Source: Methanobrevibacter smithii ATCC 35061 (lineage in GTDB: Archaea; Methanobacteriota; Methanobacteria; Methanobacteriales; Methanobacteriaceae). Taken from it: DNA of 64,000 nucleotides. Under the pieces are notes generated by a model. It had not been told where the DNA came from, searched no databases, and was given only the letters and a program-made list of their open reading frames with translations. The stretch is from the NCBI RefSeq assembly GCF_000016525.1, contig NC_009515.1:186001-250000 (forward strand), in the 5' to 3' direction. The position numbers and the translations under genes are program-made. Shown in pieces: positions 1-64,000 of the stretch. How positions within the stretch are numbered: position 1 is the stretch's first letter; every line of letters starts with the position of its first letter.

Positions 1-49
1 CTACATTTTTTACTCGATTATCACCCAATCCTCCTAAAAACTTAACCAT
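1..49 (-). CDS. 5' end of an unidentified gene, cut by the window edge
   Basis: Only the first sixteen codons are inside the window: an ATG at 49-47 opens MVKFLGGLGDNRVKNV and stays open to the edge. AGGTG lies about 8 bases upstream, a good archaeal ribosome binding site, which is why I accept it as a start. It is divergent from the PP-loop gene at 159. Too short to assign a function. Confidence 0.5.
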   Translation of the reverse strand, partial: MVKFLGGLGDNRVKNV

Positions 50-158
50 TTTATCGCACCTTCATTTAATTTAAAAATATGATATCTGTTAAACTATATT
101 TAATAATATCTTAGTATATATTATTTACTAGACAATCAAGAAAAATATTGCAAATTTG

Positions 159-1190
159 GTGAAAAACTTGTATACTAAAGAAAAACTGACAGAAGAAATA
201 AATCAGGTAAGAAAACAGATAGGTCATGAAGAGCTTGAAATCCATATTGAAGACATTTACTACAACGAAAAGGAAAACGAATTATGGATAATAACCCAGG
301 ACAGACCTGACAAATCTGCAATTATCGGAAAAGGCGGATGGGTAGTTGGAAAGCTAAGAGAAAAATTAAAAATAAACAGCATCCATGTGGAAAGCTACGG
401 AGATTACCTGACCAAGGAATACAAACTTAAACTTTCCAAAAAAACATTGGATGAATTTAACTCTGATTTAACAGGAATCCAGAACCTGAAAAAAATTCTA
501 AGCTCCAAATTAGAAAACATCTACAGCTTTGACTATAACAGCTATTTTGAAAGCAATGTATTTAAAGAATCTGAAAAAACAGAAGCAGTAGTTGCCCTGT
601 CCGGTGGAGTTGACAGCAGTTTTTCATTAATTTTAGCAAAATACCTGGGATTCAATCCCACAGCGGTTACAATTGATCCGGGAACTATTATTTTACCAAA
701 TCAGTATAAAAGAAACATCAAAAAATTAACTGACCAGCTGAATGCAGGTCATGAATATATAAAAGCAGATTACAGTGAAATAATCAGGGAATCCCTAAAC
801 GGAAGATTCCATCCCTGCGGAAGATGCTCCAAACATACTGAAGAACTAATAAATCAATATGCAATAAACAATAATATCCCAATAGTCATATTTGGAGATA
901 TGCTCTCAACAGGAACACAATGCATAACCCCGCAGGAAAAAGGCCTGTACCGCCTTAACTTACCTGCAAGTTTAGCTGTTGGAAAACAGGAAAACAAATC
1001 CCTAACACAGCAATTTGATTTGCAGTCATTTAGCGGATTCGGATGCCCTCTGTTATACGAAGTCCATAGAAAATACCCATATTTAAAAAAATACTCCATT
1101 CAAAGAATATTACGGGAAACAAGGTCTTCAGCTCTGGAAGTAGGGGAAGCTCTTGATTTGATATGGAGTTTCTACAATACAAAAGATTAA
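159..1190 (+). CDS. KH-domain / PP-loop ATPase, probable adenylating sulfurtransferase-like enzyme
   Basis: The N-terminal part has a KH-like RNA-binding segment with IIGKGG near residue 56. A PP-loop SGGVDSS follows near residue 149, the ATP-pyrophosphate signature of enzymes that adenylate tRNA or small substrates. Later come CGRC (about residues 220-223) and a lone Cys in GFGCP (about 297). Three such cysteines recall the Fe-S-bearing tRNA thiolation enzymes of the TtuA type; that link is inference. The KH domain argues for an RNA substrate. The frame also offers TTG at 156, but GTG at 159 gives the more normal start. No clear ribosome binding site is visible, so the mRNA may be nearly leaderless. 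The exact reaction is unknown. Confidence 0.8.
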   Translation: MKNLYTKEKLTEEINQVRKQIGHEELEIHIEDIYYNEKENELWIITQDRPDKSAIIGKGGWVVGKLREKLKINSIHVESYGDYLTKEYKLKLSKKTLDEFNSDLTGIQNLKKILSSKLENIYSFDYNSYFESNVFKESEKTEAVVALSGGVDSSFSLILAKYLGFNPTAVTIDPGTIILPNQYKRNIKKLTDQLNAGHEYIKADYSEIIRESLNGRFHPCGRCSKHTEELINQYAINNNIPIVIFGDMLSTGTQCITPQEKGLYRLNLPASLAVGKQENKSLTQQFDLQSFSGFGCPLLYEVHRKYPYLKKYSIQRILRETRSSALEVGEALDLIWSFYNTKD

Positions 1191-1210
1191 ATAGAGCATA
1201 GGTAAAATTA

Positions 1211-1432
1211 ATGAATATGTTATTTAAAATCTGCCCACGTTGTGGATCAAAAAAAGTAAAATGGATTATTCCTCAAAACTGGTCAACCTGGGAATGCTAT
1301 GACTGTGATTACACAGGTCCGATTATAGAAGGTAATGAGGAGTTATCTGAGGAAATACGTGAAGCCTATCTTGAATCACAAAAACATCCTCAAGAAAACA
1401 CAGATGAAGATGAAGAATTGGAAAAGGATTAA
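1211..1432 (+). CDS. small zinc-ribbon protein
   Basis: A 73-residue protein with CPRC and CYDC pairs (about residues 9-12 and 29-32), a classic treble zinc ribbon, followed by a strongly acidic tail rich in Glu and Asp. It lies 20 bases after the PP-loop gene and probably shares its transcript; AGGTAAA precedes the ATG. Its stop codon overlaps that of argH through a shared TTAA (1429-1432). Function is unknown; nucleic-acid or protein binding is typical for such ribbons. Confidence 0.8.
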
Positions 1433-2847
1433 ATTCCTTTTTTCTCAAATTCTTCATTTAAAAATTCTTTAATATTGTCTCTAGCTATTTCAACCATAGC
1501 AGGAGAAGGACCACCCGGAACAGTTCTCATTTTAACATTTTCTAAAGGATTTAAAGCTTTCTGAACCAAATCATCTTCAAGACCTAATTTTTCAAAACCA
1601 AGTTCTGAAGCTATATCATCAATATATTCTGATGTAATGTCTGCTTCTTTTAATCCGCTGGCAGTAGCTTCATTGACTATTCTGCCTACAATTTTATGAG
1701 CTGTCCTAAATGGAATCTGTTTTTCACGAACCATAATATCTGCCAAATCAGTAGCTGTAGCAAAATTAGTTCCGGCTAACTCCAAACATCTGTCTTCCTT
1801 AAATTTAACAGAAAGCAACATTTTTGTAACTATTGATAAAGTGTCTTGAGTTACTTTAACTGCATTCCATAAGTGAGGAGTGATTTCCTGCAAGTCTCTA
1901 TTATAGGTGTAAGGAATTGCTTTTAAAATAGTTAAAATAGTTACAAGTTCACCGTTGACAATTGTTGATTTTGCTCTTGCAAGTTCAGCAACATCAGGAT
2001 TTTTCTTTTGAGGCATAATAGATGATGTAGATGAATATTCATCAGCCATTTCTATAATACCGAATTCATAAGTACTCCATAAAATAAGTTCTTCACAGAT
2101 TTTGGATAATGTTGTACATAATGCAGATAAATCAAAAACTGTTTCTGAAATGAAATCCCTTGAAGAAACACCATCCATTGAGTTTTCAAGATAAGCATCA
2201 AAACCAAGCAAATCAGTGGTTAACTGTCTGTTGATCGGGAAACTGGTTGTAGTCATAGCTGCTGAACCTAAAGGATTTAAATTGACACGTTTATAAGTAT
2301 CTTCCAAACGTTCATAATCTCTTTTAAGTGCCTGTACATGAGCCATCAAATGATGAGCTATTGTAATTGGCTGTGCATGCTGAAGATGAGTATAACCTAT
2401 AAAAACAGTTTCCAAATGCTCACCTGCTTTTTCAACCAGCCCTTCCATAAATTCCAAAATACCGATTTGGGTTTCGGTAATTTTATCACGAAGAACCAGT
2501 CTGACATCAGTAGCTACCTGGTCGTTACGTGATTTGGCTGTATGCATAAAACCTGCAGTTGGACCTATTTTATCAGTAACATAATTTTCAATAGCCATGT
2601 GAATATCTTCAACAGAAGGGTCGAAAACAAGCTCATTATAGCCATCTTCTTTTAACTGGTCAAGAGCACCTAAAATATTATCTGCTATTTCATCATCAAT
2701 AATATTTTCTTCTTTTAACATCAAAGTATGTGCAAAATTGGTTTTAATATCAGCTTCAAAAATAATTTTATCAAATTCAAGTGATGAAGTATATTCAGCG
2801 GCTTCATCAGTCATTTCTGTTTTAAGTCTACCACTTCTTAAATTCAC
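1429..2847 (-). CDS. argH: argininosuccinate lyase
   Basis: At 472 residues this is the usual length for ArgH, the cytosolic enzyme that splits argininosuccinate into arginine and fumarate in the last step of arginine synthesis. The fumarase/aspartase superfamily signature [11 protein letters not shown] is present around residues 275-285, along with [13 protein letters not shown] (near 100) and YTHLQHAQP (near 150) in the substrate-binding regions. It follows rps27ae by 56 bases and is read in the same direction, so it may be partly co-transcribed. Its stop overlaps the convergent zinc-ribbon gene by four bases. Confidence 0.97.
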
Positions 2848-2903
2848 AAGACTCCCTTCTTAAAAATAAATTTTATAAAAAAAATAGTTAAAAAAAAGAT
2901 TGT

Positions 2904-3059
2904 TTAATCTTTTTTCATTTCAGTGTATCCACATTTACCGCATGCGTATCTATTACCATGATCAGCCATAAATACACCGTCAGAACAACGAGGACAAACT
3001 GGGTTTTTTCTTTCGATTTTATCTCCGTCTACTTTGTAAAGATCAGATTTTTTTACCAT
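2904..3059 (-). CDS. rps27ae: 30S ribosomal protein S27ae
   Basis: This 51-residue ORF starts [12 protein letters not shown] and holds a CPRC...CGKC zinc ribbon, the signature of S27ae (the ribosomal part of the eukaryotic ubiquitin-S27a fusion). Length matches archaeal S27ae. It lies 10 bases after rps24e, its usual partner, at the 3' end of the ribosomal/transcription operon. Confidence 0.95.
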
Positions 3060-3069
3060 TAGAATCACC

Positions 3070-3378
3070 TTATTCTTCGTCTTCTTCAGCTTCTTCAGAA
3101 GCTTCAGTATTTTTAGCTATTACACTTTTAGTTTCAATGTATTCTAAATCTTCTACAGTTTCGTAAACTTTAGCATAACCTAATGCTTTAGGTTCACCGT
3201 AGTGAGGTTGTACATTATCTACAACAGTAGATTCTTTTTTAGAATTTAATAAAGCTACTAATTTACTTTTGATATCGGTAATTTTTGGAGTAGCTTCTCC
3301 TTCATATTCAACATAGAATTTTATTTCTCTTCTGTTAAAAACTTTATTTTCCTTATCTTCAAAAATATCAATTTCCAT
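3070..3378 (-). CDS. rps24e: 30S ribosomal protein S24e
   Basis: Begins [19 protein letters not shown], characteristic of archaeal S24e, and ends in an acidic tail. An open reading frame extends upstream to 3444, but family alignment and the GAGGG about 8 bases ahead favour the ATG at 3378; the upstream residues lie inside the kinase gene. About 102 residues, normal for the family. Its place between the dephospho-CoA kinase and rps27ae is conserved in euryarchaea. Confidence 0.95.
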
Positions 3379-3391
3379 AATTAACCCTCTT

Positions 3392-3901
3392 TTATTCTTT
3401 AATAAAGGTATCAATAAGATTTTGAGCATAATCTTTAGCATCACAAACTTTTAAAAGTACCAAACCTTCATTTGGTTGACCGTACAAGATAGTAGTCTCA
3501 TCACTAGCCATTAAGATGCAAGGAAGAACTGCAAGATCTTCTTCCCCGTCTACTTCAATTACATGACAATTTCCATCACCAGATAACTTCATAGCTTGGC
3601 CTATGGTTTCCCATAGATCATCTGTAATGGTCCCTGCAGGGTTTTTAGCTTTTAAAATATTTTCTGCCTTGATAACTTCATGATTATGATTTTTTCTTTG
3701 AATTAAATTATCAATTATACCAATGTCAGGATATAATTCATATTTGGTAAGATTATTAAAAGTTGCATCACCAACAGAAATTAAAAACTCAGAAGATTTA
3801 ATTTCTTCAATAGCATCTTCAAAGTGAGGATATAATTTACCTAACGGTTTTTTAAGCTTTGAAATAGTATCCTTATTTAATTCTGCATCTAAACGTAACA
3901 C
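3392..3901 (-). CDS. GTP-dependent dephospho-CoA kinase (DUF359)
   Basis: The protein matches the DUF359 family, shown in Thermococcus to be the GTP-dependent dephospho-CoA kinase that completes archaeal coenzyme A synthesis. Recognisable parts are LKKPLGKLYPHFED near the N-terminus, the central SVGDATFNNL, the NPAGTITDDLW stretch and the DGEEDLAVLP segment. I choose GTG at 3901 because family members begin just before the LxxPLGxLY motif and an AAGGT lies upstream. An alternative TTG at 3931 would overlap spt4 by 19 bases. It sits between spt4 and rps24e, the usual archaeal arrangement. Confidence 0.88.
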   Translation of the reverse strand: MLRLDAELNKDTISKLKKPLGKLYPHFEDAIEEIKSSEFLISVGDATFNNLTKYELYPDIGIIDNLIQRKNHNHEVIKAENILKAKNPAGTITDDLWETIGQAMKLSGDGNCHVIEVDGEEDLAVLPCILMASDETTILYGQPNEGLVLLKVCDAKDYAQNLIDTFIKE

Positions 3902-3912
3902 AATAAAACCTT

Positions 3913-4089
3913 CTACCTTACTCTTAAACAATATTCGCCAGCTAAATCTATATTTAATTCATTAGCTAACTCAGATTCTTCAGGTTTTGTAATTATTAAA
4001 AGACCGCTCCAGTTATCTGAAGTTGGGTTACCGCAGACTGGACAACGTTCTTTATTAGTAATATATTTACAAACTGTACATGCATTCAT
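3913..4089 (-). CDS. spt4: transcription elongation factor Spt4 (RpoE'')
   Basis: A 58-residue protein with CTVC and CPVCG pairs forming the Spt4 zinc ribbon, then [19 protein letters not shown], a near-diagnostic Spt4 stretch. Spt4 binds Spt5 (NusG) on the RNA polymerase clamp and promotes processivity. Its ATG overlaps the TGA of rpoE (ATGA at 4089-4086), indicating translational coupling; the two are a conserved pair. Confidence 0.95.
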
Positions 4090-4652
4090 GATTTAGCCTT
4101 CTTATTTTTATTTTTAGCTTCTTCAATCCATTCAAATCTACCTAAATTATTTTGTCTCATGGTAAGACCTATTTTAGTATTTTTGGTAGAGTTATCTTTA
4201 AGACTGATAGCTACAATTCTTGTTCTAACTAAATCTCCTTCATCTAAAGTTTTATTAGATTCTTTTGCAAGGAGTGCTCCTCTTTTAGAATCGTAATTAA
4301 TATAATCATCAGTGACTTGGGAAACATGAACCAAACCGTCCATAGGTCCAATTCTGACAAAAGCACCAAATTCAGCTATTTCTATTACTTCACCATCAAT
4401 AACTTCTTGCTGTTCAGGTTTGAAGAATATTGCATTAAACACAACATTATGGTAAGAAGCTCCATCTCCCATGATGAGTCTACCTTCACCAATTTCTTCA
4501 ATTTCATTAACACAAATAAGTAAACCTAATTTTTTATCTAAACGGCCGTTATATGTATCATTTAAAGTTTGAATAGCTACCTCTTCAAGAGGATCATCAA
4601 ATCTATAAGGTGGTATTCTTACAGTATCCTCAATTTTAGTCATGTAATACAA
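4086..4652 (-). CDS. rpoE: DNA-directed RNA polymerase subunit E' (Rpo7)
   Basis: Rpb7/RpoE' subunit that forms the polymerase stalk with RpoF. The N-terminal RNP-like domain contains [12 protein letters not shown], and an S1 RNA-binding domain starts near residue 80 ([21 protein letters not shown]). The frame opens with TTG at 4652, preceded by GAGGG at good distance; an ATG three codons later is the alternative. 188 residues is typical. It lies about 10 bases after ppa. Confidence 0.96.
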
Positions 4653-4662
4653 AACAATCCCT

Positions 4663-5190
4663 CTATTCGTATTTTTCTTTATACATTTCTAAAGATCTTA
4701 AAAGTTCTTTTTTAGCTGACTCTTTACCTTCCCAGCCTTTAGTTTCAACAACTTTTCCTTCAAGATTTTTATAAACTGAGAAAAAGTGTTCAATTTCTTT
4801 TAATAAATGAGATGGAACATCACTGATGTCTTGAACATCACTGAAACGTGGATCGTCTTCAGGTACAGCTAAGATTTTGTAATCTTTGTCTCCACCGTCA
4901 ATCATACCCATAATTCCAATAGGTCTTGCTTCAATAAGACATCCTGGGAATGTAGGTTGTTCCATAAGAACAAGAATATCCATAGGGTCGCCGTCATCAT
5001 ATGTAGATTTAGGTATAAAACCGTAATCTGCCGGATAAACAACAGGAGAGTACAATACTCTATCTAACATGAAAGCTTCTCTTTCCTTATCATATTCGTA
5101 TTTATTTCTTGAACCTTTAGGCACTTCAATAACTGCTGTTACAACATCAGGAATATCAGAACCTGATTCAATTTCACTCCATAAATTCAC
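4663..5190 (-). CDS. ppa: inorganic pyrophosphatase (family I)
   Basis: Soluble family I pyrophosphatase, which hydrolyses pyrophosphate and so pulls biosynthetic reactions forward. The metal-binding [10 protein letters not shown] motif is at about residues 66-75, preceded by ADYGFIPKS. Length 175 matches archaeal enzymes. It is encoded between the PIN-domain gene and rpoE in the same orientation. Confidence 0.97.
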
Positions 5191-5237
5191 TTAAATCACC
5201 TATAATTAATTTTATGATAAATTAATAAGTCTAATTT

Positions 5238-5630
5238 TTATATTTTTCCATCAATAGCTATATACTTTTTCTGTCTTAGATATGCTACTGTTATACCTTT
5301 CTTTCTAGCACGTTTTTTTAATTCAATATCGTTTGTAGCTAAAACTTCTGAAACTCTAAGTAACGCATCATCCACAGTTTCATTATTTTCTAATGAAATA
5401 TCCTTTATTTCAATGTTGGAAGAATTAGCTAACTTTAGAGCTAAATCTGCATTTAGCCTAATTTTACCTTTATTATTTCTTTTTAAACCTTTCAATTCAT
5501 TAATAACAAAGATCGGAGTAGTTAACTTATATGAAGGCAGTGCTTTTTCAAGTTCATCGATTATATCGACGTTAAATTGAAAAGGAACCATAAAAAAATT
5601 GGTATCAATCACAACTTCTTTAGACTCCAT
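5238..5630 (-). CDS. PIN-domain ribonuclease, Fcf1/Utp24-like
   Basis: A 130-residue single PIN domain. The acidic catalytic set is visible: D9 in VIDTNFF, E45 in INELKGL, D87/D88 and D101 in ATNDIELKKRA. The Fcf1/Utp24 group carries out pre-rRNA cleavage in eukaryotes, and its archaeal members are encoded beside eIF2 gamma and ribosomal genes, as here. A role in rRNA processing is therefore likely but inferred. It starts 9 bases after eif2g ends. Confidence 0.85.
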   Translation of the reverse strand: MESKEVVIDTNFFMVPFQFNVDIIDELEKALPSYKLTTPIFVINELKGLKRNNKGKIRLNADLALKLANSSNIEIKDISLENNETVDDALLRVSEVLATNDIELKKRARKKGITVAYLRQKKYIAIDGKI

Positions 5631-5639
5631 TATTTCCCT

Positions 5640-6854
5640 CTATATAATAATTCCATAACCAATTAATCTCCAACGAGCTCCCACTCTACGGCTTAAAGCT
5701 ACCCTAGTTCCGGGACTGGCACAAACAGGCAATTTAAGAGCAACTTCAATATTCTTTTTCTTAGTAGAAGTAACAACACCAATAGTTGTTGTAGTACCAC
5801 AATTAATCATTAAAGGTTCTTTAAGTTTAATTGGAGCTACATCACGTTCTTCTTTTGTACCTACTACTCTGTCAAGTAAATGTGCTTCCATTGTAAAACT
5901 ATCTAAAACATCAGGTAATGTATCTACTGCTCCAGCAACAGAACCTGATAATGAATCAGCTTTAGTTAATGAAGGGTCTAATTTTGTAGCTACACCAATA
6001 AGTCCTCCGGGACCTATTTCTTCAACGTCTTTTCCATTAGCTTCAAGACCAATAATTTCGGATTTCAAGGTTATTCTTTTATTGTTATTTGTAATTCCCG
6101 GCCTTATTTCAATAGTGTCTCCAAGCTTAAAAGTACCCTGAACTAAAGTTCCGCCAATAACTCCACCTTTGATTTTAGCAGCGCCGGAACCAGGTTTGTT
6201 AATATCAAAAGATCTTGCAACATGCATTAAAGGAGTTTTATCCAAACTTCTTTCTGGCGGTTGGATTCTTTTAAGCATAGCTTCAATTAAAATATCCATA
6301 TTTGCTCCTTGCTGAGCAGATACAGGTATAATTGGAGCATCTTCTGCACAAGTACCTTTTACAAATTCTTTAATTTCATGATAACTTTCAATAGCTCTTT
6401 CTTTTGAAACAATATCAATTTTATTTTGAACTACAATAACATCTTTAACACCAATAACATCAAGAGCCATTAAGTGTTCTTTAGTTTGTGGTTGTGGGCA
6501 ATATTCATTTGCAGCAATTACTAAAACTGCACCATCCATTATTGCAGCACCAGATAACATAGTCGCCATTAAGGTTTCGTGACCTGGAGCATCAACAAAT
6601 GATACTTTTCTAACTAATTCTGTCTCGCTTCCACAGTTTTCACAAGTTTTAGAAGTAGTATAACACATAGGTTCATCACAATCTGGACATTTTCTGAATT
6701 CAATGTCTGCATAACCTAAACGAATTGAAATACCTCTTTTTGTTTCTTCACTGTGAGTATCAGTCCATATTCCTGATAATGCTTTGGTAAGAGTAGTCTT
6801 ACCGTGATCCACATGACCAACTAAACCTATGTTTACATCTGACTGTATGTTCAC
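5640..6854 (-). CDS. eif2g: translation initiation factor 2 subunit gamma
   Basis: The GTPase subunit of aIF2 that delivers initiator tRNA to the small ribosomal subunit. GHVDHGKT is at residues 13-20, DAPGH at 88-92 and NKID follows. The archaeal/eukaryotic zinc knuckle is present with cysteines at about 56, 59, 64, 71 and 74, followed by the domain II and III beta barrels. Length 404 is standard. It is preceded by rps6e with a 66-base gap. Confidence 0.98.
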
Positions 6855-6920
6855 AGATAACCACCTTTTTATTATAATTTTAAATTTAACTTAAAAGTTA
6901 AAATAAGAAAAATAGTAAAA

Positions 6921-7307
6921 CTATTCTTCTTCCTCTTCATCGCCAACACCAAGAATATCAGCTATAGCTTTACTTCCAGCTGAAACAACAACAGTGTTAA
7001 CTTGTACGATATCATCAGCAATGGTATTTCCTCTTACGGTTTTTCTCCTTTTTACACCGTCAGATTTAGGATGATAACCAATACCACCACTTAATAAACT
7101 TTTGATTCTTCTAGTACCTGGTACATCTTTTTTCATGGTAAATCCATTTTTATCAGCACCACCAGTTACTTTTAAAGTGTAACCGTCTAAACCAACGATT
7201 CCACCATCAAATTCATCTCCAATAACTAAACCGTTAAGAGCTTTGCCATCTTCAACTTCAATTTGATGAGTTACCTCTTTTTGAGATACAACTACTTTGA
7301 ATGCCAT
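6921..7307 (-). CDS. rps6e: 30S ribosomal protein S6e
   Basis: A 128-residue S6e. Motifs such as GDEFDGGIVGLDGYTLKVTGG and the RRKTVRGNTI segment are typical. A strong AGGAGGAATACC lies just upstream of the ATG. It sits 40 bases downstream of infB in the same direction, the usual archaeal order rps6e-infB-eif2g being slightly rearranged here. Confidence 0.96.
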   Translation of the reverse strand: MAFKVVVSQKEVTHQIEVEDGKALNGLVIGDEFDGGIVGLDGYTLKVTGGADKNGFTMKKDVPGTRRIKSLLSGGIGYHPKSDGVKRRKTVRGNTIADDIVQVNTVVVSAGSKAIADILGVGDEEEEE

Positions 7308-7348
7308 GGTATTCCTCCTTTAAATTGTTTTATAAAAAATATTAATTA

Positions 7349-9139
7349 TTATTCAAAAAGACCAAAACTTCCCCAATCAGAATCCTGCTTACGTTTAATT
7401 TCCAAAAACTCATATAAGGTTTCAAATTCATCTTCAGTCAATTTATCCTTAAATTCCCTTTCAATGTATTTGTAATGTTTTTCAGGAATATCAACATATA
7501 ACTCGTCTCCCTCTTCAAAGTCTTTTCCAACTATAGCATCTTTAATAGCCATAGCTACCCTTTGACCTCTGGAAATATCAGGTAATGTTTCACCCTTATC
7601 TTCCATACTAGCTATTGAACCAACAACATGCCCATCTTTATTAATCAATTGTTGACCTTGTTTAAGAGTTCCGCTTAAAGATTCAATACCGATAATAGCA
7701 GGTTTACTTTGACGGAACACTAATTTTGGAAGTGAAACAAATTTTGCAGGTTTAATTATAGCATCATAAAATGACTTTTTCTTATCTTCTTGCTTTTGCT
7801 TGACCCATTCCTCATACTCTTCAAGAATCTGATAAATTACATCTCCTGAAAAGAGCTTGACTTCAGAATTATTAAGATCTTCTTCAGAATTTGGATGAAC
7901 ATCCACATTAAAAGCAATAATTGCTCCGTGAAGTTCATTTTCATCATAAGCAATTGAAGAATTAATAATATCCCTACGATTTACATCACCGATATCAGCT
8001 GCACGAATTGGAATATCCATTTCCCTTAATAGCTTAACAACAGCTTCCAGTGAACCAATAGTATCTGCTTTAACTAAAATACCTTCATCTTCTGTATCAA
8101 TAGTAATGTTGTCAATTTCATTTAAAATCTCCTGTTCAACATCAGTATCTTCACTTAAAACTCTAAGAGGAGAACCTGAAACAACATCATCTAAATGAGG
8201 TGCAGCTACTTTAATACCTGCCGCTGCAACAACTTCATCTAATTTTCTAAATTTCTTTTTAGAATCCCTCATTTCCTCAAGAGGAAGAGGTCTTAAAATA
8301 GATCTAATTTTAGTTACCAATACATCTTCTGAAGATAACATTAAAGCTATTTCATCATTGGTTCTTAAAACACCATCATAAATAATAGCATCAAGAGTAA
8401 CTCCCAAACCAGTTTCTTCCTTAATTTCTAAAACTGTACCTTTAGCTGGAGCATTTTCATCGATTTCAAGTTGTTCAGTTAAATATTCTTGAGCAAGCCC
8501 TAAAAGCATAGCTAAAACTTCTATAACTCCTTCACCAGTTTTAGCACTAATCGGAATAATACTAATCTGGGAAGCAAAATTGCTTACTCTGTCAAATCTT
8601 TCAGACTGGAATCCTTCCTTGTGAAGTTCACCGACAATTTCATAAATCTTATTGTCCAAATCCTGCTGAACACTTTTAGCCTGATTGGAAAATGTTTCCC
8701 TAAAAGAGGCACCTTCATGAACTTCCCAACCAAAAAGCCTATCGATTTTATTAGCTACAACAATAAATGGAGTTTTATACATTTTAAGAATGTTTAATGC
8801 TTCATAAGTCTGTGGCTTAAATCCGTCATTAACATCTAAAATCAATACAGCCAAATCAGCTAATGCACCACCACGTTTTCTTAAACTAGTAAATGCGGCA
8901 TGTCCAGGAGTATCAATGAAAAACAAACCAGGAATTAAATCTTTAATAGCTAATTTGGATATGAAATCTCCACAGATATTTTCAATGGTATCATTAGGAA
9001 TCTCAGTAGCACCAATATGCTGAGTAATACCTCCAGCTTCCTTAGCTGCAATAGTACTTCCTCTAATATAATCCAATAAAGTGGTCTTACCGTGGTCTAC
9101 ATGTCCTAAAACTGATACAATTGGGGATCTGATTTTCAT
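7349..9139 (-). CDS. infB: translation initiation factor aIF5B
   Basis: aIF5B promotes ribosomal subunit joining. The G1 motif GHVDHGKTT is at residues 12-20 and DTPGHAAF near 76-83; four domains follow in the 596-residue chain, the archaeal size without the long eukaryotic N-terminal extension. The C-terminal acidic helix region that contacts aIF1A is present. There is no intein. It follows ndk by 17 bases in the L7Ae operon. Confidence 0.98.
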
Positions 9140-9156
9140 GTTATCTTAAATAATAA

Positions 9157-9609
9157 TTATTCGTAAATTAATTTGTTATCAACGATTTCGTAATCGCAAA
9201 TTTCATCTTCATTAAAGAATAAATTGATTTCTCTTTCTGCAGAATCTGGAGAGTCAGAAGCATGAATAATGTTTCTACCAGTGTCCATAGCAAAATCTCC
9301 TCTAATAGTTCCGAGGTCTGCTTCTAAAGGATTGGTTGCTCCAACTAATTTTCTGATAGTACTGATAGCTTCTTCTCCTTCAATTACCATAGCAAGAGAT
9401 GGGGAAGATGTAATGTATTCAATTAAACTACCGAAAAATGGTTTATCTGCATGTTCTCCATAATGAGTTTTTGCTAAATCTTCATCAATTTGCATTAACT
9501 TTACAGCAACGATTTGAAGACCTTTTTCTTCAAAACGGGATAATATTTTACCCATAAGACGTCTTTGAACTGCGTCCGGTTTCATCATTACAAAACTTTT
9601 TTGAATCAT
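9157..9609 (-). CDS. ndk: nucleoside diphosphate kinase
   Basis: Balances NTP pools by phosphate transfer through a histidine. The active-site [16 protein letters not shown] is near residues 113-128 with His about 115, and the N-terminal [10 protein letters not shown] is typical. 150 residues. Its ATG overlaps the TGA of rpl24e (ATGA at 9609-9606), so the two are translationally coupled. Confidence 0.98.
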
Positions 9610-9767
9610 TCTTTAACCCATTTAACTTTTCTTGGAACTCTACCAAGTTTAATCATGTTTTTTTCACATTTACTGCTACAAAAGAAATAAATAGAACCGT
9701 CTTTTTTAACATACATTTTTCCGGTACCTTCTTCTATTTCTTTATTACAGAATGAACAAGTCCTCAT
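9606..9767 (-). CDS. rpl24e: 50S ribosomal protein L24e
   Basis: A 53-residue ORF beginning [20 protein letters not shown], with paired CSFC and CSSKC motifs forming the L24e zinc finger and a basic C-terminus. Length and sequence match archaeal L24e. It lies between rps28e and ndk, the conserved order. AGGTGT precedes the start. Confidence 0.95.
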
Positions 9768-9781
9768 GTTCTTACACCTTC

Positions 9782-9988
9782 TTAAGGAGTTTTAATTTCC
9801 TTAGCTTCTCTAATAGTATCAAGTAACATTAAAATGTCCCCTTCTCTTACAGGACCCATAATGTTTCTTGTTAAAATTCTTCCTTTGTCTCTACCATCGA
9901 GGATTCTGCATTTAATTTGCATAACCTCTCCAGTCATACCAGTTCTTTTTAAAACATTAATGACTTCAGCAGGAGTAGCTTCTTCCAT
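9782..9988 (-). CDS. rps28e: 30S ribosomal protein S28e
   Basis: Short S1-like OB-fold ribosomal protein; the core [20 protein letters not shown] and the [13 protein letters not shown] stretch are diagnostic. I place the start at the ATG of MEEATPAEV (9988). A GTG three codons earlier is part of the ribosome binding site AGGTGAT and is not used as a start. 68 residues. Confidence 0.95.
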
Positions 9989-10020
9989 ATAAATCACCTT
10001 TTAATCCTCAAAAAGAAGAT

Positions 10021-10392
10021 TTATTCTTTTAATTCTGCGATTTTTTCAACAATTTCAGCTACGTCGCCTTCAGCATCTCCAGCGTCAACAATACAAGCGG
10101 ATGCGGTACCGACAGTTAAACCTGCAGCTCCACCAACTTGTTCTTTAGTAGGTAAGTAAATGTAAGGAATTTCTTTTTCATCAGCGAGAACAGGGATGTG
10201 TGCAACAATTTCAGCAGGATCAACATCTTCTGCGATAACAACAAGTGCTGCGTCTCCTCTTTCGATAAATTTAGTTACTTCGTTAGTTCCTTTTGCTACT
10301 TTACCACTGTCTTGTGCGGTTTTTAATGCTTCTTCAGCTTGATTAGCTAATTCTTCAGGTGTATCAAATTTTACATAAATTGCTTTTGCCAT
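10021..10392 (-). CDS. rpl7ae: 50S ribosomal protein L7Ae
   Basis: Kink-turn-binding protein of the large subunit, also part of box C/D and H/ACA RNPs and archaeal RNase P. The core TNEVTKFIERGDAALVVIAEDVDP carries the RNA-binding residues. The start MAKAIYVKF at 10392 has an excellent GGAGGT 8 bases upstream; a longer frame to 10413 is spurious. First gene of the operon; its leader has a hairpin that looks like a K-turn (10411-10429), which fits autoregulation. Confidence 0.97.
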   Translation of the reverse strand: MAKAIYVKFDTPEELANQAEEALKTAQDSGKVAKGTNEVTKFIERGDAALVVIAEDVDPAEIVAHIPVLADEKEIPYIYLPTKEQVGGAAGLTVGTASACIVDAGDAEGDVAEIVEKIAELKE

Positions 10393-10410
10393 AATATATA
10401 CCTCCTTTTT

Positions 10411-10429
10411 CATCTGGCTATGCCATCCA
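10411..10429 (-). promoter_or_regulatory. K-turn-like hairpin in the L7Ae mRNA leader
   Basis: Read on the minus strand: GA, then stem TGGC, loop ATA, stem GCCA, then GA. Two GA dinucleotides flanking a short stem on both strands is the tandem sheared G-A arrangement of a kink-turn non-canonical stem, and a 3-base bulge ATG precedes the first GA. The canonical stem below is weak (G-T and C-G only). It ends about 10 bases from the GGAGGT of rpl7ae. L7Ae binding there would block translation. Structure seen; binding inferred. Confidence 0.45.
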
Positions 10430-10466
10430 TCGGCAGATATTATAATTCCTTGAATTATAATATTCG

Positions 10467-10490
10467 TAATTATATATAGTTATATTATTT
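10467..10490 (-). promoter_or_regulatory. TATA region of the L7Ae operon
   Basis: AACTATATATAATTAC on the minus strand, about 80 bases before the rpl7ae ATG, is the best TATA box. A transcript from it would start near 10445 and contain a 10-bp inverted repeat (ATTATAATTC / GAATTATAAT, about 10439-10461) and the K-turn-like hairpin. Confidence 0.5.
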
Positions 10491-10897
10491 TAACTATAGA
10501 AATTACTCAAATTATTCAATGAGCGAATAATTTTATAGTTTTTAATAATACTAATTCTTGAATACATTCATATATCACTAAATATAATCCCATTAAATAA
10601 AAAAAAGAGGGATTAAACTTTCAATACAAATACTTCTGAATTTCATATAATTTTTAGCAAAACTAAAAATAAAAATTTAGTAATTAATGAAATAATTCTA
10701 GAGAACTAGACAGTATTAAGTATGTTTTTATTACATATAAATGTTTTCCATACTTTTTCCTAAAAATAAGTTTACTAAGTTAATAATAGTAAGTTATACT
10801 TTTTAATACTTTTGAAAAAAGCTAATCATAAAGCTGTCAAATACTGCAATTTCAGATTTTAAAAATTTTTAATTTAATTTTCACAGACATAAGATAA
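10491..10897. other. AT-rich gap between divergent operons
   Basis: No ORF or RNA gene recognised. A 9-bp inverted repeat AAATTATTC / GAATAATTT with a 7-base loop sits at 10509-10533, framed by AACTATA and TATAGTT. AATCCC / GGGATT arms enclose an A-rich loop near 10585-10613. Both may be operator or terminator relics; neither is assigned. Confidence 0.4.
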
Positions 10898-10930
10898 CAT
10901 TTATATAGAGTTATGAATATATATTCATAA
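10898..10930 (+). promoter_or_regulatory. TATA box with 20-bp perfect palindromic operator, UPF0251 operon
   Basis: A TATA box (TTTATATAGAG, about 10900-10910) is followed directly by TTATGAATATATATTCATAA (10911-10930), a perfect palindrome. It would lie between the TATA box and the transcription start region, so a bound protein should repress. The first gene downstream encodes a helix-turn-helix protein, so autoregulation is the simplest reading. Confidence 0.65.
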
Positions 10931-10957
10931 TACCTAAAGACATTTGGGGATAGAATT

Positions 10958-11482
10958 ATGGTAAGACCTAAAAGAATGAGAAGAGTAGTTACATGTCACA
11001 GACATGAATTAAATAAAAATCTGAAACCGATAGAACTGTCTGTAGATGAATTTGAAGCTATCAGATTCAAAGATTACCATAACATCAAACAGACAGAATC
11101 TGCAGAGTTCATGGGAATTTCACAATCAACATTCCACAGAATTCTAAATTCTGCAAGACATAAACTGTCTACTTCTTTAATTGAAGGCCGACCAATAGTT
11201 ATTGTCAAAGGTGATACAATGATTGATCCAAATAAATATTTATGCGAAGACTGTGGTTTTCAATGGTCAAACCCAGAAAAAGAATATGGAGAATGTCCAG
11301 ACTGCAAATCAAAAAATATCCGTAAATTAAATGCAAATAATAAAAATAATGTATCAGATGACACCTGCAGCTGCCCTAATTGCGGTTACAGTGAAGCAAA
11401 AATTATGGGAGTGCCCTGCAGAACTAAAATATGTCCCAAATGTGGTTCATCACTACAAAGAAGATTATGCAATATGCAATAA
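10958..11482 (+). CDS. UPF0251 (DUF134) helix-turn-helix protein with added zinc ribbons
   Basis: The first 95 residues are a typical UPF0251/DUF134 protein: MVRPKRMRRV start, then a sigma-70-region-4-like helix-turn-helix (EFMGISQSTFHRILNSARHK). The remaining part holds two zinc ribbons (CEDC...CPDC near 105-130 and CPNC...CPKC near 145-168). UPF0251 proteins are predicted DNA-binding regulators often found beside Fe-S or metal genes. The next two genes are Cys-rich and a ferredoxin, so control of redox or metal proteins is likely. A 20-bp palindrome lies in its promoter. Confidence 0.85.
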   Translation: MVRPKRMRRVVTCHRHELNKNLKPIELSVDEFEAIRFKDYHNIKQTESAEFMGISQSTFHRILNSARHKLSTSLIEGRPIVIVKGDTMIDPNKYLCEDCGFQWSNPEKEYGECPDCKSKNIRKLNANNKNNVSDDTCSCPNCGYSEAKIMGVPCRTKICPKCGSSLQRRLCNMQ

Positions 11483-11495
11483 GGAGATAATTTAA

Positions 11496-11783
11496 ATGGC
11501 TGACAATTTAGAATATGTTTGTAAAGAATGTGGCTTCAATTGGATAACATTAAATGGTGAGCACCATATCTGTCCAAAATGCCACAGCGAAACAATTGAA
11601 TATATTGGTGAAGTAAATGATTTGGATATTGATTCCATATTAAACCACAACAAAAGAATGGGTGGATGCTGCGGTTCTGCTCGTGGAAGAGGACCTTTGA
11701 CCTGTGGAAAGCCACATCCTGACCACCACGATCCAAATACCCCACACAACCCTAAAAAATGCTGTGGCCACAGAGTATGCTAA
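11496..11783 (+). CDS. Cys/His-rich probable metal-binding protein
   Basis: A 95-residue protein. An N-terminal zinc ribbon (CKEC near 10-13, CPKC near 27-30) is followed by a low-complexity C-terminal half with GGCCGSARGRGPLTCGKPHP, HHDP and a terminal KKCCGHRVC. The CC pairs and His clusters suggest binding of a metal or Fe-S cluster. It starts 13 bases after the regulator, behind AAGGAGAT. I recognise no named family; a metal carrier or sensor partner is a guess from context. Confidence 0.7.
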   Translation: MADNLEYVCKECGFNWITLNGEHHICPKCHSETIEYIGEVNDLDIDSILNHNKRMGGCCGSARGRGPLTCGKPHPDHHDPNTPHNPKKCCGHRVC

Positions 11784-11815
11784 CATACCAGTTTTTATTT
11801 ATTGGAGATTAAAAA

Positions 11816-11995
11816 ATGGCTGATATTATAATAGACAATAATGAATGTGATAATTGCGGTGACTGTGCAGATGTTTGTCCTATGGAAGTTTTAATTCTTG
11901 AAGATGAAAAATTAACTGTCAATGAACCTGACGAATGCAGTTACTGTGAAAGCTGTGTGGACATATGTCCAAATGAATGCATCACAATCGAATAA
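11816..11995 (+). CDS. 2[4Fe-4S] ferredoxin
   Basis: A 59-residue ferredoxin with two complete CxxCxxCxxxCP motifs (CDNCGDCADVCP and CSYCESCVDICP), each able to hold one 4Fe-4S cluster. Very acidic, as usual for electron carriers. It is the third gene behind the palindromic promoter, 32 bases after the Cys-rich gene, with TGGAGATT as ribosome binding site. Its redox partner is unknown. Confidence 0.93.
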   Translation: MADIIIDNNECDNCGDCADVCPMEVLILEDEKLTVNEPDECSYCESCVDICPNECITIE

Positions 11996-12129
11996 ACTTT
12001 AAAACTTTTCTTTTTTTATCTATTTTTCACAAAATCTCACCAGATTAACATGACTTTTTTTTACTTCATTATGTCTTACAAAATTATATAACCGATTAAA
12101 TATTAAATTATACCTACAGATGTGATTGT

Positions 12130-12481
12130 ATGATTTTCGATGAAGAATTGACATTGTTAAAAGAAAAAATTGCAAATGCCGAAGATGTAGATGAATTAAA
12201 TTATATAAGAACTACTAACCAAAAAAAAATACTGGTGGACCAGCATATTTATTGCAGGTTTATTTTATGGTTTGAACGGAAAAGTGGGAAAAATGATTAT
12301 AACATGGTTTGTTAGTGTTATAACCTTAGGAATCTATGCACTATACATCATTTATAGAAGCTATAAAGATGAAACCGAATTCAATAATCAAATGGAATAT
12401 TATATATTACAAAGAAGCAAAGAATTAAAAGGGAAAATCAATTCATCTGAATTAAAACTTCCTGAATCCGACATAAACTGA
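12130..12481 (+). pseudogene. small membrane protein gene split by a frameshift in a poly-A run
   Basis: The first frame (12130-12315) reads into nine A residues (12221-12229) and then becomes nonsense. With eight A residues it would read NQKKYWWTSIF and continue in the frame of 12272-12481 through hydrophobic GLFYGLNGKVGK and IITWFVSVITLGIYALYIIY to a charged C-terminus. The joined product would be about 116 residues with two membrane helices. So one extra A breaks the gene. It may be a real mutation, a phase-variable or slippage-corrected site, or a sequencing error. Function unknown. Confidence 0.75.
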
Positions 12482-12538
12482 ATTTGTCAAAAATACAAAA
12501 ACACAATTTATAAGTGTAAAACACCCATTGATTCACAG

Positions 12539-12581
12539 ACACAGGAAAAAAATATTTTTTTCACTTTCCTGTGTTTTTTTA
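12539..12581 (+). terminator. stem-loop plus T-run terminator
   Basis: Perfect 10-bp arms ACACAGGAAA (12539-12548) and TTTCCTGTGT (12565-12574) followed by seven T. It stands about 60 bases after the frameshifted membrane gene. Confidence 0.65.
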
Positions 12582-12700
12582 TGAAACAGATTTTTTTATT
12601 TTAACTGTCTTTAGTATTTTCCCAAATAATCTCAGCTAGTGAAATTAAATGAATTTTTCAGTAACAAAAATATCCCTAAACTTTCCAAATCTAAAAAAAG

Positions 12701-13615
12701 TTAAGGTATCAAATTTTCATGAAAAACATATTTTATTTCTTCCTCAAATTCTTCAACAGGAATTATAGTCATGTCAAAAGTTTTACTCAAAATATATGTA
12801 GTGTTTGGGTTAATTACATCAGTTAAAACCAAAAATGAATGATTTTTATCCAAATTTAACATATTTGCCACATGAGAGTACTTGTTGATATAATGCTGAT
12901 AATTTCCTGTTTTTCCTTCAACCCAATATATTTCACCATTTATTAAAAAAACAACATCCAATTCAAAATCATTTCCATTTGGAAGAATAATCTGAGGATT
13001 AATTAAATATGTATATTCAATAGTTGCAGGTAATGACTTTAAGGAATCCTGTATTGTTTTTCGAATAAAGATCTCCAGCCAGTGCCCGGTAAGGAAGTTA
13101 ATTGCAATCGGAATTTTGTTTGGTGTTGCATGAATAAAATATCTGGGTGACTTATCGTATTTGTATTCTGATAAAAATGCTATATCATAAAGAGTGGTAC
13201 ACAGCTGGCAGGAAGCTGAAATTTCGCTTTGTGTTGCATTCTTTAAATCCAAATGAAATCCATTGGGTTTATTTAAATGACGTTTGATAGTTTCATAAAC
13301 TTTTCTGATGTCATTGTACCGGTTTCCCATAAAATATGCAACATTGTCAAGTGAAGTGTTTTCTGTTATAGAATCAACATAGGTTTTAACAGTAATGTTT
13401 TTCTCCTGCAGTTTATCAATCAGTATATTGACATCAATTTCCTTGACACTGCAACCATAATCCATATTTTCATTTTCATTTGTATCATCACTAGATTCAA
13501 CAGCCACATCAACTTTATCATCAACTTCATTATGTGCATTTTTTTCTAATGAATCAGCAATTCTTTCTAATGATAATGCAATGCTTTTTAATAACAAAAA
13601 CTCTTCTTCATTCAT
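12701..13615 (-). CDS. PD-(D/E)xK nuclease, Card1/Can2 (DUF1887)-like catalytic domain without CARF
   Basis: The C-terminal third matches the DUF1887-type nuclease of CRISPR ancillary effectors Card1/Can2: FLTGHWLE at residues 174-181, then FELDVVF at 217-223 and VEGKTG at 232-237, giving D220 and E233-x-K235 as metal-site residues. Instead of a CARF sensor there is an N-terminal coiled-coil start (LERIADSLEKN), an acidic linker and a helical region about 60-165 containing CQLC. No CRISPR locus is in the window. The gene stands alone between convergent or unrelated genes. A defence or regulated nuclease role is inference; activity and trigger are unknown. Confidence 0.7.
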   Translation of the reverse strand: MNEEEFLLLKSIALSLERIADSLEKNAHNEVDDKVDVAVESSDDTNENENMDYGCSVKEIDVNILIDKLQEKNITVKTYVDSITENTSLDNVAYFMGNRYNDIRKVYETIKRHLNKPNGFHLDLKNATQSEISASCQLCTTLYDIAFLSEYKYDKSPRYFIHATPNKIPIAINFLTGHWLEIFIRKTIQDSLKSLPATIEYTYLINPQIILPNGNDFELDVVFLINGEIYWVEGKTGNYQHYINKYSHVANMLNLDKNHSFLVLTDVINPNTTYILSKTFDMTIIPVEEFEEEIKYVFHENLIP

Positions 13616-13914
13616 ACAATCAATATATAATTTTAGTAATTAATATTAATATTATTAACTAATTTCCATGCTGAATATTTTTTTGCAGACATAACTTCAA
13701 ATTAACAACAATTAAATTCTTATTTTCAAGGATAGTACATCTACACCACCATAAATTTGACAGAATAACAAATTAATCCAACGAAAATCATAAAAAAAAT
13801 AATTAATATTGTATACAATTTGTGTTTTTAGATGAAAAAAATAGGTATTCCCTTTTAAAATCAGTTGAAATTAGAAAAAAAGTACAAAAAATAAGACAAT
13901 ATAATAAAAAAGAA
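13616..13914. other. AT-rich gap
   Basis: About 300 bases between the nuclease start and the histone terminator. Contains the nuclease promoter (ATTATATATTG near 13625-13637). I see no ORF, RNA gene or repeat. Confidence 0.5.
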
Positions 13915-13938
13915 GATAGCAATTAAAAAATTACTATC
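13915..13938 (-). terminator. histone gene terminator
   Basis: On the minus strand GATAG-T-AATT and AATT-G-CTATC pair around a T-rich loop and are followed by CTTCTTTTTTATT. It starts 26 bases after the histone stop codon. Confidence 0.6.
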
Positions 13939-13963
13939 TAAAACAGATACTTAATTAACAAAT

Positions 13964-14161
13964 CTATTTGATAGCTAATTTAATATCTTCTGCTTTAACG
14001 GTTTTTCTACCTGCGTGACGTGCAAATCCAACAGCTTTTTGAGCGATTTCGTTTCCACATTCTTCGATAGCTTCGGTTAAAGCGATTTTTGCGTCATCAC
14101 TGACTCTTTGAGCGCCAGCGTTTTTTAATATCCTGCCTACAGGAGCGATTGGTAATTCCAT
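13964..14161 (-). CDS. archaeal histone
   Basis: A 65-residue histone-fold protein starting [21 protein letters not shown], the canonical HMf-type N-terminus, and ending [15 protein letters not shown]. It wraps DNA as dimers stacking into longer particles. Start at 14161 with GAGGTG 6 bases upstream; a longer frame to 14176 is not used. A TATA box (about 14200-14225) is upstream. Monocistronic. Confidence 0.97.
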
Positions 14162-14419
14162 AATTAAACACCTCATTTTTTTATATAGATAGTTTAAACT
14201 TTCCCATATATAAATATATTGGTATATTTTCCTTAAATTTACAAAATTTCAATACAATAAAGTGAATTATCCTATCATTAAGGTGCTACTTACTGAAAAG
14301 TGAAATGTTTTTCAAAGAGTAACCAAAATAAAAAATCAGATGAAAATATGAAAATATAAAGTATTTATAATAAAATTAAAAATAAAAAAAGAGAAAAAAG
14401 ATTAAAAATAGCTATAAAA

Positions 14420-15616
14420 CTATTTATTCATTAAAATTTTTCTTAAAGTGTCAATATCTGCATCCACTTGTTTTGGTTTAGTACATGCATCAATTGCAGT
14501 ATTCGGATCTTTAAGTAAATGACCGGTAACAACACAGGTTACAGTTTCTCCATTATCTACAACTCCTTCGTCACATAATTTTTTAAGACCTGCAATTGAA
14601 GCTGCAGAAGCCGGTTCAACACCTATTCCCTCTTTTCTAGCTAATAATTTTTGAGCATCCAATATCTCTTCATCACTTACAGTTTCAGAATATCCGTCAG
14701 ACTCATAAATAGCCCTTAAAGCTTTAATGTCACTTACAGGAGCACCTATACGAATTGCAGTAGCTATTGTTTCCGGATTTTCTACTGGAACAACCCTATC
14801 AGCATGTTTTTTAAATGCATTTGTAACTGGACATGCACCTTCAGCCTGAATTCCGGTCATCATAGGTACACTATCTACAAAACCTGCTTCGTAAAACTCT
14901 TTAACACCTTTCCAGATAGCTGAAATATTTCCTGCATTTCCAACAGGCAGAATAATCCTGTCTGGAGATTGCCATCCTAAATCCCTTAATATTTCATATC
15001 CGATTGTTTTTTGACCTTCTAATCTGTAAGGGTTAATTGAGTTTAATAAGTAAAGATGTTTTTCTAATGCAAGAGCAGTCATAGCTTCAAGTGCTTCATC
15101 AAAGTTTCCGTTAATGGACATTACTTCAGCACCGTGGAACATAGCCTGTGCCAATTTTCCTAAAGCTACTTTTCCGGAAGGTAAAAATACAATACAACGT
15201 AAACCTGCTCTAGCTGCATATGCTGCAAGAGATGCTGATGTATTTCCTGTTGAAGCACAGCCAACAGTATGAACTCCAAGTTCCATAGCTTTGGTCATAC
15301 CAACAGTCATTCCCCTGTCCTTGAAACTTCCTGTCGGATTTGACCCTTCAACTTTAACATATAAATTGATACCTAATTCATCCCCCAATTTGTCGCATTT
15401 GCAAAATGGAGTTCCACCTTCGTTGAGTGAAACAATTTTAGATTCATCAACAGGTATGCATTCTTTAAATTTCCATAAAGTATCTTTTCTGCCGTCAAAG
15501 ATATCTTTAGAAACATCAAAATCACTAACAAGTTCGAGAACAGATCCACATTTTTCACAAGTGTAAATTATCTCATCATTATCATATTCTTCTCCGCATG
15601 AAACACATCTAATCAT
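14420..15616 (-). CDS. thrC: threonine synthase
   Basis: PLP enzyme converting O-phosphohomoserine to threonine. The archaeal N-terminal zinc ribbon is present (C4, C7, C20, C23), PLP lysine K99 is in GSFKDRGMT, and GNAGNISA binds the cofactor phosphate. 398 residues is normal. Monocistronic; the stop codon lies in a short AAATAG/CTATTT stem (14406-14425) followed by T-rich sequence on the minus strand. Confidence 0.96.
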   Translation of the reverse strand: MIRCVSCGEEYDNDEIIYTCEKCGSVLELVSDFDVSKDIFDGRKDTLWKFKECIPVDESKIVSLNEGGTPFCKCDKLGDELGINLYVKVEGSNPTGSFKDRGMTVGMTKAMELGVHTVGCASTGNTSASLAAYAARAGLRCIVFLPSGKVALGKLAQAMFHGAEVMSINGNFDEALEAMTALALEKHLYLLNSINPYRLEGQKTIGYEILRDLGWQSPDRIILPVGNAGNISAIWKGVKEFYEAGFVDSVPMMTGIQAEGACPVTNAFKKHADRVVPVENPETIATAIRIGAPVSDIKALRAIYESDGYSETVSDEEILDAQKLLARKEGIGVEPASAASIAGLKKLCDEGVVDNGETVTCVVTGHLLKDPNTAIDACTKPKQVDADIDTLRKILMNK

Positions 15617-15660
15617 AAAAAATCACTACATATTATTTTAATAATCATCAATATAAAAAT

Positions 15661-16320
15661 TTAACCAAAAATTGAAAGAATAAAATTTGCAATAGGTACA
15701 GTTAAATAAACTTCAATAACCCCAGCTATTGCCATTAAAATAACTGCCACACCAAGTAAAACCAATGACTGTTTTAATTTATCATAATTTTTCTCAAGTG
15801 AGTATACCAGTTTATCCTTAAAAGTCAAATTATAAAATTTATCTTCAAGTTCAATATAGTCAAAATCTGGCTTTGCTATATTATACACCAGTCTGAATAA
15901 AAAATGGAACAGCACAAATCCGGATGCAGTAGCTATTATACATGATGAAAATTCGAAAATCCCGTGAGGTATAATGTATAATAAAACCCTAAAAAGATTT
16001 TGGGAACTGGCTATATAATAACCTACAAAAAAGCCGTTGTATGCAAGAATAACTCCTGAAAAACAAAAGAATATTCCAAGTACAAACATTCTGAAAACAA
16101 TTAAAATGTTATTTGTAAAAATTGTCTGAAATGTTAAAGTTATAACACCATTTTTTACATCTTCAGTTAGCTTATCCACAACAGGATCAAAGATACTTTG
16201 CAAATAAGGCTGCAGAACATAACCTGCAATTAATGTACCTAATAAAAGGATAATTGAAATATAAACAGCAGTTTTGTTTTCTAAAAAAGCTGATTTAATT
16301 TCATTTTTAATATTTAACAT
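15661..16320 (-). CDS. SpoIIM/DUF95 family membrane protein
   Basis: 219 residues with about five or six hydrophobic helices (near 20-40, 70-90, 92-112, 115-135, 140-165, 185-215). The HGIFE motif in the middle of a helix marks the stage II sporulation protein M/DUF95 family, which also occurs widely in non-sporulating archaea. Its ATG overlaps the trpS stop by one base, so it is co-transcribed with trpS. Function in archaea is unknown; an envelope role is likely from bacterial relatives. Confidence 0.85.
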   Translation of the reverse strand: MLNIKNEIKSAFLENKTAVYISIILLLGTLIAGYVLQPYLQSIFDPVVDKLTEDVKNGVITLTFQTIFTNNILIVFRMFVLGIFFCFSGVILAYNGFFVGYYIASSQNLFRVLLYIIPHGIFEFSSCIIATASGFVLFHFLFRLVYNIAKPDFDYIELEDKFYNLTFKDKLVYSLEKNYDKLKQSLVLLGVAVILMAIAGVIEVYLTVPIANFILSIFG

Positions 16321-17408
16321 TATATCAGATTATTAGCTATTTCACGAGCTTCATCCTGTTTGTCATGAATTTCATCAAACATTTCAACAATCAATTCACT
16401 GGCTTTTGCTTTACAGTCTCCACAGCGTAAAGACCCGTCCAGACAGTCATGACGTATTTTTTCAAGTTCTTTGTCATCATCAATCAGGTGGTATACAAAC
16501 ATTTCATAAATTACACAGTTATCTACCTGACCGCCTAATTCCTGCTGTTCTTTTAAGCTTTCTCTACCACCAGTTTTAGCTGTTTTAACTTTTTTAGCTG
16601 CAGTTTCACTATCTTCATTTAAATAAATTGCTGTAGAAGGTTTGCTGCTGCTCATTTTATCTCCGCTTAAACCAGTAAGGAATCTGTGATAAGTGGAAGA
16701 CGGAGGGATGAATCCGTATTCATCATTAAGTTTGTGAGCTATATCTCTTGTTAATCTTATATGAGGGTCCTGATCTACTCCAACAGGAACTACAACTCTT
16801 TTAGGACCTCCAAATTCTTCAAGCTGCGGAAGCAAAATATCCGCCACCTGAACAAGAGGTGCCTGAATATGAGCAATGTTTGTTGATTGGGTAAATCCAT
16901 AAATAGCTTTTAATTCATTGAAATTTGTTTTTTTAGAAGCCTTAAAAGCCAAGTCCCTGAGAGTATCATTTTTGGATTGAAGATAAACATTAACATTATC
17001 CTCTTCCAAATCCAGACCTAATGCAATATAATTAGTTAAATATTCATTGACAGCTATATCTCTTGCCTTTTCAAAACTCATGTCTCTGGCAGCATATGAT
17101 TCCAAATCAGCTATTAAAATAGATAACATTGCACCTTTGTCCTGATACCATTTCAACTGGTCAACAACCATTTTATGACCAATATGCATTTGGCCACTTG
17201 GCATCATTCCACCAACAACTGCAAAGTCCTCTTTTTTATTAATTAAATTATTGACCTTATCAAAGTCCCTATGTCCAAAAATTACTCCTCTTTTCATTAA
17301 TCTGTGAGGGTTTTCCACATCATCAATCAAGTCTGAAAATTTTTGAATTCCAAATTGATTGACTAATTTATCATAATCTACACTTGATGATGCCCATGGA
17401 TCTATCAA
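16320..17408 (-). CDS. trpS: tryptophanyl-tRNA synthetase
   Basis: Class I synthetase of the archaeal/eukaryotic type. The HIGH-like element is in MPSGQMHIGHK and the KMSSS loop in SGDKMSSSKPSTAI. The C-terminus carries CLDGSLRCGDCKAKA, seen in archaeal TrpRS. I choose TTG at 17408, because the GTG at 17417 belongs to the AGGTGAT ribosome binding site. About 362 residues. Co-transcribed with the SpoIIM-like gene. Confidence 0.95.
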   Translation of the reverse strand: MIDPWASSSVDYDKLVNQFGIQKFSDLIDDVENPHRLMKRGVIFGHRDFDKVNNLINKKEDFAVVGGMMPSGQMHIGHKMVVDQLKWYQDKGAMLSILIADLESYAARDMSFEKARDIAVNEYLTNYIALGLDLEEDNVNVYLQSKNDTLRDLAFKASKKTNFNELKAIYGFTQSTNIAHIQAPLVQVADILLPQLEEFGGPKRVVVPVGVDQDPHIRLTRDIAHKLNDEYGFIPPSSTYHRFLTGLSGDKMSSSKPSTAIYLNEDSETAAKKVKTAKTGGRESLKEQQELGGQVDNCVIYEMFVYHLIDDDKELEKIRHDCLDGSLRCGDCKAKASELIVEMFDEIHDKQDEAREIANNLI

Positions 17409-17516
17409 ATAAATCACCTTATCTACAGTAAATACATTAAATTAAATATATAATTAAGAATTATAATGGTAAATCTAATTACCTATAAAAATATAAATCA
17501 TTTCTTTAATTAAAAC

Positions 17517-18032
17517 TTATGGTCTTGTCCATTCAACATTGTAGTATGTAATATCCAAATCGTCATCTACAATAGCCAGAAGAAGTTTCTTGTTAACACC
17601 ATGAGAAACTCTAACATAACTTGAGAAATCCAGTGCATCAATCTCATAAGTTTCATAAATAATTTTAACAAGATAGTCGGAATGTCCTTTTCCAGGACCT
17701 CCTCCACGATTATACAAACGGAAATCTGAACCATATTTAAATCCGGTTTTAATAACATAACCACGGTCTTTCAAATCACGAAAAACAATGTATTTTCCAT
17801 AAATCTCCTTATTTTTCAAAAGGTCAATAAGATAATCCAAACTGCATTTGATTTCATCTTCATAAACATCCAAACGACCTTTCTCATGTAAATAACAAGC
17901 TTCAATTAAAGAAAGATTCAAAGTATCTGCTTCAATTTTACCAAATAGACTTTTTTCATGTAAAGCTATCGGTCTTTTACTACCTTCTTCAATTTTTATA
18001 GATACAATATCATTAGATAAATTTCCGCGCAT
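17517..18032 (-). CDS. endA: tRNA-splicing endonuclease
   Basis: Cuts the bulge-helix-bulge motif of intron-containing archaeal tRNAs. The catalytic triad is visible: Y107 in SDFRLY, H117 in GKGHSDYLV and K148/K149 in GVNKKLLLAI. At 171 residues it is the homotetrameric alpha-4 type. GGTG lies 8 bases before the ATG. Confidence 0.95.
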   Translation of the reverse strand: MRGNLSNDIVSIKIEEGSKRPIALHEKSLFGKIEADTLNLSLIEACYLHEKGRLDVYEDEIKCSLDYLIDLLKNKEIYGKYIVFRDLKDRGYVIKTGFKYGSDFRLYNRGGGPGKGHSDYLVKIIYETYEIDALDFSSYVRVSHGVNKKLLLAIVDDDLDITYYNVEWTRP

Positions 18033-18118
18033 TAAAACACCATCAAAAGAAAAAAATTATATTTAATGGAGTTATTTATGATTACAGTATTATATATACC
18101 TTTAGAAAAAAAAAGAAA

Positions 18119-18135
18119 TAAGAGCTAAACTCTTA
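18119..18135 (-). terminator. terminator of the DtxR-family gene, overlapping its stop codon
   Basis: Arms TAAGAG and CTCTTA enclose a 5-base loop; on the minus strand the hairpin is followed by TTTCTTTTTTTTTCT. Confidence 0.6.
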
Positions 18136-18835
18136 TAAAAATATTATTTGCCATATCTTTTGACAGTTCAATGTTTTTATCACCAATAGATATTACAAAA
18201 ACACCGGAATCATCATGATAATCGCGATAATAAATATCTGACCCAACAGATATCCCCAAAGCAGAAATTTTATCTAAAAGTTCAGAATTTCCACGAATAA
18301 AAGATACAATACCTTCAGTACTTGAGTTTAATTCTGAAATAGACAATAAATTAAATTTCCTGTTTATAACTTGATCAAAATCTTTTACTGAGAAACATTG
18401 GCTGCAGTTACTGAATTCCAAATCACAAGCAGGAATAAGACCGTCGCTAGGACCTAAATCTGGATGATGTAACATTGTACAAAGTGCTCTTTCAGCTTCA
18501 TCAGATAAAGTATGTTCCATCTTACAGGCTTGCTCATGGACATTTTCCTGTTTAATATTTAAAACTTCAATTAAAAATTTTTCAAGAATCCTATGCTTCC
18601 TTGTTATTTTTTGAGCAATTTTCATCCCTTCATCAGTTAAAGAAGCTCCCTTATACGGAACATAATTAACATAATTTAATTTTTCTAATTTTTTAAGCAT
18701 TTGAGTTACACTACCAGGTGCAATCCCTAATTCCTTAGATAAAGTTGTAGTAGAGATTTGTTCTTTATTACTACCATTACGATAAAGAACTTCCAAATAT
18801 TCTTCAATATTTTCACTAATTCCATCATTTGCCAT
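18125..18835 (-). CDS. DtxR/MntR-family metal-dependent transcriptional regulator
   Basis: Winged helix-turn-helix at about residues 10-70 (LGIAPGSVTQMLKKLEKLNYV), then the dimerisation and metal-binding domain with EHTLSDEAERAL and HHPDLGPSDG, and a C-terminal SH3/FeoA-like domain from about 165. CDLEFSNCSQCF supplies extra cysteines. Such regulators bind DNA with Fe(II) or Mn(II) and repress uptake or homeostasis genes. Its own promoter has a 16-bp semi-palindrome (18888-18903) also present at metY, so autoregulation and control of sulfur/Fe-S genes are plausible. Confidence 0.93.
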   Translation of the reverse strand: MANDGISENIEEYLEVLYRNGSNKEQISTTTLSKELGIAPGSVTQMLKKLEKLNYVNYVPYKGASLTDEGMKIAQKITRKHRILEKFLIEVLNIKQENVHEQACKMEHTLSDEAERALCTMLHHPDLGPSDGLIPACDLEFSNCSQCFSVKDFDQVINRKFNLLSISELNSSTEGIVSFIRGNSELLDKISALGISVGSDIYYRDYHDDSGVFVISIGDKNIELSKDMANNIFIRV

Positions 18836-18876
18836 AAGATTTCACCTAGATTAAACAATTATATATTGGAATTAAG

Positions 18877-18903
18877 AGTATAAAAAGTTTGGGATAGCCT
18901 AAA
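18877..18903 (-). promoter_or_regulatory. candidate DtxR-family operator next to TATA box
   Basis: On the minus strand TTTAGGCTATCCCAAA (18903-18888) runs straight into the TATA box CTTTTTATACTC. It resembles the TTAGGnnnnCCTAA iron boxes described for archaeal DtxR-type regulators. An almost identical box stands in the same place at metY (63223-63238). Confidence 0.6.
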
Positions 18904-18943
18904 TATAATAGTGAAAAATAAATTTTAAAAATAAAAAAAGAAG

Positions 18944-18969
18944 TATTAACTCAAAAAATTGAGTTAATA
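18944..18969 (-). terminator. strong terminator overlapping the stop codon of the cell-wall enzyme gene
   Basis: Perfect 11-bp arms TATTAACTCAA and TTGAGTTAATA with a 4-base loop. The TAA stop (18966-18964) is inside the 5' arm, and TTTTTTTATTTTT follows on the minus strand. Confidence 0.75.
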
Positions 18970-21900
18970 AGGTAAAACATCATAAGTTCCTCTGTCAGTG
19001 TAAGAATTAGTGTTCCAATTCTTGATTACACCTAAAGAGTTTCTGGTACTTGTTGGATCAGCAACAACCCATTTTCCATCTATGTAAAATTGAACCCATA
19101 CATGACCAACATTTAAACCACTTGTAAATGAACAGTATCCAGTAGCAAATCTGGCAGTCAAACCAACAGACCTGGCCATTGCCACTAATAACTGTGCTTG
19201 GTCACAACAGTTTCCATAACCTTTGATTAAAGTACCTTCAGCACCGTAAACAGTATTGAAATATGAACTATAACTTATTTTATCTCTTACAAATTTAAAT
19301 AAAGCATCAGCCTTATCCCTTGTAGAGTTTATGCCTTTGACCAATTCTTTTGCTTTATCAGCAACCAATGCTGAAGCTCCGGAACCTCCAGTATTATTGA
19401 TCAATACGAAATTAGGTAATGTTTTACTGTTGTCCGCATAATAAGCCAATATTCTTGAAAATGCATCCAATAAATCAGCATAGCTTATTTTACCTGCACT
19501 TGAAGATGCATAATTCGGAGCCTGTCCGTTACTAATGATATACTGGGAAACTCTAGATGCAACATCCAAATATTCAGTTTTATTAATGTTGGTTGATATT
19601 TTGTCACCATTTGGAGTACCTGGACTGGAAGCTCCAACAACAGTAATATTTCCCAAATTACCGTCATTAATATTACCAATAGCTTTACTCATCAAGTATA
19701 AGAATTGAGATAAAGTGTACTGTTCATCGTTTACAATTACATAATCGGGCAATGCATTATTTGCCTGAATATGTGCTTTTAAAACCTTAGCAGCATCCAA
19801 TATAGCATCTATAGATATGTTATCTCCCACTTCACCTGAAGATTCTGGAATACTTTCAGTTAATCTGGTCAACACTCTGGTAGAAGATGAAAGTTTCTCA
19901 TTACCAGAAACACCACAGTAATCACAGTCACAGTATGCACAGGTAAGTTCTCCTTCTGCAGTACCTTTAGGATTAACCAGCAAAGTTCCGTAATAACCGC
20001 AGTTAGGGCAGTAATTTAACCAGACAGTAGTATATAACACATTAGGTTTGTAAGATGTGCCTCCTACACTTACTTTCATTGTAACAGTTAAAGAGTAATT
20101 GTCCAATAAATTTGTAACAAATACAAAGTTAGGAAGTGCACTGTTGGATTGATAATAGGATAATACCCTCGCATATGCATAAATCAATGATTCATATTTG
20201 ATATCACCTAAAGTACTTGAAACATTACCTGGAGCTATACCATTTGCAGACATATAACTAGACAATGTTTTAGCCAATGATACAAATTCAGATTTTACCA
20301 ACTGCTTATTGATTACATCACCAGAAGTTTTAGATGAAGCATTGACTAAAATAGCTGTAATCGCTTTTAAATTACCGTTAGCTATTCCTTCAGTAGCCTT
20401 AGTCATCAAGTATAAAAACTGAGGTACAGTATAATTGAAATTGCCAACAGTTACAAACTTAGGCAATACCCCTTTATCTTCAATATACTTTTTCAAAGAT
20501 GCTGAAGCAGCCAAAATGGAATTTATAGATACAGAATCACCATAAGATGGAGTGATTTCATGAGTGTTTAATTTATTGAAATCAATGAAGTTAGATAAAC
20601 CCCATCTAAACATCATAACACCCTTTGCACCGGCATCATATGCTGTTTGAGCATCTTTTGACAGTTCTGAAACTGGCAGTTTTGTAATGTCATTATCAGA
20701 TACATATGTTTGTAAACCTACCCAAACTGCTGCTCCATTGGAAGTTTCAACAAACCATTGAGTAATTGATGAAATCCAGCTGGTTCCTGAATTATAATTT
20801 CCTTTATAAACCATAGGAACTATAATATCCAGATATTTGCTGATAACCGCAATATCCTGACCATATACATATGCATCATTTTTTTCAGGCATTACTGCTG
20901 CAGAAATTAAACAGTTAGGATTAACACCACGTATAGCAGTTGTAGCTAATTTTACAAATTCACTTATAGCTGCAGTTCCGCCAGGATGTTTATATGCAGT
21001 ACCTGGATATCTTAAGTAATCAAAGTGAACACCTGCTACTCCTGGAAGTGCAGCATATTTTTTAGCTTCAGCTATTCTCTCATTGAATAAAGCAGTGTTG
21101 ATGGATCCGTCACTATTTAATGGGGAAAGCCATCCTCCGTCATAAAATACCTGCATCCAAATATGAACTTTAATACCATGAGAATTAGCCTGTTTAATCC
21201 ATGACAATACACTGGATTCTCCGTATTTAGTAAATGCATAGAAATTTAAGAAAATATTACCTGTTCCTGAAGCTGCTAAACCAACCAAATCCACATTGTA
21301 CATGTTAGCTCCCTGAACCCAGTATCCATTTCCATTATTAATATATTTGGTTATTACAATTGAACTGCTGCCTTCACAGCCTAAATTTTCATTATTGCCT
21401 GCAAATTTATATGATATTTCATATGTACCTACAGTTACCAATTTTATACTTAAACTGGCAATTCCATTAGCATCAGTTGTGCTGGTATAATCTATACCGT
21501 TAACTGTGAATATAACTTTTTCATTAGCTATAGGACTGCCGTCACTATTTTTAAGTAAAACTTTAAATTCTTCAGTTGAATTTTGAGTAAATACTGTACT
21601 TCCATTAACAACAAATAATGAATTTTTTCTGTCTACAACAGTACAGTATGCTTTACCATTACTTGGAGCTAATTTGGAATCTCCGTTAAATGAATAAGTT
21701 ACAAGATAAGTACCTGCATCCAAACGAATAGTTAAACTGGCAACACCATTATTATCAGTAATTCTAGTATAACTTACACCATTCACACTAATAGTTACAG
21801 TCTTATTAATTAAAGGAACTCCACCTGCAGTTAATGTAACATTGAACTGCTGATATGCATCTTTACCTACAGTAATATCACTACCCTGAATAACTGTTGC

Positions 21901-23469
21901 ATTAGTAGTTATTACAGATACCATAGTAGAGCCTGTAGATTTTTTGTAACCTGTATCATTTAATGTATATGAAATGTTGTATACATTAGGATCCAATCTA
22001 AGACTTATGCTAGCAACACCATTTTTATCAGTTACCATTACATAATTAATACCGTTTATATTAAATAGAACAGTTTTATTGACTACTAAATTACCGTCTT
22101 CATCTTTTACTAAAACTGAAAACAAATCAGTTTTAAATACCACATTATTTTCAGGTATGAAAATTACATCCTTACCTTCATAAACAGAAATAGTATTTGA
22201 TGCACTTGATGCCAAATATCCCCCATTCTTATTAAAGGTATAAGTTGCAGTATAATTACCTGGAGTAGTCAATTTAATATTATATTTAGCTATACCATTA
22301 TCATCAGTAGTACTTGTATATGTAACACCACCTACCTTAAGATTAACAGTCTGATTACTTACAGTATGATTAAACTGATCATACAATACAATACTTACAA
22401 CATTACCTTCACCAGATATGAAATCATAATGTTGTGTTTTGATAACAGTACTGACAGAATCAACAACTGTAACAGCGAAACCTACATCATATCCATCAAG
22501 TGGATTATATGCAGTTAATATATATTTTCCAGGGAATAGTTTAATGTTAAGTTTAGCTACACCATTGTTATCAGTAACACGATTATAAAATACACCATTA
22601 ATATTAAACTTAACAGTAGTATTAACTAAAGGAGTGCCATCATTATGTAAGAAAGTAGCATAAAACTGATTTTTATCCAAATATAATTTATTTAAATCTT
22701 CAGCTACAACTGTAGGCAATACCTTAACAGTATTTCCACATTCATAACCGTCATTAGGATTATATGCAGTTAATATATAAGTGTCAGGACGAAGCTTGAT
22801 ACCTAAACTAGCTACACCTTTATCATCAGTAACACGACTATAAAATACCCCATTAATATTAAACCTAACAGTAGCATTTATTAAAGGATTACCACGGCCG
22901 TCTAAAAAAGTGGCATGATATGAAGTCCCGTCTTTATAGATCATTACAATATCCTCACCTTTTATAGTTGGCAGTACATTAATATCTGAAGTAATGCTAG
23001 CCGGAGCATATTCAGTTGTTCCTTTGTAACTCACAGTAACATGATACAAACCAGAGTATAAATTTATACCTATAGAAGTTGAACCATTTTCATCAGTAAT
23101 CTTATTATAAGTAACACCATTAATTAGGATACTTACAGTTTGATTAGCTAATCCGTTTCCATTTTCATCAGTTAAATTAATCATGAACCTAGTACCATTC
23201 TTATAATACAATTCTATACTAGGTGCATCTAAATTAACAGCTTTTTGCTGGTTGCCATCCCCAATTACATTATTGTTATTTTCTTCAATAACATTACTAC
23301 TGGAGAAAGAAACATTACTATTTGATTCATCAACAGATAATGAATCATCAGCAGCTGTTAATACTGTAGAATTTGAGTCAACAGTATTTGCATCCATTGC
23401 AGAGACTGCACTAACTGACAAAAATACAGTCAGAATCATCAATGCAAAGATCATTACACGTTTTTTCAA
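18964..23469 (-). CDS. secreted multidomain cell-wall enzyme: Ig repeats, GH-like barrel, pseudomurein-binding repeats, transglutaminase-fold peptidase
   Basis: About 1500 residues. A signal peptide occupies roughly 1-25. Seven Ig-like repeats (about 85-715) carry the VxFNINGVxYxRxTDxNGVA theme. A TIM-barrel resembling GHL/DUF4015 putative glycosidases spans about 718-975 (GVHFDYLRYPG). Pseudomurein-binding repeats follow (about 980-1380), interrupted by a cysteine cluster (CPNC, CAYCDCDYC, about 1155-1185). The C-terminus is a transglutaminase fold with Cys in GNCCDQA (about 1422), His in GHVWVQFY (about 1458) and Asp in VADPTS, matching C71 pseudomurein endoisopeptidases such as PeiW. It probably cleaves pseudomurein peptides during wall growth. 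TTG at 23469 fits GGAGGT; GTG at 23475 is too close. Confidence 0.85.
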   Translation of the reverse strand: MKKRVMIFALMILTVFLSVSAVSAMDANTVDSNSTVLTAADDSLSVDESNSNVSFSSSNVIEENNNNVIGDGNQQKAVNLDAPSIELYYKNGTRFMINLTDENGNGLANQTVSILINGVTYNKITDENGSTSIGINLYSGLYHVTVSYKGTTEYAPASITSDINVLPTIKGEDIVMIYKDGTSYHATFLDGRGNPLINATVRFNINGVFYSRVTDDKGVASLGIKLRPDTYILTAYNPNDGYECGNTVKVLPTVVAEDLNKLYLDKNQFYATFLHNDGTPLVNTTVKFNINGVFYNRVTDNNGVAKLNIKLFPGKYILTAYNPLDGYDVGFAVTVVDSVSTVIKTQHYDFISGEGNVVSIVLYDQFNHTVSNQTVNLKVGGVTYTSTTDDNGIAKYNIKLTTPGNYTATYTFNKNGGYLASSASNTISVYEGKDVIFIPENNVVFKTDLFSVLVKDEDGNLVVNKTVLFNINGINYVMVTDKNGVASISLRLDPNVYNISYTLNDTGYKKSTGSTMVSVITTNATVIQGSDITVGKDAYQQFNVTLTAGGVPLINKTVTISVNGVSYTRITDNNGVASLTIRLDAGTYLVTYSFNGDSKLAPSNGKAYCTVVDRKNSLFVVNGSTVFTQNSTEEFKVLLKNSDGSPIANEKVIFTVNGIDYTSTTDANGIASLSIKLVTVGTYEISYKFAGNNENLGCEGSSSIVITKYINNGNGYWVQGANMYNVDLVGLAASGTGNIFLNFYAFTKYGESSVLSWIKQANSHGIKVHIWMQVFYDGGWLSPLNSDGSINTALFNERIAEAKKYAALPGVAGVHFDYLRYPGTAYKHPGGTAAISEFVKLATTAIRGVNPNCLISAAVMPEKNDAYVYGQDIAVISKYLDIIVPMVYKGNYNSGTSWISSITQWFVETSNGAAVWVGLQTYVSDNDITKLPVSELSKDAQTAYDAGAKGVMMFRWGLSNFIDFNKLNTHEITPSYGDSVSINSILAASASLKKYIEDKGVLPKFVTVGNFNYTVPQFLYLMTKATEGIANGNLKAITAILVNASSKTSGDVINKQLVKSEFVSLAKTLSSYMSANGIAPGNVSSTLGDIKYESLIYAYARVLSYYQSNSALPNFVFVTNLLDNYSLTVTMKVSVGGTSYKPNVLYTTVWLNYCPNCGYYGTLLVNPKGTAEGELTCAYCDCDYCGVSGNEKLSSSTRVLTRLTESIPESSGEVGDNISIDAILDAAKVLKAHIQANNALPDYVIVNDEQYTLSQFLYLMSKAIGNINDGNLGNITVVGASSPGTPNGDKISTNINKTEYLDVASRVSQYIISNGQAPNYASSSAGKISYADLLDAFSRILAYYADNSKTLPNFVLINNTGGSGASALVADKAKELVKGINSTRDKADALFKFVRDKISYSSYFNTVYGAEGTLIKGYGNCCDQAQLLVAMARSVGLTARFATGYCSFTSGLNVGHVWVQFYIDGKWVVADPTSTRNSLGVIKNWNTNSYTDRGTYDVLPY

Positions 23470-23475
23470 AATCAC

Positions 23476-23870
23476 TTACCTCCATTATAAATTTAATTTA
23501 ACTATAAATTAAAAAATTATTTTCAGTACTTAATTATATTAAGAATATTGTATATAAATCTATTTATTTAATAAAACTGCTTAAATAGCTTTAATTTAAA
23601 AAATTAAGCATTAAAACCCCAGAATATTAAGAAATTAATAAAAATTATATTGATTTAAGAGATAATAAGTTAAAATTACAATAAGTAATCTTTTAAGTTT
23701 TATAAGATTATGAAATTATAAAAGATTATAAAAATTTCGTTTAAAGTAAAATAAAATAACAAACAAGTTATAAAAACCAAAAAGATAAATTTGAATGGAA
23801 TTATAGTAAAAAACAAACAAGTAAATTTAGTAAATTGAAAAATAAGCAATAAAAATAAAAAATAAAAAAA
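23476..23870. other. AT-rich promoter gap
   Basis: About 400 bases of roughly 85% A+T holding the promoter of the cell-wall enzyme gene on its left. No ORF, RNA gene or clear repeat seen. Confidence 0.5.
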
Positions 23871-23890
23871 GATGTAAATAATTTTACATC
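23871..23890 (-). terminator. thermosome gene terminator overlapping the stop codon
   Basis: Arms GATGTAAA and TTTACATC with a 4-base loop; the stop codon TAA is in the 5' arm on the minus strand and a long T-rich tract follows. Confidence 0.65.
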
Positions 23891-25536
23891 ATAGGTGGCA
23901 TTCCACCCATACCTCCAGGCATTCCACCCATCGGAGGCATTCCGCTAGCATCATTTCCGGACTCGTCAGGACCTGAAGAGTTTAATGCATTTCTAGCTGC
24001 AATCATATCATCAATACGTAATATCATTTCAGCAGCTTCACTAGCAGCTTTGATAGCTTGTGTTTTAATCCTCAGTGGTTCAATAACACCTGCTTCTTCC
24101 ATGTCAACAAGTTTGCCGGTAAATACATTAATACCGATTTTTGAAGAGTCTTCATGAGCAGCTTTTAATTCTGCAATTAAATTAATGGTATCTAAACCAG
24201 CATTTTCAATTAAAGTTCTTGGAATAACTTCAACTGCATTTGCATAAGCTAAAATAGCTAATTGTTCTCTTCCACTTACAGATTCACCATATGCTCTTAA
24301 TCCTTTTACTAAATCAATTTCACAAGCTCCTCCACCAATGAGAACTTTGCCGTCTTCAATAGTAGCTGCTACAACACCTAAAGCATCATCTAATGCTCTG
24401 CTAATTTGTTCAGTTACATAACGGGTACTTCCCCTAAGTACAATGGAAGATGCTTTTGGATTTTCACATTCTTCAATGAAAGTTAATTTGTGGTCGAATA
24501 TTTTATCAACATATACATGACCTGCAGAACCTAATTTGTCAGCAGTTAAATCTTCAATATCAGTTACATACTGAGCACCGGTAGCTTTGTTGATTCTTTC
24601 CATGTCTGATTTTTTAACTCTTTTATAAGCCATGATTCCTGCTTTGTTTAAGTAGTGTTGTGCCATATCGTCAATACCTTTTTGACAGAACAATACATTT
24701 GCTCCGGATGCAACAACTTTATCTACTAAATCTTTAATCATTTCTTCTTCATTGTTTAAGAAAGCTTCAAATTGTGCAGGGTCTGTAATATCAATTTTAG
24801 CATCAGTGTTGATTTCTTTTAATTCAATAGGATATTTAATTAAAGCAATTTTAGCATCTTCAACATCAGTAGGCATGTTTTTAGATACTGGATCTTTATC
24901 CATAACAATACCTTCAGCTAAAAAGGAATCTTCAACTGAATCTCCGGAAATTCTTTGGATATTAATGTTGTCAATATCTATTTCACCGTCTTCGGCTATT
25001 CTTAAAGCTGCATCTACTACTAAATCAGCTAATTTATCTTTAGCATAATCTGATCCTTTACCTGTCATAGCAGTCATAGCTACTTTTTTAAGAGTTTCCC
25101 TATCATCTGCATCCATAGCTACATTGTTTAAAATTTCAATAGATTTAGCTGCTGCATTTCTGTAACCTTTTACAATAACAGAAGTTGCAATTCCATCTTC
25201 TAATAATTCTTGAGCTTTAACTAATAATTCACCAGCTATTACAACAACGGAAGTGGTTCCGTCTCCAACAATGTCTTCTTGTTTTTTAGCTGTTTCTACA
25301 AGCATTCTAGCAGCAGGTTGAGTGATATCCATTTCTCTCATTATAGTTGCACCGTCATTAGTAACAATAACATCACCTAATGAATCAGTTAACATTTTGT
25401 CCATTCCTTTAGGACCTAAAGTAGTTCTTACAATATCTTTTAAAACTTTAGCTGCTGTAATATTCATTCTTAAAGCATCTCTTTTGGAATACCTTTCAGT
25501 ACCTTCAGGAAGAATGAATATTGGTTGATTTGCCAT
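23884..25536 (-). CDS. thermosome (group II chaperonin) subunit
   Basis: Group II chaperonin subunit that folds proteins in a double ring with a built-in lid. [22 protein letters not shown] and [10 protein letters not shown] (near residue 92) are the ATPase motifs, GGGACEIDL is near 400, and the C-terminal Gly/Met tail ([14 protein letters not shown]) is typical. I take the second ATG at 25536 because GGTGAT is then correctly spaced. About 550 residues. Monocistronic. Confidence 0.97.
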
Positions 25537-25654
25537 CATATCACCTTAATTAATAAATTTCTATAAAAAAACAATATAAAATCAAAAAGTTTTATATATT
25601 AATAATGAGTTTGAGGTTATATAAAAACTTTAGCATATTCAAAATTGCATAACA

Positions 25655-25713
25655 TATATATATACTATAAAATGTAACATATACATTACAGAATGTAAAA
25701 ATTAATTTACATT
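25655..25713 (+). promoter_or_regulatory. promoter with two TGTAA/TTACA palindromes
   Basis: A TATA region (TATATATATACTATAAAA, 25655-25672) is followed by TGTAA-N8-TTACA (about 25673-25690) and by AATGTAAA-N6-TTTACATT (25692-25713). The latter has perfect 8-bp arms. They lie between TATA box and start codon of the Ig-repeat gene, so a repressor dimer pair is the likely ligand. Confidence 0.5.
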
Positions 25714-25729
25714 AAAAAATGTGATTATT

Positions 25730-26740
25730 ATGAAACTTAAGAAAATAGTTTTAATATTACTATTAACATTAGCACTATTTTCCATTTCAAATGTAAGTGC
25801 ACAAAATATTGATGTTAATACTACAAACAATATTAATCCATTAAATGAAGTTTTAATAGATGAAACAATAGCCACATCTAATGAACTTACAAATAAATCA
25901 TCTATAATCTCAAATGACTTAGAGAAATATTATAAAGATGATAAAGGATTCTGCGCTACATTTTATAATGAAAATGGAACTCCACTAACTAATAAAAATA
26001 TAACTTTTAGTGTTAATGGAGTAAGTTATATTAAAACAACTGACAATAATGGTACCGCCAAATTAAATATTAATTTAGAATCAGGTAACTATACAATAAT
26101 ATCATACAATCCAATCACCAATGAAACAATAACTAATAATATAACTGTCCTATCAAGTATTAACGGTAGCGACCTTACAAAATATTTTAAAAATGCAACA
26201 CAATATTCAGTTACATTGTATGATAAAACTGGAAAAGCTTTAGTTAATAAAACCGTACGTTTCAATATAAATGGAATATTCTACGAACGTAAAACCAATG
26301 AAAAAGGAGTAGCCCAGTTAAATATTAACCTAGATCCTGGAAACTATATTGTAACGGTTTACAACCTGATTACAGGTGAAGAAAAATCCAATAACATTAA
26401 TGTAGTGTCAAGAATACAACTGCTAGATTTAAATAATGCATCAAATGTAATACTGCCTGAAGGATATGTTATACCTGTAATGTTTATTGGTAATGGAAAG
26501 GCTTATGCTCAATGCAGAGCAACAACTCTTGACGAAAAAGGAAACCCCTTAGCTAATCAACTAGTAACATTTAATATAAATGGAATCATTTATAAAGGCA
26601 CTACTGACAAATTTGGTATAATCGATGCCATTATATATGTTAATGCAGATTGGGGAAATACATACCATATATGTACTGCAACATTCGGAGAATCATTTGC
26701 TTCCCAAACTGTTATAGTTAAACGTTTTGTTATGGGTTAA
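25730..26740 (+). CDS. secreted Ig-like repeat protein (adhesin-like)
   Basis: About 336 residues. A signal peptide (MKLKKIVLILLLTLALFSI) is followed by an Asn/Thr-rich spacer and three Ig-like repeats with the VxFNINGxxYxxxTDxxG theme. No membrane anchor, cell-wall-binding repeat or enzymatic domain is seen, so it is either shed or held through other surface proteins. ATG at 25730 follows GTGATT; the GTG at 25721 is part of that site. Divergent from the thermosome gene. Repeats resemble those of the proteins at 18964 and 63362. Confidence 0.85.
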   Translation: MKLKKIVLILLLTLALFSISNVSAQNIDVNTTNNINPLNEVLIDETIATSNELTNKSSIISNDLEKYYKDDKGFCATFYNENGTPLTNKNITFSVNGVSYIKTTDNNGTAKLNINLESGNYTIISYNPITNETITNNITVLSSINGSDLTKYFKNATQYSVTLYDKTGKALVNKTVRFNINGIFYERKTNEKGVAQLNINLDPGNYIVTVYNLITGEEKSNNINVVSRIQLLDLNNASNVILPEGYVIPVMFIGNGKAYAQCRATTLDEKGNPLANQLVTFNINGIIYKGTTDKFGIIDAIIYVNADWGNTYHICTATFGESFASQTVIVKRFVMG

Positions 26741-26761
26741 CTATAAAATAAAATTAAATTT

Positions 26762-26799
26762 TGAAAGTTTATAAAAACTTTCATTCTTATTTTTTTAAA
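26762..26799 (+). terminator. terminator of the Ig-repeat gene
   Basis: Arms TGAAAGTTT and AAACTTTCA with loop ATAA (26762-26783), then TTCTTATTTTTTT. Sits in the gap between this gene and convergent fprA. Confidence 0.7.
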
Positions 26800-26827
26800 A
26801 AAAAAAGTATAAAGACAAATAAAAAAA

Positions 26828-28051
26828 TTATTCATCTTTTAAAGATTGGGCTAATTTTTTACCTAAATCATAACATTGATCTAAAACATCATCATCAGGT
26901 ATGAAAATAGTGTCAAATTGATCAACAATATCAAAACCAGCTGCTTCCAAATCAGCACTCATTTTTTTATTAGCTCCTCCACCCCATCCTTTAGAACCGA
27001 ATACTACTGCTTTTTTGGTGTATCCCGTTGCTTTAAAGTTAAGAGCATCCAAATAATAAATAATGTCTCCAACACTTGGATATGCCTTGTTCATAATGGT
27101 AGGTGCACCTAAACAGATTGCTTTACTGTCTAAAACATCAGTTACAACATCACTTCTGTCATCTTCATGCAGGAAGTACATTTTAACTTCAAATCCTTCA
27201 GACATAATACCTTCTGCAATGGATGCTGCCATTTTTTGGGTTGAATGATGCATAGTGTCATAAATTAAAGTTACCTTATCCTTACATACACCGTTAGCCC
27301 ATTCATTATATTTGTTAATAATTAATGAAGGATCTTTAAAGATTTGACCGTGAGAAGGTGCAATCATCTTAACTTTACTGACTAAATCCAGATCAGCTAA
27401 TTCTTTCATCTTATTATTATACATTAAAGAAGAGTTAACAACCAGATTAGCATAGAACTTTTGTGCATTATTTAATAGGATTGTTTCTTCTACCTCATCA
27501 CTAAACCTTTCACTAAAACAGATATGTTGACCAAATGCATCATTAGAGAATAATATTCCGTCTTCAACTAATAATGTAAACATGCTGTCCGGCCAGTGAA
27601 GCATTGGTGCATTTACAAATGCTAAAGTTTTTCCACCTAAATCTAAACTGTCTCCAGTTCCTACAACATTAAAATCATAGTCTTTTAAAGATGGTAAATG
27701 ATTTTTTAATCCGTTTACAGCCATCTGTGAACAATAAACTTCAACATCCGGGAATTTTTTAACAAATTCAGGAAGGGAACCGCTGTGATCGTTTTCAATA
27801 TGGTTTTGAATAATTACATCTATTTTAAATTCTCTTCCTTCTTGCTGGAATGCATCTTTTACTCTACCCCATAACTGTGCAGAGGTTCCAGGATATACGT
27901 TATCAATTAAAGCTACTTTATCTTCACCAAATACCAAATAACAATTGTATGTAGTTCCATCTAAACTGTAACCGTGATAATCTCTTAAATCCCAATCCAA
28001 TACACCGACCCAATATACTCCATCAGTAATTTTAGTAGCATCTGCTTTCAT
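26828..28051 (-). CDS. fprA: F420H2 oxidase, A-type flavodiiron protein
   Basis: Reduces oxygen to water with coenzyme F420H2, protecting the methanogen. The beta-lactamase-like diiron domain shows H84-x-E86-x-D88-H89 (QNHIENDHSG), with further ligands in APMLHWPDSM and NDAFGQH. A flavodoxin domain starts near residue 255 (LIYDTMHHSTQKMA) with GSKGWGGG later. I use the ATG of MKADATKITDG (28051), which has AGGTGAT upstream. 407 residues, standard. Divergent from a small zinc-ribbon gene. Confidence 0.95.
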   Translation of the reverse strand: MKADATKITDGVYWVGVLDWDLRDYHGYSLDGTTYNCYLVFGEDKVALIDNVYPGTSAQLWGRVKDAFQQEGREFKIDVIIQNHIENDHSGSLPEFVKKFPDVEVYCSQMAVNGLKNHLPSLKDYDFNVVGTGDSLDLGGKTLAFVNAPMLHWPDSMFTLLVEDGILFSNDAFGQHICFSERFSDEVEETILLNNAQKFYANLVVNSSLMYNNKMKELADLDLVSKVKMIAPSHGQIFKDPSLIINKYNEWANGVCKDKVTLIYDTMHHSTQKMAASIAEGIMSEGFEVKMYFLHEDDRSDVVTDVLDSKAICLGAPTIMNKAYPSVGDIIYYLDALNFKATGYTKKAVVFGSKGWGGGANKKMSADLEAAGFDIVDQFDTIFIPDDDVLDQCYDLGKKLAQSLKDE

Positions 28052-28257
28052 AAAAAAATCACCTAAATATAAATTTATCAAGATATATTCTGTTCGTAAT
28101 TATATTAATAATTAATGGGACATTAACAAAACATCCAGAATGCACAAATAAATATATATCTAATAATACTATTTACCTTGATTAAATTAAAATGGCAAAT
28201 AATAAATAGTAACATAATAACATATATTATATATATTGAAATAATAGGTGATTTACA

Positions 28258-28413
28258 ATGTGTTCTACAGGAGGTCCAATGGCGGACATTGATTTGAAAA
28301 AATTAAAAACAAAAAGATACAGATGTTTAGATTGTGGAAACGATTTCAAAGGCCTTGGCAGAAAAGTAATTTGTCCATCCTGTCAAAGCGACAATGTTGA
28401 ATGTAAAGAGTAA
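28258..28413 (+). CDS. small zinc-ribbon protein with two possible starts
   Basis: A 51-residue ORF: MCSTGGPMADIDLKKLKTK, then CLDCG and CPSCQ forming a zinc ribbon or rubredoxin-like knuckle. The first ATG follows GGTGAT. A second in-frame ATG (28279) has a perfect AGGAGGT just upstream, which may also initiate. Divergent from fprA, so a redox or oxygen-stress link is possible but not shown. Confidence 0.75.
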   Translation: MCSTGGPMADIDLKKLKTKRYRCLDCGNDFKGLGRKVICPSCQSDNVECKE

Positions 28414-28456
28414 GCTTCAAACCTGTTTACTCTATTTTTATTTTTTAGGTGGTACT

Positions 28457-28909
28457 TTGATTATTGAGTTTAATAATGATGAAATCCTATTTCTGGAAGG
28501 TGAAACCGGGATGGTAGGAATCATAAAAGTAGCCTATGAAAATAAAATGTTATTTATAGCTACACAGAACAATGAAGAAATTGTCCAATTTTTAGAAAAA
28601 GATGACTTAATAGCTGTATCTAACTTTAAAAAAGACAAGCGAGCTATCCGCTCTCAGGCATATTTAACCCGTGAAGAAAATTCTCCACTTGTAATTCTAA
28701 ACAAAGAACATCCCTCCACCAAACGACTGGAGACAGTTTTATCTGTAGGTGATAGAGTCTGTCTAAATTGTAATATCACTCCTGGAACACACCCCGAACA
28801 GGATGTTTTATGTTCCTGTGATTCACTATCCGGTTTAGAAATCAGCAAAACAGAAACCGGAATTAAATTAAACCAATACTTTGACAAATACACAATTGAA
28901 AAATTTTAG
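28457..28909 (+). CDS. conserved protein of unknown function
   Basis: Starting at TTG 28457, with AGGTGG upstream, the product has about 150 residues beginning MIIEFNNDEILFLEGETGMVG. A longer frame to 28394 overlaps the zinc-ribbon gene and is rejected. The second half contains VLSVGDRVCLNCNITPGTHP and CSCDSL, with four cysteines that could bind a metal. No transmembrane segment. It lies 6 bases before the DUF116 gene and is probably co-transcribed. I do not recognise the family. Confidence 0.7.
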   Translation: MIIEFNNDEILFLEGETGMVGIIKVAYENKMLFIATQNNEEIVQFLEKDDLIAVSNFKKDKRAIRSQAYLTREENSPLVILNKEHPSTKRLETVLSVGDRVCLNCNITPGTHPEQDVLCSCDSLSGLEISKTETGIKLNQYFDKYTIEKF

Positions 28910-28915
28910 ATTAAA

Positions 28916-29557
28916 ATGAAACTTTTAGAATTTATTTACACATTACTTGGACAGGGAATAGTCTTTATAATCATACTAATTATTATATTATTTATAATAG
29001 CTATTACCCTTGGTAAAATCCTGCTTAAAAAGAACATAATCATATTTCCAAGGTTTATTCTTTTTGTTGTAGATGTATTTTACTCACCTTTCAAAACAAT
29101 AGCTAGACTGCTGAAAATAGACGATGATATGATTGACAGAATCAGCATTGAAGTCAGGGATGATGTAAATAAGGAAAAATTCAAAAAAATACCTGCTGAA
29201 GAAACTTTAATCTTTTTACCTCACTGTTTAAGACACAGGGACTGTCAGGCTGCACTTCAAAAAGAAGGAGTAATCTGTACAGAATGCGGCAAATGTTCCA
29301 TTGGCGTTATCAAGAAAAAGGCAGACAAACTGGGATACAGTTTATATATTGTTCCCGGATCAAGCTTTGTTAAAAAAATAGTTAAAGAAAACAACTTCAA
29401 AGCAGTTATTGGAGTGGCATGTCATGAAGACTTAAATCAGATGATGATGCTGCTTTCTGATTATTGTCCTCAGGGTGTTTTACTTTCCAAAACAGGATGT
29501 TTTGAAACAAAAGTAGATATTAAAAAAGTATTTGAAAAATTAAATTCCAAATACTAA
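28916..29557 (+). CDS. DUF116 family membrane-anchored Cys-rich protein
   Basis: Two hydrophobic stretches near residues 10-35 and 43-60 are followed by a cytosolic domain with LPHCLRHRDC, GVICTECGKCSIG and GVACHEDL, the pattern of DUF116. The clustered cysteines suggest a metal or Fe-S centre. The family is found in methanogens and some anaerobic bacteria, sometimes beside radical SAM or lipoate-like enzymes; its function is not established. Its stop overlaps the convergent small gene. Confidence 0.85.
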   Translation: MKLLEFIYTLLGQGIVFIIILIIILFIIAITLGKILLKKNIIIFPRFILFVVDVFYSPFKTIARLLKIDDDMIDRISIEVRDDVNKEKFKKIPAEETLIFLPHCLRHRDCQAALQKEGVICTECGKCSIGVIKKKADKLGYSLYIVPGSSFVKKIVKENNFKAVIGVACHEDLNQMMMLLSDYCPQGVLLSKTGCFETKVDIKKVFEKLNSKY

Positions 29558-29754
29558 TCATCATAATATTTTATAAAGTCCAAAGATTCATCAGCCTGAC
29601 TGAATTCATCAATAAAGTCATGCAAATCCTTTATAAATTCTTCTTTTCTTTTATCTGAATCTCTGATTTTAGAATAATCTTTTTTTATAGCCAATTCCAT
29701 TATAATATCATCAGTTTCTAAAGTTAATTCTGGATAAAATATATTTTCATCCAT
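29554..29754 (-). CDS. small acidic hypothetical protein
   Basis: About 66 residues, beginning MDENIFYPELTLETDDIIMELAIKKDYSKIRD, very rich in Asp and Glu with predicted helices. It starts one base after the hmgA stop; GAGG for its initiation lies within the last hmgA codons, so translation is coupled. No known domain; a regulator of HMG-CoA reductase is only a possibility from context. Confidence 0.6.
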   Translation of the reverse strand: MDENIFYPELTLETDDIIMELAIKKDYSKIRDSDKRKEEFIKDLHDFIDEFSQADESLDFIKYYDD

Positions 29755-29755
29755 A

Positions 29756-30958
29756 TTATCCTCTTCCAAGTTCCTGATGAGCTCTAGCTAAATGACCTGC
29801 TGCAAGAGCACCAACTAAAGATAATTCTCCAGCCAAAACAGTAGCTGCAACAATTTCACCAAATTCACGAGCCTTATTGGAACCTGCAACACCAAGAATA
29901 TCCAAACCCTCATGAGCAGTTTCTAAGCTTGTACCTCCACCAACAGTAGCTATCGGTACATCCGGAAGGTTTACTGAGAAATACAAATCTCCGTTTCTGT
30001 TTTCAGCTGTTGTAATACCTAAAGAACCTTCCACTGCATGAGCTGCATCCTGACCTGTTGCCAAAAAGATAGCTGCAACCATATTTGCATAATGAGCATT
30101 ATATGCCATAGAACCTGCTGCTGCAGATCCTATTAAATTTTTAGCTATATTTACTTCTTCAATAGCTTCAGCAGTTGTTTTAAGTTTTTTATTTACTATT
30201 TCTTCAGGAATTAAAATATCTGCAACAATACTTTTTCCCCTTCCTTCAATCATGTTAATTGCCGCAGGCTTTTTATCAACACATACATTTCCGCTTAATG
30301 CAATGTGTCTTCCAGTTGTTTCATCAGCCAATTTATCTAAAATCTTTTCTGAAGCAATAGTAACCATGTTCATACCCATACTGTCTCCAGTAGAGTAAAC
30401 AAAACGTGGATAAACATAAGTTCCAACAATTAGAATCGGATCAATTTTTAAAAGCTTACCATGAGATGTGGTGGATTCTGCAATTTCTTTAAGTTCTTGG
30501 AAATTATCAATAAACCATTGTTTAATTTTTAAAGCATCACTTGCTGAAGAGGTTTTAATTACCGGTGCTCTGGTCATAATATCTGAAATAACATGAGCAT
30601 TTACTCCTCCAGATGATGTAATTGTTGATGCACCTCTGTTAATTGATGCTACAAGTGCTCCTTCAGATGTAGCTAACGGAACATAAACCTCTCTTTTACA
30701 GTAATCTCCGTTGATTTTTAACGGTCCGGCTACACCTACAGGAAGCTGGATTGTTCCAATTGGATTTTCAATGTTTCTTGCAGATGCCCTTTCCATGTCT
30801 AAAGAATAATTAGCCATATGCGGTAATTCACAGCCTGCTGTTTTTTCTATAAATTCCCTTCTAATATCTGTAGCCTCTTTTGGTGAAACATATTTGTCTA
30901 CCTGGTATAATTTCATTTCACCATTTAACAATTTATCAATAATTTCTTTAGAATTCAT
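29756..30958 (-). CDS. hmgA: 3-hydroxy-3-methylglutaryl-CoA reductase (class I)
   Basis: NADPH-dependent enzyme making mevalonate for archaeal isoprenoid lipids. Class I motifs are present: ENPIGTIQLPVGVAGP, STGDSMGMNMVTIAS and the C-terminal GGGTSL region; no membrane domain, as expected for archaea. 400 residues. It begins directly after sucD ends and is followed by the small acidic gene, forming a probable operon. Confidence 0.97.
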   Translation of the reverse strand: MNSKEIIDKLLNGEMKLYQVDKYVSPKEATDIRREFIEKTAGCELPHMANYSLDMERASARNIENPIGTIQLPVGVAGPLKINGDYCKREVYVPLATSEGALVASINRGASTITSSGGVNAHVISDIMTRAPVIKTSSASDALKIKQWFIDNFQELKEIAESTTSHGKLLKIDPILIVGTYVYPRFVYSTGDSMGMNMVTIASEKILDKLADETTGRHIALSGNVCVDKKPAAINMIEGRGKSIVADILIPEEIVNKKLKTTAEAIEEVNIAKNLIGSAAAGSMAYNAHYANMVAAIFLATGQDAAHAVEGSLGITTAENRNGDLYFSVNLPDVPIATVGGGTSLETAHEGLDILGVAGSNKAREFGEIVAATVLAGELSLVGALAAGHLARAHQELGRG

Positions 30959-31819
30959 TTAAATTGACTTCCTTACTAAATCTACAATTTCTGATGGCAT
31001 TTTAGCTACACTTACACCGGCATCAGTTAATGCATTAATTTTACTTTCTGCAGTACCTGAACTTCCATGAATAATAGCTCCTGCATGCCCCATTCTTTTA
31101 CCAGGTGGTGCGGTCCTACCTGCGATATATGAAACTACCGGTTTGGAGATATTGTCTTTAATAAATTCTGCTGCATTTTCTTCAGCATTACCTCCAATTT
31201 CACCAATTAAAACAATAGCTTCAGTGTCATCATCTTCTTCAAATTTTTTAAGAATATCAATATAATTTGTACCGATTACAGGGTCTCCACCTATACCTAC
31301 ACATGTACTTTGACCAATTCCTCCACGGGTAAGCTGGCTGGCTACTTCGTATGTTAAAGTTCCGCTTCTTGAAATTACTCCGACATTACCTTCTTCAAAA
31401 ATATGAGTCGGCATAATTCCCAGTTTACCAACACCAGGAGTTATAATTCCAGGAGTGTTTGGACCTATAACTGTAGTGTCCATTTCACGAGCATAATTCA
31501 TTATTTTTAAACTGTCATGAACAGGAATATGTTCTGAAATAATAACAACCAAATCCAAATGTCTTATAGATTCAAATGCCGCATCTTTTGCAAATTTTGC
31601 AGGTACAAAAATAATTGAAGAGTTAACGCCAGTTTCCTCTTTTGCTTCTTCAATTGAATTGAAAACAGGAACACCTAAAAAGTCTTGACCCCCTTTTCCA
31701 GGAGTTACACCTGCCAAAATATTTGTATTATATTCCAACATTTGTTCGGTGTGAAAAGATCCCTGTTTTCCGGTAATCCCCTGAACCAAACATTTTGTAT
31801 CATTATCTAATAAAATCAT
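30959..31819 (-). CDS. sucD: succinate-CoA ligase alpha subunit
   Basis: Catalytic alpha subunit that carries the phosphohistidine, seen in [17 protein letters not shown] near the C-terminus. The N-terminal CoA-binding fold has [14 protein letters not shown]. In methanogens it acts in the incomplete reductive citric acid pathway. 286 residues. It lies immediately before hmgA; the beta subunit is not in the window. Confidence 0.95.
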
Positions 31820-31834
31820 AAAACAACCACCTTT

Positions 31835-32560
31835 TTAACGTAAAATTCTTGTTTTGTTTTCAAATGGAACTGCCAAATCAATTACATTTCCATTCATAAA
31901 AGCTGTAGCAGAAAATATAACACTTCCAGGCAATACATTACAGTTAGTGCCTCTTTTAACCAAATACACATTTTTATTTCCAAGTGCTGCTCCAATCATC
32001 GCACCTGCTATTACACCGACAGATTCTATATTTTCAACAGTAGCTACTACTACAGGATCATCAGTTTCCGGTGAAACATAACCTACACCAGGAATTTTTT
32101 TGGATTTAGGTTCTATCAAATCAGAAACATCAGTCATGTTTTTCATTCCTTTAGCTGCTTCAATAGCTGAATTGGCAGCATTTCCTACAAACGATTCCCC
32201 ACCATATGTATCAAAACCTAAAACAATAGCATCAGGATATCTGTCTTGGCGAATGCTAGCTTCAGCATAAGATATACCTTCCCCTGCAGTATCCGGACTT
32301 TGAGATATTCCTGAAAGGTCACCTAAATTTTCAGCATTGTCCTTTAATATATTTACAATACCTTCATTAACACTTTCAAGTAAATCGTCCTCTACAAATG
32401 CACTAACAACTACATCATCACCAGTTACATTTGTCAGGGCAGCATCTCTAGCCCCTAAAGCTTTAAGTTTGTAAAGGTCGGACTCAATATTTTCTACTAA
32501 TGTATTACTACAGGACACGTCATTCCTAGAAATGTCTGCACCTATAGCTGTAATTTTCAA
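31835..32560 (-). CDS. conserved methanogen protein of unknown function
   Basis: 241 residues starting MKITAIGADISRNDVSC from TTG at 32560, which has AGGTG properly spaced upstream. Gly-rich stretches (VLGFDTYGGESFVGNAA, GVIAGAMIGAALGNKN) suggest a nucleotide- or cofactor-binding fold. It is 15 bases upstream of sucD and probably heads the sucD-hmgA operon. I believe it is conserved among methanogens but cannot name the family. Confidence 0.7.
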   Translation of the reverse strand: MKITAIGADISRNDVSCSNTLVENIESDLYKLKALGARDAALTNVTGDDVVVSAFVEDDLLESVNEGIVNILKDNAENLGDLSGISQSPDTAGEGISYAEASIRQDRYPDAIVLGFDTYGGESFVGNAANSAIEAAKGMKNMTDVSDLIEPKSKKIPGVGYVSPETDDPVVVATVENIESVGVIAGAMIGAALGNKNVYLVKRGTNCNVLPGSVIFSATAFMNGNVIDLAVPFENKTRILR

Positions 32561-32654
32561 AATAACACCTTTTATAATTGATTATAAAAATAAATAAAAT
32601 AATTTTTATTTTATTGTTATATATTATGTCTTTTATTTAATATATAATTTAAGG

Positions 32655-32662
32655 AACGAAAG
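32655..32662. repeat. target-site duplication, left copy
   Basis: AACGAAAG directly abuts the left end of the insertion sequence; the identical 8 bases follow its right end at 34021-34028. Confidence 0.85.
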
Positions 32663-34020
32663 GGCTCTTTCAAAAACTTGTGTGATTTTTTTCTTTTTCA
32701 TTGTTTAAATTCCAATAATTTAGTTTTAGCATGAATCTGGCTAGAAGTCCTTGTTCTATTTTCATTGTTCTTTTTATGTGTTTTGGGAATACTTTTTGGA
32801 AGATATTTTCGATTTTATTGTTTGTTGATGGGATGTTCGTGTTTTCCAGGTGTGTCGTTAATTTTTTGAAGTAAGGAATGATGAATTTCCAAAGAATTTT
32901 GTTTGTGAACTTGTTTTTTGTATATTTTTTGTTTATTAATTCGTTTCTAAGTTCTTTAGCAGTATTTAAGTCTTTTGCATCCAATATTTTATAAATGTCC
33001 TGTTTTAAACAATTTAATATGTCTTTTTCGTCTTCAGATAATGGATTTTTGTCAAAGTAATCTTTAAATCTTTTGTTTACTGCTTGTTTCACGTGAAATT
33101 TGCAGAAATGGTGTTTTACTTTTAATTTATCGATGGCTTCACGATATTCGTGTTTTAAGTCTGTGCCTATTGATATTTTTTTCTGATTTCTTAGAGATTC
33201 GTTTAAAAATTGATAAATGGTCTTAGAATCTTCTGATTCGACCAATTTAACGGAAACGAGAGTATTCAATTTAACGTCGAATAAGGCTAAAATATAGTTC
33301 CATTCACCATTAATTTTAACCCAAAGACTATAAAATAAGTAATATCCAGAATAAGTCCAATTATCATAGTTAAATTGATAATTAGAGTTCAATAAGATGT
33401 TTTCAATGCTTTGATGTGAGATTTCAATGTTATGTTGTTGTTTTAAATCAAATCGTATTTTATGGAGCCCTGCTCCATAAATTTGATATAAATTCTCAAT
33501 ACATTCAATAACAGGCAATGTAATATTTGAATTTGAATAAACAAGAGATAATAAATCAGTATAAAAGACTTTACCGCATTTTATGCACTTATATTTTTGA
33601 ATAGTGCAAATTTGTTCTCCAATTCTTAAAAAAATAAGTTTACGTTCATAAGTACCATTTTTAACAGCATTATGTGATTTACAAGATGGACAAATTGCAA
33701 CTCTATTCTCAAAATGTATTTTACCTCTTTTTTCCAATCTGATAAGATTATTCTCAATATTTTCGCAACCAAATCGAGAAAGATCATCAAATTGACGGAA
33801 TTCAGAAAACTCAGGAACAAAATCGAAAAGTTTAAATTGTTTTGACTCCATAAATTCATATGGAGCTTTTATTTTGATACTAGACATATTAATATATTAG
33901 CTCCACTTAATATATTAATTTTACTGCTTTTAAATTAAAAATAAAGAAAAAATAGAACGAAAAAAATTCGTGACTCAAAAACTAGTGAAAATTCAAATCA
34001 CACAAGTTTTTGAAAGTGAC
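32663..34020 (-). mobile_element. complete insertion sequence, ISM1-like, 1358 bp
   Basis: Near-identical terminal inverted repeats of about 30 bp share a 22-base core beginning CTTTCAAAAACTTGTGTGAT (left 32667-32688, right 33995-34016). One transposase gene fills the element and an 8-bp duplication flanks it. These features fit the ISM1 group first described in Methanobrevibacter smithii. Both ends and the ORF are intact, so insertion looks recent. It lies 54 bases upstream of the aroD ATG. Confidence 0.88.
32670..33887 (-). CDS. transposase
   Basis: 405 residues. An N-terminal zinc-binding part has CPSC (about residues 66-69) and CIKCG (about 101-105). A DDE-type catalytic region follows: SGYYLFYSLWVKING, LALFDVKLNTL and GTDLKHEYREAIDKLKVKHHFCKFH. 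The stop codon lies inside the terminal inverted repeat. It is a distant homologue of the transposase at 52772, sharing the SGYYL and VKHxxCxFH motifs. Confidence 0.92.
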   Translation of the reverse strand: MSSIKIKAPYEFMESKQFKLFDFVPEFSEFRQFDDLSRFGCENIENNLIRLEKRGKIHFENRVAICPSCKSHNAVKNGTYERKLIFLRIGEQICTIQKYKCIKCGKVFYTDLLSLVYSNSNITLPVIECIENLYQIYGAGLHKIRFDLKQQHNIEISHQSIENILLNSNYQFNYDNWTYSGYYLFYSLWVKINGEWNYILALFDVKLNTLVSVKLVESEDSKTIYQFLNESLRNQKKISIGTDLKHEYREAIDKLKVKHHFCKFHVKQAVNKRFKDYFDKNPLSEDEKDILNCLKQDIYKILDAKDLNTAKELRNELINKKYTKNKFTNKILWKFIIPYFKKLTTHLENTNIPSTNNKIENIFQKVFPKHIKRTMKIEQGLLARFMLKLNYWNLNNEKEKNHTSF

Positions 34021-34028
34021 AACGAAAG
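34021..34028. repeat. target-site duplication, right copy
   Basis: AACGAAAG, identical to 32655-32662. Confidence 0.85.
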
Positions 34029-34074
34029 TTATTTAAAAAAATTAATTAATAACATCACTCAAAAAATATAATTG

Positions 34075-34749
34075 ATGTATTCACAAACTAAAATAGCAAT
34101 ACCAATTTTTCAAGCAAAAAAAGAAGATGTAATTAAAGTAGCTGAAGATTGTATTGAAAAAGGTGCTGATGTACTTGAATTTAGAATAGATGCACTGGAC
34201 AATCCTAACTTTGATGATATTAAAGAAATCATTGAAGAGATTAACTTTCCAATAATAGCTACCAACAGAATTTCATCTGAAGGCGGTTCCTTTAAAGGAT
34301 CAGAAGAAGAAAGAATTGATATTTTATTAAAATGTGCTCCTTTAGTTGATTATGTGGATATTGAACTTCAAAGTGATGACAGATATATAAAACAGATACA
34401 TGATACTGGAGTAACTACCATTGTTTCATACCATGACTTTCATAAAACTCCTGAAATTAATGAAATCATGTATATTGTTGAAAAAGAACAAAAACTTGGA
34501 GATATCGCTAAAGTAGCTTTTATGCCTAATGATTTGGATGACACTTTAAAAATATTGGCTATTCTTTCACATTGCGAAAATACAATAGCTATTTCAATGA
34601 GTGATTTAGGCAGCTACACCAGAGTTATGGCTTCCAAATTTGATTCCCCAATTACTTTTGCTGCAGGACGAGATGTGACCGCCCCGGGGCAAATTGATAT
34701 TGAAACCATGAAATCATTGCTTAATATGGATTTGAATCTTATGGAATAG
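34075..34749 (+). CDS. aroD: 3-dehydroquinate dehydratase, type I
   Basis: Third step of the shikimate pathway. Type I enzymes form a Schiff base; the lysine is in AKVAFMPNDLDD and the catalytic histidine in SYHDFHKTP, with EFRIDALDN near the N-terminus. About 224 residues. I prefer ATG 34075 over TTG 34072. There is no clear ribosome binding site, so the mRNA may be leaderless. An insertion sequence ends 54 bases upstream. Confidence 0.95.
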   Translation: MYSQTKIAIPIFQAKKEDVIKVAEDCIEKGADVLEFRIDALDNPNFDDIKEIIEEINFPIIATNRISSEGGSFKGSEEERIDILLKCAPLVDYVDIELQSDDRYIKQIHDTGVTTIVSYHDFHKTPEINEIMYIVEKEQKLGDIAKVAFMPNDLDDTLKILAILSHCENTIAISMSDLGSYTRVMASKFDSPITFAAGRDVTAPGQIDIETMKSLLNMDLNLME

Positions 34750-34758
34750 GTGATTAGA

Positions 34759-35373
34759 ATGGCTAAAAAATGTATTTTAGCTTTTATTTTAATAATTATC
34801 TTAGCTATTTTTTTAGGAATATTTTTAACAGAAGATAATGGGTCTGTTGATGTTTATATAGATGGAGAAAATGTAACTGCATCAACAAATCCAGGATTAA
34901 ACACTGAAATTAATACCAAGGAACTGAATGATGAAATTTGCAATTATTCTCTTGAATCAATGAATATGCCCAATACCAATATAAATACCCTAAAATCAGG
35001 AATTCATGATATTTGTTTAAGTTATGGTCTTGATACATCCAATATTAATATCGATTCCACTTTAGGTGAAAACAGTATTCCTGTTATTTATCAGGTTGAC
35101 GGAACTTCAATGCTTCCAACACTGCAGGACGGACAAAATGTTTTAGTCAATAAAACACAGGATGTTCATGTCGGAGATATTGTAGTTGCCAATTCTTCAG
35201 AATATGGAAACATTATAAAAAGAGTTGACGAAGTTAATAACAATCAGATTCACCTTGTAAGTGACAACAAAAATATAGAATACACTCAAATCAATGGAGT
35301 TATATATGAAACAAAGGGAATAAGTACATGGGTTGATTTCAGTGATATTTATGGCGTGGTTATAAAATATTAA
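34759..35373 (+). CDS. signal-peptidase-like S24/S26 serine protease
   Basis: One N-terminal membrane helix (about residues 5-25), then about 95 exported residues without known domain, then an S24/S26 protease fold: VDGTSMLPTLQDGQNVLV holds the likely nucleophile Ser, and GNIIKRVDEV holds the likely general-base Lys. Archaeal signal peptidases of the ER type use His instead, so this Ser/Lys form is either a second signal peptidase or a specialised processing enzyme. The start at 34759 follows AGGTGATT. It begins 9 bases after aroD and is probably co-transcribed. Confidence 0.78.
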   Translation: MAKKCILAFILIIILAIFLGIFLTEDNGSVDVYIDGENVTASTNPGLNTEINTKELNDEICNYSLESMNMPNTNINTLKSGIHDICLSYGLDTSNINIDSTLGENSIPVIYQVDGTSMLPTLQDGQNVLVNKTQDVHVGDIVVANSSEYGNIIKRVDEVNNNQIHLVSDNKNIEYTQINGVIYETKGISTWVDFSDIYGVVIKY

Positions 35374-35404
35374 AAAAAATAAGGATATAAAAAAAGAGAT
35401 GTGC

Positions 35405-35743
35405 CTATACAGCACTGTCTCCTTCTTCACCTGTTCTAATCCTTATTACATTGTCAATTGGATAAATGAAGATTTTACCGTCACCAATGTTGCCTGTTTT
35501 TGCACCTTTTTGAATGGCTTTAACAATAGTATCTACACCTTCATCTTTTGTGACAATCTCAATACGTGTTTTTGGAATTAAGTCAATGCAGTAACTGGAT
35601 CCCCTGTAAGATTCTTTGATACCTTTTTGACTGCCTCTTCCTTTAATTTCAGAAACATTCATTCCTTGACAGCCCACGGCTGTAAGTTCATTTTTAACGT
35701 CCTGATACTTTTCCTGTCTAATAATTGCAACAATACTTTTCAT
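35405..35743 (-). CDS. glnK: nitrogen regulatory protein P-II (GlnK type)
   Basis: 112 residues, trimeric P-II signal protein that binds 2-oxoglutarate and ATP/ADP and blocks AmtB. T-loop KGIKESYRGSSY and the B-loop TGNIGDGKIFI are clear. It starts 11 bases after amtB, the universal pair, and is controlled by the NrpR-type operator in front of amtB. The stop lies near a GTGC/GCAC hairpin followed by a T-run. Confidence 0.96.
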   Translation of the reverse strand: MKSIVAIIRQEKYQDVKNELTAVGCQGMNVSEIKGRGSQKGIKESYRGSSYCIDLIPKTRIEIVTKDEGVDTIVKAIQKGAKTGNIGDGKIFIYPIDNVIRIRTGEEGDSAV

Positions 35744-35754
35744 TTTTAAACCTT

Positions 35755-36972
35755 CTAGTTAAAATTGTATGCAGATTCTTCGTGAAGTTTTGTATCTAAT
35801 CCTACAACTTCAGCTTCATCTTCTACTCTGATACCGCCCATAGCTTTGTCAAGTACTTTAGCTAATACATAGCTTATTACAAATGCATAAACAATAGTAG
35901 CTACTACACTTATTATTTGTATTACAACTTGATATGGGTTTCCATATAATAATCCTGCTGCTTCATTAATATATGGTGCTGCAAAGATACCAGTAGCGAT
36001 TGCTCCCCATATACCAGACATACCGTGTATACCGAATACGTCTAATGCATCGTCGTAACCGAGTTTTGCTTTTAAGTAATAAATTGCAAAGTAAGATACT
36101 AAAGGAGCTACTGCACCAATTACTAATGCTCCAGGAACATCAACAAATCCTGCTGCAGGAGTAATAGCTACTAAACCAGCAATTCCTCCAGAGATTGCAC
36201 CAAGAACAGTTGGTTTACCAACAACAATTGTATCTAATATAGTCCAGACAATTAAAGCTGCTGCAGCTGCAACATTTGAAACAATAATTGCATTTGCTGC
36301 AAGACCATTTGCACCTAAACCGGATCCTCCGTTGAATCCCATCCATCCGAACCATAGAAGTGCTGCACCTAATACTGCATATCCTAAGTTATGTGGTAAT
36401 AATGAAATGTCTTTTCTTTTACCTAATACAAGTGCGATAGCTAATGCAGAAACCCCTGAGTTAATGTGTACAACAGTACCACCTGCGAAATCAAGTGCTC
36501 CCATATTCATTAACCATCCTCCACCCCATACCCAGTGAGCAATAGGGATATAGACAAGACAAGCCCAAATCGGGATAAAAATTACCCAAGCTTTTGTTTT
36601 CATTCTTCCAACAACACCACCAGAAATCAATGCTGCTGTTAGACCTGCAAATGCAAGTTGGAACATAACAAACAATAGTGTTGGAATAGTTCCGCTTAAA
36701 TCATCAAGTCCGATTCCACTTAAGAAGAAATTAGAAGGGCTTCCTATAAATCCTCCCAGTAACGGAGTTCCAAAGGCAAATTGATAACCGAAAATAACCC
36801 AAATAACACTTACAATTGAAAATGCAATAAAGGTTAAAAACATAGTATTTAAAACATTTTTACGTTTACTTAAACCACCATAAAAGAATGCAACAGCCGG
36901 AATACTCATTAAAAGTACTAAAAGACTACAAACAAGAACCCAAGCTGTATCACCTGCGCTAAATATATCCAT
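35755..36972 (-). CDS. amtB: ammonium transporter
   Basis: About eleven membrane helices in 405 residues, the Amt/MEP/Rh fold. [12 protein letters not shown] holds the pore histidine and [13 protein letters not shown] the second one of the twin-His gate. The first helix lacks a signal peptide. It is the promoter-proximal gene of amtB-glnK; a GGAA-N6-TTCC operator lies about 95 bases upstream. Confidence 0.97.
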
Positions 36973-37274
36973 TATATCTTTTCTCTTTTTAAATAAATTA
37001 ATAACAATAAATCAAAATTATTTTTTAAAATTTTTATGAATTTTGATTAAACGGAAGTCGGAAGTCGGAATCCTTCTTCCGATATATAGTAGTTGAACTT
37101 ACAGCTATATAAACATTTCGGTGAAACGGATTTACAAAAAAATAGGTTATTATAAAAAAATTCAATAAAAAATATTAATAATATATAAATATATAAATAA
37201 ATAACAGTTAATCTTTAAAATTAAATAAAAGAAAAATCTGAATTTGTAAATTCAAAAAGGAAAAATGTGTTATT
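36973..37274. other. intergenic region between amtB and a small membrane gene
   Basis: Besides the NrpR site, it holds an AT-rich stretch (37140-37260) with the promoter of the plus-strand gene, for example AATATATAAATATATAAATAAA. The 17-base TATAGTAGTTGAACTTA at 37086 recurs in the psmA promoter. No further gene seen. Confidence 0.5.
37053..37092 (-). promoter_or_regulatory. NrpR-type nitrogen operator and TATA box of amtB-glnK
   Basis: GGAATCCTTCTTCC (37067-37080) matches the NrpR consensus GGAA-N6-TTCC exactly. Two more GGAA half-sites stand at 37053 and 37060, spaced 7 bases apart. On the minus strand the TATA box CTATATATCGG (about 37081-37090) directly precedes the operator, so NrpR would block initiation when nitrogen is plentiful. 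Confidence 0.85.
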
Positions 37275-37589
37275 ATGAAAGGGCAAACAAAAGCAAAATT
37301 AATTGTGTTTTTTATTGTTGCAATTATTGCATTTGCTGCAAGTTCAATGGCTGCAAATATTATTCTGATAAAAAATCCGAATGACAATACCCTGCTGGCT
37401 ATTGAAGATGATAATTTCACACCTCAAAAGGTGGATTATGTTCCTACATATATCCCGGAACCTAAAATTATTAATGATACTAATCTAACTAATAAAACCG
37501 ACTGGATAAATAATGCAAATATTACAAACATTCTAAATAAAACAAAAGGAAATTTAAGTAATTTATGGAATGAATATTCACACTGGTGA
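37275..37589 (+). CDS. small secreted or membrane-anchored protein
   Basis: 104 residues: a hydrophobic N-terminus (KLIVFFIVAIIAFAASSMAANI, a signal or anchor) and an Asn/Thr-rich exported tail with several N-x-T/S sites. No known domain. It overlaps the start region of the HD gene, whose GGTGAT binding site includes its stop codon, so the two are coupled. Confidence 0.65.
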   Translation: MKGQTKAKLIVFFIVAIIAFAASSMAANIILIKNPNDNTLLAIEDDNFTPQKVDYVPTYIPEPKIINDTNLTNKTDWINNANITNILNKTKGNLSNLWNEYSHW

Positions 37590-37594
37590 TTATA

Positions 37595-38821
37595 ATGGGT
37601 GAAAAAAAGAAATTCATTAGGGATAGTGTCTATGGAGACATTAGCTTAAATAAATTTGAACAAAAAGTATTGGATATGCCTCAATTCCAACGTTTAAGAA
37701 GAATTAAACAATTAGGATTAATTAACTTAATTTATCCCGGTGCAAACCACACCCGTTTTGAGCATTCAATCGGAACAATGAATCTTGGATCCAAACTGGC
37801 TAACGAACTAGAATTAAGTGAAGATGAAATTGAACTTGTTAGAATCTCTGCTCTGCTTCATGATGTTGGACATGGTCCCTTTTCACATGTGTCTGAAGGA
37901 GTATTGTCATTTCCTCATGAAGAATTAACAAAATATGTTATTTCCAAAACATCAATGAGAGATTACCTTGAAGAAAAATTCGACATTAAGGAAATAAATA
38001 AAATAATTTCCGGAGAAGGGAAACTAGGTCCGATTGTATCCGGAGAATTGGATGTGGACAGAATGGATTATCTTTTAAGAGATTCCTATAATACCGGAGT
38101 TGCCTACGGAGTCATTGATTATGAAAGAATAATCTCCAATTTGAAGCTAACTAACAACTTAGTATTAGATATAAAAGGAGTTCAGGCTGCTGAAGGGGCT
38201 TTAGTATCCAGATATTTTATGTATCCCAGTGTATACCAGCACCATACAACACGTATTGCCAATTCAATGTTTAGAAGAGGTTTGAAAAAGTTAATAAACT
38301 CAAATGAAATAGACGAAAACGATATGTACAAATATGATGATATGGATATGGTCAGCATTTACAGAAATAGTGAAAATCCCTTTGTACGGGATATGATTAC
38401 CCGTCTGGACAACAGGGACTTATTTAAACGGGTAAAAGTTATTCGGCTGGAGAACTTTAAAAATCCTGAAAAATTATACAAAACTTCACAGGAAACCCTA
38501 AGAAAAGCTGAAGAAGAAATAGCTTATGATTTTGATATGGATAAAGATTATTTAACTATCAATATAGCTGAATATCCCCGTTTTGATGAAATGAAAACAC
38601 AGGTAAGCGTTGACGGGAAATTATACCCCTTAACTAAAATTTCAAATATCGTTGGAGCACTAAGTAAAGCAAGATTCAATATTCCTGACATTAGTGTTTA
38701 TGTGCCAAAAGAAGACAAAGCCAAATTCGAGAAACTTAAACTAGAAAATTACCTGGATTTACCTGAAATAAATAAGGATAAATTCCATGGCATTCATTAT
38801 GATCAAATCAAACTATTTTAG
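37595..38821 (+). CDS. HD-domain phosphohydrolase (dGTPase/SAMHD1-like)
   Basis: 408 residues. The HD metal site is complete: H57 in RFEHSIGT, H89-D90 in LLHDVGHGPFSH, and a later Asp in SGELDVDRMDYLLRDS. This organisation is that of the COG1078 family, related to dNTP triphosphohydrolases and SAMHD1. Substrate unknown; dNTP or another nucleotide is likely. ATG 37595 follows GGTGAT. First large gene of a plus-strand run reaching mobA. Confidence 0.88.
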   Translation: MGEKKKFIRDSVYGDISLNKFEQKVLDMPQFQRLRRIKQLGLINLIYPGANHTRFEHSIGTMNLGSKLANELELSEDEIELVRISALLHDVGHGPFSHVSEGVLSFPHEELTKYVISKTSMRDYLEEKFDIKEINKIISGEGKLGPIVSGELDVDRMDYLLRDSYNTGVAYGVIDYERIISNLKLTNNLVLDIKGVQAAEGALVSRYFMYPSVYQHHTTRIANSMFRRGLKKLINSNEIDENDMYKYDDMDMVSIYRNSENPFVRDMITRLDNRDLFKRVKVIRLENFKNPEKLYKTSQETLRKAEEEIAYDFDMDKDYLTINIAEYPRFDEMKTQVSVDGKLYPLTKISNIVGALSKARFNIPDISVYVPKEDKAKFEKLKLENYLDLPEINKDKFHGIHYDQIKLF

Positions 38822-38830
38822 GAGAATAAT

Positions 38831-39379
38831 ATGATAGTAGTTGGAATTACCGGAGCTAGCGGAGTGATTTATGGAATCAGATTGCTTAAAGCTCTAAATG
38901 GATTAAATATTGAAAACAGCTTAATTATAAGTGATGCTGCTAAAACTGTAATAAATCATGAAGTAAAAGAACCTATTGAAGATATAATCACTCTGGCAGA
39001 CAATTATTATGAATTTGACGATTTAACTGCATCCATCAACAGCGGATCATTTAAATTTGACGGACTGGCTATTGTACCATGTTCCATGAAAACATTATCA
39101 TCAATAGCTAACGGATATGCCTCAAATACAATTACAAGAGTAGCTGATGTAAGCCTAAAAGAACACAGAAAAACAGTTATTGTTCCTCGTGAAACTCCCC
39201 TCAGAAGCATACATTTAGAAAATATGCTGAATTTATCAAAAGAGGGTGCTGTGATTTTACCTGCAATGCCCGGATTTTACTCTGACAGCGATACTGTTGA
39301 TGACCAGATCAATTTTATTGTAGGTAAAATATTAGATTCACTGAATATTGAAAACAATATATATAAAAGGTGGGAATAA
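38831..39379 (+). CDS. ubiX: flavin prenyltransferase
   Basis: Makes prenylated FMN, the cofactor of UbiD-type decarboxylases. MIVVGITGASGVIYGIRLL is the FMN-binding N-terminus, and the C-terminal PRETPLRSIHLENMLNLS is diagnostic. 182 residues. Its stop directly abuts the cbiT ATG. The partner UbiD enzyme is not in the window. Confidence 0.95.
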   Translation: MIVVGITGASGVIYGIRLLKALNGLNIENSLIISDAAKTVINHEVKEPIEDIITLADNYYEFDDLTASINSGSFKFDGLAIVPCSMKTLSSIANGYASNTITRVADVSLKEHRKTVIVPRETPLRSIHLENMLNLSKEGAVILPAMPGFYSDSDTVDDQINFIVGKILDSLNIENNIYKRWE

Positions 39380-39943
39380 ATGTTAAATGATATGGACTTT
39401 ATTAAAACTTGTGATGTTCCTGGCCCTACCAAAGAAGCCATAAGAGCAATCATATTATATAAATCAGCTGTAACACCCAATGACGAAGTGGTGGATGTTG
39501 GCTGCGGAACCGGAGGAATTACATGTGAATTTGCCCAAAGAGCAAAAAAAGTAACTTCAATTGATACAAATCCTGATGCCATTAGCGTTACCAAACAAAA
39601 CCTTGAAAAATTTAATTTGGGAGATAATGTAGAGTTAATAAATGATTCAGGAAGTAATGCTCTGAAAAATATTGACAATATGGACATAGCTGTTGTTGGA
39701 GGCAGCGGCAGAGAACTTGAAGATATTTTGGAAATTATAGATTCCAAATTAAATCCTAAAGGAAGAATAATTGTTACAGCCATTCTTGTTGACACTAAAA
39801 TAGAAGCTATAAACAAATTAAAAAAGCTGAATTATAATCCTAAAATCATGGAAGTCAATATTTCAAATGGGAGAGTTCTTGACCGTGGGGTTATGATGAT
39901 AAGCGAAAATCCAATAGCTATCATTAGTGCAAATAAAAGATAA
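39380..39943 (+). CDS. cbiT: cobalt-precorrin-6B C15-methyltransferase (decarboxylating)
   Basis: SAM-dependent enzyme of anaerobic cobalamin synthesis. The N-terminal TCDVPGPTKEAIRA is typical of CbiT, and VDVGCGTGGITCE (about residues 38-50) is the SAM-binding motif I. 187 residues, so a free CbiT, not fused to CbiE. GGTGGG in the ubiX tail serves as ribosome binding site. Confidence 0.95.
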   Translation: MLNDMDFIKTCDVPGPTKEAIRAIILYKSAVTPNDEVVDVGCGTGGITCEFAQRAKKVTSIDTNPDAISVTKQNLEKFNLGDNVELINDSGSNALKNIDNMDIAVVGGSGRELEDILEIIDSKLNPKGRIIVTAILVDTKIEAINKLKKLNYNPKIMEVNISNGRVLDRGVMMISENPIAIISANKR

Positions 39944-39964
39944 AAAAATTTTGGAGATTATAAA

Positions 39965-40720
39965 ATGAAAAGAGACTGGAAAATAAAGTTTTCAATATTG
40001 ATGATTATTGCAGCTATTATTATTTTTGGAACCAATTACCTTGTCCTAAAAGACACACATAGTATTGTTTCATATGTCTGGCTGCACATAGGATTTATTC
40101 CTATAGACATTATCATTGTTGCATTTATACTTGAAGATATAATGAGCAGAAAAGAAAAAGAAGCTATTTATGAAAAGTTAGATATGCTTATCAGCACTTT
40201 CTTTACTGAAATAGGTAATGAATTAATAGAAGAATTCAGCAGTGCAAATGAATTTAAAGCTAGCACCAGTTATTTAAAAGCTATTCCTAATTGGGACGAT
40301 GCAGAATATGACAAACAGCTGAAAAAATTAAAAAATGCAAATATTGACTTTAATGTAGATATTGAAGGAGGCAAAAGAGCAGAATTTTTAATAAATCTTA
40401 GAACATTATTAAAATCCAAAAGAGAGTTTTTAATAAACTTAATCAACAATCCCCAATTATTTGAAAAGGAAGAGTTTTCAGGATTATTAATTTCAATATT
40501 GCACCTTGATGAAGAATTAGAGCACAGACCAGATTTAAATCAGATTACAGATGCTGATTTTAATCATTTAAATGGTGACATCAAAAGGATTTATTCAAAA
40601 TTGATATATGAATGGATTTATTACCTAAAATACCTCAATACTCATTATCCATATATGATTTCATTAATTATCCGTACAAATCCATTTGATGAAGATGCTG
40701 ATGTTCATATAAAAGATTAG
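39965..40720 (+). CDS. two-helix membrane protein of unknown function
   Basis: 251 residues with two helices near 10-30 and 37-57, a short lumenal loop and a long helical cytosolic domain (about 60-251) rich in Leu, Lys and Glu. No catalytic motif recognised. It is 21 bases after cbiT and 11 before mobA in the same run, so likely co-transcribed. I do not recognise the family. Confidence 0.7.
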   Translation: MKRDWKIKFSILMIIAAIIIFGTNYLVLKDTHSIVSYVWLHIGFIPIDIIIVAFILEDIMSRKEKEAIYEKLDMLISTFFTEIGNELIEEFSSANEFKASTSYLKAIPNWDDAEYDKQLKKLKNANIDFNVDIEGGKRAEFLINLRTLLKSKREFLINLINNPQLFEKEEFSGLLISILHLDEELEHRPDLNQITDADFNHLNGDIKRIYSKLIYEWIYYLKYLNTHYPYMISLIIRTNPFDEDADVHIKD

Positions 40721-40731
40721 GGAAATGCATC

Positions 40732-41346
40732 ATGAATAGTAAAAAACAGCATTCCTGTATCATTTTATGTGGCGGGCAAAGCAGAAGAATGGGTCAGGAC
40801 AAAGGATCTATGATTATTCAGGATAAACCTATGATTAATCATATCCTTTCAACATTAAATAATGAAATAAATGAAGTGATAATTGTTTTAAATAATAAAG
40901 ACCGTATTGACAAATATAAAAATTTCATTAAAAAAGAGGACTATAATTTTAAAATAACCTTTGCTGAAGATGAAATAAAAAATATTGGGCCGATGTCCGG
41001 AATATTGACCGGGCTGAAGCACATTACATCTGATTATGCTTTAATACTTCCCTGTGACAGTCCATATGTAACAGAAAAATTAATTGAAAATATTTTTAAT
41101 GAACTGGACTCAGACCATCAGGCTATTGTTCCCTATCATGACAGCAAAAATAAACTGAAAACAAGCGAACCCCTTCATTCCGTTTACAATAAAAATATCA
41201 TTCCTGAAATTGAAAAGCTGATATCTGATGATATATTGCATATTAAGGGATTAATAGAAAAAATAGATGCGAAATTTATATTAATAGACAATAAAAAATT
41301 ATTAAAAAAAGAATTTAGAAATCTTAATCGTCCATCAGACGTTTAA
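40732..41346 (+). CDS. mobA: molybdenum cofactor guanylyltransferase
   Basis: Adds GMP to molybdopterin for enzymes such as formylmethanofuran dehydrogenase. The nucleotide-binding signature LCGGQSRRMGQDKG is near residues 12-25 and LPCDSPYV near 102-109. 204 residues. Last gene of the run; its stop overlaps convergent rrp42 through TTAA (41343-41346). Confidence 0.93.
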   Translation: MNSKKQHSCIILCGGQSRRMGQDKGSMIIQDKPMINHILSTLNNEINEVIIVLNNKDRIDKYKNFIKKEDYNFKITFAEDEIKNIGPMSGILTGLKHITSDYALILPCDSPYVTEKLIENIFNELDSDHQAIVPYHDSKNKLKTSEPLHSVYNKNIIPEIEKLISDDILHIKGLIEKIDAKFILIDNKKLLKKEFRNLNRPSDV

Positions 41347-42131
41347 AGATATTCAACTAATTCTTTTGTTTTTGAAACTGCTTTATCAACACAGTAAAAT
41401 ATGTCTTCTTTTGTTAACGGTGAAATTCCACCTTTCTGCATAGCGCAAATATTACCATCTTTAGTAACACCTACATTTAAACGAGCACTAGCTACTTTTT
41501 CTTCATTTAAAGTAGGGTCTAAAATCAATTTATCCCCTATTTTAACAAAAGTACACATAGCCACTTCATTATTGATAGGTAAATCTATAGTGTTTTCATG
41601 GTCAAGTACAACTTCATCATCAGCAATACTTGCAGAAGGTAATTTGGTACTTTTTAGAGCAGCCATTACAGCAAGTTCACAGGCATCAAAAAGATTTCCA
41701 CAGTTATCTATAATATGCAAATCTATAAATAACATCCAAACATGTTTGCCTTCTTCAACACATAACTTATCCAAATCAACAAGTTCACTTTCACGAATTC
41801 CCCTGTCAACAACACGTGCAAGTTCAATTGAATCTTCACTTGGTGGTCCAGGTTCAAAAGTAGGATCAGCCATTGGCAGCATTTCACAGTTAGTCATTAA
41901 AACTCCCAAATCCGGAGTATCCGGAAATGGTGCACCAATTTGCGGTTTAATACCAACAATAACCTGAGTATCTCCTATTTTAACTCTTGCAGAACCTTCA
42001 GCTTTGGATATCACATCAGTTTCAATAGAAATATCCCTGTATTCATCAAGTTCCCTGCCATCTTCCCTTTTATCATTGACAGCAAGATTAATTATACTTT
42101 CCTTTGTAATTTCAGGTACAATATCAACCAT
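41343..42131 (-). CDS. rrp42: exosome subunit Rrp42
   Basis: Non-catalytic RNase PH-like subunit that pairs with Rrp41 in the hexameric exosome ring. 262 residues. REDGRELDEYRDISIETDVI and the GDTQVIVGIKPQIG strand mark the fold. ATG 42131 follows GAGTGATT; the GTG at 42140 belongs to that site. It overlaps the rrp41 stop region. No rpl37ae follows, unlike the order known in related methanogens. Confidence 0.96.
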   Translation of the reverse strand: MVDIVPEITKESIINLAVNDKREDGRELDEYRDISIETDVISKAEGSARVKIGDTQVIVGIKPQIGAPFPDTPDLGVLMTNCEMLPMADPTFEPGPPSEDSIELARVVDRGIRESELVDLDKLCVEEGKHVWMLFIDLHIIDNCGNLFDACELAVMAALKSTKLPSASIADDEVVLDHENTIDLPINNEVAMCTFVKIGDKLILDPTLNEEKVASARLNVGVTKDGNICAMQKGGISPLTKEDIFYCVDKAVSKTKELVEYL

Positions 42132-42132
42132 A

Positions 42133-42837
42133 TTAATCACTCATCTCAGCAGAATATTTTTTCATTAAAGCTTCTTTTTGGATTTCATTTACTTTCCTGC
42201 ATCCTTCCATAGCTAAATTAATTGCTTCTTCAAATTCCTCTTGAGATAAATCACCATCACTTTGTAATAAAGTAATTTCACCAGTTCTTGGCATCATAGC
42301 TATAGGAACATCAGCCTGTCCTTCCTTATCTTCAACTTCAGATAAATCAAGAATAATTTCATCATTTACCTTACCTGCAGCACATCCTACAACAATATCT
42401 TTCATAGGAATTCCAGCATCAACAAGTGCAACGGAAGCTGCAGTAATTCCAGCACAGCGTGTTCCCCCTTCAGCTTCAATTACTTCAATGTAAATATCCA
42501 CCATGGATCTAGGATAATTTTCCAACATTAAAGCAGGTCTTAATGCATCCGCAGTGATTTTGGAAATTTCAGAAGACCTTCTGTCTGGTCCCGGTCTTTT
42601 CCTATCATCTACAGAAAAAGGAGCCATATTATACCTGCACCTTATTACACCAGTATTTGGTTCAAGTAATCTTCTAATATATGATTCTCTAGGCCCGTAC
42701 ACTGCCACTAAAATTTTATTTCCACCAACTTCCAAATAAGCAGACCCATCTGCACGTTCAAGAACACCTGCTTCAATTTTTATAGGGCGTAATTCATTAT
42801 ATTTTCTGCCGTCCTCTCTTATCATTTCAGACATCAT
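42133..42837 (-). CDS. rrp41: exosome catalytic subunit Rrp41
   Basis: Phosphorolytic 3'-5' exoribonuclease. [20 protein letters not shown] is the N-terminal signature; [22 protein letters not shown] binds RNA, and [18 protein letters not shown] contains the catalytic Asp. 234 residues. GAGG stands 5 bases before the ATG. Upstream is rrp4, downstream rrp42. Confidence 0.97.
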
Positions 42838-42861
42838 ATCAACCTCATAATCATCAAAGAA

Positions 42862-43758
42862 TTATCTGTTATTCAATATATAAGAATTGCCAGAATTATT
42901 ACCATAGGACAAAGGTTTATCCTTTTTATTTTTCTTTTTTAATTCTTCAATTACTTTATAAAAATCAGTACTATCTTTTTTTGACTGTTCTTCTTTTTCT
43001 TCCTGTTCCAATTCTTCTTTGAAATTTTGAAGTTTAGGTTTTTCTAATTCTTCATAATCATCACTATAGTCATCTTCTTGTGGCAATTCACCATCAATAG
43101 CTAAAGATAGTTTATTTTTAACTTTATTTGTTAAACCGGAAGTATGAGCCTCAGCTTCAATCATATGGATAATATCTTTAGTAAGCTGTTCCATATCTTC
43201 CTCACCTTTAACCCAAACAAGACCATTTTGACCAACAATTATCTTACAATTGGTTTTATCCTTAATCATGTTGATCATAGAACCTTTTTTACCTATTAAT
43301 CTAGGAACTTTGGTTGGAGTAATATCTACAATTATTCCTCCTCTAAATTTACCCATTCCTCTGCCTTTTAAGCCCAGTTTGACTTTTTTAACTTCATCAA
43401 CATCAACAACTCTTAAAAATAGAACATCCCCAACATCAAATACCTTGTTGAGTTCTTTTTTCTCTCTTCCAAACACTTCAAAAGCAGGTAAAATTCCGGA
43501 ATATGGGGAATTAATATCTACATCCCACATGGAGAATCTGACATCTTTAATTTTACCAATAACTACATCTCCTTTTTTAGGAACATATTTACTTTTAAGA
43601 GGAATAACTCTAATTTTTTTATTCCTTAAAGAAACTAGTCCCATTAAAGAAGAACAAATTTTACCATTCTCTTTAAAGGTACCTCTTCCTGAGTAGTATT
43701 CGTCATCTGCCAATACTTCACCAGGAATAACTAAATCTTTATTTTCCACATATATCAT
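42862..43758 (-). CDS. rrp4: exosome cap subunit Rrp4
   Basis: RNA-binding cap protein with an N-terminal domain, an S1 domain (about 55-135) and a KH domain with [16 protein letters not shown] (near 153-168). At 298 residues it is longer than the usual 230-250 because of an acidic, Lys-rich C-terminal tail (from about 220) with low complexity, which probably is disordered. Confidence 0.95.
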
Positions 43759-43788
43759 AAAAATCCCATAAGTTGAAAATTAATTTAA

Positions 43789-44490
43789 TTATTTGATAGT
43801 TTTCGTTTCTGCTTCACCACTTGAAATTTCAGCCATTTTAGCGGCGAAATCATCTTGAAGGCCACCAGGCATCTCAACAATGCCAATCCATGAACCGTCT
43901 TGCTGCCATTCTTCATTAAGAATTTCACCAAAATGATGGATTGCAGAGTAGGCTCCTCCTGCTGAAGAACCCGGAAGGCGAACAGCTACTTTAACTTTTT
44001 CAAACCTAATCGGAATAAGTGGTTTAATAGCTTTCAGGGCTGTTTGTACTTGTTGATCAACTGAAACAAAAGGATCAAATTTAACTTTAGCTTCATTAAC
44101 AGCATTTTCAATCCTTTGTGCAGGGTGAGGAAGACCTGATTGGGGATTAATAGCTTCTCTAGAAATTTTATTAATAACAAGTCTTCTTTTATCTTCCTGC
44201 ATTTGTCTTTTTTGTTCAGCAGTTAATTGAACATGTCCTTTTTCAAGTATAACTTTAGAAACTCCAATAGGGTCTGTAGTTTCAAATATTTTAAGCATAG
44301 CTTCTTCAGAAGCTTTATCTCCTTTTTTAGAGTCCTTAAAAATTTCTTCAACAGCTAGAAGATCTTCAATGGCCACATCCTGCCCATCAGGATTTCTAAA
44401 TTCTGCTGCTAAATCCGGATCGACCAATATTTCAAAATGTTCCCCACAATATTCATATTTAGCTATTATTGCTTCATCTACATTTACCAT
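43789..44490 (-). CDS. ribosome maturation protein SBDS
   Basis: Orthologue of the Shwachman-Bodian-Diamond protein, which helps eject aIF6 from the 60S-like subunit. [25 protein letters not shown] at the N-terminus and the central [23 protein letters not shown] region are typical. 233 residues, three domains. Standard position between psmA and rrp4. Confidence 0.96.
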
Positions 44491-44517
44491 TGAAAAAACC
44501 CCTAACCAATTAATTAT

Positions 44518-45270
44518 TTATTCTTCACTTTCCTCTTCACTTTCTTCTTCAGATACAACCTCATCAATGAAAGTCTGTACTTCTTCCTGAGAAAGTTTAG
44601 TGTATACTTCTTCACCACATTTAATAACAGCAATTTCAACATTGTTTGCAGTAGTTTCATGTTCAGTTGCTTCATTGATTGCTGTTAGTGCTAAATTAAT
44701 AGCTTCATTTAAATTCATGTCATCTTTATATTGATCTTCAAAGATATCCATAGCTGCAGATCTGCCTGATCCAATAGCAGTTGCTTTATATTCAATTAAT
44801 GCTCCACTAGGATCTGTTTCGAATAATTTGCAAATACCGTCATATACTCCACCAATGATTAAAGCAGAACCGAATGGCCTTACCCCACCGTTTTGAGTAT
44901 ACATCTGTAACATATCACATAATTTTTTAGATAAGCTATCTACCCTAATAGGTTCACTGTATGTGATTTTATTTATTTGAGCTTCCACTCTTGCTCTTTC
45001 AACTAAAGCTCTAGCATCAGCAACAAGACCTGAAGTTGCTGCTCCAATATGTTCATCTATTTTGAATATTTTTTCAATAGATGTTGCTTCAACTAAATTA
45101 GAAGTAGTTCTTTTATCAACTGCTAAAACAATACCTTCAGAACATTTAATTCCTATTGAAGTGGTTCCTCTTTTAACAGCTTCTCTTGCATATTCTACTT
45201 GGAAAAGTCTTCCATCTGGGCTAAATACAGTAATTGCCCTATCATATCCAGCATTTTGTAAAGGTTGCAT
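44518..45270 (-). CDS. psmA: proteasome subunit alpha
   Basis: Outer-ring subunit of the 20S proteasome. [28 protein letters not shown] is the alpha-subunit N-terminal helix and gate. It lacks the N-terminal threonine. The C-terminus is a long Glu-rich tail. 250 residues. GAGGTAT precedes the ATG; a TATA box (TTTTTATAGTAG, about 45315-45326) starts a separate transcript, because a 0.7-kb gap parts it from the RNase P genes. Confidence 0.97.
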
Positions 45271-45964
45271 AAATTAATACCTCACATTTTTTTAATATTA
45301 TAATAAACTTAAGTTCAACTACTATAAAAATACAATTATTTTAAAAAATAAACCAAATTCTCCATGAAATGGTATTTCATTACATATCTGTAATGATATA
45401 GTTTTTTAAATCTTTTTTCCATAAATTCAATTCATATTTATATGCGTATATTATTAATAAAGTTTTCTATTTTAAAATAACTAAAAGTTATTAAAAACTT
45501 TTTCATAACCAAACAGCAAAAAATTAAGGAAAAAACCAATTAATAATTCACTATTTAAAAGAAATTTTTTATCAATTTTCACTTTTAGTGTTTTGATAAA
45601 AAAGAGTCTAAATCTCATGGTTTTGTTTGTAAACTTTCCAATAGCTTACAAACGTTTTTAGACTCATAACAACTTTTTTTAAAATAATTTTTTTCACAGT
45701 TTACATAATAATAAAAGTAATAAAAAAATTATAAACTTTACCAAAAATAAACGGATGATGTAAAATGATAAAGTTAAATTTAAGTTTCACCTCTCCAAGA
45801 GGTGAATCATGTGTTAAATCATATAACAATAATTTTAGATGTAATTTTAATCATATTACATATTATTAATCTAATAAGATAAACGATTAAAATAATTGAT
45901 AGATGAATATAAAAGTTTTTGATTTTTTACGCCCACGAGCTGAAGTTTTGCGTAATTTTTCCTT
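45271..45964. other. 0.7-kb hairpin-rich non-coding insert in the superoperon
   Basis: Between psmA and rnp2. Contents: the psmA promoter (45290-45330); a hairpin TTTTTTATCAA / TTGATAAAAAA (45565-45600); a nested hairpin GAGTCTAAA / TTTAGACTC (45604-45612 and 45657-45665) with inner arms GTTTGTAA / TTACAAAC; TTCACCTCT / AGAGGTGAA with a 3-base loop (45786-45806); and TTACGC / GCGTAA followed by five T (45927-45960). Only a 34-codon ORF (45765-45869, plus) is present. A plus-strand small transcript is possible. Confidence 0.55.
45927..45962 (+). terminator. candidate plus-strand terminator
   Basis: TTACGC (45927-45932) and GCGTAA (45950-45955) arms, followed by TTTTTCCTTTTA. It is oriented for a plus-strand transcript although both neighbouring genes are on the minus strand. 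Confidence 0.45.
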
Positions 45965-46327
45965 TTATTTTTCAATAAATTTCTGACAGGCTTTGATAGT
46001 TCCGGATAAACCGATAGTTGAAACTGAAATATCTTTTCTATTATGTTTATAAATTAAAGCAAGAGAAGCCCTTACCTCATCAACATACTCTCTTTGGCAG
46101 CGAAGAATTGCCTGATAATGATTATACTCATCGGTTTTTTCAAGCTCATAAAACTTCATAACCCATAAACTAAAATTGCCTGTTCCATTTTCACCAAAAA
46201 AGCGAATACATCCATTCCAAACAATATTAACCAAATCATCTTTAGAAATAACACTTTTAACTTTAATATCCAATGCCAAATACCTGTTATTTTTCCTAAG
46301 TGTAGGGGGAAGAACCTTAAGCTTCAT
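45965..46327 (-). CDS. rnp2: ribonuclease P protein component 2 (Pop5)
   Basis: Pop5 homologue, works with Rpp30 on the catalytic domain of RNase P RNA in tRNA 5' maturation. The LPPTLRKNNRYLALDI start and WNGCIRFFGENGTG stretch are characteristic. About 120 residues. The second of two ATGs (46327) fits the GGAGGT spacing. It overlaps the rnp3 stop by 11 bases. Confidence 0.92.
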   Translation of the reverse strand: MKLKVLPPTLRKNNRYLALDIKVKSVISKDDLVNIVWNGCIRFFGENGTGNFSLWVMKFYELEKTDEYNHYQAILRCQREYVDEVRASLALIYKHNRKDISVSTIGLSGTIKACQKFIEK

Positions 46328-47021
46328 CATTAACCTCCCTAACTCCTTTTAAAACCATGTTTTTCCTGTTTTTATTAAATTCCAAAATGTTTTCAGCTGA
46401 GGTAAATGATTTGTCAATTTCACTTTGAGTTAATCCAACTGAAAGAAATACTGAGCTGAAATCTTTAGTTGTCTTAATATCAAAAACGGACTCTGCTCTT
46501 GAAGACAAAATTAACGGGAAGTCAAATTTCTTATGTAATGAAATTACATCCTTAATATTAGCTATTGTTTTAGCCCTATATGTTAAATAAGATTTCAAAA
46601 TATCTATAAAGCAAATTTCAACAGCTACATTATTATTCAAAGATTCTTTAGCCAAAACCTGATTAAGACCACTGTCATATCGTTTTAAATAAGGTCTTGA
46701 TAAAACATCCAACTGGATATTTTCCAAAACAGCCCGATTTACTTTTAAATCTCCACCAATTACACTAATGCATGATGATTTATTTCTGAACTTTCTGGCT
46801 ATTTTTCTAATTTCATTAACATTGCCGGAATCTATTTCTAAAGTATAATCTATGCCAATGTCCAAATTATCCTGCAAATCCTTTTTAAACTCTAAAGCTT
46901 TGGCAAATTTATTTTGATTATAAGAAAAATTAATATGATCCCAACCATACTTTGAAGCTTCCTCAGCTAATTTCAAATTATTATCATAGCTGTTTCCTTT
47001 AACATTTAAATCAAAAAACAT
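46317..47021 (-). CDS. rnp3: ribonuclease P protein component 3 (Rpp30)
   Basis: Rpp30 homologue with a TIM-barrel fold: MFFDLNVKGNS start, CISVIGGDLKVNRAVLE and LILSSRAESVFDIKT near the C-terminus. 234 residues. It heads the RNase P pair and normally the whole exosome superoperon. Confidence 0.93.
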   Translation of the reverse strand: MFFDLNVKGNSYDNNLKLAEEASKYGWDHINFSYNQNKFAKALEFKKDLQDNLDIGIDYTLEIDSGNVNEIRKIARKFRNKSSCISVIGGDLKVNRAVLENIQLDVLSRPYLKRYDSGLNQVLAKESLNNNVAVEICFIDILKSYLTYRAKTIANIKDVISLHKKFDFPLILSSRAESVFDIKTTKDFSSVFLSVGLTQSEIDKSFTSAENILEFNKNRKNMVLKGVREVNDEA

Positions 47022-47112
47022 TTTAAAAATCCTATTGAATCATTTATATTAAATATTAAATTTTATTTATTATTAATAGTTATGGAAAAAGCATTAAAAA
47101 AAAGAAAATAAA

Positions 47113-47134
47113 TTTTTGTAGACTACTACAAAAA
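47113..47134 (-). terminator. terminator of the small membrane gene
   Basis: Arms TTTTTGTAG and CTACAAAAA with loop ACTA, followed on the minus strand by TTTATTTTCTTTTTTTT. It lies directly after the stop codon of the gene at 47136. Confidence 0.65.
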
Positions 47135-47135
47135 T

Positions 47136-47411
47136 CTAAAAAATTCCCAATGGAGGAGAATTAAATATTGCATAGACAATTAAAGCCATAAATACAATAT
47201 TTATAAGAACTCCAAATTTTATAGAACTATTAATATTTTCCCGCCTGGAATATTGGAAAACAATATAAAAATAATCTGCAGAGATTAAAAAGAACAATAA
47301 AAACATGAAATAAGTAAATGGGAATAGACTTACATCACTTCCAGTTACCAAAGTTCCTATCATAGCTAAAACAAGCAGGAAAATAAAAATATTACCATAT
47401 CTAATATTCAT
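47136..47411 (-). CDS. small three-helix membrane protein
   Basis: About 91 residues with hydrophobic stretches near 8-27, 33-53 and 68-86 and no charged domain. No family recognised. Between the RNase P pair and the zinc-ribbon genes, with its own terminator. The ATG at 47411 is chosen over GTG 47420; neither has a good ribosome binding site. Confidence 0.6.
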   Translation of the reverse strand: MNIRYGNIFIFLLVLAMIGTLVTGSDVSLFPFTYFMFLLFFLISADYFYIVFQYSRRENINSSIKFGVLINIVFMALIVYAIFNSPPLGIF

Positions 47412-47613
47412 ATCTAACACATATTTTTTTAAAATATTTATTCTTTTATTTAAAAAAACTAGAATAAATTATCACATTCATCAGATTATTACTTAAAAAT
47501 TTGATGATTATTATATTATTTATAATTAGGATAATAAATACTTTTATAATTTTAGAATAAACATGAAAAAATAATTGACAGAATACTTAAAAAATGAACA
47601 AAAAAATAAAAAA

Positions 47614-47636
47614 TAAGTGATTGCAATAATCACTTA
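47614..47636 (-). terminator. terminator overlapping the stop codon of the 47634 gene
   Basis: Perfect 9-bp arms TAAGTGATT and AATCACTTA around GCAAT; the TAA stop is inside the 5' arm and TTTTTATTTTTTTG follows on the minus strand. Confidence 0.7.
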
Positions 47637-48353
47637 AACAGAAACCGATGACGGCAAAGTACCGGTACTTCCATATTGAAGCAAAATAGCTATTTCAATA
47701 TCCAACATTTTAGACGGAGAAATATCTGGAACACCACCTGCATAAATTCCGACATAGTTTGGAACCTGACCGTTTCTATCAATCCATGAAGCAAATCTGT
47801 CAGACATATCCACATAATTAGCCTGAGCTATTGAATTTGAATAATCACGACCGCTAGGATGAGGTGCATAAGACGGATTTCCAACAGAAATAGTTGCTCC
47901 GCTATCTCCATGACCAATCAGGGACACGGATTTTGTTAAAATATAGAGACACTGTGATTTGGATAAGGACAATGACTTATAATTAACCGGGAAATTGCCA
48001 CCATTATCTTTAATAGCCTGTGCTAATCCAGGTGCTTCAGAAACTGGAAAACTACTTAAAGACAGTGACTGGACTCCGGAATCCCCACTTACAGAAGATG
48101 ATGATGAAGAAGCATCTGAAGACATCCCCTCATCAGAACCGCTGAACATTCCAGTACCGATAGCTGCAAAAACAACAATCAAAACAACTATCAATGCAAC
48201 TAAACCTACAATAATTATATTTTTGCTTTTTTCGTCATCTCCTGCAGATGCAGGAACATGACTTAAAGTTCCTTTATTTTTAATTTGACTTCCACAATAT
48301 TTACAAAATTTTGAATTATCAGGTAAATCTTTTCCACATTTAGGACAAAACAT
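47634..48353 (-). CDS. zinc ribbon / membrane anchor / pseudomurein-binding repeat protein
   Basis: A cytosolic zinc ribbon (CPKCG near 3-7, CKYCG near 17-21), a helix at about 45-68, a Ser-rich linker, and an outside domain. The latter contains NYVDMSDRFASWIDRNGQVPNYVGI and ILLQYGSTGTLPSSV, resembling pseudomurein-binding repeats. So it may link the cell wall to an intracellular zinc ribbon. 239 residues. It lies 10 bases after another zinc-ribbon/TM gene. Role unknown. Confidence 0.75.
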   Translation of the reverse strand: MFCPKCGKDLPDNSKFCKYCGSQIKNKGTLSHVPASAGDDEKSKNIIIVGLVALIVVLIVVFAAIGTGMFSGSDEGMSSDASSSSSSVSGDSGVQSLSLSSFPVSEAPGLAQAIKDNGGNFPVNYKSLSLSKSQCLYILTKSVSLIGHGDSGATISVGNPSYAPHPSGRDYSNSIAQANYVDMSDRFASWIDRNGQVPNYVGIYAGGVPDISPSKMLDIEIAILLQYGSTGTLPSSVSV

Positions 48354-48362
48354 TAAAACTCC

Positions 48363-48971
48363 TCATTCGTATTTATAAAATTCAACAGACCAACTTACAG
48401 TTTCATAATAATCAATATTGAAAGTTTCTGAAGACGATGATTCATAAGTAAGAGAATCATACCTACTTGCAACTGCACTTCTAGAACCCCAATCAACACC
48501 AGCTGACTGACCGTTAGAACCTGAAACATATAAATGATTAGTAGCATAATTTTTAATAGGATATGCTGTAATCTTAACCATTATTTTACCTGCAGGAACA
48601 CTAACAGCCTGGGAACCTGAACCTGAACCCGAATATGAACCTATTAATTTCCATTCACCAGATTTGCTTGAGCTGGATTCAGAACTTGAAGTGGAACTAG
48701 ATTCATCAACTGAAGATGTGGAATCAGCTGAACTATCTGAAGAATAGTCGCTTGACTGATCTGCACCACCTTCATTTAAATTTATTGCAAAATAGCCGAT
48801 TGCGCATATAAGAACAATAATAATTGCAGTTAAACCAACAATCAAATATTTTGTATTATTTCCATTTTTTTGTTGAGTCGGGGCTTCATTTTGCTGGACT
48901 AACGATGCACCGCAACGGGTGCAAAATTTAGCTTTTTCATTATTTTCAAACCCACAATTTTCACATTTCAT
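48363..48971 (-). CDS. zinc ribbon / membrane anchor protein with Ser-rich linker
   Basis: Same layout as its neighbours: N-terminal zinc ribbon (CENCG near 3-7, CTRCG near 17-21), a helix near 42-64, a long Ser/Asp linker (about 70-105) and an extracellular beta-rich domain with GSYSGSGSGSQAVSVPAGKIMVKITAYP. No family known to me for the outer domain. 202 residues. Co-directional with 47634. Confidence 0.7.
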   Translation of the reverse strand: MKCENCGFENNEKAKFCTRCGASLVQQNEAPTQQKNGNNTKYLIVGLTAIIIVLICAIGYFAINLNEGGADQSSDYSSDSSADSTSSVDESSSTSSSESSSSKSGEWKLIGSYSGSGSGSQAVSVPAGKIMVKITAYPIKNYATNHLYVSGSNGQSAGVDWGSRSAVASRYDSLTYESSSSETFNIDYYETVSWSVEFYKYE

Positions 48972-49048
48972 AATATCAAAAAAATTTTAGTTAATCATTA
49001 TTATTTTTAACACAAGATACATATTAATTTAATTATATGATTTTTAGA

Positions 49049-49582
49049 TTAGGTAATAATCTCTTCAATTAAAGATTCACTAGATGTGCATATAGTTACT
49101 TCATTACCTGTGTTCTTATCATAATACACAAACATATATGAACTATATACATCAAAAGGCTCTTTAATCCACCCTTCTGTTCCATCAATGAATTTTCGAG
49201 AATATAATGCATCTTTAGACATTTCATTTAGCCAAGACTTTGATTCAAATTTTACTGTAATAAGAAAACAATCATTATCACTATTTTTATAAATATATGT
49301 GTCACCACCATCAGTTTCATTTACTTTACTATAACCTGCAGGAATATTAAAATCAACTCCATTGATTGTTTCAATATGTGATGTTGACATAGCTAAAACA
49401 ATTAATAAAATAACTATTGCTGCGACAATTAATCCACCAATAACAAGCCCATTATTTCCTAAAATCTCATTATCTGATGATTTAATTGTTGGAGATTTAT
49501 TATTTTTAATATCAAAACCACATTCACTGCAAAAAGTAGCATCATCATCTAATTTTCTGCCACAGTTTGGACAAAATTGCAT
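49049..49582 (-). CDS. zinc ribbon / membrane anchor protein
   Basis: N-terminal zinc ribbon (CPNCG near 4-8, CSECG near 18-22), a helix near 45-67 and an outer domain of about 105 residues beginning INGVDFNIPAGYSKVNE. The outer domain recalls small methanobacterial extracellular domains of unknown function. 177 residues; third member of the ribbon-helix-outer domain series. Confidence 0.7.
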   Translation of the reverse strand: MQFCPNCGRKLDDDATFCSECGFDIKNNKSPTIKSSDNEILGNNGLVIGGLIVAAIVILLIVLAMSTSHIETINGVDFNIPAGYSKVNETDGGDTYIYKNSDNDCFLITVKFESKSWLNEMSKDALYSRKFIDGTEGWIKEPFDVYSSYMFVYYDKNTGNEVTICTSSESLIEEIIT

Positions 49583-49768
49583 TAATTACACCTTTTTATT
49601 AAATTTCCATCGTAAAAACACTTTTTAACATTACAGAAAAAACAAAATTGTTTTTATGTTGTGTTTATAATTTATATTCCAATTAAAATATAAATATTTC
49701 TTTTTAAAACCTATAAACAGATTTAAATAAAAGTATAAAAAGTAAAAATAAAAAAAAGATTAAAGAAA

Positions 49769-51133
49769 TTAGTTTCCGAGTGTTTCTCTAATTCCCTTAA
49801 TAGTGTACCTTGCATAGAGGTAATTTAAGATACTGGCAGCAGCACGTCCGATAGCCAATCCTGCCCAAATACCAATTAATCCCCAGCCCAAATAAATTCC
49901 GAAGAAAAATGTGGCTCCGACAGTGAAAATAACTTCCCTTATAATTGTCCAGGATAAACTGATTGTTCCTTTTCCAATTCCCTGATAAAAGAAAGTTGAA
50001 GCCATTCCTGCACCGGTTAAAGGTAGAGAAAGACAGGCTATTTGCAAATATCTGGTTATTTCCGGAACCAAATGTGCAGTTTCAGCAGTATATGCAAATA
50101 TAGTAGATAACTGAGTTGCAAAAACTACTAAAATAAGAGTTACACATGTTCCAAATATTATTCCAAATTTTGCACCGAATTTATGTGCTCTTGAAATATA
50201 CTCTCCGTTTTTAGCTCCAAATGAACTGCCTACAACTGCTGTAACTGCTGTTCCAATAGCTGTAAGCGGCATTATTGCAAACAAGTATAATCTCTGACCT
50301 GATGTAAATGACGCTATTCCAAATTCTCCGGCAATTGAAGAAATAAATATCATATACAAAGACATTGCAATAGACATTACAAGCATATCCATTGATGCTG
50401 GAATACCTACTTTTAAAATATCTTTAGCTATGCTGGAATCAAATTTAAATTCACCTAAATTAACATCCACATATGTGTCCTTTTTAACTAAAATCCAATA
50501 TAATATAACAATAGCTGAGCAGATGGAACTTAAAATTGTTGCAATAGCTGCTCCTGCTGATCCCCATCCTAAAATGTAAATACATATCGGATCTAAAATT
50601 GCATTTAATATTACAGAAACAACAACTGCATACATTGCTCTTTTCATATCTCCTTCTCCACGAAGGATACCACTTGCACCATTTGCAAATATAAAAGCAA
50701 ATAAACCTAAAAATAGAGGAGTTCCATATTTAATTCCCTGAGCTAATGACTCACCACTTGCTCCGTATAATTTAAGCAAGGGTTCCTGAAGAATTAACAA
50801 TACAATTGTTAAAACTACGGAAGCTATTAAAAAAATCAGCAAAGAATGTGCTGCTGACTGACTGGCTTTCTTATGATTTTTAGCTCCAACAAAACGACTT
50901 ATACTACTTGTTGCACCACTTCCAAGTCCTACACTTACCCCATTCAATATCATGAAAATCGGAGTTATAAAACCAATACCTGCAATAGCTTCCTGACCAA
51001 GCCCTGCTATCCATACCCCATCAATAATATTATATGATGCTGTTAAAAGCATAGAAATCATAATTGGAATCGCCAATTTCTTAACAGCTGTTTCAGGATT
51101 ACCTCTCATTACTTCAACATTTTTATTAGCCAT
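49769..51133 (-). CDS. MATE family multidrug/cation efflux protein
   Basis: Twelve predicted helices in two halves, 454 residues. PIMISMLLTASYNIIDGVWIAG and the second-half GIPASMDMLVMSIAMS are typical MATE repeats. It uses a sodium or proton gradient to expel organic cations or drugs; substrate unknown. Upstream lie a 2TM gene and a broken MarR regulator, the common arrangement for drug-responsive exporters. Confidence 0.93.
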   Translation of the reverse strand: MANKNVEVMRGNPETAVKKLAIPIMISMLLTASYNIIDGVWIAGLGQEAIAGIGFITPIFMILNGVSVGLGSGATSSISRFVGAKNHKKASQSAAHSLLIFLIASVVLTIVLLILQEPLLKLYGASGESLAQGIKYGTPLFLGLFAFIFANGASGILRGEGDMKRAMYAVVVSVILNAILDPICIYILGWGSAGAAIATILSSICSAIVILYWILVKKDTYVDVNLGEFKFDSSIAKDILKVGIPASMDMLVMSIAMSLYMIFISSIAGEFGIASFTSGQRLYLFAIMPLTAIGTAVTAVVGSSFGAKNGEYISRAHKFGAKFGIIFGTCVTLILVVFATQLSTIFAYTAETAHLVPEITRYLQIACLSLPLTGAGMASTFFYQGIGKGTISLSWTIIREVIFTVGATFFFGIYLGWGLIGIWAGLAIGRAAASILNYLYARYTIKGIRETLGN

Positions 51134-51140
51134 AATTACC

Positions 51141-51434
51141 CTATTTCCTCATTTTATCCATTTCTTTTTGAATTTTCTCTTCCATCCAATCATCGTCAAA
51201 TCTGTCGTGAAGAACAAATACTTTAATATAATGAAATATTAACCAGACTCCCCAAAGAACAGTTACCCATAAAAACCACCACTGGTGTAAATCAGTCCAA
51301 TTTCCGTGAATTTCTGAAAGATTAATAAAAAATAAACATACATTTACAATAATATAACAGTATAAGTATCTGTAAAATTTTACTTTTTTATTAACAAGGT
51401 TTTTAGCTTTTTTATAAAGTATCTCTTCATCCAT
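51141..51434 (-). CDS. 2TM-domain membrane protein
   Basis: 97 residues: a charged N-terminal helix, two membrane helices (about 21-40 and 50-72) with WWFLWVTVLWGVWLIFHYIKVF between and after them, then a helical charged tail FDDDWMEEKIQKEM. This is the small 2TM domain family. It lies 7 bases before the MATE gene, likely same transcript. Confidence 0.8.
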   Translation of the reverse strand: MDEEILYKKAKNLVNKKVKFYRYLYCYIIVNVCLFFINLSEIHGNWTDLHQWWFLWVTVLWGVWLIFHYIKVFVLHDRFDDDWMEEKIQKEMDKMRK

Positions 51435-51444
51435 TATTTAAACC

Positions 51445-51892
51445 TCATTCATTTACTAAATTGTAACTCTTTCTAGCTACAGCCCTTATTACATCCATAG
51501 TTTCCTCACTTACTTCAGCAAGTCCGACTGCATTATGCCAGTAATCCATCTCTCTTTTTAAAACAGAAATTACTTCTTCACCTTTTTTAGTTAATTTTAA
51601 GATATATTTTCGTCTATTATCTTTATTTATTATTCTTTCAATATAACCTTTGTCTTCTAATTTTCTAAGAGTTTTAGCTACAGTTCATTTACTTTGGCAA
51701 AATATCACAGAGGTCCTCCTGTGACAACTCCCTTTCAGAATAATAAATTTTAAGCAGATAATAACACTCACGAATATTAGTCAGTTCCTTTGATTTTAAC
51801 CTTGCAAACTTAATTCCATTCTGAGATATATTATACATCAATAAGATTAAAGACATTTCATCAAATATATCCTTTTCTTCACCCACACCCAT
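51445..51892 (-). pseudogene. disrupted MarR-family regulator
   Basis: The N-terminal part (51892-51689) runs to ...DLCDILPK and stops. The rest, SK-stop-TVAKTLRKLEDKGYIERI...KSYNLVNE, continues in another frame to a TGA at 51445. Two lesions separate them: a 2-base deletion (CCAAAGAGT would be expected, CCAAAGT is present) and a TGA where MarR proteins have the Gly of SKGTVA (51685-51687). The joined product would be a complete 150-residue MarR. Two lesions make a sequencing error unlikely. It is just upstream of the 2TM-MATE pair that it probably controlled. Confidence 0.88.
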
Positions 51893-51897
51893 TTTAA

Positions 51898-51971
51898 CCA
51901 CATTATTTTAAAAAATATCTATTTTTTCTTTATCACTGTTCATTTTTTATCCACATTATTTTAAAAAATAT
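51898..51971. repeat. 21-bp direct repeat pair in the promoter region
   Basis: CCACATTATTTTAAAAAATA and one more base occur perfectly at 51898-51918 and 51951-51971, 53 bases apart. Each contains a TATA-like TTTTAAAAAATAT. They lie upstream of the MarR remnant and may be operators or a duplicated promoter. Confidence 0.6.
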
Positions 51972-52381
51972 GTATTAATTGTACAGTTAAACATATAAAT
52001 GTTTTTAAGGAAACAGCTGTTTAGGCAATCATTTTTTAAATTAAACAATTGCTAAAAAGTTCAATTAAAATATTTCAAAGCTTTTTACCCCCCCCAAAAA
52101 ATCAAATCAGCAAATGCCTGAAAAAATTTTGAAAAAAAATGTACAACTTCCAAAAAAATAGCCAAACTTATAAAAATTGTTTCAAAATAAACAGTTGAAT
52201 GTTGATATAATCAACAGTCCTTTCAAAAAAGCTAAAATAAACACCATATATAAAATACAATGAAATACCAAACTAATATATAACAAAATTTAAATAAGAT
52301 AAACAAAATTATAAAAAAATTAAAAAAATAATATTAATTGTGTTAAAGATGACCATAGGAAGAACATATAATAGTACAAAA
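51972..52381. other. AT-rich intergenic stretch
   Basis: About 400 bases with no ORF. An eight-C run at 52088-52095 stands out in this AT-rich DNA. Right end carries the promoter of the plus-strand regulator. Confidence 0.45.
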
Positions 52382-52414
52382 CATTTTATATTATGAGATA
52401 TAAATTATACTAAT

Positions 52415-52702
52415 ATGTCACAAAAAGATGACGAACTTTTGAAATTAACTTCATATGTTGAAATTTCAAAGTACAGAGAAAAAACCTTAAAATCTATTGG
52501 AAATAATGTTAAAATACCAACAAATATTGCAAAAGACAGTGGTATTAGAACAAACCATATTTCTAAAGTTTTAAGTGAACTTAAGAGTAAAGAAATTGTA
52601 GAATGTATAAATGAAGAAGCTAGAAAAGGAAGATTGTACAGATTAACTGATACAGGTAAAGAAGTATTGGAATCTATAAATGAAAAAGAGGAAGAAAACT
52701 GA
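52415..52702 (+). CDS. winged-helix transcriptional regulator
   Basis: 95 residues. Helix-turn-helix IPTNIAKDSGIRTNHISKVLSELKSKEIV and wing EARKGRLYRLTDTGKEVLE are clear; a Lys/Glu tail follows. A TATA box (CATTTTATATTATG, about 52382-52395) is only 20-30 bases before the ATG and there is no ribosome binding site, so the mRNA is probably leaderless. Target unknown. An insertion sequence follows directly. Confidence 0.85.
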   Translation: MSQKDDELLKLTSYVEISKYREKTLKSIGNNVKIPTNIAKDSGIRTNHISKVLSELKSKEIVECINEEARKGRLYRLTDTGKEVLESINEKEEEN

Positions 52703-52749
52703 AACTGCACTTTTCATACTTCCTTTAACAATTACATTTTTCTTTTATT

Positions 52750-54130
52750 GAGTCTGTAAAATTTTATAGGCTTATTTGATTTTAATGTGTTTTTCAGTCC
52801 AATTTTGCATTTGATAGTCTAAAAATGTCAGGATTCCATTTTTGGTTTTGTATATTTTCTTTATTTTTTCAGGATTGGTTTGTCTGTAGTAATTTTCGAC
52901 TTTATTTGATGTTTTTTCTATATTTTCATCATCAAGATATTCTACGTATCTGTGGAAGTGATTTATGATATGTTTTCTTATGAAATCTTTTAAAACAACT
53001 GGTATGGCCGTATATTTTTGTAAATATTGTTTAAATTGTTCTATTGCTTCTTTTTTTGAGTTTTGTCTGAAACAGTTTTTTAATTCTTGTGCATTTTCGT
53101 AAATATGGTCTCTTTGTTTTCCATTAATCTTGTTTCTTCTACAATATACTTTTAATTTATGGTTTATTGTTTGAAACAGATGAAATATGCACAATTGATG
53201 TTTTACTTCTATTTCATCTGCTACATTACGATACATTGGGAATAAATCGGTTGTTAGGCAAATGAATGGTTTATTTTCTGTTGATTCTAAGATAAATTTT
53301 TTCGTGTTTTTTGGTATTCTGCGACGTACTATTCGTTCTGTGACTGGAATATTGAGTATTGCATCAAATAAAGTTAATCTGTAGTGTCTAGTTCCATTAA
53401 GTCTTAAAAATTGCTCATCATATAAATAATAGCCAGAATATTCAAATTTTTCATTGCTGATGCTTTCTTCGTGATTTTTGTCAGACCAGTTCTTGATTGT
53501 TTGATGAGATATTCTGATTCCAAGGAATATTTCAAAGTATTTACTTATTTTACGAAGTGATTGGTACCCTATTTTCATTATTCCTGGAATTTTATCCATT
53601 ATTTCTTGTAAAAATTGTTTATTTTCACCAATTAATGGATTATTGTATATTCCGAATTTTTTTCCACATTTTTTGCATTGATATTGCTGTTCTTTGAATT
53701 CTGTTGTTTTTCCATTAGTATTTTGTTTGTTTTTCTTTATTGTGCCTTTTTTGATTATTTTGTGGCTTCCACAAACTGGACAAATGGGATTATCATATTT
53801 AAAAGTATTATTTTCATCTAAAAATAGTTTATGATTAGTATTTTCAAAATTAGGTGTTTTATTCAATCTTTTTGAAATAATTTTTTCTTGATCAATTTTT
53901 TCATCAAAAAAATCATAAAGTTTAAGTTGTATGAAGTCTATATTACTATTGAGGGCAGATTTGTTTTGTTTGGTCATAAAATATTATTTGTCCTCACTTA
54001 TTAAAGTATTTTACTATTTTTAAATCATTTATATTAAAATTAAAGAAAAATTAGAATGAAATTTCATCAAAATGAAAGTTCAACTGTAAAAAATTAAAAA
54101 ACAAATAAGCCTATAAAATTTTACAGACTC
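52750..54130 (-). mobile_element. second ISM1-like insertion sequence, 1381 bp
   Basis: Perfect 29-bp terminal inverted repeats (52750-52778 and 54102-54130) starting GAGTCTGTAAAATTTTATAG. One intact transposase gene, its stop inside the left repeat as in the element at 32663. No matching 8-bp target duplication is visible: the left flank is CTTTTATT and the right one AAAAAAAT. So the element may be older, or its flanks were rearranged. Confidence 0.88.
52772..53977 (-). CDS. transposase
   Basis: 401 residues. Zinc-binding CPVCG (about 68-72) and CKKCG (about 102-106) in the N-terminal part; catalytic region with SGYYLYDEQFLRLNG, LTLFDAILNIPV, TTDLFPMYRNVA and EVKHQLCIFH. Same family as the transposase at 32670 but clearly diverged, so the two elements are separate arrivals, not copies of one another. 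Confidence 0.92.
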   Translation of the reverse strand: MTKQNKSALNSNIDFIQLKLYDFFDEKIDQEKIISKRLNKTPNFENTNHKLFLDENNTFKYDNPICPVCGSHKIIKKGTIKKNKQNTNGKTTEFKEQQYQCKKCGKKFGIYNNPLIGENKQFLQEIMDKIPGIMKIGYQSLRKISKYFEIFLGIRISHQTIKNWSDKNHEESISNEKFEYSGYYLYDEQFLRLNGTRHYRLTLFDAILNIPVTERIVRRRIPKNTKKFILESTENKPFICLTTDLFPMYRNVADEIEVKHQLCIFHLFQTINHKLKVYCRRNKINGKQRDHIYENAQELKNCFRQNSKKEAIEQFKQYLQKYTAIPVVLKDFIRKHIINHFHRYVEYLDDENIEKTSNKVENYYRQTNPEKIKKIYKTKNGILTFLDYQMQNWTEKHIKIK

Positions 54131-54142
54131 AAAAAAATTAAT

Positions 54143-55117
54143 TTAAACCCTGTTTTTAATACCTTCTTTTAAAAATTCCAAATTTTCACGATTATTAACA
54201 TCTGAAGCTTCATCAAAGCTATCAAATAAATAATTAAATATAATCTGATTTTTAACATCCGTTTTCACAGAGTCCATAGACTCGTAACCTATAGAATTAT
54301 AATCCGGATTTTTTAAATCTTTTTTATATTGCAGTTTAATAGCTTCCCTTAAATCATGATCAATATAATCTTCCAGCTGACCAATTATCTCTCCGGCAAA
54401 AGTATTGCCCAGCACCATCAAAACCCCAATTTTTTCATCATCAAAAGTTGTTTCTTCAAGCAAACTTTCAAAAGAAGCATAACGCTGATATCCATGAGGA
54501 ATAAACCTTCCTTCAACAGTATGAGCACAATATTCATTCATTAAAGCCAAATCATTAGACAAACAATACCAGACAAAACCTTCTAATGTAGAAGACTGCT
54601 TTACTTGAAACACATCACAAAGCAAACTTTCAATTATGTCAAACAATAAAAAATGAGTCAATTCATGAATAATAGTAGCTATCTGAACTGAATCATCCAA
54701 ACGGTCATCATAATACAAAACATGCCCAAATTCAAATCCGAATTCTTCACCTCTGGCCTTTGGCCTGCATTCAGCAAATACTCCTGCTATACTTAATATT
54801 TTTTCTTTAGGAGTATGACCTGCAATTTTTGAAAATTTTAATTTCCTAAAAATATTTGACAATAATTTACTATAATCTTCATCAGAAATTTCAGCTTTGG
54901 CCAGCAATAATTTATTATAATCAGTAAACAGCTTTTCAAAGCTATCAATAGAGACAGGACGAATTTGTTTATTGCAATTGCTGCAATAGCTACTGTCATC
55001 TGAATTTAATTCCCCGCAAAATGGACAGATATTATCCATAGCTATTCTATTTCCGCAGTGAGTGCAGTAATTATTTGCTCTAAGATTAGGAGTTCCACAT
55101 ACATCACATTCTTTCAT
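54143..55117 (-). CDS. zinc-ribbon protein with HExxH metallopeptidase-like domain
   Basis: 324 residues. Two zinc ribbons come first (CDVCG...CTHCG and CPFCG...CSNCN, residues 4-52). The main domain holds IIHELTHFLLFD near residue 150, a zincin HExxH, and NEYCAHTVEG downstream with a possible third ligand. It is followed by a helical C-terminus. No signal peptide, so it acts in the cytosol. It is the last gene of a run starting with the RecJ-like protein. Substrate unknown. A zinc-dependent protease recruited by its ribbons is the simplest reading. Confidence 0.72.
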   Translation of the reverse strand: MKECDVCGTPNLRANNYCTHCGNRIAMDNICPFCGELNSDDSSYCSNCNKQIRPVSIDSFEKLFTDYNKLLLAKAEISDEDYSKLLSNIFRKLKFSKIAGHTPKEKILSIAGVFAECRPKARGEEFGFEFGHVLYYDDRLDDSVQIATIIHELTHFLLFDIIESLLCDVFQVKQSSTLEGFVWYCLSNDLALMNEYCAHTVEGRFIPHGYQRYASFESLLEETTFDDEKIGVLMVLGNTFAGEIIGQLEDYIDHDLREAIKLQYKKDLKNPDYNSIGYESMDSVKTDVKNQIIFNYLFDSFDEASDVNNRENLEFLKEGIKNRV

Positions 55118-55126
55118 AACTACACC

Positions 55127-56032
55127 TTATCTGAAAACATTTCTTATAGATCTTCCGGCATTTGACAATTTAATTTTACGATTCATGGCTTTTTTAATGT
55201 TTTTACCACAATTAGGGCAAAATTCAACATCATAATCTACAATTTTTCCACAACTACAAACCAATTTGGATTTAACAAAACGTTTTGGATTCAATTGTCT
55301 GTCACAGCTGCTGCAAAATTTTGCAGATATGGGATTTTTAGTTCCGCAAACACAAATTAAAGCTTTATTTTCATTTTTTAAATCAATTCCACAGTCAACA
55401 CAGAAATCAGCAGTAACATCATTTAATGTAGAACAAAAACATAATTTTTGAATATTTCCATCAGTTTTTTCAAAATTATCTAACGGAAATCCGCAATTAC
55501 TGCAAAACTGACTGAATTCATCATTTTCCTGTCCGCAAAAACAAAAAATAGGATAATCACATTCAAACTCAAAATTACTGTAAAGATCTTTTAATGGAGT
55601 CTCTTCATCTTCAACTAATTTCTTTCCACACATTTCACAAAACAAGTTTTCTTTAGAATTAACATGCCCGCATTCACAGCTAACGGTTGTAAATGAAAAT
55701 GTAGGTTTTGGTTGGGATTTGAAAATTCTTCTTAATTTACTGTGTGTTCTTTTAACACCGCAATGATAACAGTAGTCATTTTCTTTTAAATTCAGATATC
55801 CGCAGGAACAGACTTCATATTTCAAATCTTTTCTGGTGCTTTCAATATAAGGTGAAAAGTCTATATCCAAATCAAAAAATCCGATGTCGTAAATTGGAAG
55901 CGTAAACATATAATCATCACCAGCATCTACAAAAGCTGTTCTAGCTCCACAGCCTTTACAGTACTCTTCATTAAGTGATAATCTTTTGCCGCAATTGCCA
56001 CAGTAGTTTTGTAAAACCATATGCATCATCAT
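55127..56032 (-). CDS. seven-zinc-ribbon protein
   Basis: 301 residues built of seven zinc ribbons (starting near 11, 75, 118, 163, 197, 229 and 260), most with a shortened C-x-C first knuckle (CSCG, CECG, CFCG) and a normal CxxCG second one. A basic tail follows (KKAMNRKIKLSNAGRSIRNVFR). No other domain. It probably serves as a scaffold for proteins or RNA. ATG 56032 overlaps the TGA of the gene before; an internal ATG at 56020 is possible. 10 bases before the HExxH gene. Confidence 0.75.
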   Translation of the reverse strand: MMMHMVLQNYCGNCGKRLSLNEEYCKGCGARTAFVDAGDDYMFTLPIYDIGFFDLDIDFSPYIESTRKDLKYEVCSCGYLNLKENDYCYHCGVKRTHSKLRRIFKSQPKPTFSFTTVSCECGHVNSKENLFCEMCGKKLVEDEETPLKDLYSNFEFECDYPIFCFCGQENDEFSQFCSNCGFPLDNFEKTDGNIQKLCFCSTLNDVTADFCVDCGIDLKNENKALICVCGTKNPISAKFCSSCDRQLNPKRFVKSKLVCSCGKIVDYDVEFCPNCGKNIKKAMNRKIKLSNAGRSIRNVFR

Positions 56033-56538
56033 TTAGTCAAGTAAAGATAAATTCTTCTTAAAATCCATCCTATAATCCCTGTAGGAATTACGAATATTCC
56101 TGCTATAACTATACTTGCACAAATCAACAGCAAAATCGCAACAACAGGATTAACCGCAAATTCACTTGAAAAAAATTCAGAATCTACAAATAAGGAAATA
56201 TAAACAGAAACTGCAAAAAAGAAAGCAGCTTCCATTGCTAAAATTACTCTTAATTTGCTAATCCTGTATTTATTTTTTCTCTCATCAAATATATGAAACA
56301 ATTTGAATTTAAAAGTTGGTTTAGTATGCCCATTATCTTTAAAATGTGATTCATTAAATGTATTATTAACCTTTTTCTTTTGTGAAATTTCACTTGTTTC
56401 TTTTGAATGCATGGAATTCATAATTGAATTATGTTTTTTAATTGTATTAATGTCCATGTCAACAAAAGAATTGCCACATTTTACACAAAATTTGGCATAA
56501 TTAGCATTTTCAAAACCGCATTTAGGACAATATTTCAT
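56029..56538 (-). CDS. zinc ribbon / two-helix membrane protein
   Basis: About 169 residues: a zinc ribbon (CPKCG near 4-8, CVKCG near 18-22), a polar linker, and two C-terminal helices (about 100-120 and 130-155) that place the ribbon at the membrane. ATG 56538 comes one base after the RecJ-like stop; GTGA in that gene's end serves as binding site. Coupled with both neighbours. Confidence 0.72.
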   Translation of the reverse strand: MKYCPKCGFENANYAKFCVKCGNSFVDMDINTIKKHNSIMNSMHSKETSEISQKKKVNNTFNESHFKDNGHTKPTFKFKLFHIFDERKNKYRISKLRVILAMEAAFFFAVSVYISLFVDSEFFSSEFAVNPVVAILLLICASIVIAGIFVIPTGIIGWILRRIYLYLTK

Positions 56539-56539
56539 T

Positions 56540-58798
56540 TTAAAGTTCACTCATATTTCTTATTTCATTAACAAATTCACTTAAAACTTCTTCCCCTAAA
56601 CCTTCAATGTATTTTATAGATCCGGCACATTCATGGCCTCCGCCGTCAATACCTGCTGAAGGTATCATTTCAGCCAGTTTAGGAACAATATTATTGACGC
56701 TAAATCCAAATCTTTCATTAACAGCATCAGTAGCTCTTATTACACCAAAATCAGGACCATGTCCTAAAGTTATAATTGGTTTATCCTCACCTAATGCCTG
56801 AACTACACTATCATGAACAAAACCACAGGTTTTTCCAGGAGCAGGGAATGTAAATTTATGAGCATATTTTTCAACATCAATCATATTGAAGTAAATGCCA
56901 TTCTCAAAATGAGTTTTTTCAATATTAGGAATAGCTGCTTTAAGCTGAGTGTCAACACGTTTTAAATATTCCTTGTATAAAGAATCAATCATCTTTTCAT
57001 GCTTATCAATATTGTCAACAGCTAAAATAGTGTCCATAATTCCCCTACCATTCATGAACCTAAGGAAATAAGCTTCAAAGTCAACACATTCGGCTATTTT
57101 AGCTAAATGTTCTTTAGTAAATCCTTTTTCTGCTGCCAATTCAAGGTATTGGTAAACTTCACCACATTCAGCATGATCTCCCAAAGCTGCAATAGCCGGA
57201 AGATGTTTGATTAAATCTTTAATTTCAGGATTTATAATATGTGCCACTTCAGTAGCCAGTGCTCCTGCAGTTAGCTGAGAATCTCCTCCAACCAGATAAG
57301 GGTTTACATGAGTGTCAACATATTCATCAACAGCAACAGTTCCGCCAACAATTTCCCCGTCTTTTTCCTCTTTAGTAATTAAATCTCCAGGAGAGTGATG
57401 GTCTATTACTACAACTTCCACATCATAAATTTTAGCCTGCATCAAAGCTACAATGTCCTCTTCTGTAGAACCATTATCCAGCAAAACAATTAACGGCAAT
57501 TTTTGACCGTGTCTTTCCTTGTCTTCAAGAGCAAAGGACAAATCCTTAACTACATCTTCCAATTCATAAAATGGAGCTTTACTTGGAGATCTTTTGAAAT
57601 AATAATACTGAGCATCATTACTTGGATTTACCTGTTCGACAAGAGGAACAATAGCTTTTTCCATAGCTACTCCTGAACAGATACCGTCTGCATCGTTATG
57701 ATGTCTTAATAAAATAGATCTGCCATCTAAAATAGCTCTCCTAATTTTTTGAGCTGCTTCCCTCATTTTAGGTTTCAATCTGTTTAAAACATCACTTTTA
57801 ACCAGGAAATCAACATCATCAGGTTCTGCCCTTTTATTTAATGCATCTTCAATTAAATCATGAAGTTTGGCTTTTTTCTCACCTTCCAATTTGGAAATAG
57901 ACTGAGATTCAATTTGAGGCTTGCCTCCATGCTGATTAACTTCACCTAAAACTTCCACAGCATCCCCAACATCAATATCTGGATATGCTCTAACTCCAGC
58001 TTCATCAAAAGCAGCTACCCATGTAATATTTGATTCATCAGTAATTGTAAAAATAGTCGGTCCTGAAGTTTGCTGAACCTGTAGAACTTCACCGTCAACA
58101 CGAACCAATTTGCCCATTTTTTCTTCCAGATCAGAAATAATGGTTCTTGGAATGCTTTTTGTCTGTTTTACAATATTGTAATTTTTAACATATGCTGGAG
58201 CCAAATCAATTTTTCTTTCCCTTGATTTAATAGCTGTTATAAATACAATAACATCATCTCCAACTTTATAATTAGAGATATCTCCCCTCATAAGTCCCCA
58301 GACATTATTATTTAATGTTACAAAAGCACCATATTTTTCAACACGGGTAACTCTGCCTTTATAAAGTCTATCCTTGTCCATATCCCTCATTTGACATAAT
58401 GAATCCAAGACATAAACATCTTTAACTTCGTTTTCCATCTCCCGTATTTTATCACGTTTCATTCTATCTTCCTTCCTTTTGGTATGGCAATCTCTACATA
58501 AATCATATTTTTCACTGATTGGTTTGCCGCAGTCATTACATACATTAATCTGACCGCTGCCATGACAATTAGGACATTCTTCAAAAACTTCAATCTGACC
58601 TTTTCCATGACAAACTTCACATGGAATATCCTGATCTGCCCCTAAATCAAATTTAGCTTTCGCATTACTATTAACTCCTTTAAAATGATTTCCTACATCA
58701 AAGGAATCTTGGTAACCAGTTCCGCCACAGCTATCACAGTCTTTATAATCTACAACTACAGAACCTGTTCCTCTACATTTTGGACACTTTTTTTTCAA
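56540..58798 (-). CDS. archaeal RecJ-like DHH phosphoesterase with DnaJ zinc finger, S1 and OB domains
   Basis: 752 residues. The N-terminus (about 1-105) holds DnaJ-type CxxCxGxG repeats (CPKCRGTG, CDSCGGTG, CEVCHGKG, CPNCHGSG). An S1 domain follows (about 140-205), an OB-fold nucleic-acid binding domain (about 215-310), and the DHH core with LLRHHNDADGICSGVA and VVVIDHHSPGD, then GGGHECAGS of DHHA1. This is the COG1107 group of archaeal RecJ-like exonucleases. It is a putative single-strand DNA or RNA 5' exonuclease. First gene of the zinc-ribbon run. Confidence 0.93.
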   Translation of the reverse strand: MKKKCPKCRGTGSVVVDYKDCDSCGGTGYQDSFDVGNHFKGVNSNAKAKFDLGADQDIPCEVCHGKGQIEVFEECPNCHGSGQINVCNDCGKPISEKYDLCRDCHTKRKEDRMKRDKIREMENEVKDVYVLDSLCQMRDMDKDRLYKGRVTRVEKYGAFVTLNNNVWGLMRGDISNYKVGDDVIVFITAIKSRERKIDLAPAYVKNYNIVKQTKSIPRTIISDLEEKMGKLVRVDGEVLQVQQTSGPTIFTITDESNITWVAAFDEAGVRAYPDIDVGDAVEVLGEVNQHGGKPQIESQSISKLEGEKKAKLHDLIEDALNKRAEPDDVDFLVKSDVLNRLKPKMREAAQKIRRAILDGRSILLRHHNDADGICSGVAMEKAIVPLVEQVNPSNDAQYYYFKRSPSKAPFYELEDVVKDLSFALEDKERHGQKLPLIVLLDNGSTEEDIVALMQAKIYDVEVVVIDHHSPGDLITKEEKDGEIVGGTVAVDEYVDTHVNPYLVGGDSQLTAGALATEVAHIINPEIKDLIKHLPAIAALGDHAECGEVYQYLELAAEKGFTKEHLAKIAECVDFEAYFLRFMNGRGIMDTILAVDNIDKHEKMIDSLYKEYLKRVDTQLKAAIPNIEKTHFENGIYFNMIDVEKYAHKFTFPAPGKTCGFVHDSVVQALGEDKPIITLGHGPDFGVIRATDAVNERFGFSVNNIVPKLAEMIPSAGIDGGGHECAGSIKYIEGLGEEVLSEFVNEIRNMSEL

Positions 58799-58827
58799 TT
58801 TAAAAACCTCATTTTAAAGTAAAAATT

Positions 58828-59325
58828 TTATCTAAATAAATTTGGATTATCATTAACTAACTTATTTCTTGCATTTTGATACTGAATAGCTTCATCCATT
58901 AAGCTATTTGCCTTATTACCATAACTACTTCCAGTAGAATTATCATTATTTTTAAAATAATAAATAGCATGAACCAAATTAGATGCAGCATCCTGTTTTA
59001 ATTCCACTTCATCAATAGCAGTAGCTAAGTATTCTTTATGAACTTCATTAAAATTATAACTACCATTCTGTATATCTGACAAATCTCTGGAACTTTTATT
59101 AAAATCATCACTTGCATAAAGTGCTTTTTCTAATGCTTCATCATAATTTTTATTATTTATTAAATTTACAGCATCATTATACTCTTTATCACCATTAGAT
59201 ATATTATCGCTAATTTCAGCCATTGAATTATCAAGAGAATTCATAGAAAATCCAACATAGACAATAGCTATAGCTATTATAACTAAAAGAAAAATAAAAA
59301 CTAATGCTCTCTTATAGTCTGACAC
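58828..59325 (-). CDS. membrane-anchored helical protein of unknown function
   Basis: 165 residues: one N-terminal helix (about 7-27), then an outside or cytosolic helical domain rich in Asn and Asp with a repeated-helix look (NNKNYDEALEKALYASDDF). No family recognised. It is 29 bases upstream of the RecJ-like gene and in the same direction. Confidence 0.65.
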   Translation of the reverse strand: MSDYKRALVFIFLLVIIAIAIVYVGFSMNSLDNSMAEISDNISNGDKEYNDAVNLINNKNYDEALEKALYASDDFNKSSRDLSDIQNGSYNFNEVHKEYLATAIDEVELKQDAASNLVHAIYYFKNNDNSTGSSYGNKANSLMDEAIQYQNARNKLVNDNPNLFR

Positions 59326-59525
59326 ATTAATAATTTTTATAAAAACAAGTACTTAAAATTTTTTTTATAAAATATTAATATAAAATTCGCTATTTAATCA
59401 GAATATGTGTGCATAATTAATACCATATTTTTCATAACATTAAACATTAATTAAACAAAATAATAATAGCTGTCAAATAAGCTGCTCATCTATGAAAATA
59501 TCCTATTCCACAGTAAAAAAAAAGA
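59326..59525. other. AT-rich gap
   Basis: About 200 bases with the promoter of the gene at 58828; no gene seen. Confidence 0.4.
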
Positions 59526-59559
59526 AATAAATTTTAAGAAAAGCATCTTAAAATTTATT
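59526..59559 (-). terminator. strong terminator overlapping the superoxide reductase stop
   Basis: Perfect 14-bp arms AATAAATTTTAAGA and TCTTAAAATTTATT with a 6-base loop; the TAA stop is in the 5' arm and TTTCTTTTTTTTTACTG follows on the minus strand. Confidence 0.8.
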
Positions 59560-59947
59560 GGCTGGCCCAAAGGCCGTGTAAGTTACAGAATTCCCTTGCA
59601 ATTGCTTCGTTTGCAGCAAGTAAATCTGCATCAACAGTAAATGTAGCTTTTGGAACATCGCCTGGTTTGAAATGTTTGATATATCTTTCATCACCAACGA
59701 TTAATTCAACAAATTGGATGAAATGGTCATCGTCCATCGGATGTTGAACTTCACCAACAGCAACTGTAACTTCGTTCCCATCAACTGATATAACCGGAAC
59801 ATGTTTAGGAGCTTTATCTCCTTCAGTTTGAGGTTCGATTATATTTTTAGAAGAGTCACAGCAAACTTTTTCTTCGTGTGCATCTACTAAAACTTCAACT
59901 ATGCTTCCGCAGTCTTCACATTTGAATATTTTTCCATATTCTACCAT
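59555..59947 (-). CDS. desulfoferrodoxin (superoxide reductase)
   Basis: Reduces superoxide to peroxide without making oxygen, as suits a strict anaerobe. The N-terminal desulforedoxin iron site has C10, C13, C29 and C30; the catalytic iron site has H49, H69, H75, C121 and H124 (KHVPVIS, VQHP, DDDHF, FCNLHG). 130 residues, the two-iron class. GGAGATG precedes the ATG. TATA box TATTATATACTTT about 40-50 bases upstream. Upstream gap also holds the iscU terminator. Confidence 0.97.
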   Translation of the reverse strand: MVEYGKIFKCEDCGSIVEVLVDAHEEKVCCDSSKNIIEPQTEGDKAPKHVPVISVDGNEVTVAVGEVQHPMDDDHFIQFVELIVGDERYIKHFKPGDVPKATFTVDADLLAANEAIAREFCNLHGLWASQ

Positions 59948-60062
59948 ACAAACATCTCCTCATAATAATTTAAAGAAAGTTTATATTTTAAAGTATATAA
60001 TACTATTGATTATTTTCACAATATTAATAAACTCGTGATTATTTTTTAATATTCAAATAGCT

Positions 60063-60096
60063 TGGCGGTTTAACTTTTTAAAAGATTAACGCCACC
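60063..60096 (-). terminator. candidate terminator of metY-nifS-iscU
   Basis: GGCG-TTAA and TTTAA-C-CGCC arms flank an AT-rich loop (60064-60093), about 50 bases after the iscU stop. The following T content is moderate, so confidence is limited. Confidence 0.35.
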
Positions 60097-60140
60097 ACTT
60101 GCCAATCAAGGAAAATTATGATTGTAAATCCTGAACAAGT

Positions 60141-60509
60141 TTAATTAGACTTTTCATAATAGTTATCAATAGCTGCCTTAAGTGCATCTGCAGCCAAATT
60201 GGAACAGTGCATTTTAACTGGTGGAAGACCGTCCAATTCTTCTGCAACATCATTACGGCTAATTTTTAATGCTTCTTCCAATGTTTTGCCAATAGCTATT
60301 TCAGTAATCATACTGCTTGTAGCAATAGCTGCTCCGCAACCGAAGGTTTGGAATGAAATATCAGTGATAACATCATCCTTAACTTTAATATAGATAGTCA
60401 TCAAATCCCCGCAGGTTGGGTTTCCTACTGTTCCTACTCCGTCAGGATTTTCCATTTCTCCTGAATTTCTTGGATTTGCAAAATGATCCATAACTTTTTC
60501 ACTGTACAT
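60141..60509 (-). CDS. iscU: Fe-S cluster scaffold protein (IscU/NifU N-domain)
   Basis: Builds Fe-S clusters from sulfur delivered by NifS. The three cluster cysteines are in GNPTCGDLM (about 32), FQTFGCGAAIA (about 58) and KMHCSNLA (about 101). 122 residues. Start at 60509 with GGTG upstream. It follows nifS by about 15 bases. Confidence 0.96.
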   Translation of the reverse strand: MYSEKVMDHFANPRNSGEMENPDGVGTVGNPTCGDLMTIYIKVKDDVITDISFQTFGCGAAIATSSMITEIAIGKTLEEALKISRNDVAEELDGLPPVKMHCSNLAADALKAAIDNYYEKSN

Positions 60510-60524
60510 ATTTAACACCTTAAT

Positions 60525-61712
60525 TTATTTACTTTGACCCATCATTTCTTCATATTTTTCATCAGAATTCCATAAAGGAGACATTTTCCTTAAAGTAGCT
60601 ACTGACTCTTTAATTGCTTCTACTAAACCGTCAACATCATCGAAGTGAGTTTGGGAACCTAAAGATATTCTTAAGGAACCATGTACATCAACATCATCAA
60701 GATTAAGAGCTTTTAATACAGGAGATGCTTCTAAAGTTTTAGATGAACAGGCTGACCCTGTTGATGCCTGATATCCTTTTGCATCTAAAAGGAGGATTAA
60801 TGATTCACCTTCAATAGATGAGAATCTGAAATTAATGACATTAGGCAGTCTTTCATTCCTATCACCATTAAGATAAGATTCAGGAACTGCATCCAATACT
60901 TTTTCAATAATTTCATCTCTTGTTTTAACTAATCTTGCATAATTTTCTTCCAGATTATTATTAGCTATTTCACATGCTTTACCGAATCCAACAATACCTG
61001 GAACATTTTCAGTACCTGACCTGATTCCTCTTTCCTGGCCACCACCATGAATAAGAGGAGTTATTCTAACACCTTTTTTAATATATAATGCTCCAACACC
61101 TTTTGGACCATGGACTTTATGAGATGATAAGGATAATAAATCAACGTTCAATTCTTCAACATCCACTTTAACTTTACCGAATGTCTGGACTGCATCAGTG
61201 TGGAAAAGAATTTTACGTTCTCTGGCTAGTTTACCAATCTCGGCAATTGGCTGAAGAGTACCAATTTCATTATTACCATGCATAATGGTAATTAAGATTG
61301 TTTCTGGAGTAATCGCATCTTTAACATCCTCTACTTTTACAATACCGTTTTCATAAACCGGCAGGTAGGTTACTTTGAAATCTAAAGTTTCAAGGAAATG
61401 GAGTGTTTCTTTAACTGCAGGATGTTCAATTTCAGAAGTGATAATGTGGTTTCCTTTACCTTTTAATTTTAAAGCAATACCTTTAATAGCTAAATTATCA
61501 GATTCTGATCCTCCACTAGTGAATATTATTTCTTTAGGATCTGCATTAATTGCATCAGCCACTCTTTGTCTTGCTTTATCTAAACCCTTTTTAGCTTCGC
61601 GGCCAACAGAGTACAAAGTAGACGGATTTCCATAGGCTTCCCTGAAATAAGGCTCCATTTCGTTTAGTACTTCCTCACTAACTGCAGTAGTTGCTGAATT
61701 ATCCAAATACAT
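60525..61712 (-). CDS. nifS: cysteine desulfurase
   Basis: PLP enzyme releasing sulfur from cysteine. The PLP lysine is in SLSSHKVHGPKG (about residue 200), and the catalytic cysteine in STGSACSSKTLE (about 325). 395 residues. Found between metY and iscU in the same direction; a gap of 33 bases to metY suggests one transcript. Many methanogens lack or vary this route, so its presence is notable. Confidence 0.96.
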   Translation of the reverse strand: MYLDNSATTAVSEEVLNEMEPYFREAYGNPSTLYSVGREAKKGLDKARQRVADAINADPKEIIFTSGGSESDNLAIKGIALKLKGKGNHIITSEIEHPAVKETLHFLETLDFKVTYLPVYENGIVKVEDVKDAITPETILITIMHGNNEIGTLQPIAEIGKLARERKILFHTDAVQTFGKVKVDVEELNVDLLSLSSHKVHGPKGVGALYIKKGVRITPLIHGGGQERGIRSGTENVPGIVGFGKACEIANNNLEENYARLVKTRDEIIEKVLDAVPESYLNGDRNERLPNVINFRFSSIEGESLILLLDAKGYQASTGSACSSKTLEASPVLKALNLDDVDVHGSLRISLGSQTHFDDVDGLVEAIKESVATLRKMSPLWNSDEKYEEMMGQSK

Positions 61713-61745
61713 CTTATAATCTCCTTTTTATTTTTTTATTAAAAT

Positions 61746-63361
<1,616 letters not shown>

Positions 63362-64000
63362 TTAAGCAATTGTAATGTTGTTTCCTATTTGGTATTCGTT
63401 CCAGATAGATGTGATGATATATTTACCTGGATTTAAACGGATATTTAAGTTTGCTATACCGTTTTCATCTGTTGTTTTATGGTAGAATACACCATTTACG
63501 TTAAATGATACATTTTGGTTAGCTAATGCTTTACCTTGACCGTCAAGTGTTTTTGCAGTGAAATTACTGCCGTCTAAGTATTTCATGTCAAGCTCTTTAG
63601 TAATTAAAGTTGGCAATACTGTAATGCTGTTGGAGACTCTGCAGCCTTCGTATTCAGCTGTTACAATGTAGGTGCCCGGACGTAACTTAATACCTAAGCT
63701 AACAATACCATTGTCATCAGATACTCTGTGGTAAAAGACTCCGTTGATGTTGAAGGTTACTTCCTGACCAGCTGCAACTTTACCGTCTTTACCTATTACC
63801 TTAAGAGTATAACCGGATTCATTTAAGTAATATTTAACCAAATCAGAATTACCAACAAGTAATGATTTGACAGTTACTTTATTTGAGTTTTCCTCACCAG
63901 TAACAAGATTATAATTGGTTATAATATATTCCTTAGGAAGCAATTGGATGTTTAAAGTAGCTATACCTTCACCATTGGTAGATTTAGTATAGAAAACACC
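63362..64000 (-). CDS. Ig-like repeat surface protein, C-terminal part, cut by the window edge
   Basis: The frame is open to 64000 on its 5' side; 212 residues are seen, starting inside a repeat (GVFYTKSTNGEGIATLNI). At least two complete Ig-like repeats follow with VTFNINGVFYHRVSDDNGIVSLGIKL and VSFNVNGVFYHKTTDENGIANLNIRL. The protein ends directly after the last repeat (YQIGNNITIA), with no anchor. Very like repeats in the proteins at 18964 and 25730. The full gene is probably a large adhesin-like protein. Confidence 0.88.
   Translation of the reverse strand, partial: GVFYTKSTNGEGIATLNIQLLPKEYIITNYNLVTGEENSNKVTVKSLLVGNSDLVKYYLNESGYTLKVIGKDGKVAAGQEVTFNINGVFYHRVSDDNGIVSLGIKLRPGTYIVTAEYEGCRVSNSITVLPTLITKELDMKYLDGSNFTAKTLDGQGKALANQNVSFNVNGVFYHKTTDENGIANLNIRLNPGKYIITSIWNEYQIGNNITIA

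Follow-up and report, generated by a model that had tools for sequence, protein, structure and literature searches.

In Methanobrevibacter smithii and nearly all other genomes of its genus, two further genes follow that of the Hef-associated nuclease (HAN). One encodes a seven-ribbon protein, made up of zinc ribbons, and the other an HExxH protein that is predicted to be a zinc protease of a new type. The three genes are adjacent, on the same strand, in the same order and with short gaps in 63 of the 67 genomes of the genus, at about 50-57% identity. This recurrence, together with the conservation of the ribbon cysteines, is far beyond chance, and it bears out the proposal of the first-pass annotation that the genes form one unit. 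The dN/dS against the sister genome is about 0.04-0.23 (NG86), which indicates purifying selection. At least two genomes of the genus (G063 and G100) lack the pair beside HAN, and in both the loss was apparently joint. The operon suggests that HAN may work with a protease on proteins bound to damaged DNA.

The locus was analysed in a window of 64,000 nt from M. smithii ATCC 35061 (NC_009515.1, GCF_000016525.1, positions 186,001-250,000 of the forward strand), whose numbering is used throughout. The four open reading frames described before were confirmed at their coordinates, all on the minus strand: HAN (56540-58798), a protein with a ribbon and two transmembrane segments (ribbon/2TM, 56029-56538), the seven-ribbon protein (55127-56032) and the two-ribbon zincin (54143-55117). 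HAN starts with TTG, with a GAGGT site ahead of it. The ribbon/2TM gene may start at ATG 56538, 1 nt past the HAN stop, or at GTG 56550; the ATG fits better and was taken as the start, so that the two genes do not overlap. The seven-ribbon gene overlaps the preceding ribbon/2TM gene by 4 nt (ATGA), and the zincin gene begins 9 nt past the seven-ribbon gene. A fifth co-directional gene, missed earlier, lies 29 nt upstream of HAN (up165, 58828-59325, minus strand) and encodes a 165-aa protein with one N-terminal transmembrane or lipoprotein-like segment. Its link with HAN is order-wide, with the gene standing upstream of HAN in most genera inspected, and it is probably the first gene of the unit. 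At the other end, an insertion sequence (52743-54137) starts 6 nt beyond the zincin stop. It encodes an IS66/ISH6-like transposase of 401 aa, is bounded by inverted ends of 50 nt, is absent from the sister genome G041 and lies outside the operon unit. A promoter and terminator scan with a sigma-70-type model, which is ill-suited to archaea, gave little or no excess over shuffled sequences.

The RecJ-like gene is HAN, a known housekeeping gene of the order, and by family its product is a 3'-5' single-strand exonuclease that partners Hef at stalled replication forks. It matches NCBIfam NF053577 over residues 128-748 (E 5.5e-214) and PDB 5yh1 (E 1.8e-143), and it carries the motifs DADG 369, DHH 466 and GGGH 719 as well as DnaJ-type CxxCxGxG repeats. 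Its architecture, a DnaJ-like zinc finger, two OB folds (S1 and OB) and DHH/DHHA1, is that of the published HAN of T. kodakarensis (PMC5717133). Thus, the combination of a DHH exonuclease with DnaJ-type fingers, previously thought to be without precedent, is already known. The M. smithii copy differs in scoring 712 bits, below the curated cut-off of 840, and in having the ribbon/zincin pair behind it, an arrangement that the literature found does not report for HAN. HAN acts on single-stranded DNA together with Hef and also degrades RNA from the 3' end (PMC5717133); a gene for a Hef-like ERCC4 protein is present in the M. smithii genome. HAN occurs in 145 of 151 genomes of the order, where other genera have it without the seven-ribbon and HExxH genes, and the seven-ribbon protein is found in M. 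smithii's genus and nowhere else. These distributions agree with the earlier suggestion that the nuclease is housekeeping and the other genes a later addition.

The expectation that all three ribbon genes accompany HAN held for the seven-ribbon and HExxH genes and failed for the ribbon/2TM gene, which occupies this place in just 3 of the 67 genomes, with orthologues here only in G041 and G105. It is a lineage-specific extra gene, peripheral to the unit. The idea of a membrane-anchored scaffold was rejected because of this rarity.

The seven-ribbon protein has exactly seven ribbons (residues 11-28, 75-91, 119-135, 164-180, 198-214, 227-243 and 259-275), the first with a C-x-x-C knuckle and the other six with C-x-C. 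In an alignment of 45 orthologues, conservation reaches at least 98% at every one of its 28 ribbon cysteines, while the remaining columns average 68%. A conserved motif, P-x3-I-G-F-F-x3-I-D-F-S-P (residues 46-61), lies between ribbons 1 and 2. Zn_Ribbon_1 and DZR (PF13240, PF12773) are matched by ribbons of the seven-ribbon, zincin and 2TM proteins, but the tandem array of seven, the six C-x-C first knuckles and the private IGFF...IDFSP motif set the seven-ribbon protein apart.

The HExxH protein is, as judged from its sequence, gluzincin-like and belongs to a family that has not been described before. Its N-terminal ribbon pair (54974-55108, minus strand; residues 4-21 and 31-48) matches Zn_Ribbon_1 (E 9e-8) and DZR (E 1.6e-6). 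The active-site motif HELTH (54653-54667, minus strand; residues 151-155) lies on a helix spanning residues 142-170 of the predicted model. H151, E152, the leucine and H155 of this motif are invariant in 24 diverse family members, as is E195 in NEYCAH (54533-54535, minus strand). Two degenerate paralogues have lost H151, E152, H155 and E195 all together. E195 is therefore a well-supported prediction for the third metal ligand. Two findings had been named that would speak against the unit, random positions of the ribbon genes in relatives and an HExxH domain without a third ligand and a zincin fold; neither was made, because the genes do not lie at random positions and E195 is well supported.

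The kinship of this family is distant. The models (pLDDT 87-91) gave no Foldseek match at E < 0.001, full-length or domain-only, and apart from PprI the hits were chance helical matches; PprI, the sole metalloprotease noticed among the top matches, was a sensible but weak one, at non-significant probabilities of 0.35 and 0.25. Neither the zincin nor its profile retrieved anything useful from the sequences of solved structures. The zincin fold anticipated earlier was not recovered by Foldseek and finds its support in profile similarity to M78 only: hhalign relates the family to M78/IrrE with probability 91 and E 9e-7. The window protein scores 15.7 bits against Peptidase_M78 (PF06114; cut-off 22), and three operon orthologues pass at 22.3-25.3 bits, so the window protein is regarded as a distant relative of M78/IrrE and not filed as a member. 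As for likeness to PF06114 (IrrE-PprI, ImmA) and DUF6782 (PF20573), the beta strands and following HExxH helix align, weak matches occur in 17/24 and 20/24 members, and the third ligand is of the ExxA type. However, most members fall under the M78 cut-off, their third ligand lies 40 residues past HExxH on a later helix, the domain is mostly helical and lacks a significant structural match, and ribbons or other domains stand where HTH and GAF-like domains are found. SprT-like matches were seen in two of the 24 members (E 0.025).

How might such a protein serve HAN? SPRTN and Wss1 are DNA-targeted zincins with zinc modules that clear DNA-bound protein. We tentatively favour, at somewhat less than an even chance, an M78/IrrE-like, DNA-targeted protease that serves HAN at stalled forks and was gained with the seven-ribbon adaptor. 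Gene linkage, active-site residues, ribbon conservation and family relationships were established computationally; a physical complex, DNA targeting, substrates and the function of the unit are inferred. In the ancestor of smithii-type methanogens, HAN would have acquired a dedicated proteolytic partner, a gluzincin with two ribbons accompanied by the seven-ribbon protein. Together with the ribbons that the zincin itself carries, the adaptor may tether the protease to HAN or to the single-stranded DNA or RNA that HAN exposes. H151, H155 and E195 would bind the metal and E152 would activate water; cleavage of proteins bound or crosslinked to the exposed DNA could then let HAN trim past the block. 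The scheme would resemble in outline SPRTN/Wss1, a group to which the zincin does not belong by sequence, or PprI, which is activated by ssDNA (PMC10904395). Points for it are the conserved gene order, the single clade of operon zincins, purifying selection, the exclusivity of the seven-ribbon protein, the invariant and jointly lost catalytic set, the M78/IrrE kinship, the role of ssDNA for both PprI and HAN, the Hef-like gene and the mostly DNA-linked contexts of the paralogues. Points against it are a paralogue group beside TPR/Hsp70 genes, HAN working without these partners in all other genera, the absence of the pair beside HAN in at least G063 and G100, and the lack of a significant Foldseek zincin match.

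That HAN is complete without the pair elsewhere would also fit mere operon convenience, in which the pair borrows HAN's promoter for an unrelated function. This is unlikely, as order and short gaps persist at the identity given above and the losses in G063 and G100 appear joint.

Slightly less probable is IrrE/PprI-like damage signalling, in which the zincin, triggered by ssDNA or ribbon-released zinc, would cleave a winged-helix protein (52415-52702, plus strand; HTH_45 E 7e-7) and derepress genes. Besides the M78/IrrE kinship, its orthologue (82-100% identity) stands tail-to-tail with the zincin in 64/67 genus genomes, and the ribbons could sense zinc or redox, as zinc signalling is reported to activate IrrE (PMC7907104). 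Nevertheless, G063 keeps the winged-helix protein without the zincin, its identity is much higher than the zincin's, it may just be part of the RNase P/exosome region that lies downstream, and tail-to-tail genes are not co-transcribed. It is possibly a substrate or a mere neighbour.

RNA or protein quality control, with the pair and HAN handling stalled ribonucleoprotein complexes beside the exosome/proteasome/RNase P gene cluster, is improbable. HAN does cleave RNA from the 3' end (PMC5717133), genus loci run on into genes reading, by sequence, as RNase P, proteasome alpha, SBDS and exosome subunits, and one paralogue group adjoins Hsp70 and TPR. However, HAN of other genera lies apart from this cluster in the loci shown, the M. 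smithii operon itself is not contiguous with it, and paralogue contexts are mostly DNA-linked. Defence, as the first-pass annotation had also considered, with the zincin released as an effector on phage infection as in its HsdR-fused paralogues, can point to the fusions of paralogues with HsdR beside HsdS and with MrcB_N but is very improbable, since the HAN-linked zincin is single-copy, near-universal in the genus and vertically inherited at a stable location, PADLOC matched none of the four proteins to a known anti-phage system, and phage, viral-contig and plasmid searches found no relatives of the zincin.

The zincin family was found in Methanobacteriaceae only; a profile search of 372 genomes from two other archaeal phyla found none. 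Paralogues are fused to HSDR_N and SWI2/SNF2 (an HsdR helicase, type I restriction-like, with HsdS adjoining) or to MrcB_N; others lie beside SAP-ribbon proteins, in an XPD/DinG-like helicase cluster or, in one group, beside TPR/Hsp70 genes. The N-terminal part of an 849-aa paralogue matched nothing. Most non-HAN contexts are DNA-linked by raw count. A broader reading, doubtful though worth stating, is that this family has been mixed and matched with DNA machines (HAN, HsdR/HsdS, MrcB_N, SAP-ribbon, XPD-like helicase), the smithii-group version being a nuclease-protease complex that would repair protein-blocked forks as an independent SPRTN counterpart. Little is known of how archaea clear proteins stuck on DNA, and the literature found connects no protease with fork repair by HAN and Hef. 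The conserved operon of nuclease, ribbon protein and zincin offers a concrete candidate that can be tested, in the methanogen that dominates the human gut, and the zincin family as a whole joins repair, restriction and chaperone genes within one archaeal family. The operon zincins form one clade (support 100/99), and contexts follow clades, with 9 changes against 38 when shuffled.

The first gene of the four-gene run (56540-58798, minus strand, as for the rest of the unit) is HAN, the Hef-associated nuclease. Its product matches NF053577 with an E-value of 5.5e-214 and 712 bits, below the curated cut-off of 840, and the solved protein 5yh1 with an E-value of 1.8e-143. HAN is a 3′-5′ single-strand exonuclease whose activity is stimulated by Hef, and its DnaJ-like zinc finger and two OB folds are already published features (PMC5717133). 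A Hef-like ERCC4 protein is also encoded in the window's genome. In a Methanosphaera-like genus (g12; loci L051, L057, and L064), HAN lacks the N-terminal DnaJ-type finger region, and matches start at residue 111-128.

The four genes exist as the first-pass annotation described them: RecJ-like, 2TM ribbon, seven-ribbon, and HExxH. The likeliest start of the 2TM gene (56029-56538) is the ATG at 56538, 1 nt past the HAN stop; this gene shares a 4-nt overlap (ATGA) with the seven-ribbon gene (55127-56032), and the HExxH gene (54143-55117) starts 9 nt past the end of the latter. The run has a fifth, co-directional member, up165 (58828-59325), which ends 29 nt upstream of HAN. Since up165 precedes HAN in most genera inspected, it is the older partner of the nuclease. 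Compared with the sister genome G041, dN/dS (NG86) is approximately 0.04 for HAN, 0.09 for the seven-ribbon gene, 0.14 for the HExxH gene, and 0.23 for the 2TM gene.

The genus set comprises 67 genomes in the collection and would correspond to the smithii group (Methanocatella by some); every one of the 34 named relatives recovered by sequence belongs to Methanobrevibacter. The seven-ribbon protein was found in this genus alone (64/67 genomes), and the HExxH protein is found in 66/67. In 63 of the 67, the HAN, seven-ribbon, and HExxH genes stand side by side on one strand with their order unchanged; the four exceptions are contig ends in G093 and G065, and G063 and G100, where the pair is missing behind HAN. 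Because this order is kept so widely and unrelated genes come after HAN in other genera, the pair joined HAN in the genus ancestor. HAN itself is present in 145/151 genomes of the order and 19/19 genera, so the earlier hedge that the nuclease was housekeeping and the others later additions was right. In 60 of the 63 ordered loci, the gap between the HAN and seven-ribbon matches is 2-62 nt; in the remaining three (the window genome G000, G041, and G105) it is 416-510 nt and occupied by the 2TM gene, which is thus peripheral.

The HExxH protein is classed, from sequence comparison, as a divergent M78-related zincin. Among 24 diverse members, G127, H151, E152, L153, H155, E195, A198, and one isoleucine are invariant. 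Two paralogues without HExxH also lack E195, and this joint loss makes E195 the predicted third metal ligand, which answers the third-ligand test set by the first-pass annotation. In these degenerate copies (L066:10556-11554 and L052:3712-5439, in loci from related genomes), the ORFs are intact and each adjoins an active copy; they are possibly pseudoenzyme partners. Pfam matches in the 24 members are weak (DUF6782 in 20, Peptidase_M78 in 17), with three operon orthologues passing the M78 cut-off. When profiles are compared, the family aligns with true M78 proteins encoded in the same genomes at a probability of 91 and an E-value of 9e-7, the alignment spanning the strands and the HExxH helix. 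AlphaFold models (pLDDT 87 and 91) are mostly helical and have no significant match in two lists of solved structures; PprI is the top-probability metalloprotease in both (0.35 and 0.25, not significant). Given the weak Pfam matches, the profile kinship, and the structural result, the protein is treated as related to M78 and not assigned to it.

In the seven-ribbon protein, each of the 28 ribbon cysteines reaches 98% conservation or more among 45 orthologues, with other columns averaging 68%; C158, the sole non-ribbon cysteine, is not conserved. In the window's copy, the first knuckles are C-x-C in six ribbons and C-x-x-C in ribbon one; two are C-x-x-C in the L038 orthologue. A near-invariant motif between ribbons 1 and 2, P46...I50-G51-F52-F53...I57-D58-F59-S60-P61, is a candidate partner-binding site.

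By profile search, the zincin domain occurs in 89/152 genomes of the phylum, in 5/20 genera, all Methanobacteriaceae; it was found in 0/372 genomes from two other archaeal phyla and not among phages, plasmids, or viral contigs. Context groups of the other copies track the family tree. In L043 and L128, the domain is C-terminal in proteins of 1166-1167 aa with HSDR_N, SWI2/SNF2 helicase, and zinc-ribbon regions (L043:4598-8101; L128:8720-12220). An HsdS-like specificity protein (L043:8107-10209) lies 5 nt past the fusion, and together they may form a type I restriction-like system that includes a protease. Zincin-MrcB_N fusions of ~480-530 aa are found at L070:6548-8146, L070:17073-18518, L134:7570-9087, and L135:7376-8857; Pfam confirms MrcB_N in three zincin fusions, others being placed by clade, which also includes L132 and L133. 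Stand-alone paralogues lie tail-to-tail or overlapping with ribbon proteins, several of which carry a SAP domain (L034:6159-7475, L036:5878-7017, L046:1929-3725, L047:6123-7715, L049:7963-9399, L050:8125-9489, L052:1928-3715, L066:6418-7602, L066:8668-10563, L067:6359-7777, and L071:5079-6464); these adjoining proteins form one mutually homologous family. Further contexts are copies clustered with genes for SseB proteins and an XPD/DinG-like helicase, an 850-aa form whose N-terminal part gave no match, and TPR-zincin fusions whose cluster also encodes an Hsp70-like protein and a phosphoesterase. The five-gene TPR-zincin cluster (L053:6805-12939, L068, L103-L105, and L129-L131), with p251, Hsp70-like protein (830-851 aa), calcineurin-like phosphoesterase, and a ~115-aa protein, is kept between genera. 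Most partners in this raw context list are DNA-handling, the TPR/Hsp70 group excepted.

The genus-wide association of a known repair nuclease with a new zincin family is real and was not previously described in the literature searched. Beyond the conserved unit, catalytic residues, ribbons, and M78 kinship observed computationally, we infer that the zincin's ribbons and the seven-ribbon adaptor may recruit the protease to HAN, or to single-stranded nucleic acid exposed by HAN, where it would remove DNA-bound protein at stalled forks. PprI, an M78-type protease switched on by single-stranded DNA (PMC10904395), supports such a DNA-protease model by analogy. The main rival is a switch like PprI-DdrO, in which the substrate would be the convergent winged-helix protein (HTH_45; 52415-52702), whose orthologue adjoins the zincin in the genus and is present in 64/67 genomes; however, G063 keeps this protein without a zincin. 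The membrane scaffold proposed earlier is not supported here, as the 2TM gene is at this place in only three of the 67 genomes, nor is a defence module at this locus.

The winged-helix protein is 82-100% identical genus-wide, lies beside the zincin wherever the latter occupies this locus, and belongs to a family with up to 13 paralogues per genome. In the window, an insertion sequence (52743-54137; 50-nt inverted ends, 88% complementary; 401-aa IS66/ISH6-like transposase) sits between the two genes, 6 nt past the zincin stop, and is absent in the sister genome.
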